Origin: Elioraea thermophila (ex Habib et al. 2022)
Lineage (GTDB): Bacteria > Pseudomonadota > Alphaproteobacteria > Acetobacterales > Acetobacteraceae
Direction of reading: 5' to 3'
Assembly: GCF_003336755.1 (NCBI RefSeq)
Contig: NZ_QMDI01000002.1
Location: 372,001-436,000 of the forward strand
Length of the DNA stretch: 64,000 nucleotides
In this document: positions 1-64,000 of the stretch, one piece after another
Layout: every line of letters begins with the position of its first letter
Position numbering within the stretch: position 1 is the first letter of the stretch
The notes under the pieces: model-generated
Databases searched by the model: none
What the model saw: only the letters and a program-made list of their open reading frames with translations
Told to the model about the DNA's origin: nothing
Made by a program: the position numbers and the translations under genes

Positions 1-981
1 ATGGCACGACGACTGACGGTGGGTGCAGCCCAGCTCGGCGCAATCCAGAAGAGCGAGGGGCGCGAGGTGGCGGTCGCGCGCATGCTCGCCCTGATGGAGG
101 AAGGGCATCGCCGCGGCGTGGAGCTGATCGTCTTCCCCGAACTCGCGCTCACCACCTTCTTTCCACGGCATTGGGTGGAGCGAATCGAGGAGGCCGACCA
201 TTGGTACGAGACCGAGATGCCCTCCGCCGCGACCCAGCCCTTGTTCGACGCCGCGCGGCGTCTGAACATGGCCTTTCATCTCGGCTACGCCGAACTCGTC
301 CGTGAGCCCGACGGGGCGGGCGGGGTACGCACGCGCCGCTTCAACACGGCGATCCTGGTCAATGCCGAAGGCCGCATCGTGCTCAAGTACCGCAAGGTGC
401 ACCTGCCCGGGCACGCCGCCTTCGACCCCGCGCGCAAGGTGCAGCACCTCGAGAAGTACTATTTCGAGGTCGGCGACCTCGGTTTCCCGGTGGTGAAAAC
501 GAGGCTCGGCAAGCGCGAGGAGGGGGTGAACGTCGGCCTCCTCATCTGCAACGACCGCCGCTGGCCGGAAGCATGGCGCGTGCTCGGGCTGCAGTCCGTC
601 GAGCTCGTGCTGCTCGGCTACAACACGCCCTCCATCAACCAAGAGGCCAAGGGCTGGGAGGCGCACCACCTGCGCGTCTTCCACTCCCACCTCTCCGTGC
701 AGGCCGGCTGCTACCAGAACGCCTGCTGGTCGGTCGCCGTCGCCAAGGCGGGCATCGAGGACGGGGCGGAACTCTTCGGCCACTCCATCATCGTCAACCC
801 GCAGGGCGAGATCGTCGCCATGGCCGACACCTGGGAGGACCAGCTCGTCACCTACGACATCGACCTCGACCGCTGCCGGCTCGGGCGCGTCTCCATCTTC
901 GACTTCGCCCGCCACCGCCGGCCGGAACATTACGGGCGGATCACGTCGCAGGTCGGCGCGGTCGAGCCGCCGACGGTGTGA
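1..981 (+). CDS. N-carbamoyl-D-amino acid amidohydrolase (nitrilase superfamily)
   Basis: Predicted to hydrolyse N-carbamoyl-D-amino acids to D-amino acids, CO2 and ammonia, the last step of hydantoin breakdown, in the cytoplasm. The nitrilase triad is visible: Glu47 in FPELALTTFFPR, Lys132 in KYRKVHLPG and Cys183 in LLICNDRRWPE. The wording around these residues is that of the D-carbamoylase branch, where Glu47 has the same number, so the ATG at base 1 is probably the true start. Length is 326 aa, slightly above the roughly 304 aa of characterised enzymes. No hydantoinase lies beside it within the window; the upstream side is cut off. A related ureidopropionase-type amidohydrolase is the main alternative. 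Confidence 0.88.
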   Translation: MARRLTVGAAQLGAIQKSEGREVAVARMLALMEEGHRRGVELIVFPELALTTFFPRHWVERIEEADHWYETEMPSAATQPLFDAARRLNMAFHLGYAELVREPDGAGGVRTRRFNTAILVNAEGRIVLKYRKVHLPGHAAFDPARKVQHLEKYYFEVGDLGFPVVKTRLGKREEGVNVGLLICNDRRWPEAWRVLGLQSVELVLLGYNTPSINQEAKGWEAHHLRVFHSHLSVQAGCYQNACWSVAVAKAGIEDGAELFGHSIIVNPQGEIVAMADTWEDQLVTYDIDLDRCRLGRVSIFDFARHRRPEHYGRITSQVGAVEPPTV

Positions 982-1078
982 GAGGGGGGCGAGGGCGGGC
1001 CCCCGGGCACAGGCGCGCTTGATCACGGGCCGGCAAGGCGTCACTCTGCTGCAACGCAACACCGAGACGCCAGACGGC

Positions 1079-1495
1079 ATGGTCCCGCCCCCTGCTTCGG
1101 CCTTTCCCGCCGGCGGTCCACCGCCCCCTCCCCTGCTGCCTGCCCTGCTGCGCGGCGCCGGCGGGCGCTGCCCGTCCTGCGGCCAGGGGCGCCTGTTCCG
1201 CGGCTTCCTGCGCCCCGCTCCCATTTGTTCCGCCTGCGGCACGGGTTTCGCCCGCATCCGCTCCGACGACGCCCCACCTTATGTGACGCTGTTCATCGTC
1301 GGCCACGTCGTCGTGCCGCTGATGCTGATGGCCGAGCGCGACCTCGCACCGCCGCTGTGGCAGATGGCGGCGCTGTTCCTGCCGCTCGCCGCGCTGCTGT
1401 CGCTCGCGCTCATTCGGCCGGTGAAAGGGGCGACGATCGGGCTGATGCTCCATCTCGGCATCTCGGGGGACGACCAGGCCTCTGGTGGAGCCTGA
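1079..1495 (+). CDS. DUF983 family membrane protein with zinc ribbon
   Basis: A 138 aa protein with an N-terminal zinc ribbon (CPSCGQGRLF followed by CSACG) and two hydrophobic segments (about residues 68-85 and 92-112), the arrangement of DUF983 proteins of alphaproteobacteria. Function unknown. The ATG at 1079 is preferred; a TTG at 1019 in the same frame would add 20 residues without resemblance to the family. It ends six bases before the UPF0262 gene, so the two are probably co-transcribed. Confidence 0.75.
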   Translation: MVPPPASAFPAGGPPPPPLLPALLRGAGGRCPSCGQGRLFRGFLRPAPICSACGTGFARIRSDDAPPYVTLFIVGHVVVPLMLMAERDLAPPLWQMAALFLPLAALLSLALIRPVKGATIGLMLHLGISGDDQASGGA

Positions 1496-1500
1496 CCGAG

Positions 1501-1979
1501 GTGCCGCAGCGCACGCGGATCGCGGAGATCGTGCTCGAGGCGGAGGCGCTGACCCGCCTCTCCGCCGAGCTCGAGGCCGATCGCGCCACCGCGGTGGCCG
1601 ACCTCTTGCACGACAACCGCTTCGTGCCGAAGGGCGCTCCCGAAGGCCCCTATTCGCTCAGGCTCGGGCTCGATCACGGGCGGCTCGTGTTCGACATCCG
1701 CCGCCTCGACGGCACGCCGATCACCGCCGTCGTGCTCGCCCTCGGCCCCTTCCGCAGCCTGATCAAGGACTACCTGATGCTGCTCGGCGCGCATCACGCC
1801 GCGGTGGCGGACGGGCACGAGGCCCGCATCCAGGCGATCGACATGGGCCGGCGCGGCCTGCACAACGAGGCGGCTGAACTGCTGCAGCGCCGCCTCGAAG
1901 GCAAGATCGAGGTCGATTTCGACACCGCCCGTCGGCTGTTCACCCTGATCTGCGTGCTGCACCAGAGGATCAACCACTG

Positions 1980-1980
<1 letters not shown>
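1501..1980 (+). CDS. UPF0262 family protein
   Basis: A 159 aa soluble protein recognised as UPF0262, a family of unknown function largely confined to alphaproteobacteria, where it is often linked to core metabolic genes. Typical stretches are LEADRATAVADLLHDNRFVP near the N terminus and SLIKDYLMLL in the middle. The GTG at 1501 gives the family length. Its TGA overlaps the ATG of mtnA by one base (TGATG), suggesting coupled translation. Confidence 0.75.
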
Positions 1981-3049
<1,069 letters not shown>

Positions 3050-3068
<19 letters not shown>

Positions 3069-5068
3069 ACACCGCGGCGTCGCGCGGCGAACCAGTTGGC
3101 GGCGAGCACCGGGACGACGACGGCGAGGCCGATCAGCGTCGGCGTCGTTCCCGGCGCGATCATCAGCACGGAAGCGGCGAGCAGCGGCGCGCGCGCCAGC
3201 CAGCCCATCGGGGCGAAGGCGTAGCCTGTCAGCGCAGCGCCGAGCGCACAGACCCCGACCGCGCAGGAGATCGTCACCAGCAGGAAGTCGCCCCAGGCGA
3301 AACCGGGCGCGACGATCAGCATCGCCGGCGAATAGGCGAACACGAAGGGCACCAGCGCCTTGGCCGAGCCGAGGCGAAAGGCGGTGAGCCCGGTGCGGAA
3401 CGGATTGGCGCCCGCAATGCCGGCGGCGGCGTACGCCGCGACGCACACCGGCGGCGTCAGATCGGCGAGCAGACCATAATAGAAGATGAACAGATGGGCG
3501 GCGATCGCCGGCACGCCGAGCTGCGTCACCGCCGGGGCGGCGATGGCGGCGAGCACGATGTAGAGCGCCGTCGTCGGCACCCCCGCCCCCATCGCGATGC
3601 AGGTGAGGGCGACGAAGACGAGGGTGAAGAAGAGTGCGAGCCCCTGAAGCGAGGCGAGTTCGAACGGCAGCCAGGAGAGGAGCGGCAGCACGCTCCCGGC
3701 GACGTTCTGCGCGGCCTGGGTCACCATGAAGGAGAGGCGGAAGGCGGCGCCGGTCAGCGTGATCACGCCGACCACGATGCCGACCGCCGCGGCGGCGACG
3801 CCGACGGCGAGGGCGTATTTCGCCCCGGTCTCCAGCGCCTCCCACAACTCACGCAGCGTCATCCGCTGCAGCGGGTTGAGAAGCCCCACGACGATGCAGG
3901 CGATGATGCCGTTGAAGGCGGCGAGATAGGGCGTGTAGCCCTGCATGATGGTGGCGACCAGGATGACGAGCGGGATCACGGTCGGCCAGCCGCGCCACAG
4001 CACAGGCCCGAGCCGCGGCATCTCGTCGTCCGTCAGCCCGCGCAGCCCTTCGCGCTTGGCTTCGAGATGCACCTGGATCAGCACGCCGAGGTAATGCATC
4101 GCCGCCGGAACGAGGGCGGCCGTGATGATGGTGGTGTACGGCACGCCCAGGAACTCGGTCATCACGAAGGCGGCCGCCCCCATGATCGGCGGCGTGATCT
4201 GCCCCCCCGCCGAGGCCGCCGCCTCCACCGCGCCCGCGAAGTGCGGGCGGTAGCCGATGCGCTTCATCGCGGGAATGGTGAGGCTTCCCGTCGTCACCGT
4301 ATTCGCGATCGAGGAGCCCGAGATCGAGCCGAAAAAGGCCGAGGCGACGACGGACACCTTGGCAGGCCCGCCCGGAAAGCGCCCGGCGATGACGGTCGCG
4401 ACGTCGATGAAGAACTGGCCGAGCCCCATCTTGGTCGCGATCGTGCCGAACAGCACGAAGTGGAAGACGAAGGTCGCCACCACCTTGAGGGGGATGCCGA
4501 AGATCCCCTCCTGCGTCATGTAGATCTGGCTGACGAAGTTCTCGACCGTCGCCCCCGGGTGGGCGAGCACGCCGGGCACGTGGTTGCCGTAGAGCCCATA
4601 GGCGATGAAGACGAGCACGATGATGGGCAGCACCAGCCCCATCGTGCGCCTTGTGGCTTCCAGCACGACGACGATCAGCGCGATGCCCATCACCAGGTCC
4701 CAGGTGTTGGGCACACCGATGCGGAAGGTGAGTACGTCGAAGTTGAGCGGCAGATAGAGGACGGCGGCGACGGCGAGCGCGACCAGCAGCCAATCGACGA
4801 TCGCCACACCGCCGAGGCTTGGCCCGAGCGGCACTCGGGCGTCGAAGAAGAGGAAGACGAGAGCGAGCACGGCGGCGAGGTAGGTCGCGTTGTGCCAGTG
4901 CTCGGGCGGCAGGCCGAAGCCGGCGGTGTAGATCTGGTAGACGGAGAGGGCGACCAGCACGAGCGACGCGAGCGGCTTGAGCAAGCCCGCCGGCTCGCGG
5001 AAGGCAAGCTCGCTGTCGTAGTGCCGCTCGAGTTCCGCTGCGCGATCGGCGTCGATCTCGCGCTTCAC
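3050..5068 (-). CDS. TRAP transporter fused permease (DctQM type, TAXI family)
   Basis: A 672 aa inner-membrane protein combining the small four-helix and the large twelve-helix TRAP subunits in one chain, the form found with TAXI receptors. Seen are a soluble N terminus (about 1-30), many hydrophobic helices, and the DctM-like stretch FFGSISGSSIANTVTTGS near residues 248-265. It would drive sodium- or proton-coupled uptake of an organic acid or similar solute delivered by the receptor encoded just upstream. It is the last gene of a minus-strand run beginning with the molybdenum hydroxylase genes. Substrate unknown. Confidence 0.92.
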
Positions 5069-5112
5069 GGCGGCCTCGCCGCCCCGCGCGCCGTCACCCG
5101 GCCCTTGCCGAC

Positions 5113-5139
5113 CTGCGGCGCACGCCTGCCGTGCCGCAG
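5113..5139 (-). promoter_or_regulatory. Intercistronic hairpin between TAXI receptor and permease genes
   Basis: An imperfect inverted repeat: six-base outer arms CTGCGG/CCGCAG, a two-base bulge, four-base inner arms CACG/CGTG and a five-base loop, placed in the 75-base gap after the receptor stop codon. No run of T follows, so it looks more like an mRNA-stabilising or attenuating hairpin than a full terminator. Such elements commonly let a binding-protein message outlast that of its permease; that role here is inference. Confidence 0.45.
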
Positions 5140-5143
5140 CACC

Positions 5144-6157
5144 TCAGCGCAGCATGCCCGCTTCGCGATAGAACCGTTCCGCACCCGGATGGAGCGGCAC
5201 TTCGCCGCGGCCGAGCAATGCGGTTTCGCGGCGGATGTCGCGCGCCCGCACATGCCCACGCTGCAGGAGCGAGGCGGTGGTGTCCGACCACAGCGACTTG
5301 GTGATCTCGTAGACGAGCGCCTCCGGCACCTGGGCACCGACCAGCCACACCGCGCCGACGACGAGGGTCGGCACGTCCTCCTCGATCCCCTCGTAGGTGC
5401 CGCGCGGGATCACACCCCGCGTGTAGAAGGGTGCCCGCTCGCTCACCCGCGCGATCACCTCGTCGGAGAAGGGAAGGAGGCGGCAACCAGCGCGGGCGCA
5501 GAACTCGGTGAAGGCGGCGGCGGGAGCGGCCACCACCTGCAGCACGGCGTCCATGCCACGGTCCTGCATCCGCTCGAGCCCCTGCGCGGCGGAGAGGAAC
5601 TCCGGCGTGTAGCGGCCCCTCAGCCCAGCCGCCTCGAGCACGAGTTCGGAGCCGATGCGGGCACCGGAGGCCTGCAGCCCCACGGTCACGCGCTTGCCGG
5701 CGAGGTCCTCCAAACGGGTGATCGGGCTGTCGCGGCGGACGGCGGCATGGAGCTGCTCGCCGAACAGGTAGGCGATGAAGCGCAGGCGATCGAGCTTCGG
5801 CCGCCCCTCGAACAGGCCCGTGCCGGTGTAGGCCCAGTGCGCGACGTCCGACTGCGAGAAGCCGCTCTCGGCCGCGCCCGACTGGATCAGGTTGACGTTC
5901 TGCACGCTGCCCTGGGTCGCCTGCGCCACCGCGACGAGGCCGGGCACGCCGGCGGTGCCGCCCGCCTCGCGGCAGGGTGCCCCCGGCGGGCAGGAGATCG
6001 CGTTCGCGATCATGCCGCCGACGGGATAGTAGGTACCACCCGCCGCTCCGGTGCCGATGCGGAAGAACTGCGGCGCCTGCGCGGCCGCCGGCAGGGCAGC
6101 ACCGATTGCCAGGGCGAAGGCCGCAGCCCCCAACACGCGCCGACGTCCGTTCCGCAT
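5144..6157 (-). CDS. TAXI family TRAP transporter solute-binding protein
   Basis: Periplasmic receptor of the TRAP system. The ATG at 6157 is chosen over an ATG seven codons upstream because a GGAGAG ribosome-binding site lies just before it and the protein then begins MRNGRRR, a good signal-peptide start. The signal peptide ends near AAAQA. Family marks are FFRIGTGAAGGTYYPVGGMIA at the mature N terminus and DLAGKRVTVG in the middle. Length 337 aa. The start lies 29 bases after the molybdenum hydroxylase stop, so the same transcript is likely; this suggests the solute is the enzyme substrate. Confidence 0.92.
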   Translation of the reverse strand: MRNGRRRVLGAAAFALAIGAALPAAAQAPQFFRIGTGAAGGTYYPVGGMIANAISCPPGAPCREAGGTAGVPGLVAVAQATQGSVQNVNLIQSGAAESGFSQSDVAHWAYTGTGLFEGRPKLDRLRFIAYLFGEQLHAAVRRDSPITRLEDLAGKRVTVGLQASGARIGSELVLEAAGLRGRYTPEFLSAAQGLERMQDRGMDAVLQVVAAPAAAFTEFCARAGCRLLPFSDEVIARVSERAPFYTRGVIPRGTYEGIEEDVPTLVVGAVWLVGAQVPEALVYEITKSLWSDTTASLLQRGHVRARDIRRETALLGRGEVPLHPGAERFYREAGMLR

Positions 6158-6186
6158 GGCTCTCTCCTGCTGTGGCAACGCGAACG

Positions 6187-8448
6187 CTAGCCCTCGCCTG
6201 CGGCTTCCGCAACGGCGGAGAGCACCGCGTCGGGGTTGAGCGGCAAAGAGCGGATGTCCGCCCCCGTCGCGTCCGCCACCGCATTGGCGATCGCCGCCGC
6301 CACGGCGAGAATGGCGTGCTCGCCCAAGCCCTTCGCGCCATGCGGCCCTGGCCCGAGCCCGTGTTCCAGCGTGATCGCCTCGAAGTCTCGCGGCAGGTCG
6401 AGCACGCTCGGCATGCGGTAGAGGAGCGGCGCGCCGTTGGCGAGACGCCCCTCGCCGTCGAAGGCAAGCGCCTCGATCAGCGCCTGGGCGAGGCCCTGCA
6501 CTGCGCCACCTTCCGTCTGCGCACGACAGCCGGCGGGGTCGATGGCGTGGCCGGCGTCACCCGCGACGACGAGGCGTTCGACCACAACGCGTCCCGTCTC
6601 GGCGTCGACCGTCACTTCGGCAGCGGCGAAGGAGGGCATCCAGAAGCCGCAGCGCGATCCCAAGGGGGCGGCGGCGTCGAACGGATTGCGCGCCTCGCCC
6701 TCGCCGATCAGTTCGCTGCCCTGGGCGCCGAAGGCGCGGTCGAACAGGGCCGGGATCGAGAGCACAACGTTGCCGCAACGGATCATGCCGGCCTCGAGCG
6801 CGATCTCGCCCGAGGCCTCGTCGATCACCTCCGCGGCGAGGGCAAGCAGGCGCTCGCGTACGGCTTCGGCGGCGCGGCGGATGGCGAGCCCGACCATCGC
6901 CGCACCGACCGAGGCATGCGTGCCCTGATCGTGCGGCGTGCGGTCGGTGTCGATGGGGGCGAGCCTGACTCGCGCGGGATCGATGCCCAGCACCTCGGCG
7001 ACGATCGCCGCCGCCACCCGTTCGGGACCCTGGCCGAGATCGGCGATGCCCGAGAGCACGAGGGCGGAGCCGTCGCGGGCGAGCTTAACCACGGCAAGGC
7101 TGCGGCGGGAGAAGCCCCCGCCGTCCTTCATGCCGACGGCGATGCCGCGCCCGCGCCCCGGCGCGCGCGCGCTGCTCCAGCCGATGCGACTGGCCACAGT
7201 GGCGAGACCGTCCTCGAGGTCGGAGTCCATCGGCGTCTCGCCGGGCCAGGGCGCCTCGCCGGGACGGAGAAGATTGCGCGCCCGGAACTCGACCGGGTCG
7301 AGGCACAAACGACGCGCGATCGCATCGAGCTGGCGTTCGCCGGCGAAACAGGCCTGAGGGCCGCCGAAGCCGCGGAAGGAGCCGGCGGGAACGGTCGCGG
7401 TGCGCACCACCTCGCCGACACTCTCCACCGCCTGCCACCGATAGGGCCCGGGCAGGCTGCGATAGGCCCCCTTCTCGCAGACGATGACCGAGGCATCCGC
7501 GTAGGCGCCGCCGTCGAGGCGAAGCAAGGCGCGGCGGGCGAGCAGCCGGCCTTCGGCGGAGACGGCCGTCGTCAGCGTCACCTCCGCGGCATGCTGCGAG
7601 AGGGTCAGCATCATCTCGTCCCAGGTCAGCGCGAGCCTCACGGGAGCGCGGGCGAGCCGAGAGAGGAGCAGCGTGAGCGCTTCGTGTTTCGGGTAGGACT
7701 TCGCCCCGAACCCCGCTCCGGCCGGCAGGGCGTGCACGCGGATCGCGGCCTCCGGCAGGGCGAAGATGCGGGCGAGATCGGTGCGCAGCAGGAACGGATC
7801 CTGGTTGTTGCACCACACCTCTCCGCCATCGCCGTCCCAACGCGCCACCGCGCACAGGGGTTCGATCGGCAGGTGGCTCATGCGCGGGAAACGGTAGGTG
7901 TCGGTGAAGACGTGCGCGGCGCGCGCGAACACGGCGTCAGCGTCCCCTGCCCGGAAGCGAAAGCGCCAGAGGACGTTGCGCGCCGGTTCGCGCCAGGCCT
8001 CGGCCCCCGGTCCCTTGGGCAGGTGTTCGGGCGGGCCCTGGTCGAACAGCGCCGGCGCATCCGGGGCGAGGGCGGCTTCGATGCTCGGCACCGGCGGCAG
8101 GACGCGCCAGCGCACGGTGATGCGGGCGGCAGCCCGTGCGGCGGCGGCCGGATCGCGCGCCACCACCGCGGCCACCGGCTCGCCCGTGTGGCGGGCCTTG
8201 CCGATGGCGAGCAGCGGCTGGTCGCGCACGACCACACCCTGCCAGGGGTCGAGCCCGGCGAGGTCGTCGGCGGTGGCCACCGCAACGACGTCAGGGTCGG
8301 CGAGTGCGGCGGCGGTGTCGATGGCGAGGATTTCCGCATGCGGATGCGGCGAGCGCACCAGCGCGGCATGCAGCATGCCGGGCAAGGCGAGGTCGATGGC
8401 GTAGGCGAAGGTGCCGCGCACCCGCGCGACATCGTTGGCGGCGGTCAT
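6187..8448 (-). CDS. Molybdenum hydroxylase large subunit (xanthine dehydrogenase/CoxL family)
   Basis: Catalytic subunit carrying the molybdopterin cofactor of a three-subunit hydroxylase. Recognised by the GAGFGAKSYPKHEAL and FRGFGGPQA cofactor loops and the C-terminal KGLGEHAI motif, whose Glu corresponds to the catalytic Glu of the family. At 753 aa it is slightly short for CoxL-type proteins. The CO dehydrogenase signature is not apparent, so an N-heterocycle, aldehyde or purine hydroxylase is more likely than CO oxidation. It overlaps the iron-sulfur subunit gene by four bases (ATGA) and is followed by a TRAP transporter. Confidence 0.9.
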   Translation of the reverse strand: MTAANDVARVRGTFAYAIDLALPGMLHAALVRSPHPHAEILAIDTAAALADPDVVAVATADDLAGLDPWQGVVVRDQPLLAIGKARHTGEPVAAVVARDPAAAARAAARITVRWRVLPPVPSIEAALAPDAPALFDQGPPEHLPKGPGAEAWREPARNVLWRFRFRAGDADAVFARAAHVFTDTYRFPRMSHLPIEPLCAVARWDGDGGEVWCNNQDPFLLRTDLARIFALPEAAIRVHALPAGAGFGAKSYPKHEALTLLLSRLARAPVRLALTWDEMMLTLSQHAAEVTLTTAVSAEGRLLARRALLRLDGGAYADASVIVCEKGAYRSLPGPYRWQAVESVGEVVRTATVPAGSFRGFGGPQACFAGERQLDAIARRLCLDPVEFRARNLLRPGEAPWPGETPMDSDLEDGLATVASRIGWSSARAPGRGRGIAVGMKDGGGFSRRSLAVVKLARDGSALVLSGIADLGQGPERVAAAIVAEVLGIDPARVRLAPIDTDRTPHDQGTHASVGAAMVGLAIRRAAEAVRERLLALAAEVIDEASGEIALEAGMIRCGNVVLSIPALFDRAFGAQGSELIGEGEARNPFDAAAPLGSRCGFWMPSFAAAEVTVDAETGRVVVERLVVAGDAGHAIDPAGCRAQTEGGAVQGLAQALIEALAFDGEGRLANGAPLLYRMPSVLDLPRDFEAITLEHGLGPGPHGAKGLGEHAILAVAAAIANAVADATGADIRSLPLNPDAVLSAVAEAAGEG

Positions 8449-8933
8449 GGCGTCTCGCGCATCAGCTCGGCGGCCCGGCGCACCGCCCGCAGGATGGCGG
8501 CCCCACCGCCGCAGCGGCAGAGCGCGGCACTCATCCAGCCGCGGATGGTCCCCTCGTCGGGGTCAGGGTTCTCGGCGAGCAGGGCGGAAGCGAGCAGCAC
8601 CATCCCGGGAGTGCAGGAGCCGCACTGCAGCGCACGTTCCTCGAGGAAGGCGCGCTGCACGGGATGCAGGGTGCCGTCCGCCCGCTCGAGGCCGCGGATG
8701 GTGGTGATGCGACGCCGATCCGCCTCCACGGCCAGCATCAGGCAGGCGGTGGCGGGAACGCCGTCGATCAGCACCGTGCACGCACCGCACACCCCGCCGT
8801 CGCAGCCCGCGCGCACGCCGATGATGCCGAACTCCTCCCGCAGGAGGTCGATCAACAGCCGGTTGGTCGCGACGGTGGCGACGACGGCGCGACCGTCGAG
8901 GTCGAAGGTGATCCGTTCCGTGTGATCAACCAT
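8445..8933 (-). CDS. Molybdenum hydroxylase [2Fe-2S] subunit (CoxS family)
   Basis: Small electron-transfer subunit with two [2Fe-2S] clusters. The plant-ferredoxin-type motif GCDGGVCGACTV plus a later Cys lies in the N-terminal half (about residues 38-60), and the second cluster set, CGSCTPGM and CRCGG, in the C-terminal half. Length 162 aa is normal. It overlaps the FAD subunit gene by eight bases at its start and the large subunit gene by four bases at its end, so the three genes form one coupled operon. Confidence 0.95.
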   Translation of the reverse strand: MVDHTERITFDLDGRAVVATVATNRLLIDLLREEFGIIGVRAGCDGGVCGACTVLIDGVPATACLMLAVEADRRRITTIRGLERADGTLHPVQRAFLEERALQCGSCTPGMVLLASALLAENPDPDEGTIRGWMSAALCRCGGGAAILRAVRRAAELMRETP

Positions 8934-9783
8934 CGGCGAGGCGGGTGATCAGGCGCGTGGCGAGGACGGCGGCGGCGCGGCGGCGCCAGGTCGCGCCGGG
9001 CGTGCCGGGTGGCAGGTGATCGGGTTCGGGCAGGGCGCGCGCCCACGCTTCCGCAAGGCGTTGCGCCTCGCGGCCGAGAGCCGCGCGGTCGAGCTCCGCC
9101 GCGTCGGCAAGATCGGCGACGACCGCGCACCGATGCGCGCCACCCAGCGCGAGACGAAGCGTCCGCACGCGCCCCCCCTCGAACCGGGCGGCGGCGGAGA
9201 CGACCAGCCAGGGGCGAAGGCTGCGGTCGTGCGCAAAACGGACGCCGGCGGGCATGTCGATGCCGAGCACCAGGCCGCGCGGGGCGTGCCAGGGCGCGAC
9301 GATCGTTTCGCCTCGTACGCGACAGACGAGGCGGGCATTCAAGGCGGCAAGGGCGGGCGGTGCGTCGTATTGCGGCAGGCCGGCGAGCAGGCAGCCCGCG
9401 AGCGTGCCCTGGTGGCGAATGCGGATGTTGGCGATGCTTCCCCACGCCTCGGCGAAGCCGGGCACCGCCGCCCGCAGGAGAGGATCGCGCGCCACCCGCT
9501 CATGCGTGGCGAGCGCGCCGATGCGCACGCCCCCCTCGCAGGGCTCGATCCCGTCGAGGCCCGCGATCCCCCGCAGCAACACGACCGTGCGCGGCGGGCC
9601 GCCGAACTTCAGCCCTGCGATCACCTCGACCCCACCGGCCATGGCGATCGCGTCCGGCTCCGCGAGCATCGCCGCTGCCTCGTCGACATCGCGCGGACGA
9701 CGAAGCGCGAGTGGCGGGATCAGCCAGCGCGAGCGCAGCGGCAGCGTGCCCGTTGCCTCCGTGGTGTGCAGGGTACCGTCCAT
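8926..9783 (-). CDS. Molybdenum hydroxylase FAD-binding subunit (CoxM family)
   Basis: Medium subunit of the hydroxylase, binding FAD and passing electrons onward. Visible are the PPLALRRPRDVDEAAAML start of the domain, AGGVEVIAGLKFG (first FAD loop) and RIRHQGTLAGCL (second loop, a variant of the usual TIGG motif). Length is 285 aa with the ATG at 9783; no strong ribosome-binding site is seen, so the start is less certain. It is the first gene of the minus-strand hydroxylase/TRAP run; its promoter should lie in the 123-base gap to the divergent membrane protein gene. Confidence 0.88.
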   Translation of the reverse strand: MDGTLHTTEATGTLPLRSRWLIPPLALRRPRDVDEAAAMLAEPDAIAMAGGVEVIAGLKFGGPPRTVVLLRGIAGLDGIEPCEGGVRIGALATHERVARDPLLRAAVPGFAEAWGSIANIRIRHQGTLAGCLLAGLPQYDAPPALAALNARLVCRVRGETIVAPWHAPRGLVLGIDMPAGVRFAHDRSLRPWLVVSAAARFEGGRVRTLRLALGGAHRCAVVADLADAAELDRAALGREAQRLAEAWARALPEPDHLPPGTPGATWRRRAAAVLATRLITRLADG

Positions 9784-9906
9784 CCGATGACCAAGCGTGC
9801 AGGCGAGACGCGCCCCGCGGCAAGCCGGGGCGACGCCAGGGGAGTCCAGGCAAGCCTCCTGCCAGCCGCCTTGCCCGCGCCGAGTTTCGCCCGTAGCGCC
9901 CCTCCC

Positions 9907-11292
9907 ATGCGACGACCTGCCCTGCTCGCCATTCCGCTCGCCGCCGCCCTCCTCCTCTGGCCGGCGGTCTGGAACGGCTGGCCGCTGATCTTCTCCGACA
10001 CGCCCGACTACCTCTGGGTGTGGACGCAGCCGGAATGGTTCCGCCCGATCCGCCCGCCGGCCTATGGCTGGTTGATCGGGCCCCTGCATCAGGGGCGCAC
10101 GCTCTGGCCCGTGGTGGCGGCGCAGGCGCTGCTGACGGCGTGGCTGATGTGGCTCGCCGCGCGGCGCGTGGGGCTGGGCGCTACCGCCTACCTCGCCATC
10201 GTCGGCGTGCTCGCCCTCTGCTCCGGCGCGCCCTGGTTCGCCTCCTGGGTGATGGCGGATGCCTTGTCGGCGCCGATGGTGCTGGCGGCGGTGCTGCTCG
10301 CACTCGGCGGGCTCTCCCGCCGCGAGGCGGTTGGCGTGTGGCTTTCCCTCGTCGCCGCGGCGGCGGTGCATCTCACCCACCTGCCCGCGCTCGCCGCCCT
10401 GCTTGGCGCCCTCTTGCTCCTCCGTCTTGCCTGGCGGGCGGCGCCGGTGCGCCTCGCCGGGCTCGGCGCCATCCTCGCCGCTCTGCTCCTCGCCCCGGCG
10501 CTCAACCTCGCCGCCAACCGTCTCGCGCACGGCGAAGCCCGCCTTGCCTTCGGCTCCTCCGTCTTCCTCGGCGCCCGCCTGGTCGGGGATGGGCTGATGC
10601 AGCGCTGGCTCGACGCCCACTGCCCGCTGCCCGGTGTGACGCTCTGCGAGGACCGCGACGCGCTGATCGCCGACTCCGACCACTTCCTCTGGAACCCCGG
10701 CTCGCCGGTCTGGCGCGACTTGAACTTCTTCCGCCTCGAGGCGGAGCTCGCGGCAATCAACCCGCGCGTCCTCGCCGCCCATTGGCCCGAGTTCGTCGCG
10801 AGTGGGCTCGCTCGTGCCGCGCGACAGCTGGTCACCGCCCGGGTGGGGACCGACCTGTCGGTGCGGGTGAACGAGGACCGCGCCCTGCTCGCCCGCCTCG
10901 TCATTCCCCGCTTCGCCGAGGCGCTGGGGGCGGCGGCCGGGGAAGCCCTCGATCGCGCGCGGCAGACGAACGAGGAGATCGCGCGCGCCTGGCCGGCGGT
11001 CGTCGCGGGTCCGCTCTCGCTCGCCGCCGTGCCCCTGCTCGCCCTGGTCTTCGCCGTCTCGCCCGGCGCGCGCCGCTCGCCCGTCGCGGTGCTCGCGCTT
11101 GCCGCGCTCGCCGCCGCCATCGGCAATGCGGTGGCGGTCGGCATGGGCGGAGCGGTGCACGACCGCTACGCGGCGCGGCTGATGTGGCTCTTTCCCTTCG
11201 CGCTTGCGCTGGTCGCGGCGGAGGCGCTCAGTCGCCGCGCGCGACCCCTTCCCGCCGCGGATCCGCCCCGCCCTCAAGGCCCCGGGCGGTGA
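9907..11292 (+). CDS. Polytopic membrane protein, possible GT-C glycosyltransferase
   Basis: A 461 aa protein with about ten hydrophobic segments. The first helix is followed by an FSDTPDYLW loop, resembling the acidic loop after helix 1 of GT-C glycosyltransferases that use lipid-linked sugars. A soluble region of about 120 residues lies between about 220 and 350. I recognise no closer family. The ATG at 9907 starts the first hydrophobic helix; the open frame upstream is antisense to the hydroxylase gene and not coding. The last 65 bases overlap the convergent gamma-glutamyltransferase gene. Confidence 0.6.
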
Positions 11293-12928
11293 TGACGATG
11301 GCATGGAGGCCGGAGGGCAGGGCGCGCACGGTCACACGATGGCCGCGCGCCTCGAGCAGCGGAGCGAGGCGCTCGGCCTCCGTTCCCGCTTCGAGTTCCG
11401 CCCCCGCCCCCACGGTGACGACGCGCGGGAGCTCGATCGCGGCCTGCGGGTCCATCGCCCAATCCAGGATGGCGACGAGGGTCTGCGCCACGTAGCCGAT
11501 GATGCGCGCGCCGCCGGGCGAGCCGACGACGACGCGCAGCGCGCCTTGGGGGTCGAAGACCATGGTCGGGGCCATGGAACTCCTCGGCCTCTTGCCGCCC
11601 TCGACCCGGTTGGCGACCGGCCGGCCATCGATCTCCGGGCGGAACGCGAAGTCGGTGAGCTGGTTGTTGAGCAGGAACCCCGCCGCCATCACGCGGGCGC
11701 CGAAAACGTCCTCGATCGTCGTCGTCATCGCCACCGCATTGCCCGACGAGTCGACGATGGAGAGGTGCGAGGTGCCGAACTCGCGCGCCGTGTCGTCGGG
11801 GGCGAGGCCGCCCTCGCGCCAGGGCGGGTTGCCGGGGCGGACGGTCTCCGCCGCCCGCGCCGGGTCGATCACCTGCGCGCGCACGGTGAGATAGGCGGGA
11901 TCGAGCAAGCCCCGCACGGGAACGCGCACGAAGTCGGAATCGGCGAGGTAGAGGTTGCGGTCGGCGAAGGCGAGCCGGCCGGCCTCGACCAGCCAGTGCG
12001 CCGCCTCCGCCCCGCGCGGGTCCATCGCGCCGAGCCAGGTGTGGGCGAGCAGGCCGAGGATCTGGCCCACGGCGACACCACCCGAGGAGGGCGGACCCAT
12101 GCCGCAGACGCGCCAGACACGGTAGAGCATGCACACCGGGTCGCGCTCGCGCGGGGCGTAGGCGCGCAGGTCCTCCGCGGCGAGCAGGCCAGGGTTCCAG
12201 GAAGCGCCGCGCACCGCGGCGAGGATCGCCTCCGCAATCGGCCCCTCCCTCAGCGCCTCGGCGCCGTCGCGCGCGATCGCCCGCAGCGTCTCGGCATAGG
12301 CCGGGTTGCGCAGGCGATGCCCCGCCGGCAGCGGCGACCCATCGGGAAGGAAGAAGTAGGCGCGGGCGGCAGGGTCGCGCGCCAGGCGCTCGCGGTCGGC
12401 GGCGATGGCGGCAGCAAGGCGCGGCGAGACCGGGAAGCCCTCCTCGGCGAGCGCGATCGCAGGAGCGAACAGGTCGGCCCAAGGAAGCCGCCCGTGCCGG
12501 CGATGCACGGCCTCGAGCATCGCCACCACGCCGGGCACGCCGACCGCACGGCCGCCGACCGCCGCCTCGTGGAACCCCATGGGCGAGCCGTCGGGACGAA
12601 GGAAGAGATCGGGCCCGGCGGCGCGCGGCGCGGTCTCCCGCCCGTCCCAGGCGGAGAGGGCGCGCGTCGCGGCGTCCCAGTGCAGGAGGAAGGCGCCGCC
12701 GCCGATGCCCGAGGACTGCGGCTCGACGAGGCCAAGCACCGCCTGCACGGCGACGGCGGCGTCGATCGCCGCGCCACCGCGGCGCAGCACCGCAAGCCCC
12801 GCTTCGGCGGCGAGCGGGTGGGCGGCGGCGACCATGTGGCGGGTGGCGATCTCGGGCCCGCGCGCGGCAACCGGCACCGCAACGACAGCGACCACGAACA
12901 GGGCGAGGGCGAAGCGGAGGGCGGTCAT
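11228..12928 (-). CDS. ggt: Gamma-glutamyltransferase
   Basis: Periplasmic Ntn-hydrolase that cleaves or transfers the gamma-glutamyl group of glutathione. It starts with a signal peptide (about residues 1-22, ending VAARG) and contains the conserved [12 protein letters not shown] and SSGIGGGAF stretches. The autocleavage nucleophile is Thr386 in [10 protein letters not shown], splitting the 566 aa precursor into large and small subunits as in the family. It stands alone, with a short 84-base gap to the divergent uvrB gene. Its 3-prime end overlaps the convergent membrane protein gene by 65 bases. Confidence 0.93.
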
Positions 12929-13012
12929 GCTCGCGATCCTGCCCCGCCCTGGCCGCCTCCGCCATGGCCAAGGCGGGACGGCGGCCCTATCTCACGGGGC
13001 GAAGGAGACCCG

Positions 13013-15199
13013 ATGCCCCCGCACGGTCTGATCGACGTTCGCCGCCCGGTGTTCAAGCCGCCCCGGCGCCCCGCCTGGCGCGAGCGCGCACGCTTCAAGC
13101 TCGTCTCCGACTACGCGCCGTCGGGCGATCAGCCGCAGGCGATCGCCGCCCTCACCGAGGGGCTCGAGCGCGGCGAGCACGACCAGGTGCTGCTCGGCGT
13201 CACCGGCTCGGGCAAGACCTTCACCATGGCGCATGTGATCGCCAATGCCGGCCGCCCGGCGCTGATCCTCGCCCCCAACAAGACGCTCGCCGCGCAACTC
13301 TACGGCGAGATGAAGTCCTTCTTCCCGGAGAACGCGGTCGAGTACTTCGTCTCCTACTACGACTACTACCAGCCCGAAGCCTACGTCCCGCGCACCGACA
13401 CCTACATCGAGAAGGACGCGCAGATCAACGAACAGATCGACCGCATGCGCCATGCCGCCACGCGCGCCCTGCTCGAACGCCCCGATGTGATCATCGTCGC
13501 CTCGGTCTCCTGCATCTACGGCATCGGCTCGGTCGAGACCTATTCGGCGATGGTGGTGAAGGTTGCAGTCGGGGAACGGATCGATCGCGATCGGCTGCTC
13601 AGGGCGCTCGTCGAGCTGCAATACCGGCGCAACGATCTCGCCTTCGCAAGGGGATCGTTCCGCGTGCGCGGCGACGTGGTGGAGATCTTCCCCGCCCATT
13701 TCGAGGACCGCGCCTGGCGCATCTCCCTGTTCGGCGACGAGGTGGAGGCGATCCACGAGTTCGATCCCCTCACGGGCGAGCGGACAGCGAGCCTGGAGGC
13801 GATCACCGTCTACGCCAACAGCCACTACGTGACGCCGCGCCCGACCATCAGCCAGGCGATCCGGGGCATCAAGGCGGAACTGAAGGAGCGCCTCGCCGAA
13901 CTCCGCGCGCAAGGCAAGCTGCTCGAGGCCGAGCGGCTGGAGCAGCGCACCCTCTACGATCTCGAGATGCTGGAGACGACGGGCAGCTGCAAGGGCATCG
14001 AGAACTACTCGCGCTATCTGACGGGCCGCGCGCCGGGCGAACCCCCGCCCACCCTGTTCGAGTACCTGCCCGAGAACGCGATCCTGTTCGTCGACGAGAG
14101 CCACGTCACGGTGCCGCAATTGGGCGGGATGTACCGCGGCGACTTCAACCGCAAGTCCATCCTGGCCGAGTTCGGCTTCCGCCTGCCCTCCTGCGTCGAC
14201 AATCGCCCGCTCAAGTTCGAGGAGTGGGACGCGATGCGCCCCGACACGATCTTCGTCTCGGCCACGCCGGGGCCGTGGGAGCTCGAGCGCACGGGCGGGG
14301 TGTTCGTCGAGCAGGTGATCCGTCCCACAGGGCTCGTCGATCCGGTCTGCATCGTCCGCCCCGTGGAACACCAGGTCGATGATCTGCTCGCCGAGTGCAA
14401 GGCGGTGGCGGCGAAGGGCGGGCGCGTGCTGGTGACGACGCTGACCAAGAAGATGGCGGAGACGCTCACCGAATACTTGAACGACGCCGGCGTGAAGGTG
14501 CGCTACCTCCATTCGGACATCGACACGCTGGAGCGGATCGAGATCATCCGCGACCTCCGCTTGGGCGTGTTCGACGTGCTGGTGGGGATCAACCTGCTGC
14601 GCGAGGGGCTCGACATCCCGGAATGCCAGCTGGTCGCCATCTTGGATGCCGACAAGGAAGGGTTCCTGCGCTCCACCACTTCGCTGATCCAGACCATCGG
14701 CCGGGCGGCGCGCAACGTCGAGGGCCGCGTCATCCTCTACGCCGACACGATGACGGAGAGTCTGAGGCGCGCCTTGGAGGAGACGGAGCGGCGGCGAGCG
14801 AAGCAGATCGCCTGGAACGAGGCGCACGGCATCACGCCGCAGTCGGTGAAGAAGCAGGTGGCGGAGATCGTCGCTTCCGTCTACGAGCAGGACTACGTCA
14901 CCGTCGCCCCCGTCGAGCAGGGCGGGGTGGCGGAGCTCGTCGGCAAGGACCTGCGCGCGACCATCGCCGAGCTCGAGCGGAAGATGCGCGAGGCGGCGGC
15001 CGACCTCGAGTTCGAGACCGCCGCCCGGCTGCGCGACGAGATCCGCCGGCTCGAGGCGATGGAACTCGGTCTCGAGCCGCCGCCGGTGGCACGAGCACGC
15101 GCGTCGGATTGGAAGCCGAAGCCGCTCGGCCCCGGCGGCGGGGGGTACGACCCGGCCAAACGCAAGGGGGGCGGGCGGCGCGGGCGGAAAGGGCCCTGA
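13013..15199 (+). CDS. uvrB: Excinuclease ABC subunit B
   Basis: DNA damage recognition helicase of nucleotide excision repair. Motifs in order: Walker [11 protein letters not shown] (near residue 62), the beta-hairpin sequence [16 protein letters not shown], the SATPGPWE motif, GRAARN of helicase motif VI, and a C-terminal UVR domain for UvrC contact. Length 728 aa with a Lys/Arg-rich tail. The ATG at 13013 has AAGGAGA upstream. No alphaproteobacterial LexA box (GTTC-N7-GTTC or GAAC-N7-GAAC) was seen in the short upstream gap. Confidence 0.97.
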
Positions 15200-15333
15200 G
15201 GCGGCACGATCGGCGTGCCAGACGGTGGCTCACGCGTCGCTGATCGGCGCTCGCCCCTCCGCACGTCCGTCGGCCCCTCGCCGGAACGGTTCGGGTGCCT
15301 TATGTCCGGCATGGCCAACCTCCGGAGCCCCGC

Positions 15334-15975
15334 ATGCTGTTCGACTTCGCCGCCATCGGCCCCGACCTCGCCTACAAGCTGCTCGTCTCCACCATCGTGC
15401 CGCGCCCGATCGCCTGGGTGACGACGGTGGATGCCGAAGGGCGGGTCAACGCCGCCCCCTACTCCTTCTTCAATGCCGTCTCCTCCGACCCCCCGGTGGT
15501 GGCGATCGGCATCGGCTCCAAAGGCAAGGGGCTGAAAGATACGGGGGAGAACATCCGCCAGACCGGCCAGTTCGTGGTGAACCTCGTCTCCGAGGAGTTG
15601 GCGGAGGCGATGAACATCACCGCGATCGACGTCGAACCCGGAGTCGATGAGCTCGCCATGGCGGGGCTGACCCCGCTCGCCTCGACCAAGGTGACGCCGC
15701 CGCGCATCGCCGAAAGCCCCGTGGCGTTGGAGTGCGAGCGGCTGGCGGTGGTGGAGGTCGGCAACGGCAAGGCGGTGGTGCTGGGGCGCGTGCTCGCCGC
15801 GCACGTGCGGGACGACTGCGTGCTGGATGCCGCCAAGGCCTACATCGACACGCCGAAACTGGGCCTGATCGGGCGCATGCACGGCCGAGGCTGGTACGCG
15901 CGCACGACGGACCGGATCGAGATCCCGCGCCTGACGGTGGCGGATTGGCAGGCGCGCCGGACGGCGGCGGAGTAG
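15334..15975 (+). CDS. Flavin reductase family protein
   Basis: FMN-binding split-barrel protein of about 213 aa in the flavoprotein oxygenase/reductase family (DIM6/NTAB group). Typical text is VPRPIAWVTTVDAEGRVNAAPYS followed by SSDPPVVAIGIG and the ENIRQTGQFVVNLV stretch. It probably reduces or uses free flavin; the partner enzyme is not apparent here. The ATG at 15334 follows a GGAG sequence; an earlier in-frame start at 15295 adds 13 unlikely residues. Its neighbours give no pathway hint. Confidence 0.85.
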   Translation: MLFDFAAIGPDLAYKLLVSTIVPRPIAWVTTVDAEGRVNAAPYSFFNAVSSDPPVVAIGIGSKGKGLKDTGENIRQTGQFVVNLVSEELAEAMNITAIDVEPGVDELAMAGLTPLASTKVTPPRIAESPVALECERLAVVEVGNGKAVVLGRVLAAHVRDDCVLDAAKAYIDTPKLGLIGRMHGRGWYARTTDRIEIPRLTVADWQARRTAAE

Positions 15976-16093
15976 CGCGCGGCGTCTCCCCGGCCGGGGC
16001 CGCGGAAGCCCGACCGGCGTCCCTCCCGGCGGATGGCGGGGAGACGGGGGCGCGACACCGGGGTTGGCCCCGGCCCAGCAGACATGCTACAAA

Positions 16094-16120
16094 TGCGACT
16101 GCAAACGACTCGCAATCGCA
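16094..16120 (+). promoter_or_regulatory. Fur-like iron box upstream of the iron permease gene
   Basis: The 15-mer TGCAAACGACTCGCA (16100-16114) lies inside a cluster of TGCGA/CGCAA words, 36 bases before the permease start. It matches 11 of 15 positions of the TGCAAGTCATTCGCA box before the iron-binding protein gene, and both resemble alphaproteobacterial Fur operators. Iron repression is inferred from the shared motif and the transporter type. Confidence 0.55.
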
Positions 16121-16150
16121 ACCGCAGACGAACCACCGACGACCCTCCCG

Positions 16151-17827
16151 GTGCCGCGCGACCTCGCCCTGCCCCTGCCACCGGCACTGCCACGCGCCGC
16201 GCCCCGGCGGGCCAACGGCTGGGTGGCGGCCGCCCTCCTCGTCGCCCTCGCGGTCGCCTCCCCCGTCCTCGCCGTCCTCGCCGGGGCCCTCGCCCCGGCG
16301 GGCGAAACCTGGCGCCATCTCGCCGGCACGCTGCTTCCCCTCTTCGTTCGTAATTCGGTGCTGCTCGCGCTCGGGGTGGGTGTGATCGTCGTGGTGCTCG
16401 GCACGGCCTGCGCCTGGCTGGTCACCACTTGCGCCTTTCCGGGCCGGCGCCTGTTCGAGGTGGCGCTGCTGTTGCCGCTTGCCGTGCCGGGCTACCTGCT
16501 CGCCTACGTCTACACCGACCTGCTCGAGTTCACCGGACCGGTGCAGAGCTGGCTGCGTGCGACCTTCGGCTGGGGCTGGGGCGAATACTGGTTCCCCGAG
16601 ATCCGCTCGCTTCCGGGCGCGATCGTGATCCTGGCCCTCGCCAACTATCCTTATGTCTATCTGCTCGCGCGGACGGCCTTCCTCGAGCAGTCCGTCTGTC
16701 TCGGCGAGGTGGCGCGCACGCTGGGGTGCGACCGGCGTGCCATGTTCCTCCGTGTGGCCCTGCCGCTGGCGCGCCCTGCCATCGCCGCCGGGGCGGGCCT
16801 TGCGCTGATGGAGACGCTCGCCGATTTCGGCGCGGTGAAGCATTTTGCCGTCGACACGTTCACCACGGGCATCTACCAGGCTTGGCTTTCCATGGGCGAC
16901 CGGGTGGCCGCCCAGCAGCTCGCCGCCTGCCTGATGGGCGTGATTGCGCTCCTGCTCGCGCTCGAGCGTCTCGCCCGCGGGCGGGCGCGGTTCCACAACA
17001 CCTCCTCCAAGCAGCAGGCGCTCGAGCGGCGGCGGCTGTCACGGGCAGCCGCGGCGGCCGCGGTGCTCATCTGTGGGCTGCCCGTGCTGGGCGGCTTCGC
17101 CGTTCCGGCCAGCGTGCTGCTGCACTTCGCCGTGACGGAGGGCGATCCGCTGCTCGGTCCCACCATCCTGCCCTTCGCGCGCAACAGCCTTATCCTCGCC
17201 GGCCTTGCCGCCCTGGTCTGCGTCGGCGCTGCCGTGCTGCTCGCCTATGCTCTGCGTACGGCCGGCGGGGTGGCGATCCGCTTCGCCGTCCGCCTCGCCT
17301 CCCTCGGCTACGCCATTCCGGGGTCGGTGATCGCCGTCGGCGTGCTCGTTCCCTTCGGCGCCTTCGACAACGCGCTCGACTCCTGGATGCGGGCGACCTT
17401 CGGCGTCTCGACGGGGCTTCTCCTGTCGGGGACGATCGCTGCCCTTGTCTTCGCCTATGTCGTGCGCTTCCTCGCCGTCGCCCTCTCCGCCGTCGAATCC
17501 GGCTTCGCCAAGATCAAACCCTCGGTGGAGGATGCCGCGCGCGTGCTCGGCCGCGGGCCCGGCCGCACGCTCCTGCAGGTGGATCTCCCCTTGCTCCGCG
17601 GCAGCCTGCTCGCCGGAGCTCTGCTGGTGTTTGTCGACACGATGAAGGAACTGCCGGCCACGCTGATCGTGCGGCCGTTCGACTTCGACACCCTCGCCGT
17701 ACGCGTCTACAACCTCGCCTCCGACGAACGCCTCGCGCAGTCCTCGACCGCCGCCCTGCTGATCGTTGCCGTCGGGCTGATCCCCGTGGTCATCCTCACC
17801 CGCGCCATGCGACGGGCCGGGCACTGA
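16151..17827 (+). CDS. Iron(III) ABC transporter permease (FbpB type)
   Basis: A 558 aa inner-membrane protein with two tandem copies of the six-helix ABC permease domain. The EAA loops are visible as EVARTLGCDRRAMFLRVALP and EDAARVLGRGPGRTLLQVDLP. This double-domain form is typical of ferric iron and thiamine-type importers. The GTG at 16151 is chosen because the longer frame would run through the Fur-like box; no clear ribosome-binding site is seen. The matching binding protein is about 4 kb away on the other strand, also behind Fur-like boxes. No ATPase gene for the system lies in the window. Confidence 0.85.
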   Translation: MPRDLALPLPPALPRAAPRRANGWVAAALLVALAVASPVLAVLAGALAPAGETWRHLAGTLLPLFVRNSVLLALGVGVIVVVLGTACAWLVTTCAFPGRRLFEVALLLPLAVPGYLLAYVYTDLLEFTGPVQSWLRATFGWGWGEYWFPEIRSLPGAIVILALANYPYVYLLARTAFLEQSVCLGEVARTLGCDRRAMFLRVALPLARPAIAAGAGLALMETLADFGAVKHFAVDTFTTGIYQAWLSMGDRVAAQQLAACLMGVIALLLALERLARGRARFHNTSSKQQALERRRLSRAAAAAAVLICGLPVLGGFAVPASVLLHFAVTEGDPLLGPTILPFARNSLILAGLAALVCVGAAVLLAYALRTAGGVAIRFAVRLASLGYAIPGSVIAVGVLVPFGAFDNALDSWMRATFGVSTGLLLSGTIAALVFAYVVRFLAVALSAVESGFAKIKPSVEDAARVLGRGPGRTLLQVDLPLLRGSLLAGALLVFVDTMKELPATLIVRPFDFDTLAVRVYNLASDERLAQSSTAALLIVAVGLIPVVILTRAMRRAGH

Positions 17828-17835
17828 GCGGCAGG

Positions 17836-18074
17836 TCAGGCCCTGCCCGGCGTCCCGGCCTGTTCGGCGACGGCGGAAGCGAGGCGGCCGAACACGGCGG
17901 CCACCGCATGCGGGCCGTGCAGCGCGACGAGACGCGGCAAGAGCGCGGCGAGCAGGGCGGCGGCTTGGGCCTCGCGTCCCACACCCGCCGCATCGAGGGC
18001 GATCAGCGCCCGCTCGATCGCCTCCACCGCCTCGGCGAAGCGCGGCGGCGGGGGACCGGAGCCGGCAAGCCCGC

Positions 18075-18078
<4 letters not shown>
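17836..18078 (-). CDS. Small hypothetical protein coupled to the CobW gene
   Basis: An 80 aa Ala/Leu-rich, probably helical protein starting at a GTG that overlaps the TGA of the upstream CobW gene in a GTGA arrangement, a strong sign of translational coupling. No known domain, signal peptide or membrane helix is recognised. Its position makes it a likely member of the Zur-controlled CobW transcript. It ends eight bases from the stop of the convergent permease gene. Confidence 0.5.
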
Positions 18079-19277
<1,199 letters not shown>

Positions 19278-19316
19278 GGTTGGAGGTCTCCCGCAGGGGT
19301 GAGGTTTGCGGCTGAC

Positions 19317-19333
19317 ATGTTATAATATAACAT
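19317..19333. promoter_or_regulatory. Zur-like operator shared by CobW and DUF1826 genes
   Basis: A perfect palindrome with two eight-base arms around one central A: ATGTTATA-A-TATAACAT. This is the form of alphaproteobacterial Zur boxes. It lies between two divergent genes known elsewhere as zinc-starvation genes. On the plus strand a TATAAT hexamer (19321-19326) is inside the palindrome, so a bound repressor would cover the -10 element. Confidence 0.8.
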
Positions 19334-19341
19334 AACACAGC

Positions 19342-19983
19342 ATGATGCGCGAGGCGACCACCCTATCCCCTGCTGCCCACGCCCGCGCCGCTCGCCACGC
19401 CGGCGTGCTGCGCACCATTCTCCACCCCGGCATCACCCTCGCGATCTGGACCCGGCCTCCGCCGCCGCGACTCTTGGACGCCACGGAGGGTCTGGCCGCC
19501 CGCGCGCCGTTCTGCCGCGTTGCGGAGGAACGGCCCGACCGGCTGGGTGCCGCCCTGGTCGCCGACCTGCCGCCGGATCCGTGCGCCCGCACCCGCCTCG
19601 CCACCGACATCGCCCGGCTTGCCCGGCTCTTCGCCGCGCTCCTCGGCACGACTGCCGTGCGCGGACGACTGGAGGCGATCGACAGCCCCGCCTGCCGGCT
19701 GTTCCACGCCGACCATGTGGGCTTGCGTCTCCTCTGCACCTACGCAGGGGCCGGCACGGAGTGGGTCCCCGATGCAGCCGTCGATCGCGCCCGTTTCGGC
19801 GACAATCGCGCCGCTCTGCGCGACCCGGCCGCCGTGCGGCGCTTGCCGCGGTTCGCGGTCGCCATCCTCAAGGGCCACGCCTGGCCGGGCAATGCCGGGC
19901 GTGGGGTGGTGCATCGGTCGCCCGATGCCTCGCCCGACCGTCCGCGGCTTCTCCTCTGTCTCGACGAGCCGGGACGGTTCTGA
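19342..19983 (+). CDS. DUF1826 domain-containing protein
   Basis: A 213 aa protein recognised as DUF1826, a family repeatedly found beside CobW-type GTPases under Zur control in proteobacteria. The conserved FHADHVGLRLLCTYAGAGTEWVP stretch (His, Asp, His, Cys) could bind metal. Function unknown. Two ATG codons, at 19342 and 19345, are possible. The TATAAT hexamer at 19321 would place the transcript start only a few bases before them, with no ribosome-binding site, so the message may be nearly leaderless. Confidence 0.8.
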   Translation: MMREATTLSPAAHARAARHAGVLRTILHPGITLAIWTRPPPPRLLDATEGLAARAPFCRVAEERPDRLGAALVADLPPDPCARTRLATDIARLARLFAALLGTTAVRGRLEAIDSPACRLFHADHVGLRLLCTYAGAGTEWVPDAAVDRARFGDNRAALRDPAAVRRLPRFAVAILKGHAWPGNAGRGVVHRSPDASPDRPRLLLCLDEPGRF

Positions 19984-19995
19984 CACGATCCGCCG

Positions 19996-20025
19996 AGAAA
20001 AAGGCGCCCCGGCTGGCGGGGCGCG
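19996..20025 (-). terminator. Rho-independent terminator of the iron-binding protein transcript
   Basis: Seven-base arms GCGCCCC/GGGGCGC (20004-20010 and 20018-20024) with a seven-base loop, followed on the minus strand by five T. It lies about 105 bases past the stop of the 149 aa gene, between convergent genes. Confidence 0.75.
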
Positions 20026-20128
20026 AGGTGGGAACGGAGCGATCGTTGGGGCGCCATGGGTGGGAACGAAGCCGGGCGCCCGGGGAGCGTCGCGGCGCCG
20101 AACGGGGCTGACGCCGCGACGATCGGGG

Positions 20129-20578
20129 TCAGGCGAGGCCGCGGCGCGGCCGGGGCACGGCGAAGGGTTCGACGCGCAGCCCGGCCCGCGCCAGCGCGGC
20201 GGCAGCCTTGGCCAACAGGGCGATCGCGCGCACCGCGAGATCGGGCGGCAGCCACTCGGCAAGCGCGCGCTGCGCCACCCAAGGCGCACCGCGCTGCAGC
20301 CCGGCGAGCGCCGCGACGAGCAGGCTCTCGTCCCGCGAGGGGGCGGGAGCGTCCGGCCGGAGCAGGCCGATCGTCTCGCGGGTGCCGAGGCGGAGGAGCG
20401 CCAGGGCGGCGAGGAAGGCTGCAGCCCCCTCGCCCGCCGCACCGGCGCGGCTCAGCACCACGGCTGCCCGGCCCGCATCGCGCGCCGCGATTCGCGCAGC
20501 AAGGAGAACGTGCGCCGTCGCCTCACCGCCGGCCTCCGACAGGGCTGCGCCCTTCTCGGCGTCGAGCGACGTCCGCAT
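20129..20578 (-). CDS. Hypothetical protein downstream of the iron-binding protein gene
   Basis: A 149 aa Ala/Leu/Arg-rich soluble protein of unknown function, probably mostly helical, possibly a degenerate helical-repeat protein. No signal peptide, membrane helix or metal motif stands out. It starts 29 bases after the iron-binding protein gene on the same strand and is followed by a good terminator, so it is probably the second gene of that iron-regulated transcript. The ATG at 20578 is assumed. Confidence 0.5.
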   Translation of the reverse strand: MRTSLDAEKGAALSEAGGEATAHVLLAARIAARDAGRAAVVLSRAGAAGEGAAAFLAALALLRLGTRETIGLLRPDAPAPSRDESLLVAALAGLQRGAPWVAQRALAEWLPPDLAVRAIALLAKAAAALARAGLRVEPFAVPRPRRGLA

Positions 20579-20607
20579 CGTGCAGCCCGCGCCGACCGGC
20601 ACTCGCC

Positions 20608-21642
20608 TCACAGCCAGCCCGCGCGCTGCATGATCATCAGCGCCTGCGGGCCGAGCTTCGCGTAGGTGGCGGCGTTCAGCCGGTCCTGCTTCCAGCGGCC
20701 CCAGGCGGCGACCTCGGGCACCACGTTCACCTCGTCCGCCACCACGGGGTACTCGTTGTTGCCGTTGGCGAACATCTCCTGCGCGCGCACCGAGGTGAGG
20801 TACTCGATGAAGCCGACCGCCGCCTCGCGGTTGGGGGCGGTGCGCACCACGCCCGCGCCCGAGATGTTGACGTGCGTGCCGCGGTCGCCCTGGTTGGGGA
20901 AGATGGCGCGGATGCGCTGTGCGGCTTCGCGTTCGCGCGGGTTGGTCGAGCGCAGGAGCCGCGCGAGATAGTAGGTGTTGGCGATGGCGATGCGGCCCTG
21001 GCCGGCAGCCACCGCGAGGATCTGCGGCGTATCTCCCCCTTGCGGCGGCCGCGCGAGATTGGCGACCACGCCCCGCGCCCAAGCCTCCAGCCCGTCGGCA
21101 CCGTTGTAGTGCAGGATCGATCCGGCAAGGGAAATGTTGTAGGGGTGGTTGGAGGTGCGGGTGAGGATGGTGTTGCGGAACGCCGGATCGGCGATGTCCT
21201 CGTAGCGCTCGATCGGCTTCGGCGGCGTCCAGTCCGCTGCCACCATCAGGATGCGCGCCCGCACCGAAAGCCCGAACCACAGCCCGTCCGGGTCGCGCAG
21301 ATGCGCGGGCACGCGGGCTTCGAGAACAGGGCTGCGCACCGGCTGCAGCAGGTTCATCTCCGCCGCGCGCACGAGACGGGCGGCATCCACCGTCACCAGC
21401 ACATCAGCTGGGGAATTCGCCCCCTCGTTGCGGATGCGCTCGATCAGCGCATCGGCCTCGCCCTCGATCAGCCGGATGCGCACGCCGGAGACGGCGGTGA
21501 AGCCGTCATAGAGCGCGCGGTCGGTGTCGTAATGGCGGGAGGAGTAGACGTTCACCACCCGCTCCTGCGCGCGCAGGACGGCGGGGGCGGCGAGCAGGCC
21601 GGCGGTGCCGGCGAGGAGGTGGCGGCGGGAGAGTGTGGGCAT
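20608..21642 (-). CDS. Iron(III) ABC transporter substrate-binding protein (FbpA type)
   Basis: Periplasmic ferric-ion receptor of 344 aa. The N terminus MPTLSRRHLLAGTAG is a Tat-like or Sec signal with cleavage near LRAQE. The mature protein begins with VVNVYSSRHYDTD, typical of the family. Iron-ligand tyrosines are Tyr38 and the Tyr224-Tyr225 pair in IANTYYLARL. The ATG at 21642 has AGGAA upstream; the longer frame would cross the Fur-like boxes. It probably pairs with the FbpB-type permease about 4 kb away and is followed by a 149 aa gene of unknown role. Confidence 0.9.
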   Translation of the reverse strand: MPTLSRRHLLAGTAGLLAAPAVLRAQERVVNVYSSRHYDTDRALYDGFTAVSGVRIRLIEGEADALIERIRNEGANSPADVLVTVDAARLVRAAEMNLLQPVRSPVLEARVPAHLRDPDGLWFGLSVRARILMVAADWTPPKPIERYEDIADPAFRNTILTRTSNHPYNISLAGSILHYNGADGLEAWARGVVANLARPPQGGDTPQILAVAAGQGRIAIANTYYLARLLRSTNPREREAAQRIRAIFPNQGDRGTHVNISGAGVVRTAPNREAAVGFIEYLTSVRAQEMFANGNNEYPVVADEVNVVPEVAAWGRWKQDRLNAATYAKLGPQALMIMQRAGWL

Positions 21643-21673
21643 CGGTCTGTTCCTGCGTCGTTGGCCGAGATCC

Positions 21674-21727
21674 AATTGCGAGTGGTTCGCATTTGCATGC
21701 GTAGCCCAGTTGCAAGTCATTCGCAAC
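21674..21727. promoter_or_regulatory. Pair of Fur-like iron boxes upstream of the FbpA gene
   Basis: Two related imperfect palindromes: TTGCGAGTGGTTCGCA (21676-21691) and GTTGCAAGTCATTCGCAAC (21709-21727), whose centres are about 34 bases apart. The inner 15-mers agree at 12 of 15 positions and resemble the box before the iron permease gene. They lie 30-85 bases before the FbpA ATG and also 80-130 bases before the divergent amidohydrolase gene, which could therefore share iron control. Confidence 0.65.
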
Positions 21728-21806
21728 TCCTTTCTCGCCGCCGCCGGTTCCGGCCGCGCCCCCGCCCCTCTACAGTCGGCGCGCCGAAGAGAGGGAACCC
21801 GAGCCG

Positions 21807-22661
21807 ATGGACCTGCCGCGCCCGTCCGTGGTGCTGCCCGAGGGGGCGACCGAGTGCCACTCCCACGTCTACGACCCGGACCGCTTTCCCTTCCTCGACT
21901 CCGAACTCGGCGAAGCGCCCCATCCGCTCGAGACCTACCGCGCGGTGCTGATGGAGGGCTTGGGTTTCTCGCGAATCGTCGTCGTCCAGCCGGGCGCCTA
22001 CGGGGCGGACAATCGCTGCACCCTCGATGCGGTGGCGCGGATCGGGCTCGAACGGGCACGCGCCGTGGTCACCACCGCCCCGGACGTGACGCTCGATGCC
22101 TTGCGCGACCTGCACCGCCAGGGCGCGCGGGGCTTGCGGCTGACCACGCGCGCAAGCCAGCCAGGCCGGCTGTCGCTCGACGACGCCCCGCGACTCGCGC
22201 CGCTCTGCGCCGAACTCGGCTGGCACCTCGCGCTGCAGATCCGCGATGGGTCCGTCCTGCCCGATCTCGTCGACACCCTTGCCGCCCTGCCCTGCCCGGT
22301 GGTGATCGACCATCTCGGCCGCGTGCCGCCCGGGCCCGGGCGGCTCGCCACCGCCACCCACCCCGCCTTCCAGGCGCTCCTGCGCGCCGTCGAAGGCGGC
22401 AATGTCTGGGTCAAGCTGTCGGGGCTTTACTACTCCTCGGCTTTCCCTTGGCCTTATCCGGATGTGGAACAGCGCGTGCGCGCGCTCGTCGAGGAACGGC
22501 CCGACCGTCTCATCTACGGGCAGAACTGGCCGCACCCGCGGCGGGACCCGAAGCCGGACGATGCAAAGGAGCTCGAGCTCTTCTTCGACTTCGTGCCGGA
22601 CCCGAAGGTGCGGCAGGCCATTCTGGTCGACAATCCCGCCCGGCTCTACTTTACCGACTGA
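21807..22661 (+). CDS. Amidohydrolase family protein (2-pyrone-4,6-dicarboxylate lactonase-like)
   Basis: A 284 aa TIM-barrel metal-dependent hydrolase of the amidohydrolase-2/PDC lactonase group. Marks are ATECHSHVYDPDRFPF near the N terminus (the HxH position reads HSH), PCPVVIDHLGR with the barrel His, and RLIYGQNWPHP near the C terminus, where many relatives have GTDWPH; the metal or catalytic Asp is thus replaced by Gln-Asn here. Hydrolysis of a lactone or cyclic dicarboxylate is likely; the substrate is unknown. The promoter region holds the Fur-like boxes of the divergent iron gene. Confidence 0.82.
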   Translation: MDLPRPSVVLPEGATECHSHVYDPDRFPFLDSELGEAPHPLETYRAVLMEGLGFSRIVVVQPGAYGADNRCTLDAVARIGLERARAVVTTAPDVTLDALRDLHRQGARGLRLTTRASQPGRLSLDDAPRLAPLCAELGWHLALQIRDGSVLPDLVDTLAALPCPVVIDHLGRVPPGPGRLATATHPAFQALLRAVEGGNVWVKLSGLYYSSAFPWPYPDVEQRVRALVEERPDRLIYGQNWPHPRRDPKPDDAKELELFFDFVPDPKVRQAILVDNPARLYFTD

Positions 22662-22749
22662 CGCCCGCTCGAGACCGCAGGGCTTGCCCCCTCGCAGGAC
22701 GTGCCGCGCGGTCCCTTTCCCCGTCTCGGCAGTGGAAGGGACGGACCGA

Positions 22750-23118
22750 TCAGACGTGGAAGCTCTCGCCGCAGCCGCAGCGGCCCTTCTCGTTCGGGTT
22801 GACGAAGGTGAAGCCCGAGGAGAGGGCGTCGGCCCGCCAGTCCATCACCGTGCCGATGAGGAACAGGGCGGCGCGGCGATCCACCAGCAGCGTGAGGTCG
22901 TGGTCCACCACCACCTCGTCGTTCGGCCCGATCTCGTCGGTGTAGGAGAGGTCGTAGGAGAGCCCCGAACAGCCGCGGGTGCGCACGCCGATGCGCAGGT
23001 AGCGCTTGGCGCCGGGCCGGGCATAGAGGGCGCGCAGACGCTCCGCCGCCGCGTCGGTCAGACGCAGGAGGGGCGGGAGGGTGCGGCCGGGCTTGGCGTC
23101 AGTGACACTCATTCTCAT
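22750..23118 (-). CDS. sufA: HesB/IscA family iron-sulfur carrier (SufA-like)
   Basis: A-type carrier of about 122 aa that accepts and passes on Fe-S clusters. The conserved cysteines are in RTRGCSGLSYDLSY and the C-terminal CGCGESF motif. It is the last gene of the suf run and follows sufT by about 45 bases. Start is either the ATG at 23118 or the one two codons later at 23112; the open frame further upstream is not conserved. Confidence 0.9.
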   Translation of the reverse strand: MRMSVTDAKPGRTLPPLLRLTDAAAERLRALYARPGAKRYLRIGVRTRGCSGLSYDLSYTDEIGPNDEVVVDHDLTLLVDRRAALFLIGTVMDWRADALSSGFTFVNPNEKGRCGCGESFHV

Positions 23119-23162
23119 GTCGCCGAGGATAGCACGGATCGAGCAACAGCGCTTGACCCGGA

Positions 23163-23615
23163 TCAAAACATGTTGACGGCGAGCCGGGCCTCCTCGCTCA
23201 TCCGAGACGGGTCCCAAGGCGGATCCCACACCACCTCGACATCGCAGCGGGTCACACCGGGCACGCCGAGCACCGCCTTCTGCACCTGCGCCGGCAGCTC
23301 CTGCGCCGAGGGGCAGCCGGGGGCGGTGAGCGTCATCTCCACCTTCACCGCCCCGTCCTCGCCGATCTCGATCGCGTAGATCAGCCCGAGCTCGTAGATG
23401 TTCACCGGGATCTCCGGGTCGTAGACGGTGGCGATGGCGTCGATCAGCGCCTGTTCGCCGATCGCCCCGCCGCCCGTCGGGCCGGCGGCGGACGACGGCG
23501 GCGCGGCAGGCATCTCGCCCTCGGGGGTCCAGACGGTCGCCACGGAACGGTCGCCCTGCCCCGCCTCGCCCCGCATGTCCTGACCGCCATGTCCGTCCGG
23601 TGCCATCATCGCCAT
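23163..23615 (-). CDS. sufT: SUF system protein SufT (MIP18/DUF59 family)
   Basis: A 150 aa Fe-S assembly factor. The DUF59 core begins around residue 50 with TVYDPEIPVNIYELGLIY, has the conserved Cys in TAPGCPSAQELP, and ends VVWDPPWDPSRMSEEARL. The first 50 residues are Gly/Ala-rich and probably disordered. GGAGAAGGGGAGG precedes the ATG at 23615. It sits between sufU and sufA in the suf run, as in many alphaproteobacteria. Confidence 0.92.
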   Translation of the reverse strand: MAMMAPDGHGGQDMRGEAGQGDRSVATVWTPEGEMPAAPPSSAAGPTGGGAIGEQALIDAIATVYDPEIPVNIYELGLIYAIEIGEDGAVKVEMTLTAPGCPSAQELPAQVQKAVLGVPGVTRCDVEVVWDPPWDPSRMSEEARLAVNMF

Positions 23616-23637
23616 GGCCCCTCCCCTTCTCCCCCGC

Positions 23638-24120
23638 TCACTCGGTCGTCGCCGACGCCTCGCCGGCGAGTGCGGCTTCCAGCGCGTGCCAGGCGAGGGT
23701 GGCGCACTTCACCCGCGAGGGATACTCGGCCACGCCCGACAGCGGGCGAAGACGCTCGAGATCCTCCGCGTGCACCGCGCCGCAAACGGGGCAGCGTCCG
23801 GTGCGAACGAGGCTGCGGAAGGCGTCCGCCAGCGCCCGGGCCTCAGCAGCCGACTTGCCGCGCACGGTCTCGGTCATCAGCGAGGCGGAGGCGACGGAGA
23901 TGGCGCAGCCCCGGCCTTCGAAGGCGGCGTCGGCGATGCGGTCCTGCTCGTCGAGCCGCACCCAGACCTCGACCCGATCGCCGCACATCGGATTGTCGCC
24001 CCTGGCGTGGCGCGCGGGTGGGGCAAGGCGGCGGAAGTTCCGCGGATGCCGCCCGTGATCGAGGATCACCTCCTGGTAGAGGTCGCGCAGGTCGGCGAAG
24101 TCGGCAGACGCGTCGGTCAC
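23638..24120 (-). CDS. sufU: SUF system scaffold/sulfurtransfer protein SufU
   Basis: NifU-N-like protein of 160 aa that takes sulfur from SufS for cluster assembly. Ligands seen are Cys46 and Asp48 in NPMCGDRV, Cys72 in GRGCAISVASAS and Cys139 in RVKCATLAWHAL. An additional CPVC pair (Cys110, Cys113) sits in a short segment before LERLRPLSGV, unusual for the family. The GTG at 24120 overlaps the sufS stop in a GTGA arrangement, and the longer open frame upstream is antisense-like noise. Confidence 0.9.
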   Translation of the reverse strand: MTDASADFADLRDLYQEVILDHGRHPRNFRRLAPPARHARGDNPMCGDRVEVWVRLDEQDRIADAAFEGRGCAISVASASLMTETVRGKSAAEARALADAFRSLVRTGRCPVCGAVHAEDLERLRPLSGVAEYPSRVKCATLAWHALEAALAGEASATTE

Positions 24121-25370
24121 GCGAAGAACCTCCGCACCCGCTCGAGCGCCTCGGCGAGCGCGTCGATCTCCGCCCGCGTCGTGTAGGCGGCGAAGGAGGC
24201 GCGAGCGGTGGAGTCGACGCCGAGCACACGCATCAGGGGCTCCGCGCAGTGATGGCCGGCGCGCACGGCGATCCCTTGGCGGTCGAGCAGGGTGGCGACG
24301 TCGTGCGCATGCGCACGATCCAGCGCGAAGGCGACGACCCCGCCGCGATCCTGCGCGCGGCCGAACACGCGCACGCCCTCGATGGCGGCGAGACGAGCCA
24401 GCGCATGGTCGGTCAGCGCCCGCTCGTGCGCCTCGATGGCATCGATGCCGACCCGCTCCACCCAGGCGATGGCGGCGGCGAGCCCGATCCCCTCCAGGAT
24501 CGGCGGCGTGCCGGCCTCGAACTTGTGCGGGATGCGCGCCCACTCGGCCCTCTCGAAGGAGACGGAGGCGATCATGTCGCCACCGCCGAGGAAAGGCGGC
24601 ATGCGCTCGAGCAGCTCCGCCCGCGCCCACAGCACGCCGATCCCCGTCGGGCCGTAGAGCTTGTGGCCGGTGAAGACGTAGAAATCGGCCCCGATCGCCT
24701 GCACGTCGACCCGCCGGTGCACCGCCGCCTGGCTGCCATCGAACAGCACGAGGGCGCCGGCATCGTGGGCGGCGCGCGCGATCCGCTCGGCCGGGGTGAC
24801 GGTGCCGAGCACGTTCGACATGTGGGTGATGGCGACGAGCCCAACCCGGCCATCGGCAAGCAGGCGTTCGAACGCCTCCCAATCGAGTTCGCCCTCCGCC
24901 GTGATCGGGCAGACGCGGAGCTCAACGCCCCGTGCGTCGCGCAAGAGCTGCCAAGGGACGATGTTGGCGTGGTGCTCCATCGCGCTGATCAGCACCGCCT
25001 TCGCGGGATCCATCACCCCGCGACCGTAGGCATGGGCAACGAGATTGATCGCCTCGGTGGCGTTCTTGGTGAACACGATCTCGTCGCGCGAAGGCGCGTT
25101 GAGGAAGCGGGCCACCGCATCGCGCGCGGATTCGAACGCCTCGGTCGTGCGTTCGCTCATCCAGTGCAGGCCGCGATGCACGTTGGCGTACTGGTGCTCC
25201 ATCGCGTGCACCATCGCCTCGATCACCGCGCGCGGCTTCTGCGCCGAAGCCGCGCTGTCGAGGTAGATGAGGGGCTTGCCGCGCACCGATTCGTCGAGGA
25301 TCGGGAACTCGCGGCGGATGGCGAGCACGTCGAAGCCCGGCGCCCGCGCCGCGGTGGCCGCCCGGCTCAT
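24117..25370 (-). CDS. sufS: Cysteine desulfurase SufS
   Basis: PLP-dependent group II cysteine desulfurase, 417 aa, supplying sulfur for Fe-S clusters. The PLP lysine is Lys237 in FTGHKLYGPTG and the persulfide cysteine is Cys375 in RAGHHCAEPLM. The N terminus has the YLDSAASAQKP motif. It lies after sufD (52-base gap) and is translationally coupled to sufU. Confidence 0.96.
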   Translation of the reverse strand: MSRAATAARAPGFDVLAIRREFPILDESVRGKPLIYLDSAASAQKPRAVIEAMVHAMEHQYANVHRGLHWMSERTTEAFESARDAVARFLNAPSRDEIVFTKNATEAINLVAHAYGRGVMDPAKAVLISAMEHHANIVPWQLLRDARGVELRVCPITAEGELDWEAFERLLADGRVGLVAITHMSNVLGTVTPAERIARAAHDAGALVLFDGSQAAVHRRVDVQAIGADFYVFTGHKLYGPTGIGVLWARAELLERMPPFLGGGDMIASVSFERAEWARIPHKFEAGTPPILEGIGLAAAIAWVERVGIDAIEAHERALTDHALARLAAIEGVRVFGRAQDRGGVVAFALDRAHAHDVATLLDRQGIAVRAGHHCAEPLMRVLGVDSTARASFAAYTTRAEIDALAEALERVRRFFA

Positions 25371-25422
25371 GCGCTGGCCTCCTTCCGCATCCGAGCCGCG
25401 ATGTCCCGCTGCCCGCCCATGC

Positions 25423-26763
25423 TCATCCGCCGTGCTCCACCCGCTGCCACCAGGCCAGGGTCTCCGCGTGCAGCCGTTCGCGCAAGCCCTCGTCGGCCAC
25501 GAGGCTCACCGCATCGTCGAGGAAGGCCTGGACGAGGATCGACTTCGCTTCGGCCTCGGGGATGCCGCGGCTGCGCAGGTAGAAGAGCGCCTCGAGGTCG
25601 AGCTCGCCGACCGTCGCGCCGTGGCTGCACTTCACGTCGTCGGCGTAGATCTCGAGCTGCGGCTTGGCGTCGATCTCGGCTTCGGGGCTCAACAGCAGCG
25701 CCTGGTTCATCTGATAGCCGTCGGTCTTCTGCGCGGCGCGATGGACGTGGATCTTGCCCTGGAACACCCCCCGCGCGCGCCCCGCGAGCACGGTCTTCAC
25801 CGTCTGGCGCGAGGCGCAGTCGGGAGCGGCGTGCTCGATCACCGTCGTGGTGTCGGCGTGGCGGACGCCGTCGACGAGCTGGGCGCCGTTGAGATGGAGC
25901 GCGGCATGCGGCCCGGCCAGCACCGCGTGCACCTCGTTGCGCGTGAGCCGCGCCCCCTTGATCAGCGTGAAGCTGTCGTACTCCGCGCCTTGCTCGACGC
26001 GCACGGCGAGGGTGGCGGTGTGAACGGCCGAGAGCGGTTCGTCCTGCAGGCGGATGTGGATCAGGCGCGCGCCCGGACCGAGCTGGATCTCGCTCACCAC
26101 GTTCTGCCAGGCGAAGGCCTCCGGCTCGCCGCGCGCCTCCTCGACCAGCACGAGCCGTGCGCCGCGGCCGAGCCGGATCAGGTGGCGGGGATGGAAGGCG
26201 ACCGGGTGGCCAGCGCGGGCGGTGGCGTAGGAGAGGATGCGGATCGTTCCGCCGTCCACACCATCGGCAATTCGGACCACCGCCCCGTCCTCGGCGAGTG
26301 CCGCGTTGAGCGCGGGCAGCGGCAGCGTTTCGGGCGCAAGCCCGCCGAGGCCTGCGACGGTCTCCTCGTCGCGCGCTCGCAGCAGGTCGGCGAGGCTTGC
26401 GATCGCGACACCCGGCGCGAGATGGCTGACCGCCGAGAGGTCGCGCCGCACCCGCCCGTCGATCAGGACGAGAAGCGGGCCCTCCTCCTCCTCGAGGTCG
26501 AGGGGGGGACGGATGTCGGCGGCGAGGATCGGCTCCTCGAACCGCGTTTCGCGCAGCAGGGCGAGGTCGGTGTACTTCCAGGCCTCGACACGGCGCGTGG
26601 GAAAGCCCTGGGACGCGAAGGTCTCCGCCCCGCGCGCGCGCCAGGCGGCGACGACGGGGTGGCGCGCGCCGGGTAGGCGTTCGGCAAGACCGCGCGCGCG
26701 ATCGAGCAGATGCGCGACCGCGTCGGACCCGGCCGCGGCGGGGGCGTCCAGCACCTCGACCAT
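25423..26763 (-). CDS. sufD: Fe-S cluster assembly protein SufD
   Basis: Beta-helix partner of SufB in the SufBC2D scaffold, 446 aa. Seen are the N-terminal helical part with RRVEAWKYTDLALL and the C-terminal half with KTDGYQMNQALLLS, YADDVKCSHGATVGELD and LFYLRSRGIPEAEAKS, which carry the conserved Cys and His near the SufB interface. The ATG at 26763 lies seven bases after the sufC stop and gives the family start; an ATG 11 codons upstream lies within sufC. Confidence 0.95.
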   Translation of the reverse strand: MVEVLDAPAAAGSDAVAHLLDRARGLAERLPGARHPVVAAWRARGAETFASQGFPTRRVEAWKYTDLALLRETRFEEPILAADIRPPLDLEEEEGPLLVLIDGRVRRDLSAVSHLAPGVAIASLADLLRARDEETVAGLGGLAPETLPLPALNAALAEDGAVVRIADGVDGGTIRILSYATARAGHPVAFHPRHLIRLGRGARLVLVEEARGEPEAFAWQNVVSEIQLGPGARLIHIRLQDEPLSAVHTATLAVRVEQGAEYDSFTLIKGARLTRNEVHAVLAGPHAALHLNGAQLVDGVRHADTTTVIEHAAPDCASRQTVKTVLAGRARGVFQGKIHVHRAAQKTDGYQMNQALLLSPEAEIDAKPQLEIYADDVKCSHGATVGELDLEALFYLRSRGIPEAEAKSILVQAFLDDAVSLVADEGLRERLHAETLAWWQRVEHGG

Positions 26764-26770
26764 GCCCGCC

Positions 26771-27517
<747 letters not shown>

Positions 27518-27590
27518 CGCGCCTTCCATTGCCTTGTCGCAGCGATCCGCCACCGTTCCGCTTTCGCCCGCCGCCATCGCTCCCGAAGCG

Positions 27591-29045
27591 TCAGCCCACG
27601 CTGCCCTCGAGGCTGATCGCGAGCAGCTTCTGCGCCTCGACGGCGAACTCCATCGGCAGCTCCTTCAGCACCTCGCGGGCGAAGCCGTTGACGATCAGCC
27701 CAACCGCCTCCTCTTCGGTCATGCCGCGCTGGCGGCAATAGAAGAGCTGATCCTCGGCGATGCGGCTCGTCGTCGCCTCGTGCTCGACGCGGGCGGTGGG
27801 GTTGCGGGACTCGATGTAGGGCACGGTGTGCGCCCCGCAGCGATCGCCGATCAGCAAGGAATCGCACTGGGTGAAGTTCCGCGCGTGCTGCGCCTTGGGC
27901 AGGATGCGCACCAGGCCGCGATAGGTGTTCTGCCCCTCGCCCGCCGAGATCCCCTTGGAGACGATGGTCGAGCGGGTGCGGGGCCCGATGTGGATCATCT
28001 TGGTGCCCGTATCCGCCTGCTGGCGGTTGTTGGTGATCGCGACCGAGTAGAACTCGCCGACCGAACCTTCGCCCTGCAGGATGCAGGAGGGGTATTTCCA
28101 GGTGATCGCCGAACCGGTCTCCACCTGCGTCCAGGAGATCTTGCTCTTCGCCCCGCGGCAGGCGCCGCGCTTGGTGACGAAGTTGTAGATGCCGCCGCGG
28201 CCCTCGGCGTCGCCCGGGTACCAGTTCTGCACCGTTGAGTACTTGATGGTCGCCTCATCCAGCGCGACGAGTTCGACCACCGCGGCATGCAGCTGGTTCT
28301 CGTCGCGCTGCGGTGCCGTGCAGCCCTCGAGGTAGGAGACGTAAGCGCCCTCCTCGGCGACGATCAGCGTGCGCTCGAACTGGCCGGTGTTGCGCGCGTT
28401 GATGCGGAAATAGGTGGAGAGCTCCATCGGGCAGCGCACGCCCTTCGGCACGTAGACGAAGGAGCCGTCCGAGAACACCGCCGAATTGAGCGCGGCGAAG
28501 AAGTTGTCCGAGGGCGGCACCACGGTGCCGAGGAAGCGGCGGACGAGATCGGGGTGCTCGCGCACCGCTTCGGAGAAGGAGCAGAAGATCACGCCGGCTT
28601 CGGCGAGCTTCTCCTTGAAGGTGGTGGCGACACTGACGCTGTCGAACACGGCGTCCACCGCGACACCGGCGAGCCGCTCCTGCTCGCGCAGCGGGATGCC
28701 GAGCTTCTCGTAGGTGCGCAGGAGCTCGGGGTCGACCTCGTCGAGCGACTTCGGCTGGGCCTTCCGTTTCGGTGCGGCGTAGTAGTGCAGATCCTGGTAG
28801 TCGATCGGCGGGTAACGCACGGCCGCCCAGCGCGGCTCCTCCATCGCGCACCACGCACGGAAGGCCTTCAGCCGCCATTCGAGCAGCCACGCGGGCTCCT
28901 CCTTCTTGGCGCTGATCAGGCGGATGATGTCCTCATTCAGCCCCTTGGGGATCAGCTCCTGCTCGATCGGGGTTTCGAAGCCCCACCGGTAGCCACCTTC
29001 GGTGACGTCGCGGACGGTCTCGAGCGTGTCGGTCGCTGCGGGCAT
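27591..29045 (-). CDS. sufB: Fe-S cluster assembly protein SufB
   Basis: Main scaffold subunit of SufBC2D, 484 aa. Typical sequence includes [19 protein letters not shown] at the N terminus, [40 protein letters not shown] and [23 protein letters not shown] with the conserved C-terminal Cys residues. The ATG at 29045 gives the expected N terminus. First structural gene of the suf run, 41 bases after the regulator. Confidence 0.97.
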
Positions 29046-29086
29046 GTCGTGATCCGTTCCCGTTTCTTTCGGTTCCCCTCGCGCGG

Positions 29087-29533
29087 TCAGCCCACGCTTG
29101 CCGCCACGGCGGGCGGTGGCGGAGCCCAGGCCGGGCAGGCCATGTCGGCCAGCGTGATCTCGGAGAGCGCGCGCCGGATCGCCGCGTTCACCGGGTCCCA
29201 GCGCCCGCGCACCCGGCAGGTGCATTCGTGTTCACAGCCCCCTGCGTGCTCCACGCAGGCGGCGAGCGCGATCGGGCCCTCCACGGCGTCGATCACGTCG
29301 CTGATCGCGGTCTCGGCGAGCGGGCGGGCGAGGCGATAGCCACCATGCGGGCCACGCTGGCTGACGACGAGGCCACCCGCGGCGAGCAGCTTGAGCACCT
29401 TCGCCACCGTGGGTTCCGCGATGCCGGTGGCGACCGCGAGCGCCGAAGCGTTGCGCACGGCACCGTCCGGTGCCGTGCCGAGTTCGCTCAACAGAACCAC
29501 CGCGTAGTCGCTCAATTTCGACAGCCGAAGCAC
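29087..29533 (-). CDS. sufR: Rrf2 family Fe-S sensing regulator of the suf operon
   Basis: A 148 aa winged-helix regulator. The start [19 protein letters not shown] is the Rrf2 N terminus, and a cysteine cluster suited to an Fe-S cluster lies at Cys93, Cys100, Cys104 and Cys106 ([14 protein letters not shown]). It probably senses cluster supply and represses the suf genes that follow it. The GTG at 29533 matches family starts. An ATG at 29572 inside a tandem repeat would add 13 residues beginning MGNGGQHGEWW; that form is less likely. Confidence 0.9.
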
Positions 29534-29540
29534 GGCCAAC

Positions 29541-29577
29541 CACCATTCCCCATGCTGCCCACCATTCCCCATGCTGC
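29541..29577. repeat. Two-copy tandem repeat upstream of the suf regulator
   Basis: CACCATTCCCCATGCTGC occurs twice, at 29541-29558 and 29560-29577, offset by 19 bases. It ends eight bases from the regulator GTG on the minus strand and contains two upstream ATG codons. It could be a pair of operator half-sites for the Rrf2 protein or another regulator, or a chance duplication. A shorter GCAATGGTGGG-like word recurs near 29690. Confidence 0.6.
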
Positions 29578-29744
29578 GCCCCGCCTCCTTCCTTCCTGCT
29601 GGTTCGGCGGGCGAGACGCAATCCGGACCTCAGCGGTCCTGAATGCGAGATGCGTCCGCGAATCGGCGATGTCAAGTTAAATGGAGGGCAATGGTGGGTC
29701 GCCGGCACCGAGGCGCAGCCGATTGCCGCTGGAGCAGGTTAAGA

Positions 29745-30569
29745 ATGATTGAAAGCAAGCGAAGTGGGTTGGCAAATCCTATTGGGCCTGAGGGAGATCC
29801 TATTCGGCCTGAGGGAGAAAATTTTGAGCGCAAGTCAAAATTTTTTCGATCACAAAGCAATAATGAGTCTGACCTAGAGCCCGTCAAGACGCTTACAGCT
29901 TTCGCAAACACCGCAGGAGGCACTATACACTTCGAGATACTTGAGGGATGTAACCTAAAAGATCTCGATTCTGCACGAATCGATGACTTATGCCGCAGGT
30001 ATGTCGCGCCGCCGCTGCCAAATATTCAGAGTCAATCTGATGGAAAAAAAGGGATCTTAATTTCAATTCCTAAATCCCCATTGCGACCGCATGTGTTCAA
30101 GACCGCTGGAAATTTTCTGTTTGATGGTAAACAAAAGAATTACTTTTACCCTGGACAAATCGTAGTCCGACATTCTTCGAAGACAGAGCCTGCCGATGCA
30201 AACGACCTCCAAAAGATTTTTGAAGAAAAGCTTATCGCTAAGATAAAAGGTATTGGTGACCAGTTAGTTTTATTTGCACAGAAACTGAAGGACTCGTCAG
30301 AAGGCCTACCGGTTCAGCTCGTCGACGACAATTCTGCTATTCCTCTGGGAATTCCTGATCTCTCGCCGCTGTATCCTTACACCTATAAGCAGCTAGAGGA
30401 AAAAACGAGAATTAAAGGCAAGTCACTTCGCAAAATTTTTGACAAATATAGGATCAAAGAAAAACGACAATTTTCAATAAAGATCGAGTATGGTAAGACA
30501 ACTATTTTTAAATATTCGGAGCATGTGTTAGACTTTTTACGTAATCTGGCTTCAGAAGAAGCGGCTTAG
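29745..30569 (+). CDS. AT-rich Schlafen/AlbA_2-domain protein, horizontally acquired
   Basis: A 274 aa protein in DNA far poorer in G+C than its surroundings: two sampled 60-base lines have 43% and 32% G+C, against 78% in hisZ. Residues 41-160 read as an AlbA_2/Schlafen-type domain: ESDLEPVKTLTAFANTAGG, then PPLPNIQ, LISIPKSPLRPHVFK and IVVRHSSKTEPADANDLQ. The last 100 residues are charged, Lys-rich and unrecognised. The N terminus holds a seven-residue repeat. The ATG at 29745 has GGAG about 12 bases upstream. Such domains occur in nucleic-acid binding, antiviral and regulatory proteins; the actual role is unknown. No integrase or partner gene is adjacent. Confidence 0.75.
   Translation: MIESKRSGLANPIGPEGDPIRPEGENFERKSKFFRSQSNNESDLEPVKTLTAFANTAGGTIHFEILEGCNLKDLDSARIDDLCRRYVAPPLPNIQSQSDGKKGILISIPKSPLRPHVFKTAGNFLFDGKQKNYFYPGQIVVRHSSKTEPADANDLQKIFEEKLIAKIKGIGDQLVLFAQKLKDSSEGLPVQLVDDNSAIPLGIPDLSPLYPYTYKQLEEKTRIKGKSLRKIFDKYRIKEKRQFSIKIEYGKTTIFKYSEHVLDFLRNLASEEAA
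29776..29817 (+). repeat. 21-base in-frame tandem repeat
   Basis: Two adjacent 21-base units with one mismatch, starting ATCCTATT and ending CTGAGGGAG. They encode NPIGPEG and DPIRPEG at residues 11-24 of the AlbA_2-like protein, a Pro/Gly-rich linker before the domain. Confidence 0.9.
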
Positions 30570-30697
30570 GCTCCGCTGCCATGGCTACATAATTCGTAAA
30601 TTCGGAAAATCCTTCGTCCCATGCCTGACCCAATCCTGTCGGTCCATGCTCCCCCTCCGCGCGCGCCCCCTTCCTTGCTACACCCGCGCGCTCCGCC

Positions 30698-31834
30698 ATG
30701 AACGACCGCGCCCTTGCCCTCCTCCCCCCTGGCCTGCGCGACCTCCTGCCCCCGGAGGCCGAGATCGAGGCCGCCGCCATCGAGGCCATGGCAGCGGTGT
30801 TCGCCGCCCACGGCTACGAGCGGGTGAAGCCGCCCTTGCTCGAATTCGAGGAGAGCCTCTTGGGTGGCGCCGGCGCCTCCACCGCCGAGGTCGCCTTCCG
30901 GCTGATGGATCCTGTCAGCCACCGCATGCTGGCGTTGCGCGCCGACATCACGCCCCAAGTCGCCCGCATCGCCGCCGTCCGTCTCGCCCGCGCGCCCCGC
31001 CCCCTTCGTCTCTGCTACTCCGGCCAGGTGCTGCGCGTGCGGGGAACCGACCTGCGCGGCGCCCGCCAGATGTCCCAGGCCGGCATCGAGCTGATCGGCA
31101 GCGACTGCGCGGAGGCCGACGCCGAGGTGATCGCCGTCGCCGCCGAAGCACTCGCCGCCCTCGGCGTGCCGGCCGTCAGCTTCGACCTCACCCTGCCCAC
31201 GCTGGTGGACGAGCTTCTCGCCCCGCTCGCGCTTGCCCCCGCGCGCGAGCAGGCGCTGCGGCACGCGATCGACCGCAAGGACGCGGCCGAAGTGGCGGCG
31301 CTGGCCGGCCCGCTCGCCGATACGCTCGATGAGCTCCTGCACGCCGCGGGCCCCGCTGATCGCGCCCTCGAGGCGCTGGCCGCGGCCAACCTGCCCCCGG
31401 CAGCGCGGGCTCTGGCCGACCGCCTCGCCGCCACCGTCGCCGCCGTGCGCGCCCGCGACCCCGCCATCCGTCTCACCGCCGATCCGCTCGAATTCCGTGG
31501 CTTCCGCTATCACCGCGGGGTGGCGTTCACGATCTTCTCCGCCGCGGTGGCGGACGAGTTGGGCCGCGGCGGGGCCTACCGCGCGGGCGAGGAGCCGGCC
31601 ACGGGGGTCTCGCTCTATCCGGACGCCGCGCTTGCCGCCGCCGCGCCGCGCCCGCCGCGCCCCCGCGTCTTCGTGCCTGCCGGCACGCCGCCGGCCGAGG
31701 CCGCCGCTCTGCGCCAGCAAGGCTTCGCCACCGTGCTGGGGCTCGACCCGGTGGCCGACGCGGTCGCCGAGGCCCGGCGCCTCGGCTGCAGCCATGTCGC
31801 CGTGGGCGCCTCTGCCCGCCCGATCGAGGAGTGA
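30698..31834 (+). CDS. hisZ: ATP phosphoribosyltransferase regulatory subunit
   Basis: A 378 aa paralogue of histidyl-tRNA synthetase that activates short-form HisG in histidine synthesis. The class II fold is seen in [14 protein letters not shown], the motif-2-like [11 protein letters not shown] and [16 protein letters not shown]. It has no anticodon-binding domain, as expected for HisZ. hisG is not in the window. It is followed four bases later by purA, so the two are probably co-transcribed. Upstream AT-rich sequence belongs to the neighbouring acquired segment and may supply its promoter. Confidence 0.93.
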
Positions 31835-31838
31835 CAAC

Positions 31839-33128
31839 ATGGCCAACGTCGCCGTCATCGGCGCGCAGTGGGGAGACGAGGGCAAGGGCAAGGTGGTCGA
31901 TTGGCTCGCCTCGCGCGCCGACATCGTCGTGCGCTTCCAGGGCGGGCACAACGCCGGCCACACCCTGGTTGTCGGCAATCAGACCTACAAGCTGAGCCTG
32001 CTGCCGTCAGGCGTGGTGCGCGGCAAGCTCGGCATCATCGGCAACGGCGTGGTGCTCGACCCCCAGGCCCTCCTCGACGAGATCGCCCGGCTCGGCGCGC
32101 AAGGGGTGGCGGTGACGCCCCGGAACCTGCGGATCGCCGAGAACGTGCCGCTGATCCTGCCGCTGCATCCCGCCCTCGATCGCGCGCGCGAGGCGGCCCG
32201 GGGGGCGGCGAAAATCGGCACCACGGGGCGGGGGATCGGCCCTGCCTATGAGGACAAGGTGGCGCGCCGCGCGATTCGCCTCTGCGACCTCGCCGAGCCC
32301 GAGACGCTGTCGGCGAAGCTCGACGAGCTCCTGCGCCACCACAACACACTTCTGCAAGGCCTTGGCGCTGAACCTTTTTCCAAGGAGACATTGCTTGCCG
32401 AACTGCTCGACCTCGCCCCGCGGCTGCTGGCTTACGCCGAGCCCGTCTGGCAGCGGCTCGATCGGGCGCGGCGCGAAGGTGCCCGGATCCTGTTCGAGGG
32501 GGCGCAGGCCGTGATGCTCGACATCGACCACGGCACCTACCCCTTCGTCACCTCCTCCAGCACGGTTGCGGGCAACGCCGCTGCCGGCTCCGGCATCGCC
32601 CCCTCCGCGATCGGGCGGGTGCTCGGCATCGCCAAGGCCTACACCACGCGGGTCGGCGCCGGCCCCTTCCCGACCGAACTGCACGACGAGACGGGCCGGC
32701 TGATCGGCGAGCGGGGCCGGGAGTTCGGCACCGTCACCGGCCGGCCGCGCCGCTGCGGCTGGTTCGACGCCGCCCTGGTGCGCCAAGCGGTGAAGGTGGG
32801 CGGGATCGAGGCGCTGGTGCTGACCAAGCTCGACGTGCTGGATGGGCTCCCGGAGCTGAAAATCGGCGTAGGCTACGAGATCGCCGGGCGGCGGTTCGAC
32901 CATCTTCCGGCCGCGCCGGGGGCGCAGGCCGCCGCCCAGCCGATCTACGAAACCATCGAGGGCTGGCAGGGCTCGACCCGGGGCGCCCGCTCCTGGGCCG
33001 ACCTGCCGGCCGCCGCGATCAAGTACATCCGCCGCATCGAGGAACTGGTCGAGGCGCCGGTGATGGTGCTCTCCACCAGCCCCGAGCGCGACGACACCAT
33101 CGTCATGCGCGACCCCTTCGCCGACTGA
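31839..33128 (+). CDS. purA: Adenylosuccinate synthetase
   Basis: GTP-dependent enzyme joining IMP and aspartate in AMP synthesis, 429 aa. The P-loop is [11 protein letters not shown], followed by [44 protein letters not shown] and the C-terminal [10 protein letters not shown] guanine-binding region. ATG at 31839 lies four bases after hisZ. Confidence 0.97.
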
Positions 33129-33204
33129 TCCCAGCTCCGGCCGCCGTTAACCGCACCGCAACCCTCCATGCGCGAGCATGCGGGGGAAAGGGAGCGGAGG
33201 GCGC

Positions 33205-35175
33205 GTGGCGAACGAGCGGCTCGAGATCGGAGGTTTCACGGCCGATCCCCAAGCGCCGGTCGCCGGCTTCGCCCCGGCGGGGTTGCCATGCTTCCGTGCT
33301 TTGGGCGCGGACGGAACCCAAGTCGTCGCCGTGCTGTGCCGCAACGAGCATCCGGCGCGGCTGCGCGCCATCCTGCGTCTGATCGACGAGCCCGACCTCC
33401 CGGGGCTGCTGCGGCCGCTTGCGCAGGATGTCGTGGTCTGGAGCGGGTCGGCGCTGCGCGCCGTGGTCTATGAGGCACCGCCGGGACCTGCCCTGCTGCG
33501 CCCGGGCCAGCGGGCTGAGCCGATGCGGGAAGGCGACCTGATCCAGAACGTGGTCAGACCGATCGGCCGCGCCCTGCTCACGCTCGGTGATCTCGGCCTC
33601 ACCCATCGTGGCATCCGGCCGGACAACCTGTTTCGGGCCGGCAACGGCCCCGTCTTGCTGGGCGACGGCTTCTGCACCCCGCCTGCCCTGGCCCAGCCGG
33701 CCGCCTTCGAGGACCCGGCCACCGCCGTCTGTCTGCCCGCCGGGCGGGGTGAGGGGACGATCGCCGACGACCTCTACGCCCTCGGCGTCACCCTGGTCGC
33801 CCTGGCCATGGGGGAGTGGCCGCTTGCCGGGCGGGACGACGCCGCCGTGATCCGCGCCAAACTCGAGCACGGCAATCTGGTCGCCGTCGTCGGCGAGAAC
33901 CGTTTGCCGGGCGGGATCGCCACCCTGGTGCGGGGCTTGCTCGCCGAGGATCCGGCGCGGCGGCCGCAGCCGGCGGAGCTCGCCGGCTGGCCTGGCACGG
34001 CGAAGGTCCGTCCCGTATCCGCCCGCCCTCTGCCGCGCGCTTCGCGCGGCTTGCGCATCGGCAAGGTTGAGGTGCGCGATCTCCGCAGCCTCGCCTTCGC
34101 CCTCGGCCGAAACTGGTCCGAGGGGGCGGAAGCGCTGCGCTCCGGCGCCGTCGCGGTCTGGGTCGAGCGCGGGTTGGGCCAGCCTGTGCTGGCCGCCAGG
34201 CTGCGCGAGCTGACGGGTCCGCTGCCTCGTGGTGACGAGCCGTTCGACGGTACGATGTGTCGGGCGATCGCGGCGCTCGACCCGCACGCACCGCTGTTCT
34301 GGCAGGGCAAGGCCCTGATGCCGGATGGCATCGGTGCCGTGCTGGCCGAAACGCTGCTCGCTCCTTCGCCGTCCGGCCTGCCGCTCGCCGCGCTCGACGC
34401 CTTGATCGGTGACATGGTGATCGCGCGCTGGGCCTCCGTGCCGGGCGAGCGTCCGCACGACGCTATGGCGCTCGATCGGGCGGCGCGGCGCTACCGCCTG
34501 GTCTGGCGCAACGCCAACTTGGGGTCGGGTCCGGAACGCCTGCTCTACGCCCTCAATCCCGCTCTGCCCTGCCTGTCGCCGCTGATCGCCGGCGAGGCCG
34601 CCGGGACGGTGCCGGCCGCACTTGCCGCCCTCGAGCGGCGTGCCGGCGGCTTGGCGCGCGGCACTCTGCCGATCGACCGTCACCTCGCCGCCTTCATCGC
34701 CGTGCACATGGACGGGCGGCTCGACGACGCGCTGGCCGCCGTCGGCGCCGCCACCACGCCCGCGGAGGCGGCGGTCGCCGCCATGGCCGTGTTCGCCCAG
34801 TTGCAGACCACACACCGTTCCGCGCCGATGCCGGCTCTGGCCGGTCTGCTCGCCGACCTCGCCATGCCAGCCCTGGCGCAGTGGCGGGAGCGAGCGCGGC
34901 GCGAGCGGGCCACGGCAGAGGCCGCTGCGGTTGCCGCCAGCGGCGACTTGGCGCGGCTGCACGCCCTGTTCGCCGACCCGCAGGCTCGGGCGCGCGACTC
35001 GATCGCTTTCGCCCAGGCGCGGCGAGAGGCACAGGAGGCGGCACAGGCGATCGCCCGCCTCCGCCACGATCGGGCGGCGCGCGAGGCGGAAGCCCGCCGC
35101 CTCGGTGCGCGCCTCTCGCACGCGACGGGGCTCGTCGTGCTCGCGCTGACCTTGCTGTCGCTGTCGGGGGTGTGA
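33205..35175 (+). CDS. Protein-kinase-like protein lacking catalytic Asp, C-terminal membrane anchor
   Basis: A 656 aa protein. Residues about 30-270 have a protein-kinase fold: LTHRGIRPDNLF (133-143) at the catalytic loop, GDGF (153-156) at the DFG position, DDLYALGVTLVALAMGEWPL for helix F and LLAEDPARRP for helix H. The catalytic Asp of HRD is Gly136 and DFG is rearranged, and no glycine loop is evident, so it is probably a pseudokinase. The middle (290-560) is unrecognised; the end has a charged helical stretch and one membrane helix (about 637-655). The GTG at 33205 has GGAGG before it; an ATG at 33178 is possible. The next gene starts three bases later. Confidence 0.72.
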   Translation: MANERLEIGGFTADPQAPVAGFAPAGLPCFRALGADGTQVVAVLCRNEHPARLRAILRLIDEPDLPGLLRPLAQDVVVWSGSALRAVVYEAPPGPALLRPGQRAEPMREGDLIQNVVRPIGRALLTLGDLGLTHRGIRPDNLFRAGNGPVLLGDGFCTPPALAQPAAFEDPATAVCLPAGRGEGTIADDLYALGVTLVALAMGEWPLAGRDDAAVIRAKLEHGNLVAVVGENRLPGGIATLVRGLLAEDPARRPQPAELAGWPGTAKVRPVSARPLPRASRGLRIGKVEVRDLRSLAFALGRNWSEGAEALRSGAVAVWVERGLGQPVLAARLRELTGPLPRGDEPFDGTMCRAIAALDPHAPLFWQGKALMPDGIGAVLAETLLAPSPSGLPLAALDALIGDMVIARWASVPGERPHDAMALDRAARRYRLVWRNANLGSGPERLLYALNPALPCLSPLIAGEAAGTVPAALAALERRAGGLARGTLPIDRHLAAFIAVHMDGRLDDALAAVGAATTPAEAAVAAMAVFAQLQTTHRSAPMPALAGLLADLAMPALAQWRERARRERATAEAAAVAASGDLARLHALFADPQARARDSIAFAQARREAQEAAQAIARLRHDRAAREAEARRLGARLSHATGLVVLALTLLSLSGV

Positions 35176-35178
35176 GCG

Positions 35179-35712
35179 ATGGGCAAGTCGTCTGCGAAGA
35201 TGAGCGGCGACGCGACGACGGCGCGCAAGGGACGGGGGGGCGGGCGCGCGCCGCTCGGCTTCTGGGCGCTCGGCGTCGTCACCGGGGCGCTGCTCGGTCT
35301 CGCGCTGCCGACGGGGCTTCTGCTCGCAATCGGGCTCGCTCCGGCGGCGCTGGCCGCGCTGGCCGACCGCTCCGCGGGCCGTTGGACCGCGCGCTCCGTG
35401 CTCGTGTTCAACCTCGCGGGGCTGGTGCCGTCCTTGCGAGCGCTTTGGCTCGAGGGCCACACGCTGGGAACGCTCGTCGTCGTGCTGGCACGCCTCGACG
35501 GGCTGGCGCTTGCCTATGGCGCAGCGGCGATCGGTGCCGTGCTGCCCGTGGTCGCGTCGTGGGCGATCTTGGCGGTGCTGGAGGCGCGCGCCGCGATCGA
35601 CATCGCGCGGCTGGAACAGAAGCGGGCCGCCTTGCGTGAGGCCTGGGGGGAGGAGGTCGAGCGGCTGCCGGTGCAACCGTTGGCGAAGGCGATCGCTCCC
35701 AAGGCACCTTGA
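35179..35712 (+). CDS. Small membrane protein paired with the kinase-like protein
   Basis: A 177 aa protein with three or four hydrophobic segments (roughly residues 25-60, 70-88, 95-130) and a charged helical tail from about 135. It begins with a Lys/Arg-rich cytoplasmic stretch. No known family recognised. It starts three bases after the kinase-like gene, so the two are almost certainly one unit and may form a membrane complex. The 252 bases after it, up to the convergent rpoH stop, hold no gene. Confidence 0.65.
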   Translation: MGKSSAKMSGDATTARKGRGGGRAPLGFWALGVVTGALLGLALPTGLLLAIGLAPAALAALADRSAGRWTARSVLVFNLAGLVPSLRALWLEGHTLGTLVVVLARLDGLALAYGAAAIGAVLPVVASWAILAVLEARAAIDIARLEQKRAALREAWGEEVERLPVQPLAKAIAPKAP

Positions 35713-35945
35713 CGAGGTCGCGCCGGCGCTTGACCGCAGCGTTGCTCGCTCGACCGGCGGTCACGGCATCTGACGGCAACGCGCGCGAGTCTCTCGCCCC
35801 CAATACGGTGGGGCGGATCGGGAAGGCGGGCGAGGACTGACGCCCGTTCGGCGACGCCAGCAGCGTCTCATCGCCGTACTTTCGGCCGGAGGCCGTGAGC
35901 TGAGAACCGGGCCGCGCCTAGTCCCCCGCTCCGTCCGCCGGCGTC

Positions 35946-35966
35946 GACCGCGCGCCGCGCGCGGTC
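35946..35966. terminator. Possible GC-rich hairpin at the end of rpoH
   Basis: A perfect inverted repeat, GACCGCGCGC-C-GCGCGCGGTC, whose last two bases overlap the rpoH stop codon. It lacks a T run, so it may be a weak terminator or mRNA-end stabiliser between the convergent genes. Confidence 0.4.
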
Positions 35967-36873
35967 AGGCGGCCGCTTCGGCGCGACGCTCGGCCGTCTT
36001 GGCCCGCAACTCCTCCATCTGCGCCTTCATCGCCTTCTGCACCTTTTCGAAGGCACGGACCTCGATCTGGCGCACACGCTCGCGGCTGATGCCGTATTGC
36101 TGCGAAAGGTCCTCGAGCGTGGTGGGCTCATCCTTCAGCCGGCGCTCGATGAAGATGTGCCGCTCGCGCTCGTTCAGCGTCGCCAGCGCCTTGTCCAGCA
36201 GCGCCCGGCGCTGGCCGAGGTCCTCGTCCTCGGCAAAGCGCTCCTCGTGGTTGCCGCTCTCGTCGACCAGCCAGTCTTGCCACTCGCCCTCGCTGTCGGC
36301 GCGCAACGGCGCGTTCAGCGAATGGTCGGGCGCAGAGAGGCGGCGGTTCATTTGGATGACGTCCTGTTCCGGCACATCGAGCGCACGGGCGATCTTCGCC
36401 ACCTGCTCCGGCTTCAGGTCGCCGTCCTCGATCGCCTGCATCTGCCCCTTCAGCCGGCGGAGGTTGAAGAACAACTTCTTTTGCGCCGCCGTGGTGCCCA
36501 TCTTCACCAGAGACCACGAGTGCAGGATGTATTCCTGGATCGCGGCGCGGATCCACCACATGGCGTAGGTGGCGAGGCGGAAGCCGCGGTCGGGGTCGAA
36601 ACGCTTGACCGCCTGCATCATGCCGACATTGCCCTCGGAGATCAGCTCACCGAGCGGCAAGCCGTAACCGCGATAGCCCATGGCGATCTTCGCCACCAGC
36701 CGAAGATGGCTGGTCACCAGCTTGTGCGCGGCCTCGAGGTCGCCGTGGTCGCGCCAGCGCCGAGCGAGCGCCGTCTCCTCCTCGGCCGTGAGCATCGGGA
36801 ATTTGCGAATCTCCTGCAGGTAGCGCGTGAGGTTGCCCTCGGGGGCCACCGGGATCGCATAGGACACGCTCAT
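35965..36873 (-). CDS. rpoH: RNA polymerase sigma-32 factor (heat shock)
   Basis: Alternative sigma factor of 302 aa. Region 2 reads LVTSHLRLVAKIAMGYRGYG then GFRLATYAMWWIRAAIQEYI; the RpoH box QKKLFFNLRRLK follows, and region 4 ends with YGISRERVRQIEVRAFEKVQ. ATG at 36873 follows GAGAGAGG. The 233 bases upstream, between it and the rluD-family gene on the same strand, hold no gene but include a relatively AT-rich stretch (about 37050-37105) that may carry its promoter. Confidence 0.96.
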   Translation of the reverse strand: MSVSYAIPVAPEGNLTRYLQEIRKFPMLTAEEETALARRWRDHGDLEAAHKLVTSHLRLVAKIAMGYRGYGLPLGELISEGNVGMMQAVKRFDPDRGFRLATYAMWWIRAAIQEYILHSWSLVKMGTTAAQKKLFFNLRRLKGQMQAIEDGDLKPEQVAKIARALDVPEQDVIQMNRRLSAPDHSLNAPLRADSEGEWQDWLVDESGNHEERFAEDEDLGQRRALLDKALATLNERERHIFIERRLKDEPTTLEDLSQQYGISRERVRQIEVRAFEKVQKAMKAQMEELRAKTAERRAEAAA

Positions 36874-37106
36874 CGACCTCTCTCCCAGCCTGAAAACGCC
36901 GTGGCGGGCGTGCGAGCCGCGGGGTCCGCGCATCCACTGTCGCACGTCCGCGCCGGTCGTCGGATCACGTCCTGGCGACGGCGGCTGACGGCGGCGCGAT
37001 GGTGTGCGGACCCGGCGACTGCCAACGCGCGCATTCTGGCGTTCGGCAGACTGCCCTGCAATCAAAATCGGACAAGATCGGTCCTGATTACGAGATGTTC
37101 ATCTTT

Positions 37107-38057
37107 TCACATCTGCGTGCGCCCGAGCGCCGCCAGCAACGCCGCCAGATCGGCGGGAGGGGGCGCGGCGAAGGCCAGTCGCTCGCCGGTCACGGGATGG
37201 CGGAAGGCGAGCGAGGCGGCGTGTAACGCTTGGCGCGGGAAGCCCGTGAGGGCGGCGCGCAGCTCTGCCGGCAGGCGAGCGGCGGCCGCGGGAAGGCGAC
37301 GCAGATAGGCCGGGTCGCCGACCAGCGGATGGCCAAGATGCGCGAGATGCACCCGTACCTGGTGGGTGCGCCCGGTCTCGAGCCGGCACTCGAGCAGGGC
37401 GCAAGCCGTGCCGAAGGCGCGCAGCAAACGATACCGGGTGGCTGCCGGCTTGCCTTTCGCCACCACGGCCATGCGCTTGCGATCCACCGGGTGCCTTCCG
37501 ATCGGCGCCTCGACCCGCCCCTCCGCCTTGGCCGGCACGCCCCAGACGAGGGCGAGATAGGTCCGCTCGAGGTCCCGCCGGGCGAAGGCCTCGGAAAGGG
37601 CGCGGTGCGCGGCCTCCGTCTTCGCCACCACCATCACCCCGGAGGTGTCCTTGTCGAGCCGGTGCACGATCCCCGGCCGCGCCTCGCCGCCGATGCCGGG
37701 CAAGGCGTCGCCGCAATGGGCAAGGAGGGCGTTGACCAGCGTTCCCGTCTCGTTGCCGGGGGCGGGGTGCACGACCAGCCCGGGCGGCTTGTCGAGCACG
37801 ATCAGATGTTCGTCCTCGAACAGGATGGCGAGCGGAATTGCCTCCGCCGCCGGCGCGGCCGGGGCGGGCGGTGGTAGGGTCAGAACGTAGCGTGCGCCGG
37901 GACGCACCGATTCGGCCGGATCGCGCACCACCTCGCCGTCGCGCGTGAGCTGTCCCTGTTCGATGAGTGCCTTGAGCCGCGAGCGCGACAGGTCCGGCCA
38001 GGTGGAGGCGAGCCAGCGATCGAGGCGCTGGTGGGCGGCGGTCGCGTCGGCCACCAT
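37107..38057 (-). CDS. RluA/RluD family pseudouridine synthase
   Basis: A 316 aa rRNA pseudouridine synthase. An N-terminal S4-like domain (QRLDRWLASTWPDLSRSRLKALI) precedes the catalytic domain with the active Asp in GIVHRLDKDTSGVMVVAK and the ETGRTHQVRVHLAHLGHPLVGD motif. It most resembles RluD, which modifies the helix 69 region of 23S rRNA. ATG at 38057. Divergent from the DUF6476 gene (52-base gap) and upstream of rpoH, a common alphaproteobacterial arrangement. Confidence 0.92.
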   Translation of the reverse strand: MVADATAAHQRLDRWLASTWPDLSRSRLKALIEQGQLTRDGEVVRDPAESVRPGARYVLTLPPPAPAAPAAEAIPLAILFEDEHLIVLDKPPGLVVHPAPGNETGTLVNALLAHCGDALPGIGGEARPGIVHRLDKDTSGVMVVAKTEAAHRALSEAFARRDLERTYLALVWGVPAKAEGRVEAPIGRHPVDRKRMAVVAKGKPAATRYRLLRAFGTACALLECRLETGRTHQVRVHLAHLGHPLVGDPAYLRRLPAAAARLPAELRAALTGFPRQALHAASLAFRHPVTGERLAFAAPPPADLAALLAALGRTQM

Positions 38058-38109
38058 CTCGCGGCACGAGGGGGTGGCGTGCGGGGTCGACAGGACGGAG
38101 GAGTGCGAC

Positions 38110-38388
38110 ATGCGGGCGCTGCAGGCGGCCGTGATCGTGATGGGGGTGCTGATCGTCGTCGGCACGGTGGCGCTGGCGGTGGCGATTGCCAACCGTCTGG
38201 GCGGCCGCGCCGCTCCCCCCGCCGTCGCCACCCTCGCCGAACCGGAAGGCTCGCGCATCGTCACCATCGCCGGGGCCGGGGATCGGCTCGCCGTGCACGT
38301 CGCAGGCGGGGGGCGGCCCGATCGCATCCTGCTGGTCGACCCTGCCACCCACCGCGTGGTCGGGCGGATCTTTCCGGTCGAGCCGTGA
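38110..38388 (+). CDS. DUF6476-like single-pass membrane protein
   Basis: A 92 aa protein with one N-terminal membrane helix (AAVIVMGVLIVVGTVALAVA, residues about 6-25) and a small extracytoplasmic beta-rich domain. It fits the DUF6476 family, commonly next to rluD in alphaproteobacteria. Function unknown. GGAGG precedes the ATG at 38110, and its TGA overlaps the GTG of the JAMM gene (GTGA). Confidence 0.7.
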   Translation: MRALQAAVIVMGVLIVVGTVALAVAIANRLGGRAAPPAVATLAEPEGSRIVTIAGAGDRLAVHVAGGGRPDRILLVDPATHRVVGRIFPVEP

Positions 38389-38783
38389 TCGTCGTGCTGC
38401 CGGGCGAAGTTGCCGCAGCCCTCCCCCGCTTGGCCGACCTCGCCTTGCCGCGCGAGGCATGCGGGCTGCTGGTCGGTCGGACGGACGAGGAAAGCGTGCG
38501 CATCACCGGCTTCGCGCCCTCGCGCAACCTGGCTGCCGCCCCTGATGCCTTCGAAATCGACACGTCCCTTCATCTTGTCCTGCAGCGTCGTCTGCGTGCG
38601 CGGGGTGAGGCCGTGGTCGGGGTGTGGCACAGCCATCCCTCCGGCGCGGCGCTGCCCTCCGCCCGCGATGCGGCGGGCGCCTGGCAGGACGGGCTGATCT
38701 GGCTGATCACCGCCGGAGCCGAGACCACCGCCTGGGTTGCGCGCGGGGGCGGCTTCGTCCCCGCCCGGCTCGTCATGGCCTGA
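38385..38783 (+). CDS. JAMM/MPN domain metalloprotease (Mov34/PAD-1 family)
   Basis: A 132 aa stand-alone JAMM domain with all zinc-site residues: Glu24 (PREACGLLVG), His82 and His84 (WHSHPSGAALPS) and Asp95 (ARD). Bacterial members cut isopeptide or C-terminal peptide bonds, for example on ubiquitin-like or sulfur-carrier proteins fused to a tail. No ThiS/MoaD-type gene is adjacent. The GTG start overlaps the DUF6476 stop, implying coupled expression. Confidence 0.88.
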   Translation: MIVVLPGEVAAALPRLADLALPREACGLLVGRTDEESVRITGFAPSRNLAAAPDAFEIDTSLHLVLQRRLRARGEAVVGVWHSHPSGAALPSARDAAGAWQDGLIWLITAGAETTAWVARGGGFVPARLVMA

Positions 38784-38792
38784 TGGCGACGC

Positions 38793-39017
38793 ATGCGCCG
38801 CAAGAGCGACCTGCCGACCAAGATCTGCGCCGTCTGCGGTCGCCCGTTCGCTTGGCGGCGCAAATGGGCCAAGGTCTGGGATGAGGTGAAGTACTGTTCC
38901 GAGTCCTGCCGGGGACGCCGGCCGAAGCGGGAGGGGGGTGATGCTGTTCCGGTCCGACAACGTGACCGCCGTCTGCCCGGAGGTGATCGCGGCCATCTTG
39001 GCCGTGAACGAGGGTGA
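38793..39017 (+). CDS. DUF2256 zinc-binding protein
   Basis: A 74 aa protein. The DUF2256 core KICAVCGRPFAWRRKWAKVWDEVKYCSESCR (residues 11-41) has four Cys likely to bind zinc. The last 30 residues read through the start of the next gene, overlapping it by 77 bases, and are not expected to be conserved. Function unknown. It begins nine bases after the JAMM gene. Confidence 0.82.
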   Translation: MRRKSDLPTKICAVCGRPFAWRRKWAKVWDEVKYCSESCRGRRPKREGGDAVPVRQRDRRLPGGDRGHLGRERG

Positions 39018-39993
39018 TGCCGCCCCCTACGGCGCGGACGAGGTCACCGCCCGCCTCGACCCCGCCTTCGGCACCTATTTTGACACCGAGGTGTTCGTCC
39101 ATCCGGTGGCGACGGGGATTGCCGCCAACGCGCTCGCCCTCGCCGCCGCCATGCCGCCCCCCGGTGCGGCCGTCTGCCATGAGAACGCGCACGTGAACAC
39201 GAGCGAGTCGGGTGCGCCTGAATTCTTCTCCGGCGGCGGCAAGCTGATCACCCTGCCCGGCGAACACGGCAAGCTCTCGGCAGAGGCGATCGCCCGTCGG
39301 CTCACCGCGCTGCCGCCCGATCGGCTGCAGTCCGCCCCGCCGACGGTGGTCTCGATCACGCAAGGAACGGAAGCCGGGACGGTCTATCGGCTGGAGGAGA
39401 TCGCCGCGATTTCCGCGGTCTGCCGCAGCCGCGGCCTCGTGCTGCACATGGACGGGGCGCGGTTCGAGAACGCCCGTGCCTCGCTCGCGGTGTCGCCGGC
39501 GGAGGCGTCGTGGCGGGTCGGCGTGGACATCCTCAGTTATGGGGCGACCAAGAATGGGGCGATGTGCGCCGATGCGGTGGTGATCTTCCGTGCCTCGCCG
39601 CATGCCGAGCTGCTGAACCGCTTCATGGGGCAGAGGCGGCTGCGCGCGGGACAGGTTTTCAGCAAGATGCGATACTTGTCGGCGCAACTTCTGGCGATGG
39701 TGGAGAACGGTACGGCCGCGCGCAACGCCGCCCACGCCAACGCGATGGCAGCGCGGCTGTCGGCCGGACTCGCCGCACTCCCCGGGGTGCGGGTCGTCCA
39801 TCCGACGGAGATCAACGAGGTGTTCGTCGTCCTGCCGGACGCGGTGCGCGAACGCCTCGCCGCCGCCGGCTTCGCGGTGCGACCGCGACCGGAGGATCCC
39901 TCGCTCGTTCGGCTGGTCACGGCGTGGAACACGCGGGAGGAGGATGTCAGCCGCTTTCTCGCCGCCGCGGCCGGTGTCCGCGCTGCTGCCTGA
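38941..39993 (+). CDS. Low-specificity L-threonine aldolase family protein
   Basis: PLP-dependent beta-eliminating lyase/threonine aldolase of 350 aa, probably splitting L-threonine or allo-threonine into glycine and acetaldehyde. FRSDNVTAVCPEV is the N terminus; HMDGARFENA and SYGATKNGAMCAD carry the PLP Asp and Lys. The ATG at 38941 directly follows a GGAGGGGGG sequence. It overlaps the DUF2256 gene out of frame. Confidence 0.9.
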   Translation: MLFRSDNVTAVCPEVIAAILAVNEGDAAPYGADEVTARLDPAFGTYFDTEVFVHPVATGIAANALALAAAMPPPGAAVCHENAHVNTSESGAPEFFSGGGKLITLPGEHGKLSAEAIARRLTALPPDRLQSAPPTVVSITQGTEAGTVYRLEEIAAISAVCRSRGLVLHMDGARFENARASLAVSPAEASWRVGVDILSYGATKNGAMCADAVVIFRASPHAELLNRFMGQRRLRAGQVFSKMRYLSAQLLAMVENGTAARNAAHANAMAARLSAGLAALPGVRVVHPTEINEVFVVLPDAVRERLAAAGFAVRPRPEDPSLVRLVTAWNTREEDVSRFLAAAAGVRAAA

Positions 39994-40063
39994 ACGCGGT
40001 GCTGCCCCCTCGGCGGAGGCGCTTGATCGCGAGCGCGGGCGCGGCTATGTGCGCGTCGACGAC

Positions 40064-40139
40064 GTCCCGTTCGTCTAGAGGCCTAGGACACCGCCCTCTC
40101 ACGGCGGCAACAGGGGTTCGAATCCCCTACGGGACGCCA
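40064..40139 (+). tRNA. tRNA-Glu (CTC)
   Basis: Full cloverleaf: acceptor GTCCCGT/ACGGGAC, anticodon stem CCGCC/GGCGG with loop CTCTCAC (anticodon CTC), T arm GGGGTTCGAATCCCC, discriminator G and an encoded CCA. Confidence 0.97.
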
Positions 40140-40199
40140 CGCTTCCCGCAGGCGCCGGGCTCCGAGGCGAGAGAATGCTCGGGGGCTGACGCCGGCGCT

Positions 40200-40273
40200 T
40201 GGGGGATAGTTTAGCGGTAGAACTCCCGGCTCTGAACCGGGCAGCCCTGGTTCGAATCCAGGTCCCCCAGCCA
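40200..40273 (+). tRNA. tRNA-Gln (CTG)
   Basis: Cloverleaf with acceptor TGGGGGA/TCCCCCA, anticodon stem CCCGG/CCGGG with loop CTCTGAA (anticodon CTG), T arm CCTGGTTCGAATCCAGG, discriminator G and encoded CCA. It lies 60 bases after tRNA-Glu and may share its transcript. Confidence 0.96.
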
Positions 40274-40893
40274 CCCCGAGCATTTCCGCGCATTCCCTGA
40301 TGGTCGTTGCTCCCGAGCACCAGCGCGGGGCAGCCTGGCGGGTCACGGCTGGATCACGCGGCCCGAAATTTAGGCCAAGCCCTCTCAGCGCAATGAACGC
40401 GCCGGCTCACCGGCTTTCCGCCCGCTGCATGACCCGATGGCGGCGCCGGCTGAGGGCGGCCGCCTTGCCAGGGGAGCGTCGGATGCGCATGTCCATCGCA
40501 GCGCGCCAAGACCGCGGGGTTGCGCCCGGGGTAGGGTGGCGAGCCGGGCGGTTGTCGGCCGCTCTCACGCTTCGAGTGACATATGGCGAGGGGTGGTCGC
40601 GCCGGCGCGGCGCGAATGACGCGTTGAAGGTTCGGCTCCGCGAAACGCCGATAGCTGAGGCATGATCCATTCGGTTTCCGCGTGCCAAGCCGACACCATC
40701 TTCCGCCGACCAAACATCCGGCGGGCGGCCCCTTGGCTGGCAACCAACACGATGAAACGTGGGCCTAGGCTTACCTGCGCCGGCTTGCACGCCCGCCGAT
40801 CCATCCAACCCGCGCCCCAGTTACGGCGCGGTGGACCCCTCCGACAGCGAGCGCCTGCGGAGGCGACACGTCACCCATGGGCAGGCCACGGCA
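40274..40893. other. 620-base stretch without a convincing gene
   Basis: Several open frames of 60-133 codons exist on both strands, but none has a recognisable domain, a good ribosome-binding site together with typical codon use, or a match to its neighbours. No copy of a tRNA 3-prime end that would mark an integration site is seen. It could be decayed sequence or hold an unrecognised small RNA. Confidence 0.5.
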
Positions 40894-40969
<76 letters not shown>

Positions 40970-41099
40970 CACCAGGTCCGCGCGGATAGCAAAGCCACGC
41001 CGCAGTGTCGATAGCGCGCCCGGTGCAGCAGGCGCAAAGCCGGCCCGCAGCCCCATCAAACGCCCGCACGCCGCTCTGTCCCCCTTCGTCGTCACCCGG

Positions 41100-42242
41100 T
41101 CAGGCGTCCTCGCCGGCCTCGATTTCCACCGCCCGGTGCACGTGCACGCTCATCAGCACGCCGAACCCGATCAGCACCGTCAGCATCGCCGACCCCCCGT
41201 GGCTGATCAGCGGCAGCGGCACCCCCCCGACCGGGATCATCCCCATCACCATCGCGATGTTGACGAACATGTAGAGGAAGAAATTGACCGAGATCCCGGT
41301 GGCGACGAGACGGCCGAACTGGTGGCGGCAGCCGAGCGCAATGGCGAGCCCATAGAGCACGACGGTGAGATTGAGCAGCATCACCGAGACAGCGCCGACG
41401 AAGCCCCACTCCTCGGCCAGCATGGTGAAGATGAAGTCGGTCTGCTTTTCGGGCAGGAAGTTCAGTTGGCCTTGCGTGCCCTGCAACCAGCCGCGACCGA
41501 AGAGCCCCCCCGAACCGAGCGCGATCTTCGACTGGATGATGTGGTAGCCGGAGCCGAGCGGGTCGCTCCACGGGTCAAGGAAGGTGAGAATGCGCTGGCG
41601 CTGATAGTCGTGCAGGCTCTCGTAGGCGACCGGAGCGGCGATCGCCACCGCCGCCAGCACGAGGGCGAATTTCCACCACCGCACCCCGGCGGCGAAGAAC
41701 ACCGATCCCGCCACCATCAGCGTGATCAGGGCGGTGCCGAGGTTCGGTTGCCGCAGCACCAGCACCACCGGAATCGCGGTCGCAACCAGGGGCGGGATCA
41801 AGAACAGCGGGTTGCCCACCCGCTCCAGGCTCGCCCGGTGGAACCAGGCCGCCAGCGCGATCACCAGCAGGATCTTCATCAGCTCCGAGGGTTGAAGCTG
41901 GAAGCCGCCGAGATCGAGCCAGCGCTGCGCCCCCTTGCCGACCTCGCCGTGCAACGCCACCAGCACGAGGAGCCCGACCCCAACCGCATAGAGAACCCAC
42001 GCCAAGCGGAGGATGAGGCGGATGTCGATCAGGGCGATTCCGATCAGCAAGAGAAGCCCGAACCCGAAGCGAAGCCCGTGGCGAAACGCCCAGGGCTCCG
42101 CCGCGCCGCCCGCGGCGGAGTAGAGCATCGCGTAGCCCACCGCCGCGAGCGCGCAAAGCAGGGCGACGAATGGCCACGACACGGCAGCGAGCTTCTCGGT
42201 GAGACTCATGCCGCGTTCGCGCGCGAGCCGCCGCTCCATCAT
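41100..42242 (-). CDS. rodA: Rod shape-determining protein RodA (SEDS glycosyltransferase)
   Basis: A 380 aa SEDS-family peptidoglycan polymerase with ten hydrophobic segments. Diagnostic stretches are RWLDLGGFQLQPSELMKI, PNLGTALI, SGYHIIQSKIALGSGGLFGRG and the C-terminal GGVPLPLISHGGSAML. It works with PBP2 in the elongasome. The ATG at 42242 overlaps the mrdA stop (ATGA). Last gene of the mre/mrd run. Confidence 0.97.
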   Translation of the reverse strand: MMERRLARERGMSLTEKLAAVSWPFVALLCALAAVGYAMLYSAAGGAAEPWAFRHGLRFGFGLLLLIGIALIDIRLILRLAWVLYAVGVGLLVLVALHGEVGKGAQRWLDLGGFQLQPSELMKILLVIALAAWFHRASLERVGNPLFLIPPLVATAIPVVLVLRQPNLGTALITLMVAGSVFFAAGVRWWKFALVLAAVAIAAPVAYESLHDYQRQRILTFLDPWSDPLGSGYHIIQSKIALGSGGLFGRGWLQGTQGQLNFLPEKQTDFIFTMLAEEWGFVGAVSVMLLNLTVVLYGLAIALGCRHQFGRLVATGISVNFFLYMFVNIAMVMGMIPVGGVPLPLISHGGSAMLTVLIGFGVLMSVHVHRAVEIEAGEDA

Positions 42243-44140
42243 CGCCGCCCCTCCTCCGCGGGGCGACTGACCTCCGCCATTTGCAGGGACGGTGCCGGCG
42301 GCGTGCGGCGGCGGGCGGGATCCCGGGCCAGCGCCTCGGTGAGGATGTCGCGCGCGACCGGCGCCGCGGAGGCCGCTCCCCCTCCCCCGTGCTCGATCAC
42401 CACCGCGCAGGCATAGACCGGCTGATCGGTGGGCGCGTAGCCGACGAACAGCGCGTGGTGCCGCCACTCGTAGGGCAGGTCCTGCTGGCGCCTCAGTCCC
42501 CGCTCGCGTTCGGCCAGCGTGATGCGACGCACCTGGGTGGTGCCGGTCTTGCCCCCCATGCGCGCGCCGGCCTCCGGCGGCAGGCGGGAGGCCCAGGCCG
42601 TCCCCTGCCGCTCGTTCACCACCCCGTCCATCGCCTCGCGCATGATGCGCAGATGCGCCTCCGGAATGCCCATGGCCGGCCAGTCCTCGGCGCGATGACC
42701 GCGCACGAGTTGGCCGCCGATGGCGCGTGTCAGATGCGGCTCGACGGCACGCCCGCCATTCACCATTCGCGCCGTCATCACGGCGAGCGACAGTGGCGTG
42801 GTCTGGATGTAGCCCTGGCCGATGCCGTGCACGAGCGTCTCGCCGAGCGCCCAAGGCTTGCCGAGGGTGGCCTGTTTCCAGGCACGGGTCGGGACCAGGC
42901 CCGACCGGGCTCCGGGCAGTTCGATCGCCAGCGGAACGCCGAGCCCGAACCGGTTCGCCATCGCCGCGATGCGGTCGATCCCCGTCCGCCGCGCCACCTC
43001 GTAGAAGTAGCAGTCGCAGGACTGCTTGATCGCCTCGCGCATGTCGAGCGCGCCGTGCCCGCCCTTGCGCCAGCAGTGGAACTTGGCATCGCCCAGTTCC
43101 GTCACCCCCGTGCAGACGATGCGCTCGCCGGGGGTGACGGTGCGCGCCTCAAGCGCGGCAAGGGCCACCACCATCTTGAAGGTCGAGCCCGGGGCATAGA
43201 GCCCGGCGATCGCCTTGTTGATCAGCGGCGCGCGACGATTGGTGGTCCATTCCCGCCACTGCGCTGCGGACACCCCGGACTCGAAGAGGGACGGATCGAA
43301 GGAGGGCGACGAGGCCATCGCCAGCACCTCGCCGTTGCGCACGTCGAGGATCACGGCCGCCCCCGAGTCATTTGCGATGCGCTCCGCCACCTTGCGCTGC
43401 AGGCCGGCGTCCAGCGTCGTGGTGACATCCTGACCGGGCGCCCCCTCCTCTCGGCCGACTTCGCGGATGACGCGCCCCACCACGTTGACCTCGAGCTGCA
43501 CCGTACCGGCGCGGCCACGCAGCACGCGGTCATGCGCGCGCTCGAGCCCCGCACGCCCGATCCTGATCCCCGGCAGTTCCAGCATCGGATCGCCGTCGAG
43601 ATCGGCCTGCGCCGGCGGCGCGACATAGCCGACCACGTGCGCGAACGCCTCGCCACCCGGGTAGACGCGATGGGTGCCGACATCGGTCAGGATGCCCGGC
43701 AGGTCAGGCGCGTTCACCTCGAGCCGCACCATCTCCTCCCAGGAGAGGAAATCGCGCACCATGACGGGAACAAAGCGGCGGCGGCGGCGGATCTCCCGTT
43801 CGATGCGCGCCCGTTCGGCCTCCGAGATCGGCACGATCTGCGCCACGTTGGCGAGCGTGGCGGCGACGTCGTCGGTGCGCTCGGCGACCAGCATCGCCCG
43901 CCAATTCTGCCGGTTCGCCGCGATCGGCTCGCCGAAACGATCGAGGATGCGCCCGCGCGGCGGCGGGATCAGGCGCACGCTGATGCGGTTCTCCTCCGCG
44001 AGCAGCGTGTAGCGTTCGCTCTCCACCACCTGCAGCTGATAGAGCCGCGCGCCGAGGGCGGCGGTGAGCGCGAGCTTGCCGGCGCCGAGCAGCAACACGC
44101 GGCGGGTGAACAGGGCACGGCGCGCGCTCTCCCGCTTCAT
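42239..44140 (-). CDS. mrdA: Penicillin-binding protein 2
   Basis: Elongasome transpeptidase of 633 aa. One membrane helix (about residues 14-35), a pedestal domain starting SVRLIPPPRGRILDRFG, then the transpeptidase with Ser319-Thr-Phe-Lys322 (nucleophile and base), Ser374-Cys-Asp376 and GGKTGTTQ. Starts seven bases after mreD and overlaps rodA by four bases. Confidence 0.97.
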   Translation of the reverse strand: MKRESARRALFTRRVLLLGAGKLALTAALGARLYQLQVVESERYTLLAEENRISVRLIPPPRGRILDRFGEPIAANRQNWRAMLVAERTDDVAATLANVAQIVPISEAERARIEREIRRRRRFVPVMVRDFLSWEEMVRLEVNAPDLPGILTDVGTHRVYPGGEAFAHVVGYVAPPAQADLDGDPMLELPGIRIGRAGLERAHDRVLRGRAGTVQLEVNVVGRVIREVGREEGAPGQDVTTTLDAGLQRKVAERIANDSGAAVILDVRNGEVLAMASSPSFDPSLFESGVSAAQWREWTTNRRAPLINKAIAGLYAPGSTFKMVVALAALEARTVTPGERIVCTGVTELGDAKFHCWRKGGHGALDMREAIKQSCDCYFYEVARRTGIDRIAAMANRFGLGVPLAIELPGARSGLVPTRAWKQATLGKPWALGETLVHGIGQGYIQTTPLSLAVMTARMVNGGRAVEPHLTRAIGGQLVRGHRAEDWPAMGIPEAHLRIMREAMDGVVNERQGTAWASRLPPEAGARMGGKTGTTQVRRITLAERERGLRRQQDLPYEWRHHALFVGYAPTDQPVYACAVVIEHGGGGAASAAPVARDILTEALARDPARRRTPPAPSLQMAEVSRPAEEGRR

Positions 44141-44147
44141 TGCACCC

Positions 44148-44687
44148 TCACACAGGCTCGAGCGACCGCTCGACGCGGACGAACAACCAGGAAAGCAGCG
44201 GGTAGACGGCGATCGTCACCCCGCATTCGAGCAAGGCCGGGCCGAGCGGCTGCAGGCTGAGCGCGAGCAGGACCCGCAGCGTCCAGTGCAAGGCGAGGAT
44301 GGCGGTGGCGAACAGGGCGAAGCCGACCCAGACGAGAAGGAAGGACTGCCGCGCCAGGACACGCCGCTGCGTCAACACGGCACCGTGCAGCAGCAGCAGA
44401 GTGAGCGGGTTCACCCCGAGCGGGGCGGCGCTGAGCAGGTCGGCCATGACGCCGAGGCCGAACACCAGCCAGGGCGGCATCAGGCCCGGCCGATAGAGGG
44501 TCCAGAAGTAGACCGAGGCGAGGGTGGTGAGCGGCATGCCGCCGTGATGGGCGACCGAGCCGAGCGGCAGGCCGGTGGCGAGCAGGAGCAGGACGGCGAC
44601 GGCGCCCGGAGCCGAATCGCGGGCGAGCCGATCGAGCCGTGCCCAGAACCCGCGGGGGCGCGGCGGGCGGGCGACCGGGCTAGCCAC
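44148..44687 (-). CDS. mreD: Rod shape-determining protein MreD
   Basis: Polytopic inner-membrane protein of 179 aa with about five helices after a basic N terminus. The family stretch is GLGVMADLLSAAPLGVNPLTLLLLH. The GTG at 44687 overlaps the mreC stop by eight bases; longer frames lie within mreC. Its weak conservation is usual; position between mreC and mrdA supports the call. Confidence 0.88.
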   Translation of the reverse strand: MASPVARPPRPRGFWARLDRLARDSAPGAVAVLLLLATGLPLGSVAHHGGMPLTTLASVYFWTLYRPGLMPPWLVFGLGVMADLLSAAPLGVNPLTLLLLHGAVLTQRRVLARQSFLLVWVGFALFATAILALHWTLRVLLALSLQPLGPALLECGVTIAVYPLLSWLFVRVERSLEPV

Positions 44688-45546
44688 CGCGGCCCCGCGG
44701 CCGCGGCGGCCGCACCACCTGGTCGGGCGGAAGGATGCCGCCGAGACCGAAATCGTGCAGACGGACGAAGGCAAGGCGGTCGAGATCGGCGAAGGGTTCG
44801 ACCTCGAGCCCGGTGCGGCCCTCGCGCACGATGCCCACCGGCAACCCCGCCGGCATGGCGCCCGCTTCGGAGGACGTGACGATGCGGTCGCCGGGCTGCG
44901 GCTGCTCCGGCCCCGTCCAATGCTGGATTCGCGGTCGCGGCCCGTTGGTGCCGGCGAGAATGGCGCGCGTGCCCGTGCGTTCGACCTGGACCGGGATGCG
45001 CGAGTTGATGTCGGTCATCAGCAACAGGCGCGCCGAACGGTCGCCGACCTCGCTGATCCGCCCGACCAAGCCGGCGGCATCGACCGCGACCTGACCCTTG
45101 CGCACGCTGTGGTTGGGTTCGAGGGCGAGCAGAGCGGAGCGGGCATAGGCCCCGCCGACATCGGCGACCACGCGCGCGGTGGTGAAGATCGGCGTGGGGT
45201 CGGCCGGCGCGTTCAGCACGCGCCTGAGCGCCAGGTTCTCTGCCTCCAACGCCAACGCACGGTCGTACCAGCGCCGCAGCCGCTCGTTCTCCTCGCGCAG
45301 CCTGGCGTTTTCGGACCGCAGCAGGATCAGCCCCCGCACCTCCGCGATCGCCTCCCGCAGGGTGCCGATCGGGCGCGCCAGCGCGGCGTAGAGCGGCACC
45401 ACGAGGTCCGCGAGCTGCGTGCGCGCGCGTTCGATCAACACCGTGTCCGCCTTGCCGATCAGCATCAGCCCGAAGGAGGCGGCGATCAGCACCGGCAGCA
45501 TGAGCCGGGCCAGCGCCTGCCGCAACGGCACGCTGAGCCGGATCAT
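44680..45546 (-). CDS. mreC: Rod shape-determining protein MreC
   Basis: Periplasmic elongasome scaffold of 288 aa: one membrane helix (about residues 12-28), a coiled coil (about 70-110, rich in Leu-Arg-Glu-Glu-Asn) and a beta-barrel domain with VVADVGGAYARSALL, VDAAGLVGRISEVGDRSARL and PQPGDRIVTSSEAGAMPAGL. Follows mreB by 79 bases. Confidence 0.95.
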   Translation of the reverse strand: MIRLSVPLRQALARLMLPVLIAASFGLMLIGKADTVLIERARTQLADLVVPLYAALARPIGTLREAIAEVRGLILLRSENARLREENERLRRWYDRALALEAENLALRRVLNAPADPTPIFTTARVVADVGGAYARSALLALEPNHSVRKGQVAVDAAGLVGRISEVGDRSARLLLMTDINSRIPVQVERTGTRAILAGTNGPRPRIQHWTGPEQPQPGDRIVTSSEAGAMPAGLPVGIVREGRTGLEVEPFADLDRLAFVRLHDFGLGGILPPDQVVRPPRPRGRGG

Positions 45547-45625
45547 GCCGCCGCCCGCATCGCGCTCCGCTCCCTCTGCCGCCTCGCCTCAGCGCCGCCG
45601 CAACCGTGCCGCCGGCCTCGCGCGA

Positions 45626-46717
<1,092 letters not shown>

Positions 46718-46841
46718 TCACGCGCGCGGCCGGGTCGGGGGTTTACGGCGCAAGCCCCGCCTGCTCAACCGGGTTTGCATCGGAGCGCGCCCGCCTGAAG
46801 CGCAGCCTCGGGGCGCGATCACGCTGCGGTGAAGCCAGAAT

Positions 46842-46855
46842 GATGCCTTGGCATC
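46842..46855. repeat. Short inverted repeat in the mreB/lipoprotein intergenic region
   Basis: GATGCC-TT-GGCATC, a perfect six-base inverted repeat about 60 bases before the lipoprotein ATG and about 170 bases before mreB. It could be an operator; nothing identifies a regulator. Confidence 0.3.
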
Positions 46856-46916
46856 GCCGTGATTCTCGGATTCGATCGGGTTTCAAGTCACGATTCGCGC
46901 GAAAGGAGACGGCACC

Positions 46917-47162
46917 ATGCGCACATCGACACTGCTCCTCGTGGCCCCCTTGGCGCTCGCTCTCGGCGGGTGCGGCAGCTCGACCACCGATCGCGCCCTG
47001 TCGGGGGCGGCGCTCGGCGGCGCGGCCGGCGCGGGTGTGGCGGCGGCGACGGGCGGCAGCGTCCTCGGCGGCGCGGTGGTCGGCGGCGCCGTCGGGGCTG
47101 CGGCTGGCGCCCTCACCTCCGAGAAGGACGTGAACCTCGGCCGCCCGGTCTGGCGGCGCTGA
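46917..47162 (+). CDS. Small glycine-zipper lipoprotein
   Basis: An 81 aa protein with a lipoprotein signal (LLLVAPLALALGGC; lipid-modified Cys19), then a stretch of Gly/Ala repeats (AALGGAAGAGVAAATGG and GGAVVGGAVGAAAGAL) like the glycine-zipper segments of outer-membrane-associated lipoproteins. AAGGAG precedes the ATG. Possible envelope stress or structural role; function unknown. It ends before a strong bidirectional terminator. Confidence 0.78.
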   Translation: MRTSTLLLVAPLALALGGCGSSTTDRALSGAALGGAAGAGVAAATGGSVLGGAVVGGAVGAAAGALTSEKDVNLGRPVWRR

Positions 47163-47172
47163 CCCTCGAGCG

Positions 47173-47195
47173 AGGGGCGGCTTGGCCGCCCCTCC
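47173..47195. terminator. Bidirectional hairpin terminator
   Basis: Perfect ten-base arms GAGGGGCGGC/GCCGCCCCTC with a three-base loop, in the 38-base gap between the convergent lipoprotein and leuA genes. No long T run follows on either strand, so termination strength is uncertain. Confidence 0.6.
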
Positions 47196-47200
47196 CCCCT

Positions 47201-48805
47201 TCACACCACCACGACGCGCGCGGCCGCGTCCGTCACCTCTGGCTCGGGCGCGGTGCGCAGCCGCTTCACCATCAGCTTGTTCAGCGCATGGATGTAGGCC
47301 CGCGCAGAGGCCACCAGCGTGTCGGTGTCCGCCCCCTGGCCGTCGACGAGCTTGCCCTTCTCCTCCAGCCGCACCGTCACCTTCGCCTGGGCGTCGGTGC
47401 CTTCCGTCACCGCGTGCACCTGAAAGAGCTTCAATTCGGCTTCGTGCGGAAACAGGGCGCGGATCGCCTTGAAGGTCGCATCCACCGGCCCGTCACCGGT
47501 CGCTTCCGCCCGCTTCGTCTCGCCGTCGATGTCGAGCTCCAGCACCGCGCGCTGCGGCCCCTTCGACCCCGCCCACACCTCGAGCGAGACGAAGCGGATG
47601 TGATCGTGCGCGCGCACCACCTCGTCGTCGACGAGGGCGATGATGTCCTCGTCGAACACCACCTTCTTCGCATCCGCGAGCTTCTTGAAGCGCTGGAAGG
47701 CGTCGTTCAGCGCGTTCTCGCCGATGTCGCCGTAGCCCAATTGCCTGAGCTTGTCGCGGAAGGCGGCGCGGCCCGAGTGCTTGCCCAGCACGAGGCTCGA
47801 TTTCGCCCAGCCCACGCTTTCGGGCGTCATGATCTCGTAGGTGCCGGCGTGCTTCAGCATGCCGTCCTGGTGGATCCCCGATTCGTGGGCGAAGGCGTTG
47901 CGGCCGACGATCGCCTTGTTCGGCTGCACGTCGAAGCCGGTGATGGTTGAGAGGAGCTTGGAGGTGCGCACGATGTTGCGCGTCACCACGCCGGTATCGA
48001 CGCCGAACACCTGCGGGCGCGTCTTCAGCGCCATCACGATCTCCTCCAGCGCCGCGTTGCCCGCGCGTTCGCCGATGCCGTTGATGGTGCATTCGACCTG
48101 ACGCACGCCCGCGCGGATCGCAGCCAGCGTGTTGGCGACCGCAAGCCCGAGATCGTTATGACAATGGGCGGAGAAGATGACGCGATCGGCCCCCGGCACG
48201 CGCTCGCGCAGCATGGTGAAGATAGCGCCGAATTCCTCCGGCACGGCGTAGCCCACCGTGTCGGGGATGTTGATCGTCGTGGCGCCGGCCTTGATCGCCG
48301 CCTCCACGCAGCGGCAGAGGAAATCGGGCTCGGTGCGGCTGCCGTCCTCGGCCGACCATTCGACGTCGTCGGCGTGGTTGCGAGCGAGCGTGACGCTCTC
48401 CGTCACCCGCTCCAGCACCTGGTGGGGCTCGAGCTGCAGCTTGTACTTCATGTGCAGCGGCGAGGTGCTGATAAAGGTGTGGATGCGCTTGCGCTTGGCG
48501 GGCTTCAGCGCCTCGGCGGCGGCGAGGATGTCGTTCCTCGCGGCGCGGGCCAGCGAGCAGACGACCGCGCCCTGGATCTTCTCCGCGATCGCGCGCACGG
48601 CCTCGAAGTCGCCCGGCGAGGCGATGGCGAATCCGGCCTCGATCACGTCGACGCCGAGGTCCTCCAGCGCCTCCGCCATGCGCAGCTTCTCCTCGAGGTT
48701 CATCGAGAAGCCGGGGGATTGTTCGCCGTCGCGCAGCGTGGTGTCGAACACGATGACGCGATCGGGCGCGATGGTACCGAAAGACGGGTGGTTGATGCTG
48801 GACAT
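47201..48805 (-). CDS. leuA: 2-isopropylmalate synthase
   Basis: First committed enzyme of leucine synthesis, 534 aa: condenses acetyl-CoA and 2-ketoisovalerate. The catalytic barrel has FDTTLRDGEQSPGFSM and the metal site SAHCHNDLGLAVANT, then NAFAHESGIHQDGMLKH. A C-terminal LeuA regulatory domain (from about residue 395) mediates leucine feedback. ATG at 48805. The 293 bases upstream contain a short reading frame and a hairpin that might be a leader. Confidence 0.96.
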   Translation of the reverse strand: MSSINHPSFGTIAPDRVIVFDTTLRDGEQSPGFSMNLEEKLRMAEALEDLGVDVIEAGFAIASPGDFEAVRAIAEKIQGAVVCSLARAARNDILAAAEALKPAKRKRIHTFISTSPLHMKYKLQLEPHQVLERVTESVTLARNHADDVEWSAEDGSRTEPDFLCRCVEAAIKAGATTINIPDTVGYAVPEEFGAIFTMLRERVPGADRVIFSAHCHNDLGLAVANTLAAIRAGVRQVECTINGIGERAGNAALEEIVMALKTRPQVFGVDTGVVTRNIVRTSKLLSTITGFDVQPNKAIVGRNAFAHESGIHQDGMLKHAGTYEIMTPESVGWAKSSLVLGKHSGRAAFRDKLRQLGYGDIGENALNDAFQRFKKLADAKKVVFDEDIIALVDDEVVRAHDHIRFVSLEVWAGSKGPQRAVLELDIDGETKRAEATGDGPVDATFKAIRALFPHEAELKLFQVHAVTEGTDAQAKVTVRLEEKGKLVDGQGADTDTLVASARAYIHALNKLMVKRLRTAPEPEVTDAAARVVVV

Positions 48806-48867
48806 GGTTCGATTCCGTTCCGTTCCGCGGTTGCGACTGTCTTGCCGAGGCCCCCTGAGCGGTAGGG

Positions 48868-48885
48868 CGGGCGAAACCTCGCCCG
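48868..48885 (-). promoter_or_regulatory. Hairpin in the leuA leader region
   Basis: Seven-base perfect arms CGGGCGA/TCGCCCG around a four-base loop, between a 31-codon reading frame (48892-48987, minus strand) and the leuA start. It could belong to a transcription attenuator, but no T run follows. Confidence 0.3.
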
Positions 48886-49098
48886 GCCCGGTCACGCCCA
48901 GGGGCGGCTAAGTCGCAGCGGAAGCGCGCCGAGGCCCGCGCCGGGGCGGCGCGACAGCGAGGGGGCCTGGGCACGGCGACAGGACATGGCCCTGAACCGA
49001 TAGCGAAATCGCCTGCCGTCGTCCAGGACGTCGTCTTGCCGCGCGCGTCGACAGGCGGAACCATCACCCGACCCCGACTCCGCGGAGGAAACGCCCCG

Positions 49099-50067
49099 AT
49101 GACCCTGATCGTGCTCGAACGGCCGTTGCATCCGGCCGGACGGTCCGTTCTCGACGCCGCCCCCGGCGTGACGGTCGCGGTCGCCACCGACCCGGCCGAT
49201 TTCGCCGCCCGTGCACGCGAGGCGGAGGCGATCCTGCTCTGGCTGACCCGGGTCGATCGCGCCTTTCTCGACGCCTGCCCGAAGCTGAAGGTGGTCGCCC
49301 GCTACGGGGTCGGCTTCGACACGGTGGACATCGCCGCCTGCACCGAGCGCGGGCTGCCTGTCGCGGTGACCAACGGCGCCAACGATCTCGGTGTGGCCGA
49401 ACACACGATGGCGCTCCTGCTCGGCGTCGCCCGCCGGCTCACCGAGTACGACGCCATGGTGCGGCGCGGGGAGTGGCGCTCGGTCGACGGCCCCGTCATC
49501 GGTGAGCTCGCCGGCCGCACCGTGCTCGTCATCGGCTACGGCCGGATCGGCACCCGTGTCGCTCGGCTTTGTTCGGCCTTCGGCATGCGGGTGATGGTGC
49601 ACGACCCGGCCTTCCCGACCCCCCGAATCGCCGCCGACGGCCACATCCCCGTCCCGGACTGGCGGGCGGCGCTGGCCGAGGCCGACGTCGTCACGCTGCA
49701 CTGCCCGCTGAACGACACCACGCGCCACCTGATCGACGCCGACGCGCTTGCCCGCATGAAGCCCGGGGTGTGGCTGATCAACACCGCGCGCGGCCCGATC
49801 ATCGACGAGGCGGCACTCGTCGCAGCCCTGCGCTCCGGCAAGGTCGCCGCCGCCGGGCTCGATGTGCTGAGCGTCGAGCCCGCCCTGCCCGACAACCCGC
49901 TGCTTGCCATGAACAATGTCATCCTGACGCCGCACTCGGCCGCCTCGGCGCAGGAGACGCTGGCCAAGATGGCGGTGCGCGCCGCGCACAACATCCTCGA
50001 TGCCCTGGCGGGGCGGATCGATCCCGGGTTCGTGGTCAATGCCGAGGTCCTTCGGCGCGGGCGGTAA
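49099..50067 (+). CDS. D-isomer-specific 2-hydroxyacid dehydrogenase
   Basis: NAD-dependent dehydrogenase of 322 aa. The NAD motif is VIGYGRIGTRVARL; catalytic residues follow the family pattern: Arg in NTARGPIIDE, Glu in LDVLSVEPALP and His in ILTPHSAASA. It resembles phosphoglycerate or hydroxypyruvate dehydrogenases but lacks the ACT domain of SerA. GGAGGAAACG precedes the ATG at 49099. It is followed on the same strand by a patatin and a GntP permease. Confidence 0.9.
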   Translation: MTLIVLERPLHPAGRSVLDAAPGVTVAVATDPADFAARAREAEAILLWLTRVDRAFLDACPKLKVVARYGVGFDTVDIAACTERGLPVAVTNGANDLGVAEHTMALLLGVARRLTEYDAMVRRGEWRSVDGPVIGELAGRTVLVIGYGRIGTRVARLCSAFGMRVMVHDPAFPTPRIAADGHIPVPDWRAALAEADVVTLHCPLNDTTRHLIDADALARMKPGVWLINTARGPIIDEAALVAALRSGKVAAAGLDVLSVEPALPDNPLLAMNNVILTPHSAASAQETLAKMAVRAAHNILDALAGRIDPGFVVNAEVLRRGR

Positions 50068-50119
50068 CTCGGTTTTGTTGTTGCGTTGCAGCATGCGGCG
50101 AGGCTAGAGCGCGGGCGCC

Positions 50120-51250
50120 ATGGCCCGCCAACCCCGCCGCGCCCGTCCCCTTTCGTCCGAGCGCAAGCTGATCGATCTCGGCCTGCAGGGCGGAGGCGCA
50201 CACGGCGCCTTCACCTGGGGCGTGCTTGACAGGCTGCTTGCCGACGACGGCATCGAGATCGACGGCATCAGCGGCACCTCGGCCGGCGCGATGAACGCCG
50301 TGGTGCTGGCGGATGGGCTGGCACGCGGCGGGCGCGAGGGCGCGCGCGAGCGCCTCGCCCTGTTCTGGAAGCGCGTGAGCGACGCCGCCCGCTTCTCCCC
50401 CGTCCAACGCACGCCGCTCGATCAGCTGCTCGGCCGTTGGACCCTCGACTTCTCGCCGGGCTTCCTAGCCCTCGACCTGATGACCCGGCTCGTGTCGCCC
50501 TACGAGTTCAATCCGTTCGACTTCAATCCCCTGCGCGAGATCGTCGCCGAGGTGGTGGATTTCGACCGCGTGCATGCGTGCGAGGCGGTGCAGATCTTCG
50601 TCACCGCCACGCACGTGCCGACGGGACGGCCGCGCACCTTCGCGGGGCCTGAGATCACGCTCGATGCGGTGATGGCCTCGGCCTGCCTTCCCTTCCTCTT
50701 CCACGCCGTCGAGATCGACGGCGAGCCCTATTGGGATGGCGGCTTCATGGGCAACCCGGTGCTCCATCCTCTGGTGGAGCGCACCGATGCGCGCGACCTC
50801 GTCGTCGTGCAGATCAACCCCCTCGTGCGCCCCGGCACGCCGAAGACCGCACGCGACATCCTCAATCGCGTCAACGAGATCAGCTTCAACTCGGCGCTGC
50901 TGAACGGCATCCGCACCATCCTGCTCTTGAAGGAACTGGCCGGCGAAGCAGGGTTCGCCGATGAGCGTCTCTCCCACCTGATGCTCCACCGCATCCATGC
51001 CGAGGAGGAGATGGCGGAGCTCGGCGTGTCGTCGAAGATGAACGCCGAGTGGGCTTTCCTCCAGCACCTGCACGATGTCGGCTGGCGTGCCGCCGACCGC
51101 TTCCTCGCCGATCACCGCGACGATCTCGGCGTGCGCTCGACCTATCCGCTCGAGCACGTGCTGTGGGGTGTCGATCGCGTCATGCGCGCCGCCGCCGAGG
51201 CCGCCTGCAGCGGGGAAGAGGAGACGGACGTCCGGACGGACGCGTCATGA
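50120..51250 (+). CDS. Patatin-like phospholipase family protein
   Basis: A 376 aa serine lipid hydrolase. The oxyanion loop LQGGGAHGAF, nucleophile Ser54 in GTSAG and catalytic Asp206 in DGG are all present. No signal peptide, so probably cytoplasmic or at the inner membrane face. Its stop overlaps the start of the GntP permease gene (ATGA), and it follows the hydroxyacid dehydrogenase by 52 bases. Substrate may be a phospholipid or another ester such as a hydroxyalkanoate. Confidence 0.92.
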   Translation: MARQPRRARPLSSERKLIDLGLQGGGAHGAFTWGVLDRLLADDGIEIDGISGTSAGAMNAVVLADGLARGGREGARERLALFWKRVSDAARFSPVQRTPLDQLLGRWTLDFSPGFLALDLMTRLVSPYEFNPFDFNPLREIVAEVVDFDRVHACEAVQIFVTATHVPTGRPRTFAGPEITLDAVMASACLPFLFHAVEIDGEPYWDGGFMGNPVLHPLVERTDARDLVVVQINPLVRPGTPKTARDILNRVNEISFNSALLNGIRTILLLKELAGEAGFADERLSHLMLHRIHAEEEMAELGVSSKMNAEWAFLQHLHDVGWRAADRFLADHRDDLGVRSTYPLEHVLWGVDRVMRAAAEAACSGEEETDVRTDAS

Positions 51251-52704
51251 TCGGCATCCTCGGGGTCGCGCTCGCGCTCGGGCTTCTGATCGTCCTCGCC
51301 TTCCGTGGCGTCACCGTCCTGCTGCTCGCGCCGGCCATGGCGGTGCTCGCTGCCGCCTTCGATGGCGGCATGCCGCTGCTTGCCACCTACACGCAGATCT
51401 TCATGCGCGCGGCGGCCAACTTCATCGCGCAATTCTTCCCGCTGTTCCTGCTCGGGGCCGTGTTCGGCAAGCTGATGGAGGACACCGGCAGCGCCGAGGC
51501 CCTGGCGCGGGGGATGGTGGCGAAACTGGGCGCGGAGCGCTCCATCCTCGCCGTGGTGCTGGCTTGTGCGGTGCTCACCTATGGCGGCGTGTCGCTCTTC
51601 GTCGTCGCCTTCGCCGTCTACCCCGTGGCCGCCGCCCTGTTCCGCCAGGCCGACATCCCGAAGCGGCTCATTCCCGCCACCATCGCGCTCGGCTCCTTCA
51701 CCTTCACCATGTCGGCGCTCCCCGGCACGCCGGCCATTCCGAACGCGATCCCGATGCCGTTCTTCGGCACCACCGCCTTCGCCGCACCGGGCCTCGGCAT
51801 CATCGCGGCGCTGGTGATGCTCGGCTTCGGCCTCGCCTGGCTGACCTGGCGCGAGCGCAGCCTGAAGGCGAAGGGCGAAGGCTATGGCGCGGCCGACGGC
51901 GAGCGGGTGAAGCCGGACAAGCGCCTGCGCGAAGCCGCGCAGGATGAGGGATTCGACCTGATGGAGATCGGCGACCATCCGGCCCCTCCCGGCACGCCCT
52001 TCCCGCCCGTCTGGCTCGCCGCCCTGCCGGTGGTGCTGGTGGTCGCGGTCAACCTGATCGTCACCGCCTTCGTCATTCCGCGCCTCGATACCGCCTATCT
52101 CGCCGAAGCGCGGTTCGGTGCCACCGACATTTCCGCCGTGCGCGGCATCTGGGCGATCATCACCGGGCTTCTGGTGGCGATCGTCGTCATGGTCGTCGCC
52201 AATCGTTCGCGCCTCGCTTCGCTCGCCCGCACGCTGGACGACGGCGCCAACGCTTCCGCCCTGCCGATCTTCAACACCGCCTCGCTGGTCGGCTTCGGTG
52301 CGGTGGTCGCCTCACTCGGCGCCTTCGCCGCCATCCGCGACCTCGTGCTCGGCGTCGGCGGCGGCAGCGTGCTGATCAGCCTCGCCTTCGCCGCCTCGGT
52401 GCTCGCCGGCATGACAGGCTCCGCCTCGGGCGGCATGACCATCGCCCTGCAATCGCTGGGCGCGACCTATCTCGAGATGGGCCGTGCGGCCGGCATCGCG
52501 CCCGACCTGTTGCATCGCGTGACGGTGGTGGCGACGGGTGTGCTCGACACCCTGCCACACAACGGCGCCGTCATCACCCTGCTCGCCATCTGTCGCCTGA
52601 AGCACGGCGAGGCTTACGGCGACATCGCGATGACGGGGATGGTCGGCCCTCTGCTGTCGCTCGCGGTGCTGATCGGCCTCGGCAGCCTGTTCGGGTCGTT
52701 CTGA
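51247..52704 (+). CDS. GntP family permease
   Basis: A 485 aa inner-membrane carrier with about twelve helices. Family marks include SGSAEALARGMVAKLG-like text at 75-95, VLTYGGVSLFVVAFAVYPVA and the C-terminal LAGMTGSASGGMTIAL and DTLPHNGAVITLL. GntP members carry gluconate or 3-hydroxybutyrate. Translational coupling to the patatin gene suggests a shared metabolite. Confidence 0.9.
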   Translation: MIGILGVALALGLLIVLAFRGVTVLLLAPAMAVLAAAFDGGMPLLATYTQIFMRAAANFIAQFFPLFLLGAVFGKLMEDTGSAEALARGMVAKLGAERSILAVVLACAVLTYGGVSLFVVAFAVYPVAAALFRQADIPKRLIPATIALGSFTFTMSALPGTPAIPNAIPMPFFGTTAFAAPGLGIIAALVMLGFGLAWLTWRERSLKAKGEGYGAADGERVKPDKRLREAAQDEGFDLMEIGDHPAPPGTPFPPVWLAALPVVLVVAVNLIVTAFVIPRLDTAYLAEARFGATDISAVRGIWAIITGLLVAIVVMVVANRSRLASLARTLDDGANASALPIFNTASLVGFGAVVASLGAFAAIRDLVLGVGGGSVLISLAFAASVLAGMTGSASGGMTIALQSLGATYLEMGRAAGIAPDLLHRVTVVATGVLDTLPHNGAVITLLAICRLKHGEAYGDIAMTGMVGPLLSLAVLIGLGSLFGSF

Positions 52705-52716
52705 AGCCGGGTCGGC

Positions 52717-53814
52717 TCACCAGTGGCCGATCTCGCCCGCGAACAGACGCCGGTAGCGTTCGATCATCACCCGTTCGTCGAACTCCGCTTCCGCCTTGGC
52801 GCGGTTGGCCGTGCTGATGCGCCGCCGCAGCGCGTCGTCGTCGAGCACGCGCAGGATCGCCTCGGCCAGGGCGGCCTCGTCCTTCGGCACGATCAGGGCC
52901 GCGTTCTCCGCCGCCACCATGGCGCGCACATCGCCGACATCGGTCGAGACCACCGGCAGCCCCGAGGCCATGCCCTCGAGAACGCACATCGGCATTTGTT
53001 CGGTGTCGGAGGAGAGGGCGACGAGGTCGAACCGGGCGTAGAACGGTGCAGGGTGGGCCTGGCGACCGTGGAAGGTCACCGCCTCGGCGATGCCGAGCTC
53101 CCCTGCCAGCCGTTCGAGTTCGGCCCGCTCCGGCCCGTCGCCGACGATCTCGAGCCGCACCGGGCGCCTCGCCCGCGCGATCGCCACCGCGCGCAGCAGC
53201 CGCCCCAGGTTCTTCTCCGCCCGCAGCACCGCCACCGTGCCGATCACCGGCTCCGCCGGCAAGGGCGAGGGAGCGCGAGGAGTGAAGCGCGCGAGATCGA
53301 TGCCGTTCGGCAGATAGAGCACGCGCTCTCCTGGCAAGCGCCAAACCTTCCGCGCGAGTCGTTCCAGGGTGCGCGACGGCAGCACGACGGTGGCGCGACG
53401 CAGCACGACACGGCGCGTCCACACCCGCCTGGGCAGTTGCCGCGCTCGCTCCTCGGGCCCGAAACCGTCCTCGATGTGCACATGGCGGGCGACCGGCAGC
53501 AGGTTCGCCATCGCCCACTCGATCGAGCCCCAGTTGTGGGTGACGAGAAGATCAGGCTGCAACGCACGCAGAAGCGCGCGAAAGCGACGGACGTTGCCGA
53601 TCACGTCGCCCTTCGCCACCGAAACCTCGGGGAAGGTGACGGCGAGGTCGCGCGGCAGACGCTCCGCACACTCCCGCACCCCGTCCATGGCGATGACGGC
53701 ATGCCGCCAAGCAGACCCGAACGCGGCGGCGAGACGCACGAAGCGCACTTGCGCGCCGCCGACCGCGAAGGTCGGAAACACCGACAACATCAAGGGCGCC
53801 TGATCGCTTTGCAT
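52717..53814 (-). CDS. Glycosyltransferase family 4/1-type protein
   Basis: A 365 aa GT-B glycosyltransferase. The N-terminal half begins LSVFPTFAVGGAQVRFVRLA; the C-terminal half has YLPNGIDLARF, GTVAVLRAEKNLGRLL, LEIVGDGPERAELERLA and LSSDTEQMPMCVLEGMASGLPVV with the donor-binding Glu. Probably modifies a cell-surface polysaccharide; acceptor unknown. It stands alone, convergent with the GntP gene (12-base gap). Confidence 0.9.
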   Translation of the reverse strand: MQSDQAPLMLSVFPTFAVGGAQVRFVRLAAAFGSAWRHAVIAMDGVRECAERLPRDLAVTFPEVSVAKGDVIGNVRRFRALLRALQPDLLVTHNWGSIEWAMANLLPVARHVHIEDGFGPEERARQLPRRVWTRRVVLRRATVVLPSRTLERLARKVWRLPGERVLYLPNGIDLARFTPRAPSPLPAEPVIGTVAVLRAEKNLGRLLRAVAIARARRPVRLEIVGDGPERAELERLAGELGIAEAVTFHGRQAHPAPFYARFDLVALSSDTEQMPMCVLEGMASGLPVVSTDVGDVRAMVAAENAALIVPKDEAALAEAILRVLDDDALRRRISTANRAKAEAEFDERVMIERYRRLFAGEIGHW

Positions 53815-53987
53815 GGGACCGCCAATTTCCTCGCGGGCACACAAGCCGACGGGACCACCGTTGTCCAGGCGCGGCGGGACGCGCCCGATGTCCTGGCCGC
53901 CTCCCGCCTTGTCGGGGGCCCGCGCCACCGTCAGGATCCGCTGCCGCGCCTGATCCGAACGACCATCGGAAGGATCCGCCTCAGCCC

Positions 53988-55010
53988 ATGACCGACACGC
54001 CCCCCGCCGCAACACCCAAGGCCGAGACGCGCGCGGAACAGATCGCCCGCGTGCACTACACCGAGGATGGGCGTCGGCGCTGGCCGTTCGAGGGGGTCGC
54101 CACCCTGCTCGATGCTCCGCTCGACGAGGCGGCAGCGAAGGATCCCGCCTCCTCCTCGCTCGACATCGCCCTGCTCGGTGTGCCGTTCGATCTCGGCGTC
54201 ACCAATCGCGCCGGCGCCCGGCTTGGGCCGCGCGCGGTGCGCGCGATCGAGCGGATCGGTCCGCACGAGCCGGTGCTCGATCTCGTTCCCCTCGCGCTTG
54301 CGCGCGTCGCCGACATCGGCGACATTCCCCTCCCGTCGCGCTATTCGCTCGAGCGCTGTCACGAGGCGATCGAGGCCTTCATCGGCCGTCTCGCCAGAGC
54401 CGGCATCCGCCCGCTCGTCGTCGGCGGCGACCATTCCATCACCGGGCCGATCCTGAAGGCGCTCGGCCGTGGACGCCCCTTGGGGCTGATCCAGATCGAC
54501 GCCCATGCCGATACCGCGGGGCCCTACGAGGGCACGGGCGGCCACCACGGCGCGCCCTTCCGCGAAGCCGCACTCGCCGGCGTGCTCGATCCGAAGCGCA
54601 CGATCCAGATCGGCATCCGCGGCGGCGTCACCTGGCTATGGGAATACTCGCGCGAGTCGGGCATGACCATCGTGCCGATGCATGAGGTCGAGACGCTCGG
54701 CATCGCCGGCGTGATCGCGCGAGCCCGCGCCGTGATCGGCGATGGTCCCTGCTACCTCTCCTTCGACATCGACGCCCTCGACCCGGCCTTCGCTCCCGGC
54801 ACCGGCACGCCGGAGGTCGGGGGGTTCACCACGCGCGAGGCGATCGCGCTCCTGCGGGGCCTGGCGGGGCTCGACATCGTGGCGGGCGATGTGGTCGAGG
54901 TCGCACCGCAATACGACCCGACCACCGTCACCGCGCAGGCCGCGGCGCAGATTTTGTTCCAGATCCTCTGCCTGATGGTGCGGGCGCCCTCGTTTCGCCC
55001 CCGCACCTGA
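53988..55010 (+). CDS. Agmatinase/arginase family ureohydrolase
   Basis: Manganese-dependent ureohydrolase of 340 aa. Metal ligands sit in VVGGDHSIT, IQIDAHADT and YLSFDIDALDPAFAPGTG. The substrate may be agmatine, guanidinobutyrate or a related guanidino compound rather than arginine. Next on the same strand, after 96 bases, is an ABC transporter of the His/Lys/Arg/octopine type, so uptake and breakdown of a guanidino compound is plausible. Confidence 0.92.
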   Translation: MTDTPPAATPKAETRAEQIARVHYTEDGRRRWPFEGVATLLDAPLDEAAAKDPASSSLDIALLGVPFDLGVTNRAGARLGPRAVRAIERIGPHEPVLDLVPLALARVADIGDIPLPSRYSLERCHEAIEAFIGRLARAGIRPLVVGGDHSITGPILKALGRGRPLGLIQIDAHADTAGPYEGTGGHHGAPFREAALAGVLDPKRTIQIGIRGGVTWLWEYSRESGMTIVPMHEVETLGIAGVIARARAVIGDGPCYLSFDIDALDPAFAPGTGTPEVGGFTTREAIALLRGLAGLDIVAGDVVEVAPQYDPTTVTAQAAAQILFQILCLMVRAPSFRPRT

Positions 55011-55106
55011 GGCGCGCTTGCGCGGCTGAAGCGACTCGCTAGGCTGGAAGGGTCAGGGAGAAGACGGCCGGCCTGCGGCGCGAACGGTTCGTCAGGGAGA
55101 TCGGGT

Positions 55107-55967
55107 ATGCTGTTTCGTCGTTCGTTCGTGCGCCTGGCCGCGGCGGGAGCGGCCGTCGTCGCGTCCGGCAGCCAACCTGCCCGGGCGCAGCAGCGCACCA
55201 TCCGCATCGCCACCGAAGGCGCCTACGCGCCGTGGAACTTCACCGGGCCCGGCGGGCAGCTCCTCGGCTTCGAGATCGACCTCGCCAACGACCTTTGCCG
55301 GCGGATGAACGCGCGCTGCACCATCGTCGCGCAGGACTGGGACGGCATCATCCCCGGCCTCACCGCCGGCCGCTATGACGCCATCATGGCCGGGATGAAC
55401 ATCACCGACCGCCGGCTCGAGGTGATCAACTTCTCCCGCGTCTATGCCGCCGGGCCGCACGCCTTCGGCACCATGCCAAATTCGCCGCTGCGCAACCTGC
55501 CCGGGGCGGGCCGCACGCTGAGCTTCGCGACCGAGGAGGCCGAGATCCGCGCCCTCCTGGATCAGATCCGGCCCTTGTTGCGCGGCCGCACCATCGGCGT
55601 GCAGACGGCGACGACGAACTCCGCCTTCCTTGCCCAGTTCTTCGCCAACGCCGGGGCCACCATCCGCGAATACCGCACCACCGAGGAGCACGACCTCGAC
55701 CTCGCCGCCGGGCGTCTCGATGCCATCTTCGCCGCCGTCACCGCGATGACGGCGACCGCCGAGAAGCCCGAGTTCCGCGGCCTCGCACCGTCCGGCCCTC
55801 TGCTCTCGGGCGGCATTCTCGGCCGCGGCGTGGCGGTGGGGCTGCGCAAGGCGGACACCGACCTCAAGGCCGCCTTCGATGCCGCGATCGAGGCCGCCCT
55901 TGCCGACGGAACGATCCGGCGGCTTTCCGAACGCTGGTTCAAGACCGACATCTCGCCGCGGTCCTGA
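55107..55967 (+). CDS. Polar amino acid ABC transporter substrate-binding protein
   Basis: A 286 aa family 3 periplasmic binding protein. The signal peptide ends near ARAQQ; the mature part begins IRIATEGAYAPWNFTGPGGQ and has FEIDLANDLCRRM, WDGIIPGLTAGRYDAIMAGM and ITDRRLEVINFS. Resembles HisJ/ArtJ/OccT receptors. AGGGAG precedes the ATG. First gene of a four-gene importer. Confidence 0.93.
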   Translation: MLFRRSFVRLAAAGAAVVASGSQPARAQQRTIRIATEGAYAPWNFTGPGGQLLGFEIDLANDLCRRMNARCTIVAQDWDGIIPGLTAGRYDAIMAGMNITDRRLEVINFSRVYAAGPHAFGTMPNSPLRNLPGAGRTLSFATEEAEIRALLDQIRPLLRGRTIGVQTATTNSAFLAQFFANAGATIREYRTTEEHDLDLAAGRLDAIFAAVTAMTATAEKPEFRGLAPSGPLLSGGILGRGVAVGLRKADTDLKAAFDAAIEAALADGTIRRLSERWFKTDISPRS

Positions 55968-56012
55968 GGCCAGCCCGCCCGGGGCAGGCCGCGCCGTGCC
56001 CGCCCGCGCGCG

Positions 56013-56741
56013 ATGCCGCAGTGGCTGATCGACTACTGGGCGCTGATGGGCTTCGGCCCCACGGGCTGGGGCCTCTCCATGCTGCGCGCCGCCGGCATGA
56101 CCATCGCCGTCTCTTCGGCCGGCTTCGCCTTGGGCAGCGTGCTCGGCGCGCTCGCCGCCTGGGGCAGGCTTTCCGGCAGCCGCATCGCGGCGGTGATCTC
56201 CGCCACCTACACGACGGTGATCCGCGGCATTCCGGAGCTCCTGGTCATCTATCTCGTCTTCTTCGGCGGTGCCGTGGTGCTGGGTTGGATCTGGCGAACG
56301 TTCTGGGACGGCGAAGGCTTCGTCTCGCTGCCGGCCTTCGTCGCCGGCTTCATCGCCGTCGGCATCTGCAACGGCGCCTATCAGGCGGAGGTGTTCCGCG
56401 GCGCCTTCCGCACCGTCGCGCGCGGCGAGATCGAGGCGGCGGCCGCCTTCGGCATGCCGCGCGCCCTCGCCTTCCGCCGCATCGTCGCCCCCCAGGTGCT
56501 CCGCTTCGCCCTGCCGGGCTTGGGCAACTGCTGGCAGCTCTGCCTGAAGGAGTCCGCGCTGATCTCCGTCACCGGGCTGGTCGAGCTCTTGCGCCAGTCC
56601 TTCATCGGTGGGCGATCGACGCGCGACTTCTTCTCCTTCCTGCTCACCGGGGCCGCCCTCTACCTCGTCATCACCACCGTCTCCTCGGCCCTGTTCGCCG
56701 CCGCCGAGCGCCGCGCGCTGCGAGGCCTCAAGCGCGCATGA
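56013..56741 (+). CDS. Polar amino acid ABC transporter permease (HisQ/OccQ type)
   Basis: A 242 aa permease with five or six helices. The EAA loop reads GEIEAAAAFGMPRALAFRRI, and TTVIRGIPELLVIYLVFFGG is typical of the family. Its stop overlaps the next permease start (ATGA). Confidence 0.93.
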   Translation: MPQWLIDYWALMGFGPTGWGLSMLRAAGMTIAVSSAGFALGSVLGALAAWGRLSGSRIAAVISATYTTVIRGIPELLVIYLVFFGGAVVLGWIWRTFWDGEGFVSLPAFVAGFIAVGICNGAYQAEVFRGAFRTVARGEIEAAAAFGMPRALAFRRIVAPQVLRFALPGLGNCWQLCLKESALISVTGLVELLRQSFIGGRSTRDFFSFLLTGAALYLVITTVSSALFAAAERRALRGLKRA

Positions 56742-57460
56742 TCGACGCCGCCTTCCTGCTCGAGTGCTTCCGCACGATCCTGCCCGGTGTGCCGACCACG
56801 CTCGGCCTGATGGCGCTCTCGGTCTCGGTCGGTTTCGTATTCGCGGTGCTGCTCGCTCTCGCCCGGCTCTCCGCCATCCCCCCGCTCGATCTGGTCGCGC
56901 GCGCCTATGTCTTCGTCTTCCGCGGCACGCCGCTCGCCATCCAAATGTTCCTCATCTATTTCGGCCTCGCGCAGTTCCCGTGGATTCGCGCCTCGATCCT
57001 CTGGCCCTACCTGCGCGAGCCCTTCTGGTGCGCCTTCCTCGCACTGATGCTGAACACGGCAGCCTACGGCAGCGAGATCGTGCGCGGTGGTCTCCTCTCC
57101 GTCCCGCACGGGCAGGTCGAGGCGGCACGGGCGGCCGGCATGTCGGGCCTGTTACTGTTCCGTCGCATTGTCGGCCCGATCGCGCTGCGCAACGCCCTTC
57201 CGGCCTACGGCAACGAGATCATCCTCATGGTGAAGGCGACCTCGCTCGCCTCCATGGTCACTCTGGTCGAGGTCACGGGGCTTGCCGCGCGCATCATCTC
57301 GACGACGTATCGGGTGTTCGAGGCCTTCGCGGTGGCCGCCGTGATCTATCTCGCCATCAACTTCACCCTCGCCGGCCTCGTCTGGGTGGTCGAACGGCGC
57401 CTGTCGCCCGACCACCGTCCGGAGCTCGACGCCGCGCCGGACATGAGGCTCGTGCATTGA
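56738..57460 (+). CDS. Polar amino acid ABC transporter permease (HisM/OccM type)
   Basis: A 240 aa permease, partner of the preceding one. Contains VFRGTPLAIQMFLIYFGLAQ and the EAA loop GQVEAARAAGMSGLLLFRRI. ATG at 56738 overlaps the previous stop; its own stop overlaps a TTG start of the ATPase gene. Confidence 0.93.
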   Translation: MIDAAFLLECFRTILPGVPTTLGLMALSVSVGFVFAVLLALARLSAIPPLDLVARAYVFVFRGTPLAIQMFLIYFGLAQFPWIRASILWPYLREPFWCAFLALMLNTAAYGSEIVRGGLLSVPHGQVEAARAAGMSGLLLFRRIVGPIALRNALPAYGNEIILMVKATSLASMVTLVEVTGLAARIISTTYRVFEAFAVAAVIYLAINFTLAGLVWVVERRLSPDHRPELDAAPDMRLVH

Positions 57461-58254
57461 GCCCGCCCGTCCCCGCCGTGGAGCTGCGCCGCCTCGTCAA
57501 GCGCTTCGGCGCGCTCGAGGTGCTGAAAGGGGTGTCGCTCGCCGCCCAGGAGGGCGAGGTGATCGCGATCCTCGGCGCCTCGGGGTCGGGCAAGTCCACC
57601 TTGCTTCGCTGCATCAATGGGCTCGAGGTGCCGGACGAGGGCGAGGTCCTGGTCGGCGGCGAAGCCATCCGCTTCAAGACCACGCGGCGCGGGCGTGCGC
57701 CGGCCGACCGACGCCAGCTCGACCGGATCCGGGCTTCGCTCGGCTTCGTCTTCCAGAGTTTCAACCTCTGGAGCCACCTGACCGTGCTGGAGAACGTGAT
57801 CGAAGCCCCCGTGCACGTGCAGGGAAGGAAGCGGGCGGACGCGATCGCCGAGGCCGAGGCGCTGCTCGCCAAGGTCGGCATCGCGGAGAAGCGCAACCAC
57901 TACCCCGCGCATCTCTCGGGCGGACAGCAGCAGCGCGCGGCGATCGCCCGCGCGCTCGCCATGCGCCCGCGCGTGCTGCTGTTCGACGAACCGACCTCCG
58001 CCCTCGACCCCGAACTCGTTGGCGAAGTGCTGCGCGTCATCCGTGCGCTCGCCGAGGAAGGGCGGACGATGCTGCTGGTGACGCATGAGATGGGCTTCGC
58101 GCGCGAGGTGGCGGACCGCATCGTGTTCCTGCACCAGGGACGCGTGGAGTGCGAGGGGCCTCCAGCCCCTCTCTTCGCCGATCCGCCAACGGAACGGTTC
58201 CGCGCCTTCGTCGCCCGCTTCCGCGAGGAGGAGCGGCTGCGCGGCGTGCTCTGA
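57457..58254 (+). CDS. Polar amino acid ABC transporter ATP-binding protein (HisP type)
   Basis: A 265 aa ABC ATPase: Walker A GASGSGKSTLL, Q-loop FQSFNLWSHLTVLENV, signature LSGGQQQRAAIARAL, Walker B VLLFDEPTSALDPE. The TTG at 57457 overlapping the preceding TGA (TTGA) is preferred; a GTG at 57478 is possible. It completes the importer downstream of the agmatinase-family gene. Confidence 0.93.
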   Translation: MSPPVPAVELRRLVKRFGALEVLKGVSLAAQEGEVIAILGASGSGKSTLLRCINGLEVPDEGEVLVGGEAIRFKTTRRGRAPADRRQLDRIRASLGFVFQSFNLWSHLTVLENVIEAPVHVQGRKRADAIAEAEALLAKVGIAEKRNHYPAHLSGGQQQRAAIARALAMRPRVLLFDEPTSALDPELVGEVLRVIRALAEEGRTMLLVTHEMGFAREVADRIVFLHQGRVECEGPPAPLFADPPTERFRAFVARFREEERLRGVL

Positions 58255-58261
58255 GCTTCGG

Positions 58262-59230
58262 TTACTCGAGCCGAGTGCCCGAGATCGCCACCGCCTCGCG
58301 CCACATCGGGGTCTCGGCGTCGGCCCGACGCCGCGCCTCCTCCGGCGTGGTCCAGGTCAGGAACGCGCCGATCTCGAGGAAGCGCTTGCGCAAAGCCTCG
58401 TCGCGGCTCGCCTCGCGCAGGGCCTCGGCGAAGCGCGCGACGATCGCCTCCGGCGTGCCCTGCGGAAAGAAGAACGTCTGCCAGGAGGTGACGACGAAGC
58501 CCGAAACGCCGGCTTCGGCCATGGTCGGGATGTCGGGGAAGCCCGGCACGCGCTCGGCCGAGGTGACGGCAAGCCCCCTCACCTGGCCGGCCTTGAGCAC
58601 CGAAGCGTAGCTCGTGAGGTTGTCGAGCGCGAAGTCGAGCTGACCCGACAGCATGGCCGGAATGGTCTGCGCGGCCCCGCGGAACGGCACGTGGGTGGCT
58701 TCGATGCCGACCCGCTTGGCGAACAGGGCGCCCGACAGGTGCGGCGTGGTGCCGACACCGGGCGAGCCGTAGGTGATGCCACCCGGCTTCCGTTTCGCCC
58801 AGGCGATGAACTCGGCAAGCGTGCGCGAGGGGTTGTGCTCGGCCGGGATCACCGCGCAGTTCGGCAGTTCCCAGGCGACACCGACCAGCACGAGGCTCGC
58901 CGGGTCGTAGGGCAGCCGTGCGTAGAGGAAGGGGTTGATGGCGAGGTGCCCCACCGCGGCGATGCCAATGACGTGGCCGTCGGGAGGGGATTTCGCCACC
59001 GCATCGACCCCGATGTTGCCGCCCGCGCCGGGACGGTTCTCGACCACGATGGTCTGGTTGAGGATCGGTGCGATCCGTTCCGCATAAAGCCGCACCAGCA
59101 CGTCGGTCGATCCGCCTGGCGGCCACGGCACGATGATCCGCAACGGGCGGGCCGGCCAGGCTTGCGCACGCGGCCGGGCGAACGGCACGGCGGCGGCAGC
59201 GGCGGCGGTGAGCAGCGTGCGGCGCTTCAT
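58262..59230 (-). CDS. Tripartite tricarboxylate transporter receptor (TctC/Bug family)
   Basis: Periplasmic binding protein of 322 aa. The signal peptide starts MKRRTLL and ends near PRAQA; the mature protein begins PARPLRIIVPWPPGGSTDVL and has VVENRPGAGGNIGVDAVA and GITYGSPGVGTTPHLSG, all family marks. GGGGAGA precedes the ATG. No TctA/TctB permease genes are nearby, as is common for the many orphan Bug receptors. Confidence 0.93.
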   Translation of the reverse strand: MKRRTLLTAAAAAAVPFARPRAQAWPARPLRIIVPWPPGGSTDVLVRLYAERIAPILNQTIVVENRPGAGGNIGVDAVAKSPPDGHVIGIAAVGHLAINPFLYARLPYDPASLVLVGVAWELPNCAVIPAEHNPSRTLAEFIAWAKRKPGGITYGSPGVGTTPHLSGALFAKRVGIEATHVPFRGAAQTIPAMLSGQLDFALDNLTSYASVLKAGQVRGLAVTSAERVPGFPDIPTMAEAGVSGFVVTSWQTFFFPQGTPEAIVARFAEALREASRDEALRKRFLEIGAFLTWTTPEEARRRADAETPMWREAVAISGTRLE

Positions 59231-59313
59231 GGACGGTCTCCCCACGATCATTCGTTTCCCCGATGAGACCACAGCACGCACGCGACCGCCAAGCGACGGC
59301 GGGGAGGGATCCG

Positions 59314-59649
59314 TCAGGCGACGGGGTCGGCTGTCTCCACCTTCACCCAGGCCAGGAACTCGGCATCACCGCCCACCGCCGGCAGGGCGAGGATGGCGGG
59401 CAAGGTGTAGGACGACAGGGCGCGCACGCGCGCAGCCAGGGCGGCAAGGCGGGCGCGGGTCGTCTTGGCAAGGAAGGCGCTCTCCGCGCTCTCCTCCAGC
59501 CTACCCTGCCAGCGGTAGATCGCGGTGTGCGGGGCCAGCACATTCACGCAAGCCGCAAGCCGCTCCTCGACCAGCGTGCGGCCGATGCGTTTGGCTTCGT
59601 CGGCCGTCGCCGCCGTGACGTAGACGAGCAGGACCTCGTCCTCGCCCAT
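59314..59649 (-). CDS. cutA: Divalent-cation tolerance protein CutA
   Basis: Small trimeric protein of 111 aa. The core VYVTAATADEAKRIGRTLVEERLAACVNVL, then YRWQGRLEESAESAFLAKTT, is typical. The common HPYE motif reads SSYTLPAI. Role in metal tolerance in enterics; otherwise unclear. It follows alaS by 15 bases on the same strand. Confidence 0.92.
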   Translation of the reverse strand: MGEDEVLLVYVTAATADEAKRIGRTLVEERLAACVNVLAPHTAIYRWQGRLEESAESAFLAKTTRARLAALAARVRALSSYTLPAILALPAVGGDAEFLAWVKVETADPVA

Positions 59650-59664
59650 CGCGCGCGCCTCTCC

Positions 59665-62334
59665 TCAGCCGGCGAGAGCCGGTGCCGCCGCGAGGGCCGC
59701 GCGCACGGCATCCAGCGCCGCCTCCGCCTTGTCGCCCTCCGGCCCGCCGGCCTGCGCCATGTCGGGACGACCGCCACCGCCTTTGCCGCCGACGGCGGCG
59801 GCTGCCGCGCGCACGAGGTCGACGGCGGAGAAGCGCGCCGTCAAATCAGGCGACACCGCAACCACGATCGACGCCTTGCCGTCCATCGGCGAGACGAGCG
59901 CGACCACCCCCGAGCCCAGGCCCTTGCGCATCTCCTCGGCCAGGCCCTTCAGATCCTTCGCCGCCACCTCGACGACACGGCCGAGGAACGACACGTCGCC
60001 GATCCGTTCCGGCCCCGCCGCCGCACCCGCCGCTCCCGTCGCGAGCTTGCGGCGCAGCTCGGCGATCTCGCGCTCGAGCCGGCGCTTCTCCTCGATCAGC
60101 GCCTCCACGCGTGCCGGCGCCTCGGGCGGGGGGGCGCGCAGGGCGGCGGCGATGGAGAACAGCGCGCGTTCCGTTTCGGCGACATGCGCGAGTGCCGCTT
60201 CGCCCGCCACCGCCTCGATGCGACGCACGCCGGCCGACACCGCGCCCTCGGAGACGATCTTGAACAGCCCGATGTCGCCGGTGGCGCGCACATGCGTCCC
60301 GCCGCAGAGCTCGACCGAATAGAGCCCGCCGCGCGCCGTCGCCTCCGGATCGGAGCCCATGGAGACGACACGCACCTCCTCGCCGTACTTCTCGCCGAAC
60401 AGCGCGATCGCGCCTTGCTTCACCGCCTCGTCCGGCGCCATCAGCCGGGTGACGACGGGCGCGTTCTCGCGCACCCGCGCGTTCACCTCCGCCTCCACCC
60501 AGGCGAGCTCCTCGGGCGTGATCGGCTTGGGGTGGCTGATGTCGAAGCGCAAGCGGTCGGGCGCGACGAGCGAGCCCTTCTGCGCCACGTGAAGCCCCAG
60601 GCGGCGTCGCAGCGCCTCGTGCAACAAGTGCGTGGCGGAATGGTGGGCGCGGATCGCCGCCCGCCGCGCATGGTCGATCTCCGCCACCACCGCCTGGCCG
60701 ACGCGGGCGATGCCTTGCCTCACGCGGCCGACATGCACGAACAGGTCGCCGAGTTTCTTCTGCGTATCGGTGATGTCGATGATCAGACCGTCCTGCGCGC
60801 GGATCGTTCCGCTATCGCCGACCTGGCCGCCGGATTCGCCGTAGAACGGCGTCTGGTTGAGGATGATCGCGACCTCGTCGCCGCCGCGGGCCTCGTTCAC
60901 CGGCTGACCGTTGACCACGATGGCGCGAATCTCGGCTTCCGCCGTCTCCGCCGTGTAGCCGAGGAATTCGGTGGCGCCGAGCTTCTCCTTCAGGTCGAAC
61001 CACACCGCTTCGGTCGCCGCCTCGCCGGAGCCGGCCCAGGCCGCGCGGGCCCGCGCGCGCTGCTCCGCCATCGCCCGTTCGAAGCCCTCGACATCCACAC
61101 CGCGCCCTTCCGCCTTCAACGCGTCCTGCGTGAGGTCGAGCGGGAAGCCGTAGGTGTCGTAGAGGCGGAAGGCGACCTCGCCGGGCAACGGCACGCCGCG
61201 CGGCAGTTTCGCCGCCTCTTCGACGAGCAGGTGCAGGCCACGCTCCAGCATCGCCCGGAAGCGCGTCTCCTCCGTGCGCAGCGTCTCGGTGATCAGCGCC
61301 TCGGCGCGGCCGAGTTCCGGATAGGCCACCCCCATCTGGCGGATCAGGGTGGGAACGAGGCGCCACATCAGCGGCTCGCGCACGCCCATCAGATGCGCGT
61401 GCCGCATCGCGCGCCGCATGATCCGGCGCAGCACGTAGCCGCGCCCCTCGTTCGAGGGCAGCACGCCGTCGGCAATCAGGAAGCAGGAGGCGCGCAGATG
61501 GTCCGCCACCACACGATGGCTGATGCGGTGCGGCCCGTCCGGGTCGGTGCCCGAGGCCTCGGCGGAGGCGAGGATGAGGGCGCGGAGCGTGTCGGTGTCG
61601 TAATTGTCGTGCTTGCCTTGCAGGATCGCCGCCGTCCGCTCGAGCCCCATGCCGGTGTCGATCGAGGGCCTGGGCAAGGGCACGCGCCGCCCGTCGGGCA
61701 GCTGCTCGTACTGCATGAAGACGAGGTTCCAAATCTCGATGAACCGATCGCCGTCGGCGTCCGCGCTGCCCGGAGGCCCGCCCGGGATTTCGGGCCCATG
61801 GTCGTAGAAGATCTCGGAACAGGGGCCGCAGGGGCCACTGTCGCCCATCGCCCAGAAGTTGTCGGAGGTGGCGATGCGGATGATGCGCTCCTCCGGCAGC
61901 CCCGCGATCTTGCGCCAGGCTGCCGCCGCCTCGTCGTCGTCGTGGTAGACGGTGACGAGGAGCCGCTCCTTCGGCAGGCCGAACTCGCGGGTGACGAGAG
62001 TCCAGGCGAGCTCGATCGCCACGTCCTTGAAGTAGTCGCCGAAGCTGAAATTGCCCAGCATCTCGAAGAAGGTGTGGTGCCGGGCCGTGTAGCCGACGTT
62101 GTCGAGGTCGTTGTGCTTGCCGCCCGCGCGCACGCATTTTTGCGCCGTCACCGCCCGCTTGTACGGGCGGTGCTCGAGCCCAGTGAAGACGTTCTTGAAC
62201 TGCACCATCCCCGCATTGGTGAACATCAGGGTGGGGTCGTTGCGGGGCACGAGCGGCGAGCTCTCCACCACCGTGTGGTCGTGGCGGCGGAAGAAGTCGA
62301 GGAAGGCGGCGCGGATGTCGTTCGAGGAGGGCAT
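59665..62334 (-). CDS. alaS: Alanyl-tRNA synthetase
   Basis: Class II synthetase of 889 aa. The catalytic domain starts [20 protein letters not shown] and has [13 protein letters not shown] and [18 protein letters not shown]; the editing domain has [14 protein letters not shown] and [13 protein letters not shown], whose His and Cys bind zinc; a C-terminal DHHA1 domain ends the protein. The ATG at 62334 is preferred over one seven codons upstream. Confidence 0.97.
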
Positions 62335-62400
62335 GCGGGCTAGATAGCCCCGCATCTTTTCGCCCGAAAGGCCCCGCCCCCCGGGCGTTGCCTGGCCGCG

Positions 62401-62823
62401 TCAGCGGCGATACGGCGCCGGAAGCAGCGATCCGATCGGCACCCGTCCGCGCCCGGGCAGGATCACTTGGCAGCCCGGCGCGTGGTCGAAGAGGAGCTCG
62501 CGGCAGAGCCCGCAGGGGGAGACGACGGCGATCGGCCCCTGCTCGTCGGGCCTCGGGTGGCGGACGGCGACCACCGCCTCGATGGTGCTTTCGCCGGCCA
62601 TGATCGCCGCTCCCAGCGCGACCGCCTCGGCGCAGACCGCCGCCCGGCCCACCGTGGCGTCGAGATTGACCGCGGCGTAGATGCGCCCCGTGGCCCCGCG
62701 CACCGCCGCCCCCACGGTGTGTCGCCCGTAGCGGTAGCGGCTTCGCACGGCTTCGACCGCCGCCTCGACCAGCGCGCGGTCTGCTGCCGAGAGGAGATGC
62801 GCGAGCGCGCCTTCGGCCGCCAA
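62401..62823 (-). CDS. Cytidine deaminase-like protein
   Basis: A 140 aa zinc-dependent deaminase of the CDA fold. The catalytic Glu and first Cys ligand are in AVCAEAVALGAAI, the other two Cys in VSPCGLCRELLF; the CAE form is that of tetrameric cytidine deaminases. Relatives include blasticidin-S deaminase, so the substrate is not certain. The start is a TTG at 62823, 31 bases after recA; no ATG fits. Confidence 0.82.
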   Translation of the reverse strand: MAAEGALAHLLSAADRALVEAAVEAVRSRYRYGRHTVGAAVRGATGRIYAAVNLDATVGRAAVCAEAVALGAAIMAGESTIEAVVAVRHPRPDEQGPIAVVSPCGLCRELLFDHAPGCQVILPGRGRVPIGSLLPAPYRR

Positions 62824-62854
62824 GGCCGCGGCACCCGAGCGGAACCCGGCCGGT

Positions 62855-63889
62855 TCAGTCGGCGGCGTCTGCCTCCTCGCCGCCCGCGCTCATCAGCGCA
62901 CCGGCCACCTGCCCGGCCTGGGCCCGAATCCGCTCCTCGATCTTGGCCGCCACCTCGGGGTGTTCGCGCAAGAAAGCCTTGGCGTTCTCCCGCCCCTGGC
63001 CGATGCGCTGACTGTCGAAACTGAACCACGCCCCCGACTTCTCGACCACACCGGCCTTGACGCCGAGATCGATCAGCTCGCCGACCTTGGAGATGCCCTC
63101 GCCGTAGGTGATGTCGAACTCGACCTGGCGGAACGGTGGGGCGAGCTTGTTCTTCACCACCTTCACCCGCGTCTGGTTGCCGACCACCTCGTCGCGGTCC
63201 TTGATCGCGCCGATGCGGCGGATCTCGAGCCGGATCGAGGCATAGAACTTCAGCGCGTTGCCGCCCGTGGTCGTCTCCGGGTTGCCGAACATGACGCCGA
63301 TCTTCAGGCGGATTTGGTTGAGGAAGATCAGGATCGTGCGCGAGCGCGACACCGAGCCCGTGAGCTTGCGCAGGGCCTGGCTCATCAGCCGCGCGTGCAG
63401 GCCGACATGGGAGTCGCCCATCTCGCCCTCGAGTTCGGCGCGGGGAACGAGGGCCGCCACACTGTCGACCACCAGCACGTCGATCGCGCCCGAACGCACG
63501 AGCGTATCCGCGATCTCCAGCGCCTGCTCGCCCGAGTCGGGCTGGCTGATGATCAGGTTGTCGACATCGACCCCGAGCTTGCGGGCATAGACCGGATCGA
63601 GCGCGTGTTCGGCGTCGATGAAGGCGCAGGTGCCGCCGCGCTTCTGCGCTTCCGCGATGCAATGGAGGGCAAGCGTGGTTTTGCCCGAGCTCTCTGGCCC
63701 GTAGATCTCGATGATGCGCCCGCGCGGCAGCCCGCCGATGCCGAGCGCGAGATCGAGCCCCAAGGAGCCCGTCGGGATGGTCTCGATCGCCTCGGCCGCG
63801 TCGCGCGCGCCCATGCGCATGACCGAGCCCTTGCCGAAGGCCCGCTCGATCTGGGCCAGCGCCTGATCCAGCGCCCTGTTCTTGTCCAT
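62855..63889 (-). CDS. recA: Recombinase RecA
   Basis: Homologous recombination and SOS coprotease, 344 aa. Walker A is [12 protein letters not shown], with [34 protein letters not shown] and [24 protein letters not shown] at 63889 gives [11 protein letters not shown], the usual N terminus. No GAAC-N7-GAAC type LexA box was found in the 111 bases available upstream, though the promoter may extend beyond the window. Confidence 0.98.
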
Positions 63890-64000
63890 GCCGGCCTCTG
63901 TTGCCTCTGATCTCGGGGTCGCAACCCCCGGTCGCGGAATCGCCCGCCTCGTGCGCCATCTCATAGCATGAGCGGGGGCCCGCGTCGCCTTGCCTGCGCC

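Follow-up and report, generated by a model that had tools for sequence, protein, structure and literature searches.

Among the genes of the window, by which we mean the whole 64-kb stretch (64,000 nucleotides) of the Elioraea thermophila genome analysed here, one is probably an AT-rich, horizontally acquired single gene. This gene, P0001, lies between a regulator gene of the suf cluster and hisZ, and its product joins an AlbA_2 domain of the Schlafen type to a C-terminal module with few recognisable counterparts. We give a roughly even chance to the reading that P0001 is a horizontally acquired, stand-alone Schlafen-type effector, predicted to be an RNase, that serves phage defence. Neither AlbA_2 proteins nor Schlafen defence in bacteria is new; bacterial Schlafens are only now gaining recognition as anti-phage RNases (PMC12839542), and several Schlafen-linked systems can counter phage by tRNA cutting, according to statements in the same paper that cite a 2025 preprint. 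A literature search, with bioRxiv and most subscription journals beyond its reach, found no paper on the AlbA_2-plus-tail form. The coordinates of the features discussed below are collected in Table 1.

Table 1. Features in and around P0001 (positions in the window; a dot marks a feature given no strand).
Feature	Position	Strand	Basis
Rrf2-type suf regulator gene, empty-site flank	29087..29572	-	named by eye from translation
Segment that congeners G003 and G004 lack	29660..30650	.	local alignments of flanks and multiple alignment
GGAGCAGG, plausible ribosome-binding stretch before the P0001 ATG	29731..29738	+	read from sequence
AlbA_2/Schlafen-type gene P0001	29745..30569	+	intact open frame, 274 aa
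SLFN_AlbA_2 domain, residues 23-150	29811..30194	+	Pfam PF04326, E 5.9e-8, 33.7 bits against a cut-off of 25.3
Glu23-x4-Glu28-x-Lys30, counterpart of the first two Schlafen active-site acids	29811..29834	+	conservation in alignment A9; SLFN13 E205/E210
Glu67, in the position of the third acid	29943..29945	+	Asp in 27/29 other A9 rows
C-terminal module, residues 163-270	30231..30554	+	PADLOC PDC-S19, E 7.7e-5
hisZ, empty-site flank	30698..31834	+	named by eye from translation

A probably foreign gene at a variable junction

The original prediction singled out an intact, AT-rich orphan in GC-rich surroundings, and in this it holds up well. The G+C content of P0001 is 42.2%, with 39.6% at third codon positions against 90-92% in five neighbouring genes, and the 2452 overlapping 825-bp windows taken elsewhere in the 64 kb have a mean of 71.1% (sd 2.5, lowest 65.1%), which places P0001 about 11.6 sd under the mean of these overlapping windows of equal length. 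The 825-bp frame is unbroken and is preceded by a plausible ribosome-binding site; an alternative in-frame ATG at 29643 would extend the product to 308 aa. Its orphan and probably acquired status likewise agrees with its alien composition, its single copy in its own genome, and the lack of any match among 346 other sampled genomes of the family. An Rfam scan of 29000-31000 returned no match, and a promoter and terminator scan yielded about as many predictions as shuffled sequence did. Early in the gene, at 29771-29812, the PEG segment that bears Glu23 is doubled by a tandem duplication of 21 bp (86% alike).

Judged by eye from the translations, P0001 has suf genes and the Rrf2-type regulator on one side and hisZ and purA on the other. 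The junction could be read across in four of six congeners (G002, G003, G004 and G006); hisZ was not found in G005, the contig of G001 ends before sufR, and G001, G003, G004 and G005 are 75-88% complete. In G004 (L003/L154) and G003 (L004/L155), sufR and hisZ are neighbours across a short junction with no P0001-like gene, and P0001 is thus not a resident of this locus in all relatives. Homology of the flanks to these two genomes ends at 29659 and restarts at 30651, such that about 991 bp in the window replace some 103-121 bp there; the first 80 bp or so of this segment are mixed in G+C (47-77% in 30-bp steps). The distance between sufR and hisZ is 5-6 kb in G002 and G006, where the intervening block (L156 1950-7680 and L157 2250-7320) consists of high-G+C frames absent from the window, G003 and G004. 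By eye, these frames resemble gph, rpe, marR, emrA and emrB, with an additional eamA in G002, and the G001 contig carries part of the same gph/rpe/marR/emr block. Accordingly, the sufR-hisZ locus varies within the genus. It had been suggested that variable cargo here would mark a defence hotspot; the variability is borne out in the four congeners read, but defence cargo was recognised by eye in none of them, the variants being ordinary-looking genes or nothing. We therefore do not read the junction variation in the genus as proof of defence cargo, given that the frames of G002 and G006 look ordinary by eye. Around P0001 itself, between 26000 and 34000, no defence gene, mobility gene or partner was recognised by eye.

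No clear target-site duplication was recognised at the inserted segment. Near its two ends, at 29569-29597 and 30644-30679 and about 1.08 kb apart, there are copies of two imperfect direct repeats, one of 12 nt (83%) and one of 16 nt (88%); they may reflect either chance in G+C-rich DNA or the trace of a segment exchange. Upstream of the Rrf2-type suf regulator, at 29625-29639, there is also an inverted repeat, GGACC-N5-GGTCC, that occurs exactly once in the window, where 0.13 exact matches would be expected, and is conserved in G003 and G004; it is perhaps the operator of that regulator.

A Schlafen-type domain with most of its acidic site

The AlbA_2 domain proposed for the N-terminal half was not rejected by profile search, as the Pfam match exceeds its cut-off (Table 1); its proposed extent of residues 41-160 was wrong, the match covering residues 23-150. 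An AlphaFold2 model was built on alignment A9, which comprises P0001 and 29 rows hand-picked from at least 80 genome-contig loci that had been found with another alignment, A5. The model has a mean pLDDT of 64.2, being confident over the AlbA_2 region and uncertain over the tail (by blocks of ten residues, 76-94 for residues 41-120, 51-64 for 121-140 and 86-91 for 141-160). In Foldseek, the only matches at E up to 0.001 were four chains of 3lmm (DIP2311), with a best E of 3.7e-4 and low TM-scores (0.33 to the query for 3lmm). Structural alignment with VIA-align gave SLFN14 (Z 9.9, rmsd 4.5, 130 residues aligned), 3lmm (Z 9.7, rmsd 4.1, 126 aligned), SLFN13 (Z 9.5, rmsd 4.7, 136 aligned), SLFN12 (Z 9.1, rmsd 4.3, 129 aligned) and the tRNase domain of SAMD9 (Z 8.5, rmsd 4.5, 138 aligned). 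In this comparison overall, 3lmm, the Schlafens and SAMD9 ranged from Z 7.2 to 9.9, with one SLFN14 row at 6.2, while IF3-like folds reached 5.5 at most. As modelled, the N-terminal half of P0001 has the Schlafen-core fold.

The active site of SLFN13 comprises Glu205, Glu210 and Asp248; mutation of any of the three is reported to lower its activity, and E205A and E210A to abolish it wholly (PMC5862951). The corresponding acids of SAMD9L are given as E186, E198 and D243 (PMC11221667), and rabbit SAMD9 is reported to lower tRNA-Phe (PMC12331169). To judge from alignment, P0001 keeps most of this acidic site, namely Glu23, Glu28 and Lys30, with Glu rather than Asp as the third acid. In the remaining 29 rows of A9, Glu23 and Lys30 are conserved in 29/29 and position 28 is Glu in 26 and Asp in 3, though conservation inside the AFANTAGG and PEG...E.K motifs is partly due to the selection of the A5 loci, from which the rows come, by these very patterns. 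At the third-acid position, occupied by Glu67 in P0001, 27 of the same rows have Asp and 2 have Asn, and position 64 is Gly in all 29 and Glu in P0001. By these alignments, the departures at Glu64 and Glu67 count against catalysis. Moreover, the acidic site alone is no proof of catalysis, because SLFN5 is described as keeping the acid triad and binding tRNA without cutting it (PMC8789055).

Known proteins with this domain differ from P0001 in architecture. The mammalian AlbA_2 tRNases SLFN13 and SAMD9 share the fold and the acidic site, but they are two-lobed or embedded in large proteins and have Asp as third acid. Bacterial Schlafens with a HATPase_c_4 tail (a Schlafen RNase, a minimal histidine kinase and a wHTH), reported beside BREX (PMC12839542), likewise share AlbA_2 and the acidic site; the four scanned are, unlike P0001, 465-544 aa long and carry HATPase_c_4, for which P0001 gave no match at E up to 10. 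The PADLOC defence candidate PDC-S50 is also an AlbA_2 family and is matched by the N-terminal piece of L125 and by L129, L150 and L153, but not by P0001 itself.

The C-terminal module

The last 100 residues had been described as Lys-rich and unrecognised. With 13 lysines they are mildly, not strongly, Lys-rich, and the second part of the description does not wholly stand, given two matches: a weak one to PADLOC PDC-S19 (Table 1), and one at E 3.7e-5 to a hidden Markov model (HMM) of the tails of the AlbA_2 proteins L125, L127 and L128. The HMM, from which P0001 had been left out, was run against 10,576 open frames and ranked P0001 top outside its training rows. A shorter version gave P0001 E 3e-5 with the next match at 0.48; in a longer version P0001 was followed by L129 (2.3e-4), L131/L153 (5.9e-4) and L150 (0.067), over the middle part only. 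Pairwise comparison of P0001 with the L125 tail gave E 2e-6. In terms of sequence, P0001, L125, L127 and L128 thus probably have a C-terminal module in common.

It is suggestive that PDC-S19/DUF3644 (HEPN) proteins may have the module too. DUF3644 has been linked to the EC042_2821 HEPN family (PMC3710099), and the C-terminal modules of these proteins are weakly similar to that of P0001. The best PDC-S19 model is matched at profile positions 230-336 of 355, leaving its DUF3644/HEPN half unmatched, and three further PDC-S19 models match the tail more weakly. Residues 216-268 score 20.3 bits against EC042_2821 (PF18740), under the cut-off of 24.9, as do the DUF3644 proteins L040 and L041, which were found with that very model and likewise stay under it. 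As a control at E 0.01, PDC-S19 matched none of the AlbA_2 proteins L129, L150 and L153, nor L127, and matched L128 at E 0.0016. In the reverse direction, the tail HMM reached the HEPN-type L123 and L122 at E 0.85 and 4.1 only, and hhalign of the tails gave a probability of 15.8% (E 0.0016) for L122; for a set of five tails taken from hits to PDC-S19 and PF18740, of which L123 and L124 were assigned by eye, it gave 2.9%. The three PDC-S19 proteins scanned (L122, L040 and L041) differ from P0001 in having an N-terminal DUF3644 in place of AlbA_2.

Residues 213-270 are predicted, at low confidence and in agreement between two models, to form a winged-helix-like arrangement of helix, helix, strands and helix. 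A single-sequence model of the isolated tail (mean pLDDT 59) had a best Foldseek E of 0.27, and VIA-align related it to MerR-type DNA-binding winged helices with no Z above 4.2. Such a predicted tail is consistent with nucleic-acid binding. The name of PF18740 would instead imply a restriction-endonuclease domain, which we do not take as established, given a match under the cut-off and a predicted topology that is winged-helix-like.

Distribution and relatives

The AlbA_2 domain is common, and its combination with a tail of the P0001 type is rare within the genomes searched. At E 0.001, P0001 matched one of 60 relatives and one of 347 sampled genomes of the family, its own genome being counted in both. 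In a sample of the phylum at E 0.01, five of 398 genomes matched; the hits were P0001 itself, three proteins of the AlbA_2-HATPase type and a secretin, L033, which we rejected as a relative. PDC-S19 matched only the home genome of P0001 among 299 genomes of the phylum, and PF18740 matched two of 398, the home genome not among them. Alignment A6, which contains P0001 and so matches the home genome by construction, matched 28 of 150 phylum genomes, and among the matches listed only that of the home genome reaches the tail end. The same alignment matched 76 of 99 Bacteroidota genomes, many in frames of 200-250 aa; the one match listed there that extends to the tail end is that of G834, the genome to which L125 belongs. 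PDC-S19 matched five of 148 Bacteroidota genomes at E 0.01 (among them L122 strongly and L125 weakly) and none of 22 genomes of A5 loci. Genome contigs gave no match to P0001 and at least 80 loci with A5; a phmmer search of these loci with P0001 recovered the AlbA_2 half, and of the tail no more than stray short stretches. Plasmids gave five weak matches to P0001, of which the three scanned all carry AlbA_2, and two chance matches to the tail alone. Phage records gave no match to P0001 or the L125 tail piece, and two weak matches to L128 over the AlbA_2 half; viral contigs searched with P0001, its two halves, A5, L127, the L125 tail piece and L128 yielded no confirmed relative. P0001 had no match in NCBIfam or among sequences of solved structures, and only weak matches in PHROGs (best E 0.009). 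In these searches as a whole, P0001 had no close homologue.

The closest architectural relatives were reached through L125. They are L127, a Psychrobacter plasmid protein (WP_181717480.1, 327 aa, 28% identity to P0001 in alignment), and L128, a Legionella sainthelensi plasmid protein (WP_101901935.1, 338 aa, 23% identity in alignment). Both carry AlbA_2 and, by alignment A7, the same kind of C-terminal module, but they differ from P0001 (274 aa) in having, by eye, about 50 extra residues between the domains. BLASTP with P0001 found nothing significant in L127 and only the AlbA_2 half in L128 (E 2e-5). The third relative, L125 in Bacteroidota (L151 9880-10874, minus strand), is split over two frames with the second out of register, and represents either a broken gene or a sequencing error.

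Defence context is found in some AlbA_2 relatives and is missing in others and around P0001. The L127 gene lies 210 bp behind hsdR on the same strand as the hsdM-hsdS-hsdR genes of a type I restriction-modification (R-M) system, which sets it apart from P0001. Among AlbA_2 proteins with a different tail, L150 has genes for AbiJ, a DNA methyltransferase and RloB close by and L153 is convergent with an AIPR gene. The PDC-S19 gene of L152 follows an abortive-infection gene, also AIPR, after a gap of about 10 bp. The L128 gene sits on a conjugative plasmid with a recombinase gene nearby; by eye, the stretch viewed around L129 contains Hsp70-type genes and no defence gene, and L125/L151 has no recognised defence neighbour. 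Since some AlbA_2 relatives adjoin R-M, AbiJ or AIPR genes, the defence role first envisaged for P0001 is plausible.

What P0001 may do

If P0001 is an effector, its AlbA_2 domain, likely as a dimer, would grip structured RNA such as tRNA, by analogy with SLFN13 and SAMD9, and Glu23, Glu28 and Glu67 would cut it. The winged-helix-like module might bind nucleic acid or a phage signal and restrain the nuclease, which infection would then free, so that translation stops in the manner of abortive infection. That such a single-gene, Schlafen-type RNase is encoded here seems to us about evenly poised. It accords with the Pfam match and the ranking of 3lmm, Schlafens and the SAMD9 tRNase as top folds, with conservation of acids whose counterparts inactivate SLFN13 when mutated to alanine (PMC5862951), with a tail akin to PDC-S19 and to L125, L127 and L128, with the defence genes near L127, L150, L153 and the PDC-S19 protein of L152, and with an alien G+C content and an empty site in congeners. 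Against it stand the lack of a recognised defence gene at 26000-34000 or, by eye, beside L129 and L125/L151, a length short of L127 and L128, the departures from Gly64 and Asp67, the BLASTP results with L127 and L128, low Foldseek TM-scores, the empty NCBIfam search, a HEPN link that is weak outside the PADLOC profile, and the reported precedent of SLFN5, which binds tRNA uncut (PMC8789055).

The shortness of P0001 and its departure from the family at two conserved sites also leave room for a regulator or for decaying cargo. As a DNA-binding transcriptional regulator, P0001 would bind DNA through AlbA_2 and the winged-helix-like tail and leave RNA uncut. Work on prokaryotic Argonautes regards AlbA_2 as a domain that binds DNA (PMC6299218), the low-confidence tail model resembles MerR-type domains (Z at most 4.2), AlbA_2-type matches are frequent in Bacteroidota (the 76 of 99 genomes found with A6, many frames of 200-250 aa), and the third acid and Gly64 are changed; we nonetheless think a regulator unlikely, given that both key Glu residues and the Lys are retained, that an alien orphan has no evident target operon of its own, and that some relatives adjoin R-M, AbiJ and AIPR genes. 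Slightly less probable still, in our estimation, is a stranded and decaying passenger of gene transfer that has lost the job it did in its donor: the same shortness and substitutions, the strongly mismatched G+C, the want of a mobility gene or partner at 26000-34000 (by eye) and the frame-broken state of L125/L151 would all suit it, but the frame of P0001 is intact behind a plausible ribosome-binding site, the domain is modelled with confidence, and key residues are kept.

Returning to the effector reading, we tentatively entertain a broader idea, which we think possible but would not favour: that a single winged-helix-like sensor or targeting module serves as an interchangeable partner of either of two RNase effectors that are not related to each other, HEPN (DUF3644/PDC-S19) and Schlafen AlbA_2. 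On this idea P0001, L127, L128 and L125 would form a family, rare and as yet unnamed, of minimal Schlafen effectors for defence that are under the control of this module.

Other features of the related loci

Two further observations concern loci from the relative searches. In L152 (Bacteroidota, 1702-9229, plus strand), kinase-helicase, PLD-like (a weak match), AIPR and PDC-S19 (DUF3644) genes are closely spaced on one strand, and possibly form a single multi-gene defence operon. Finally, the 515-aa AlbA_2 protein L153 (8198-9742, minus strand) and the DUF3644 protein L041 (1468-2673, minus strand) have N-terminal helix-turn-helix-like stretches that are alike by eye and could be a second shared module.
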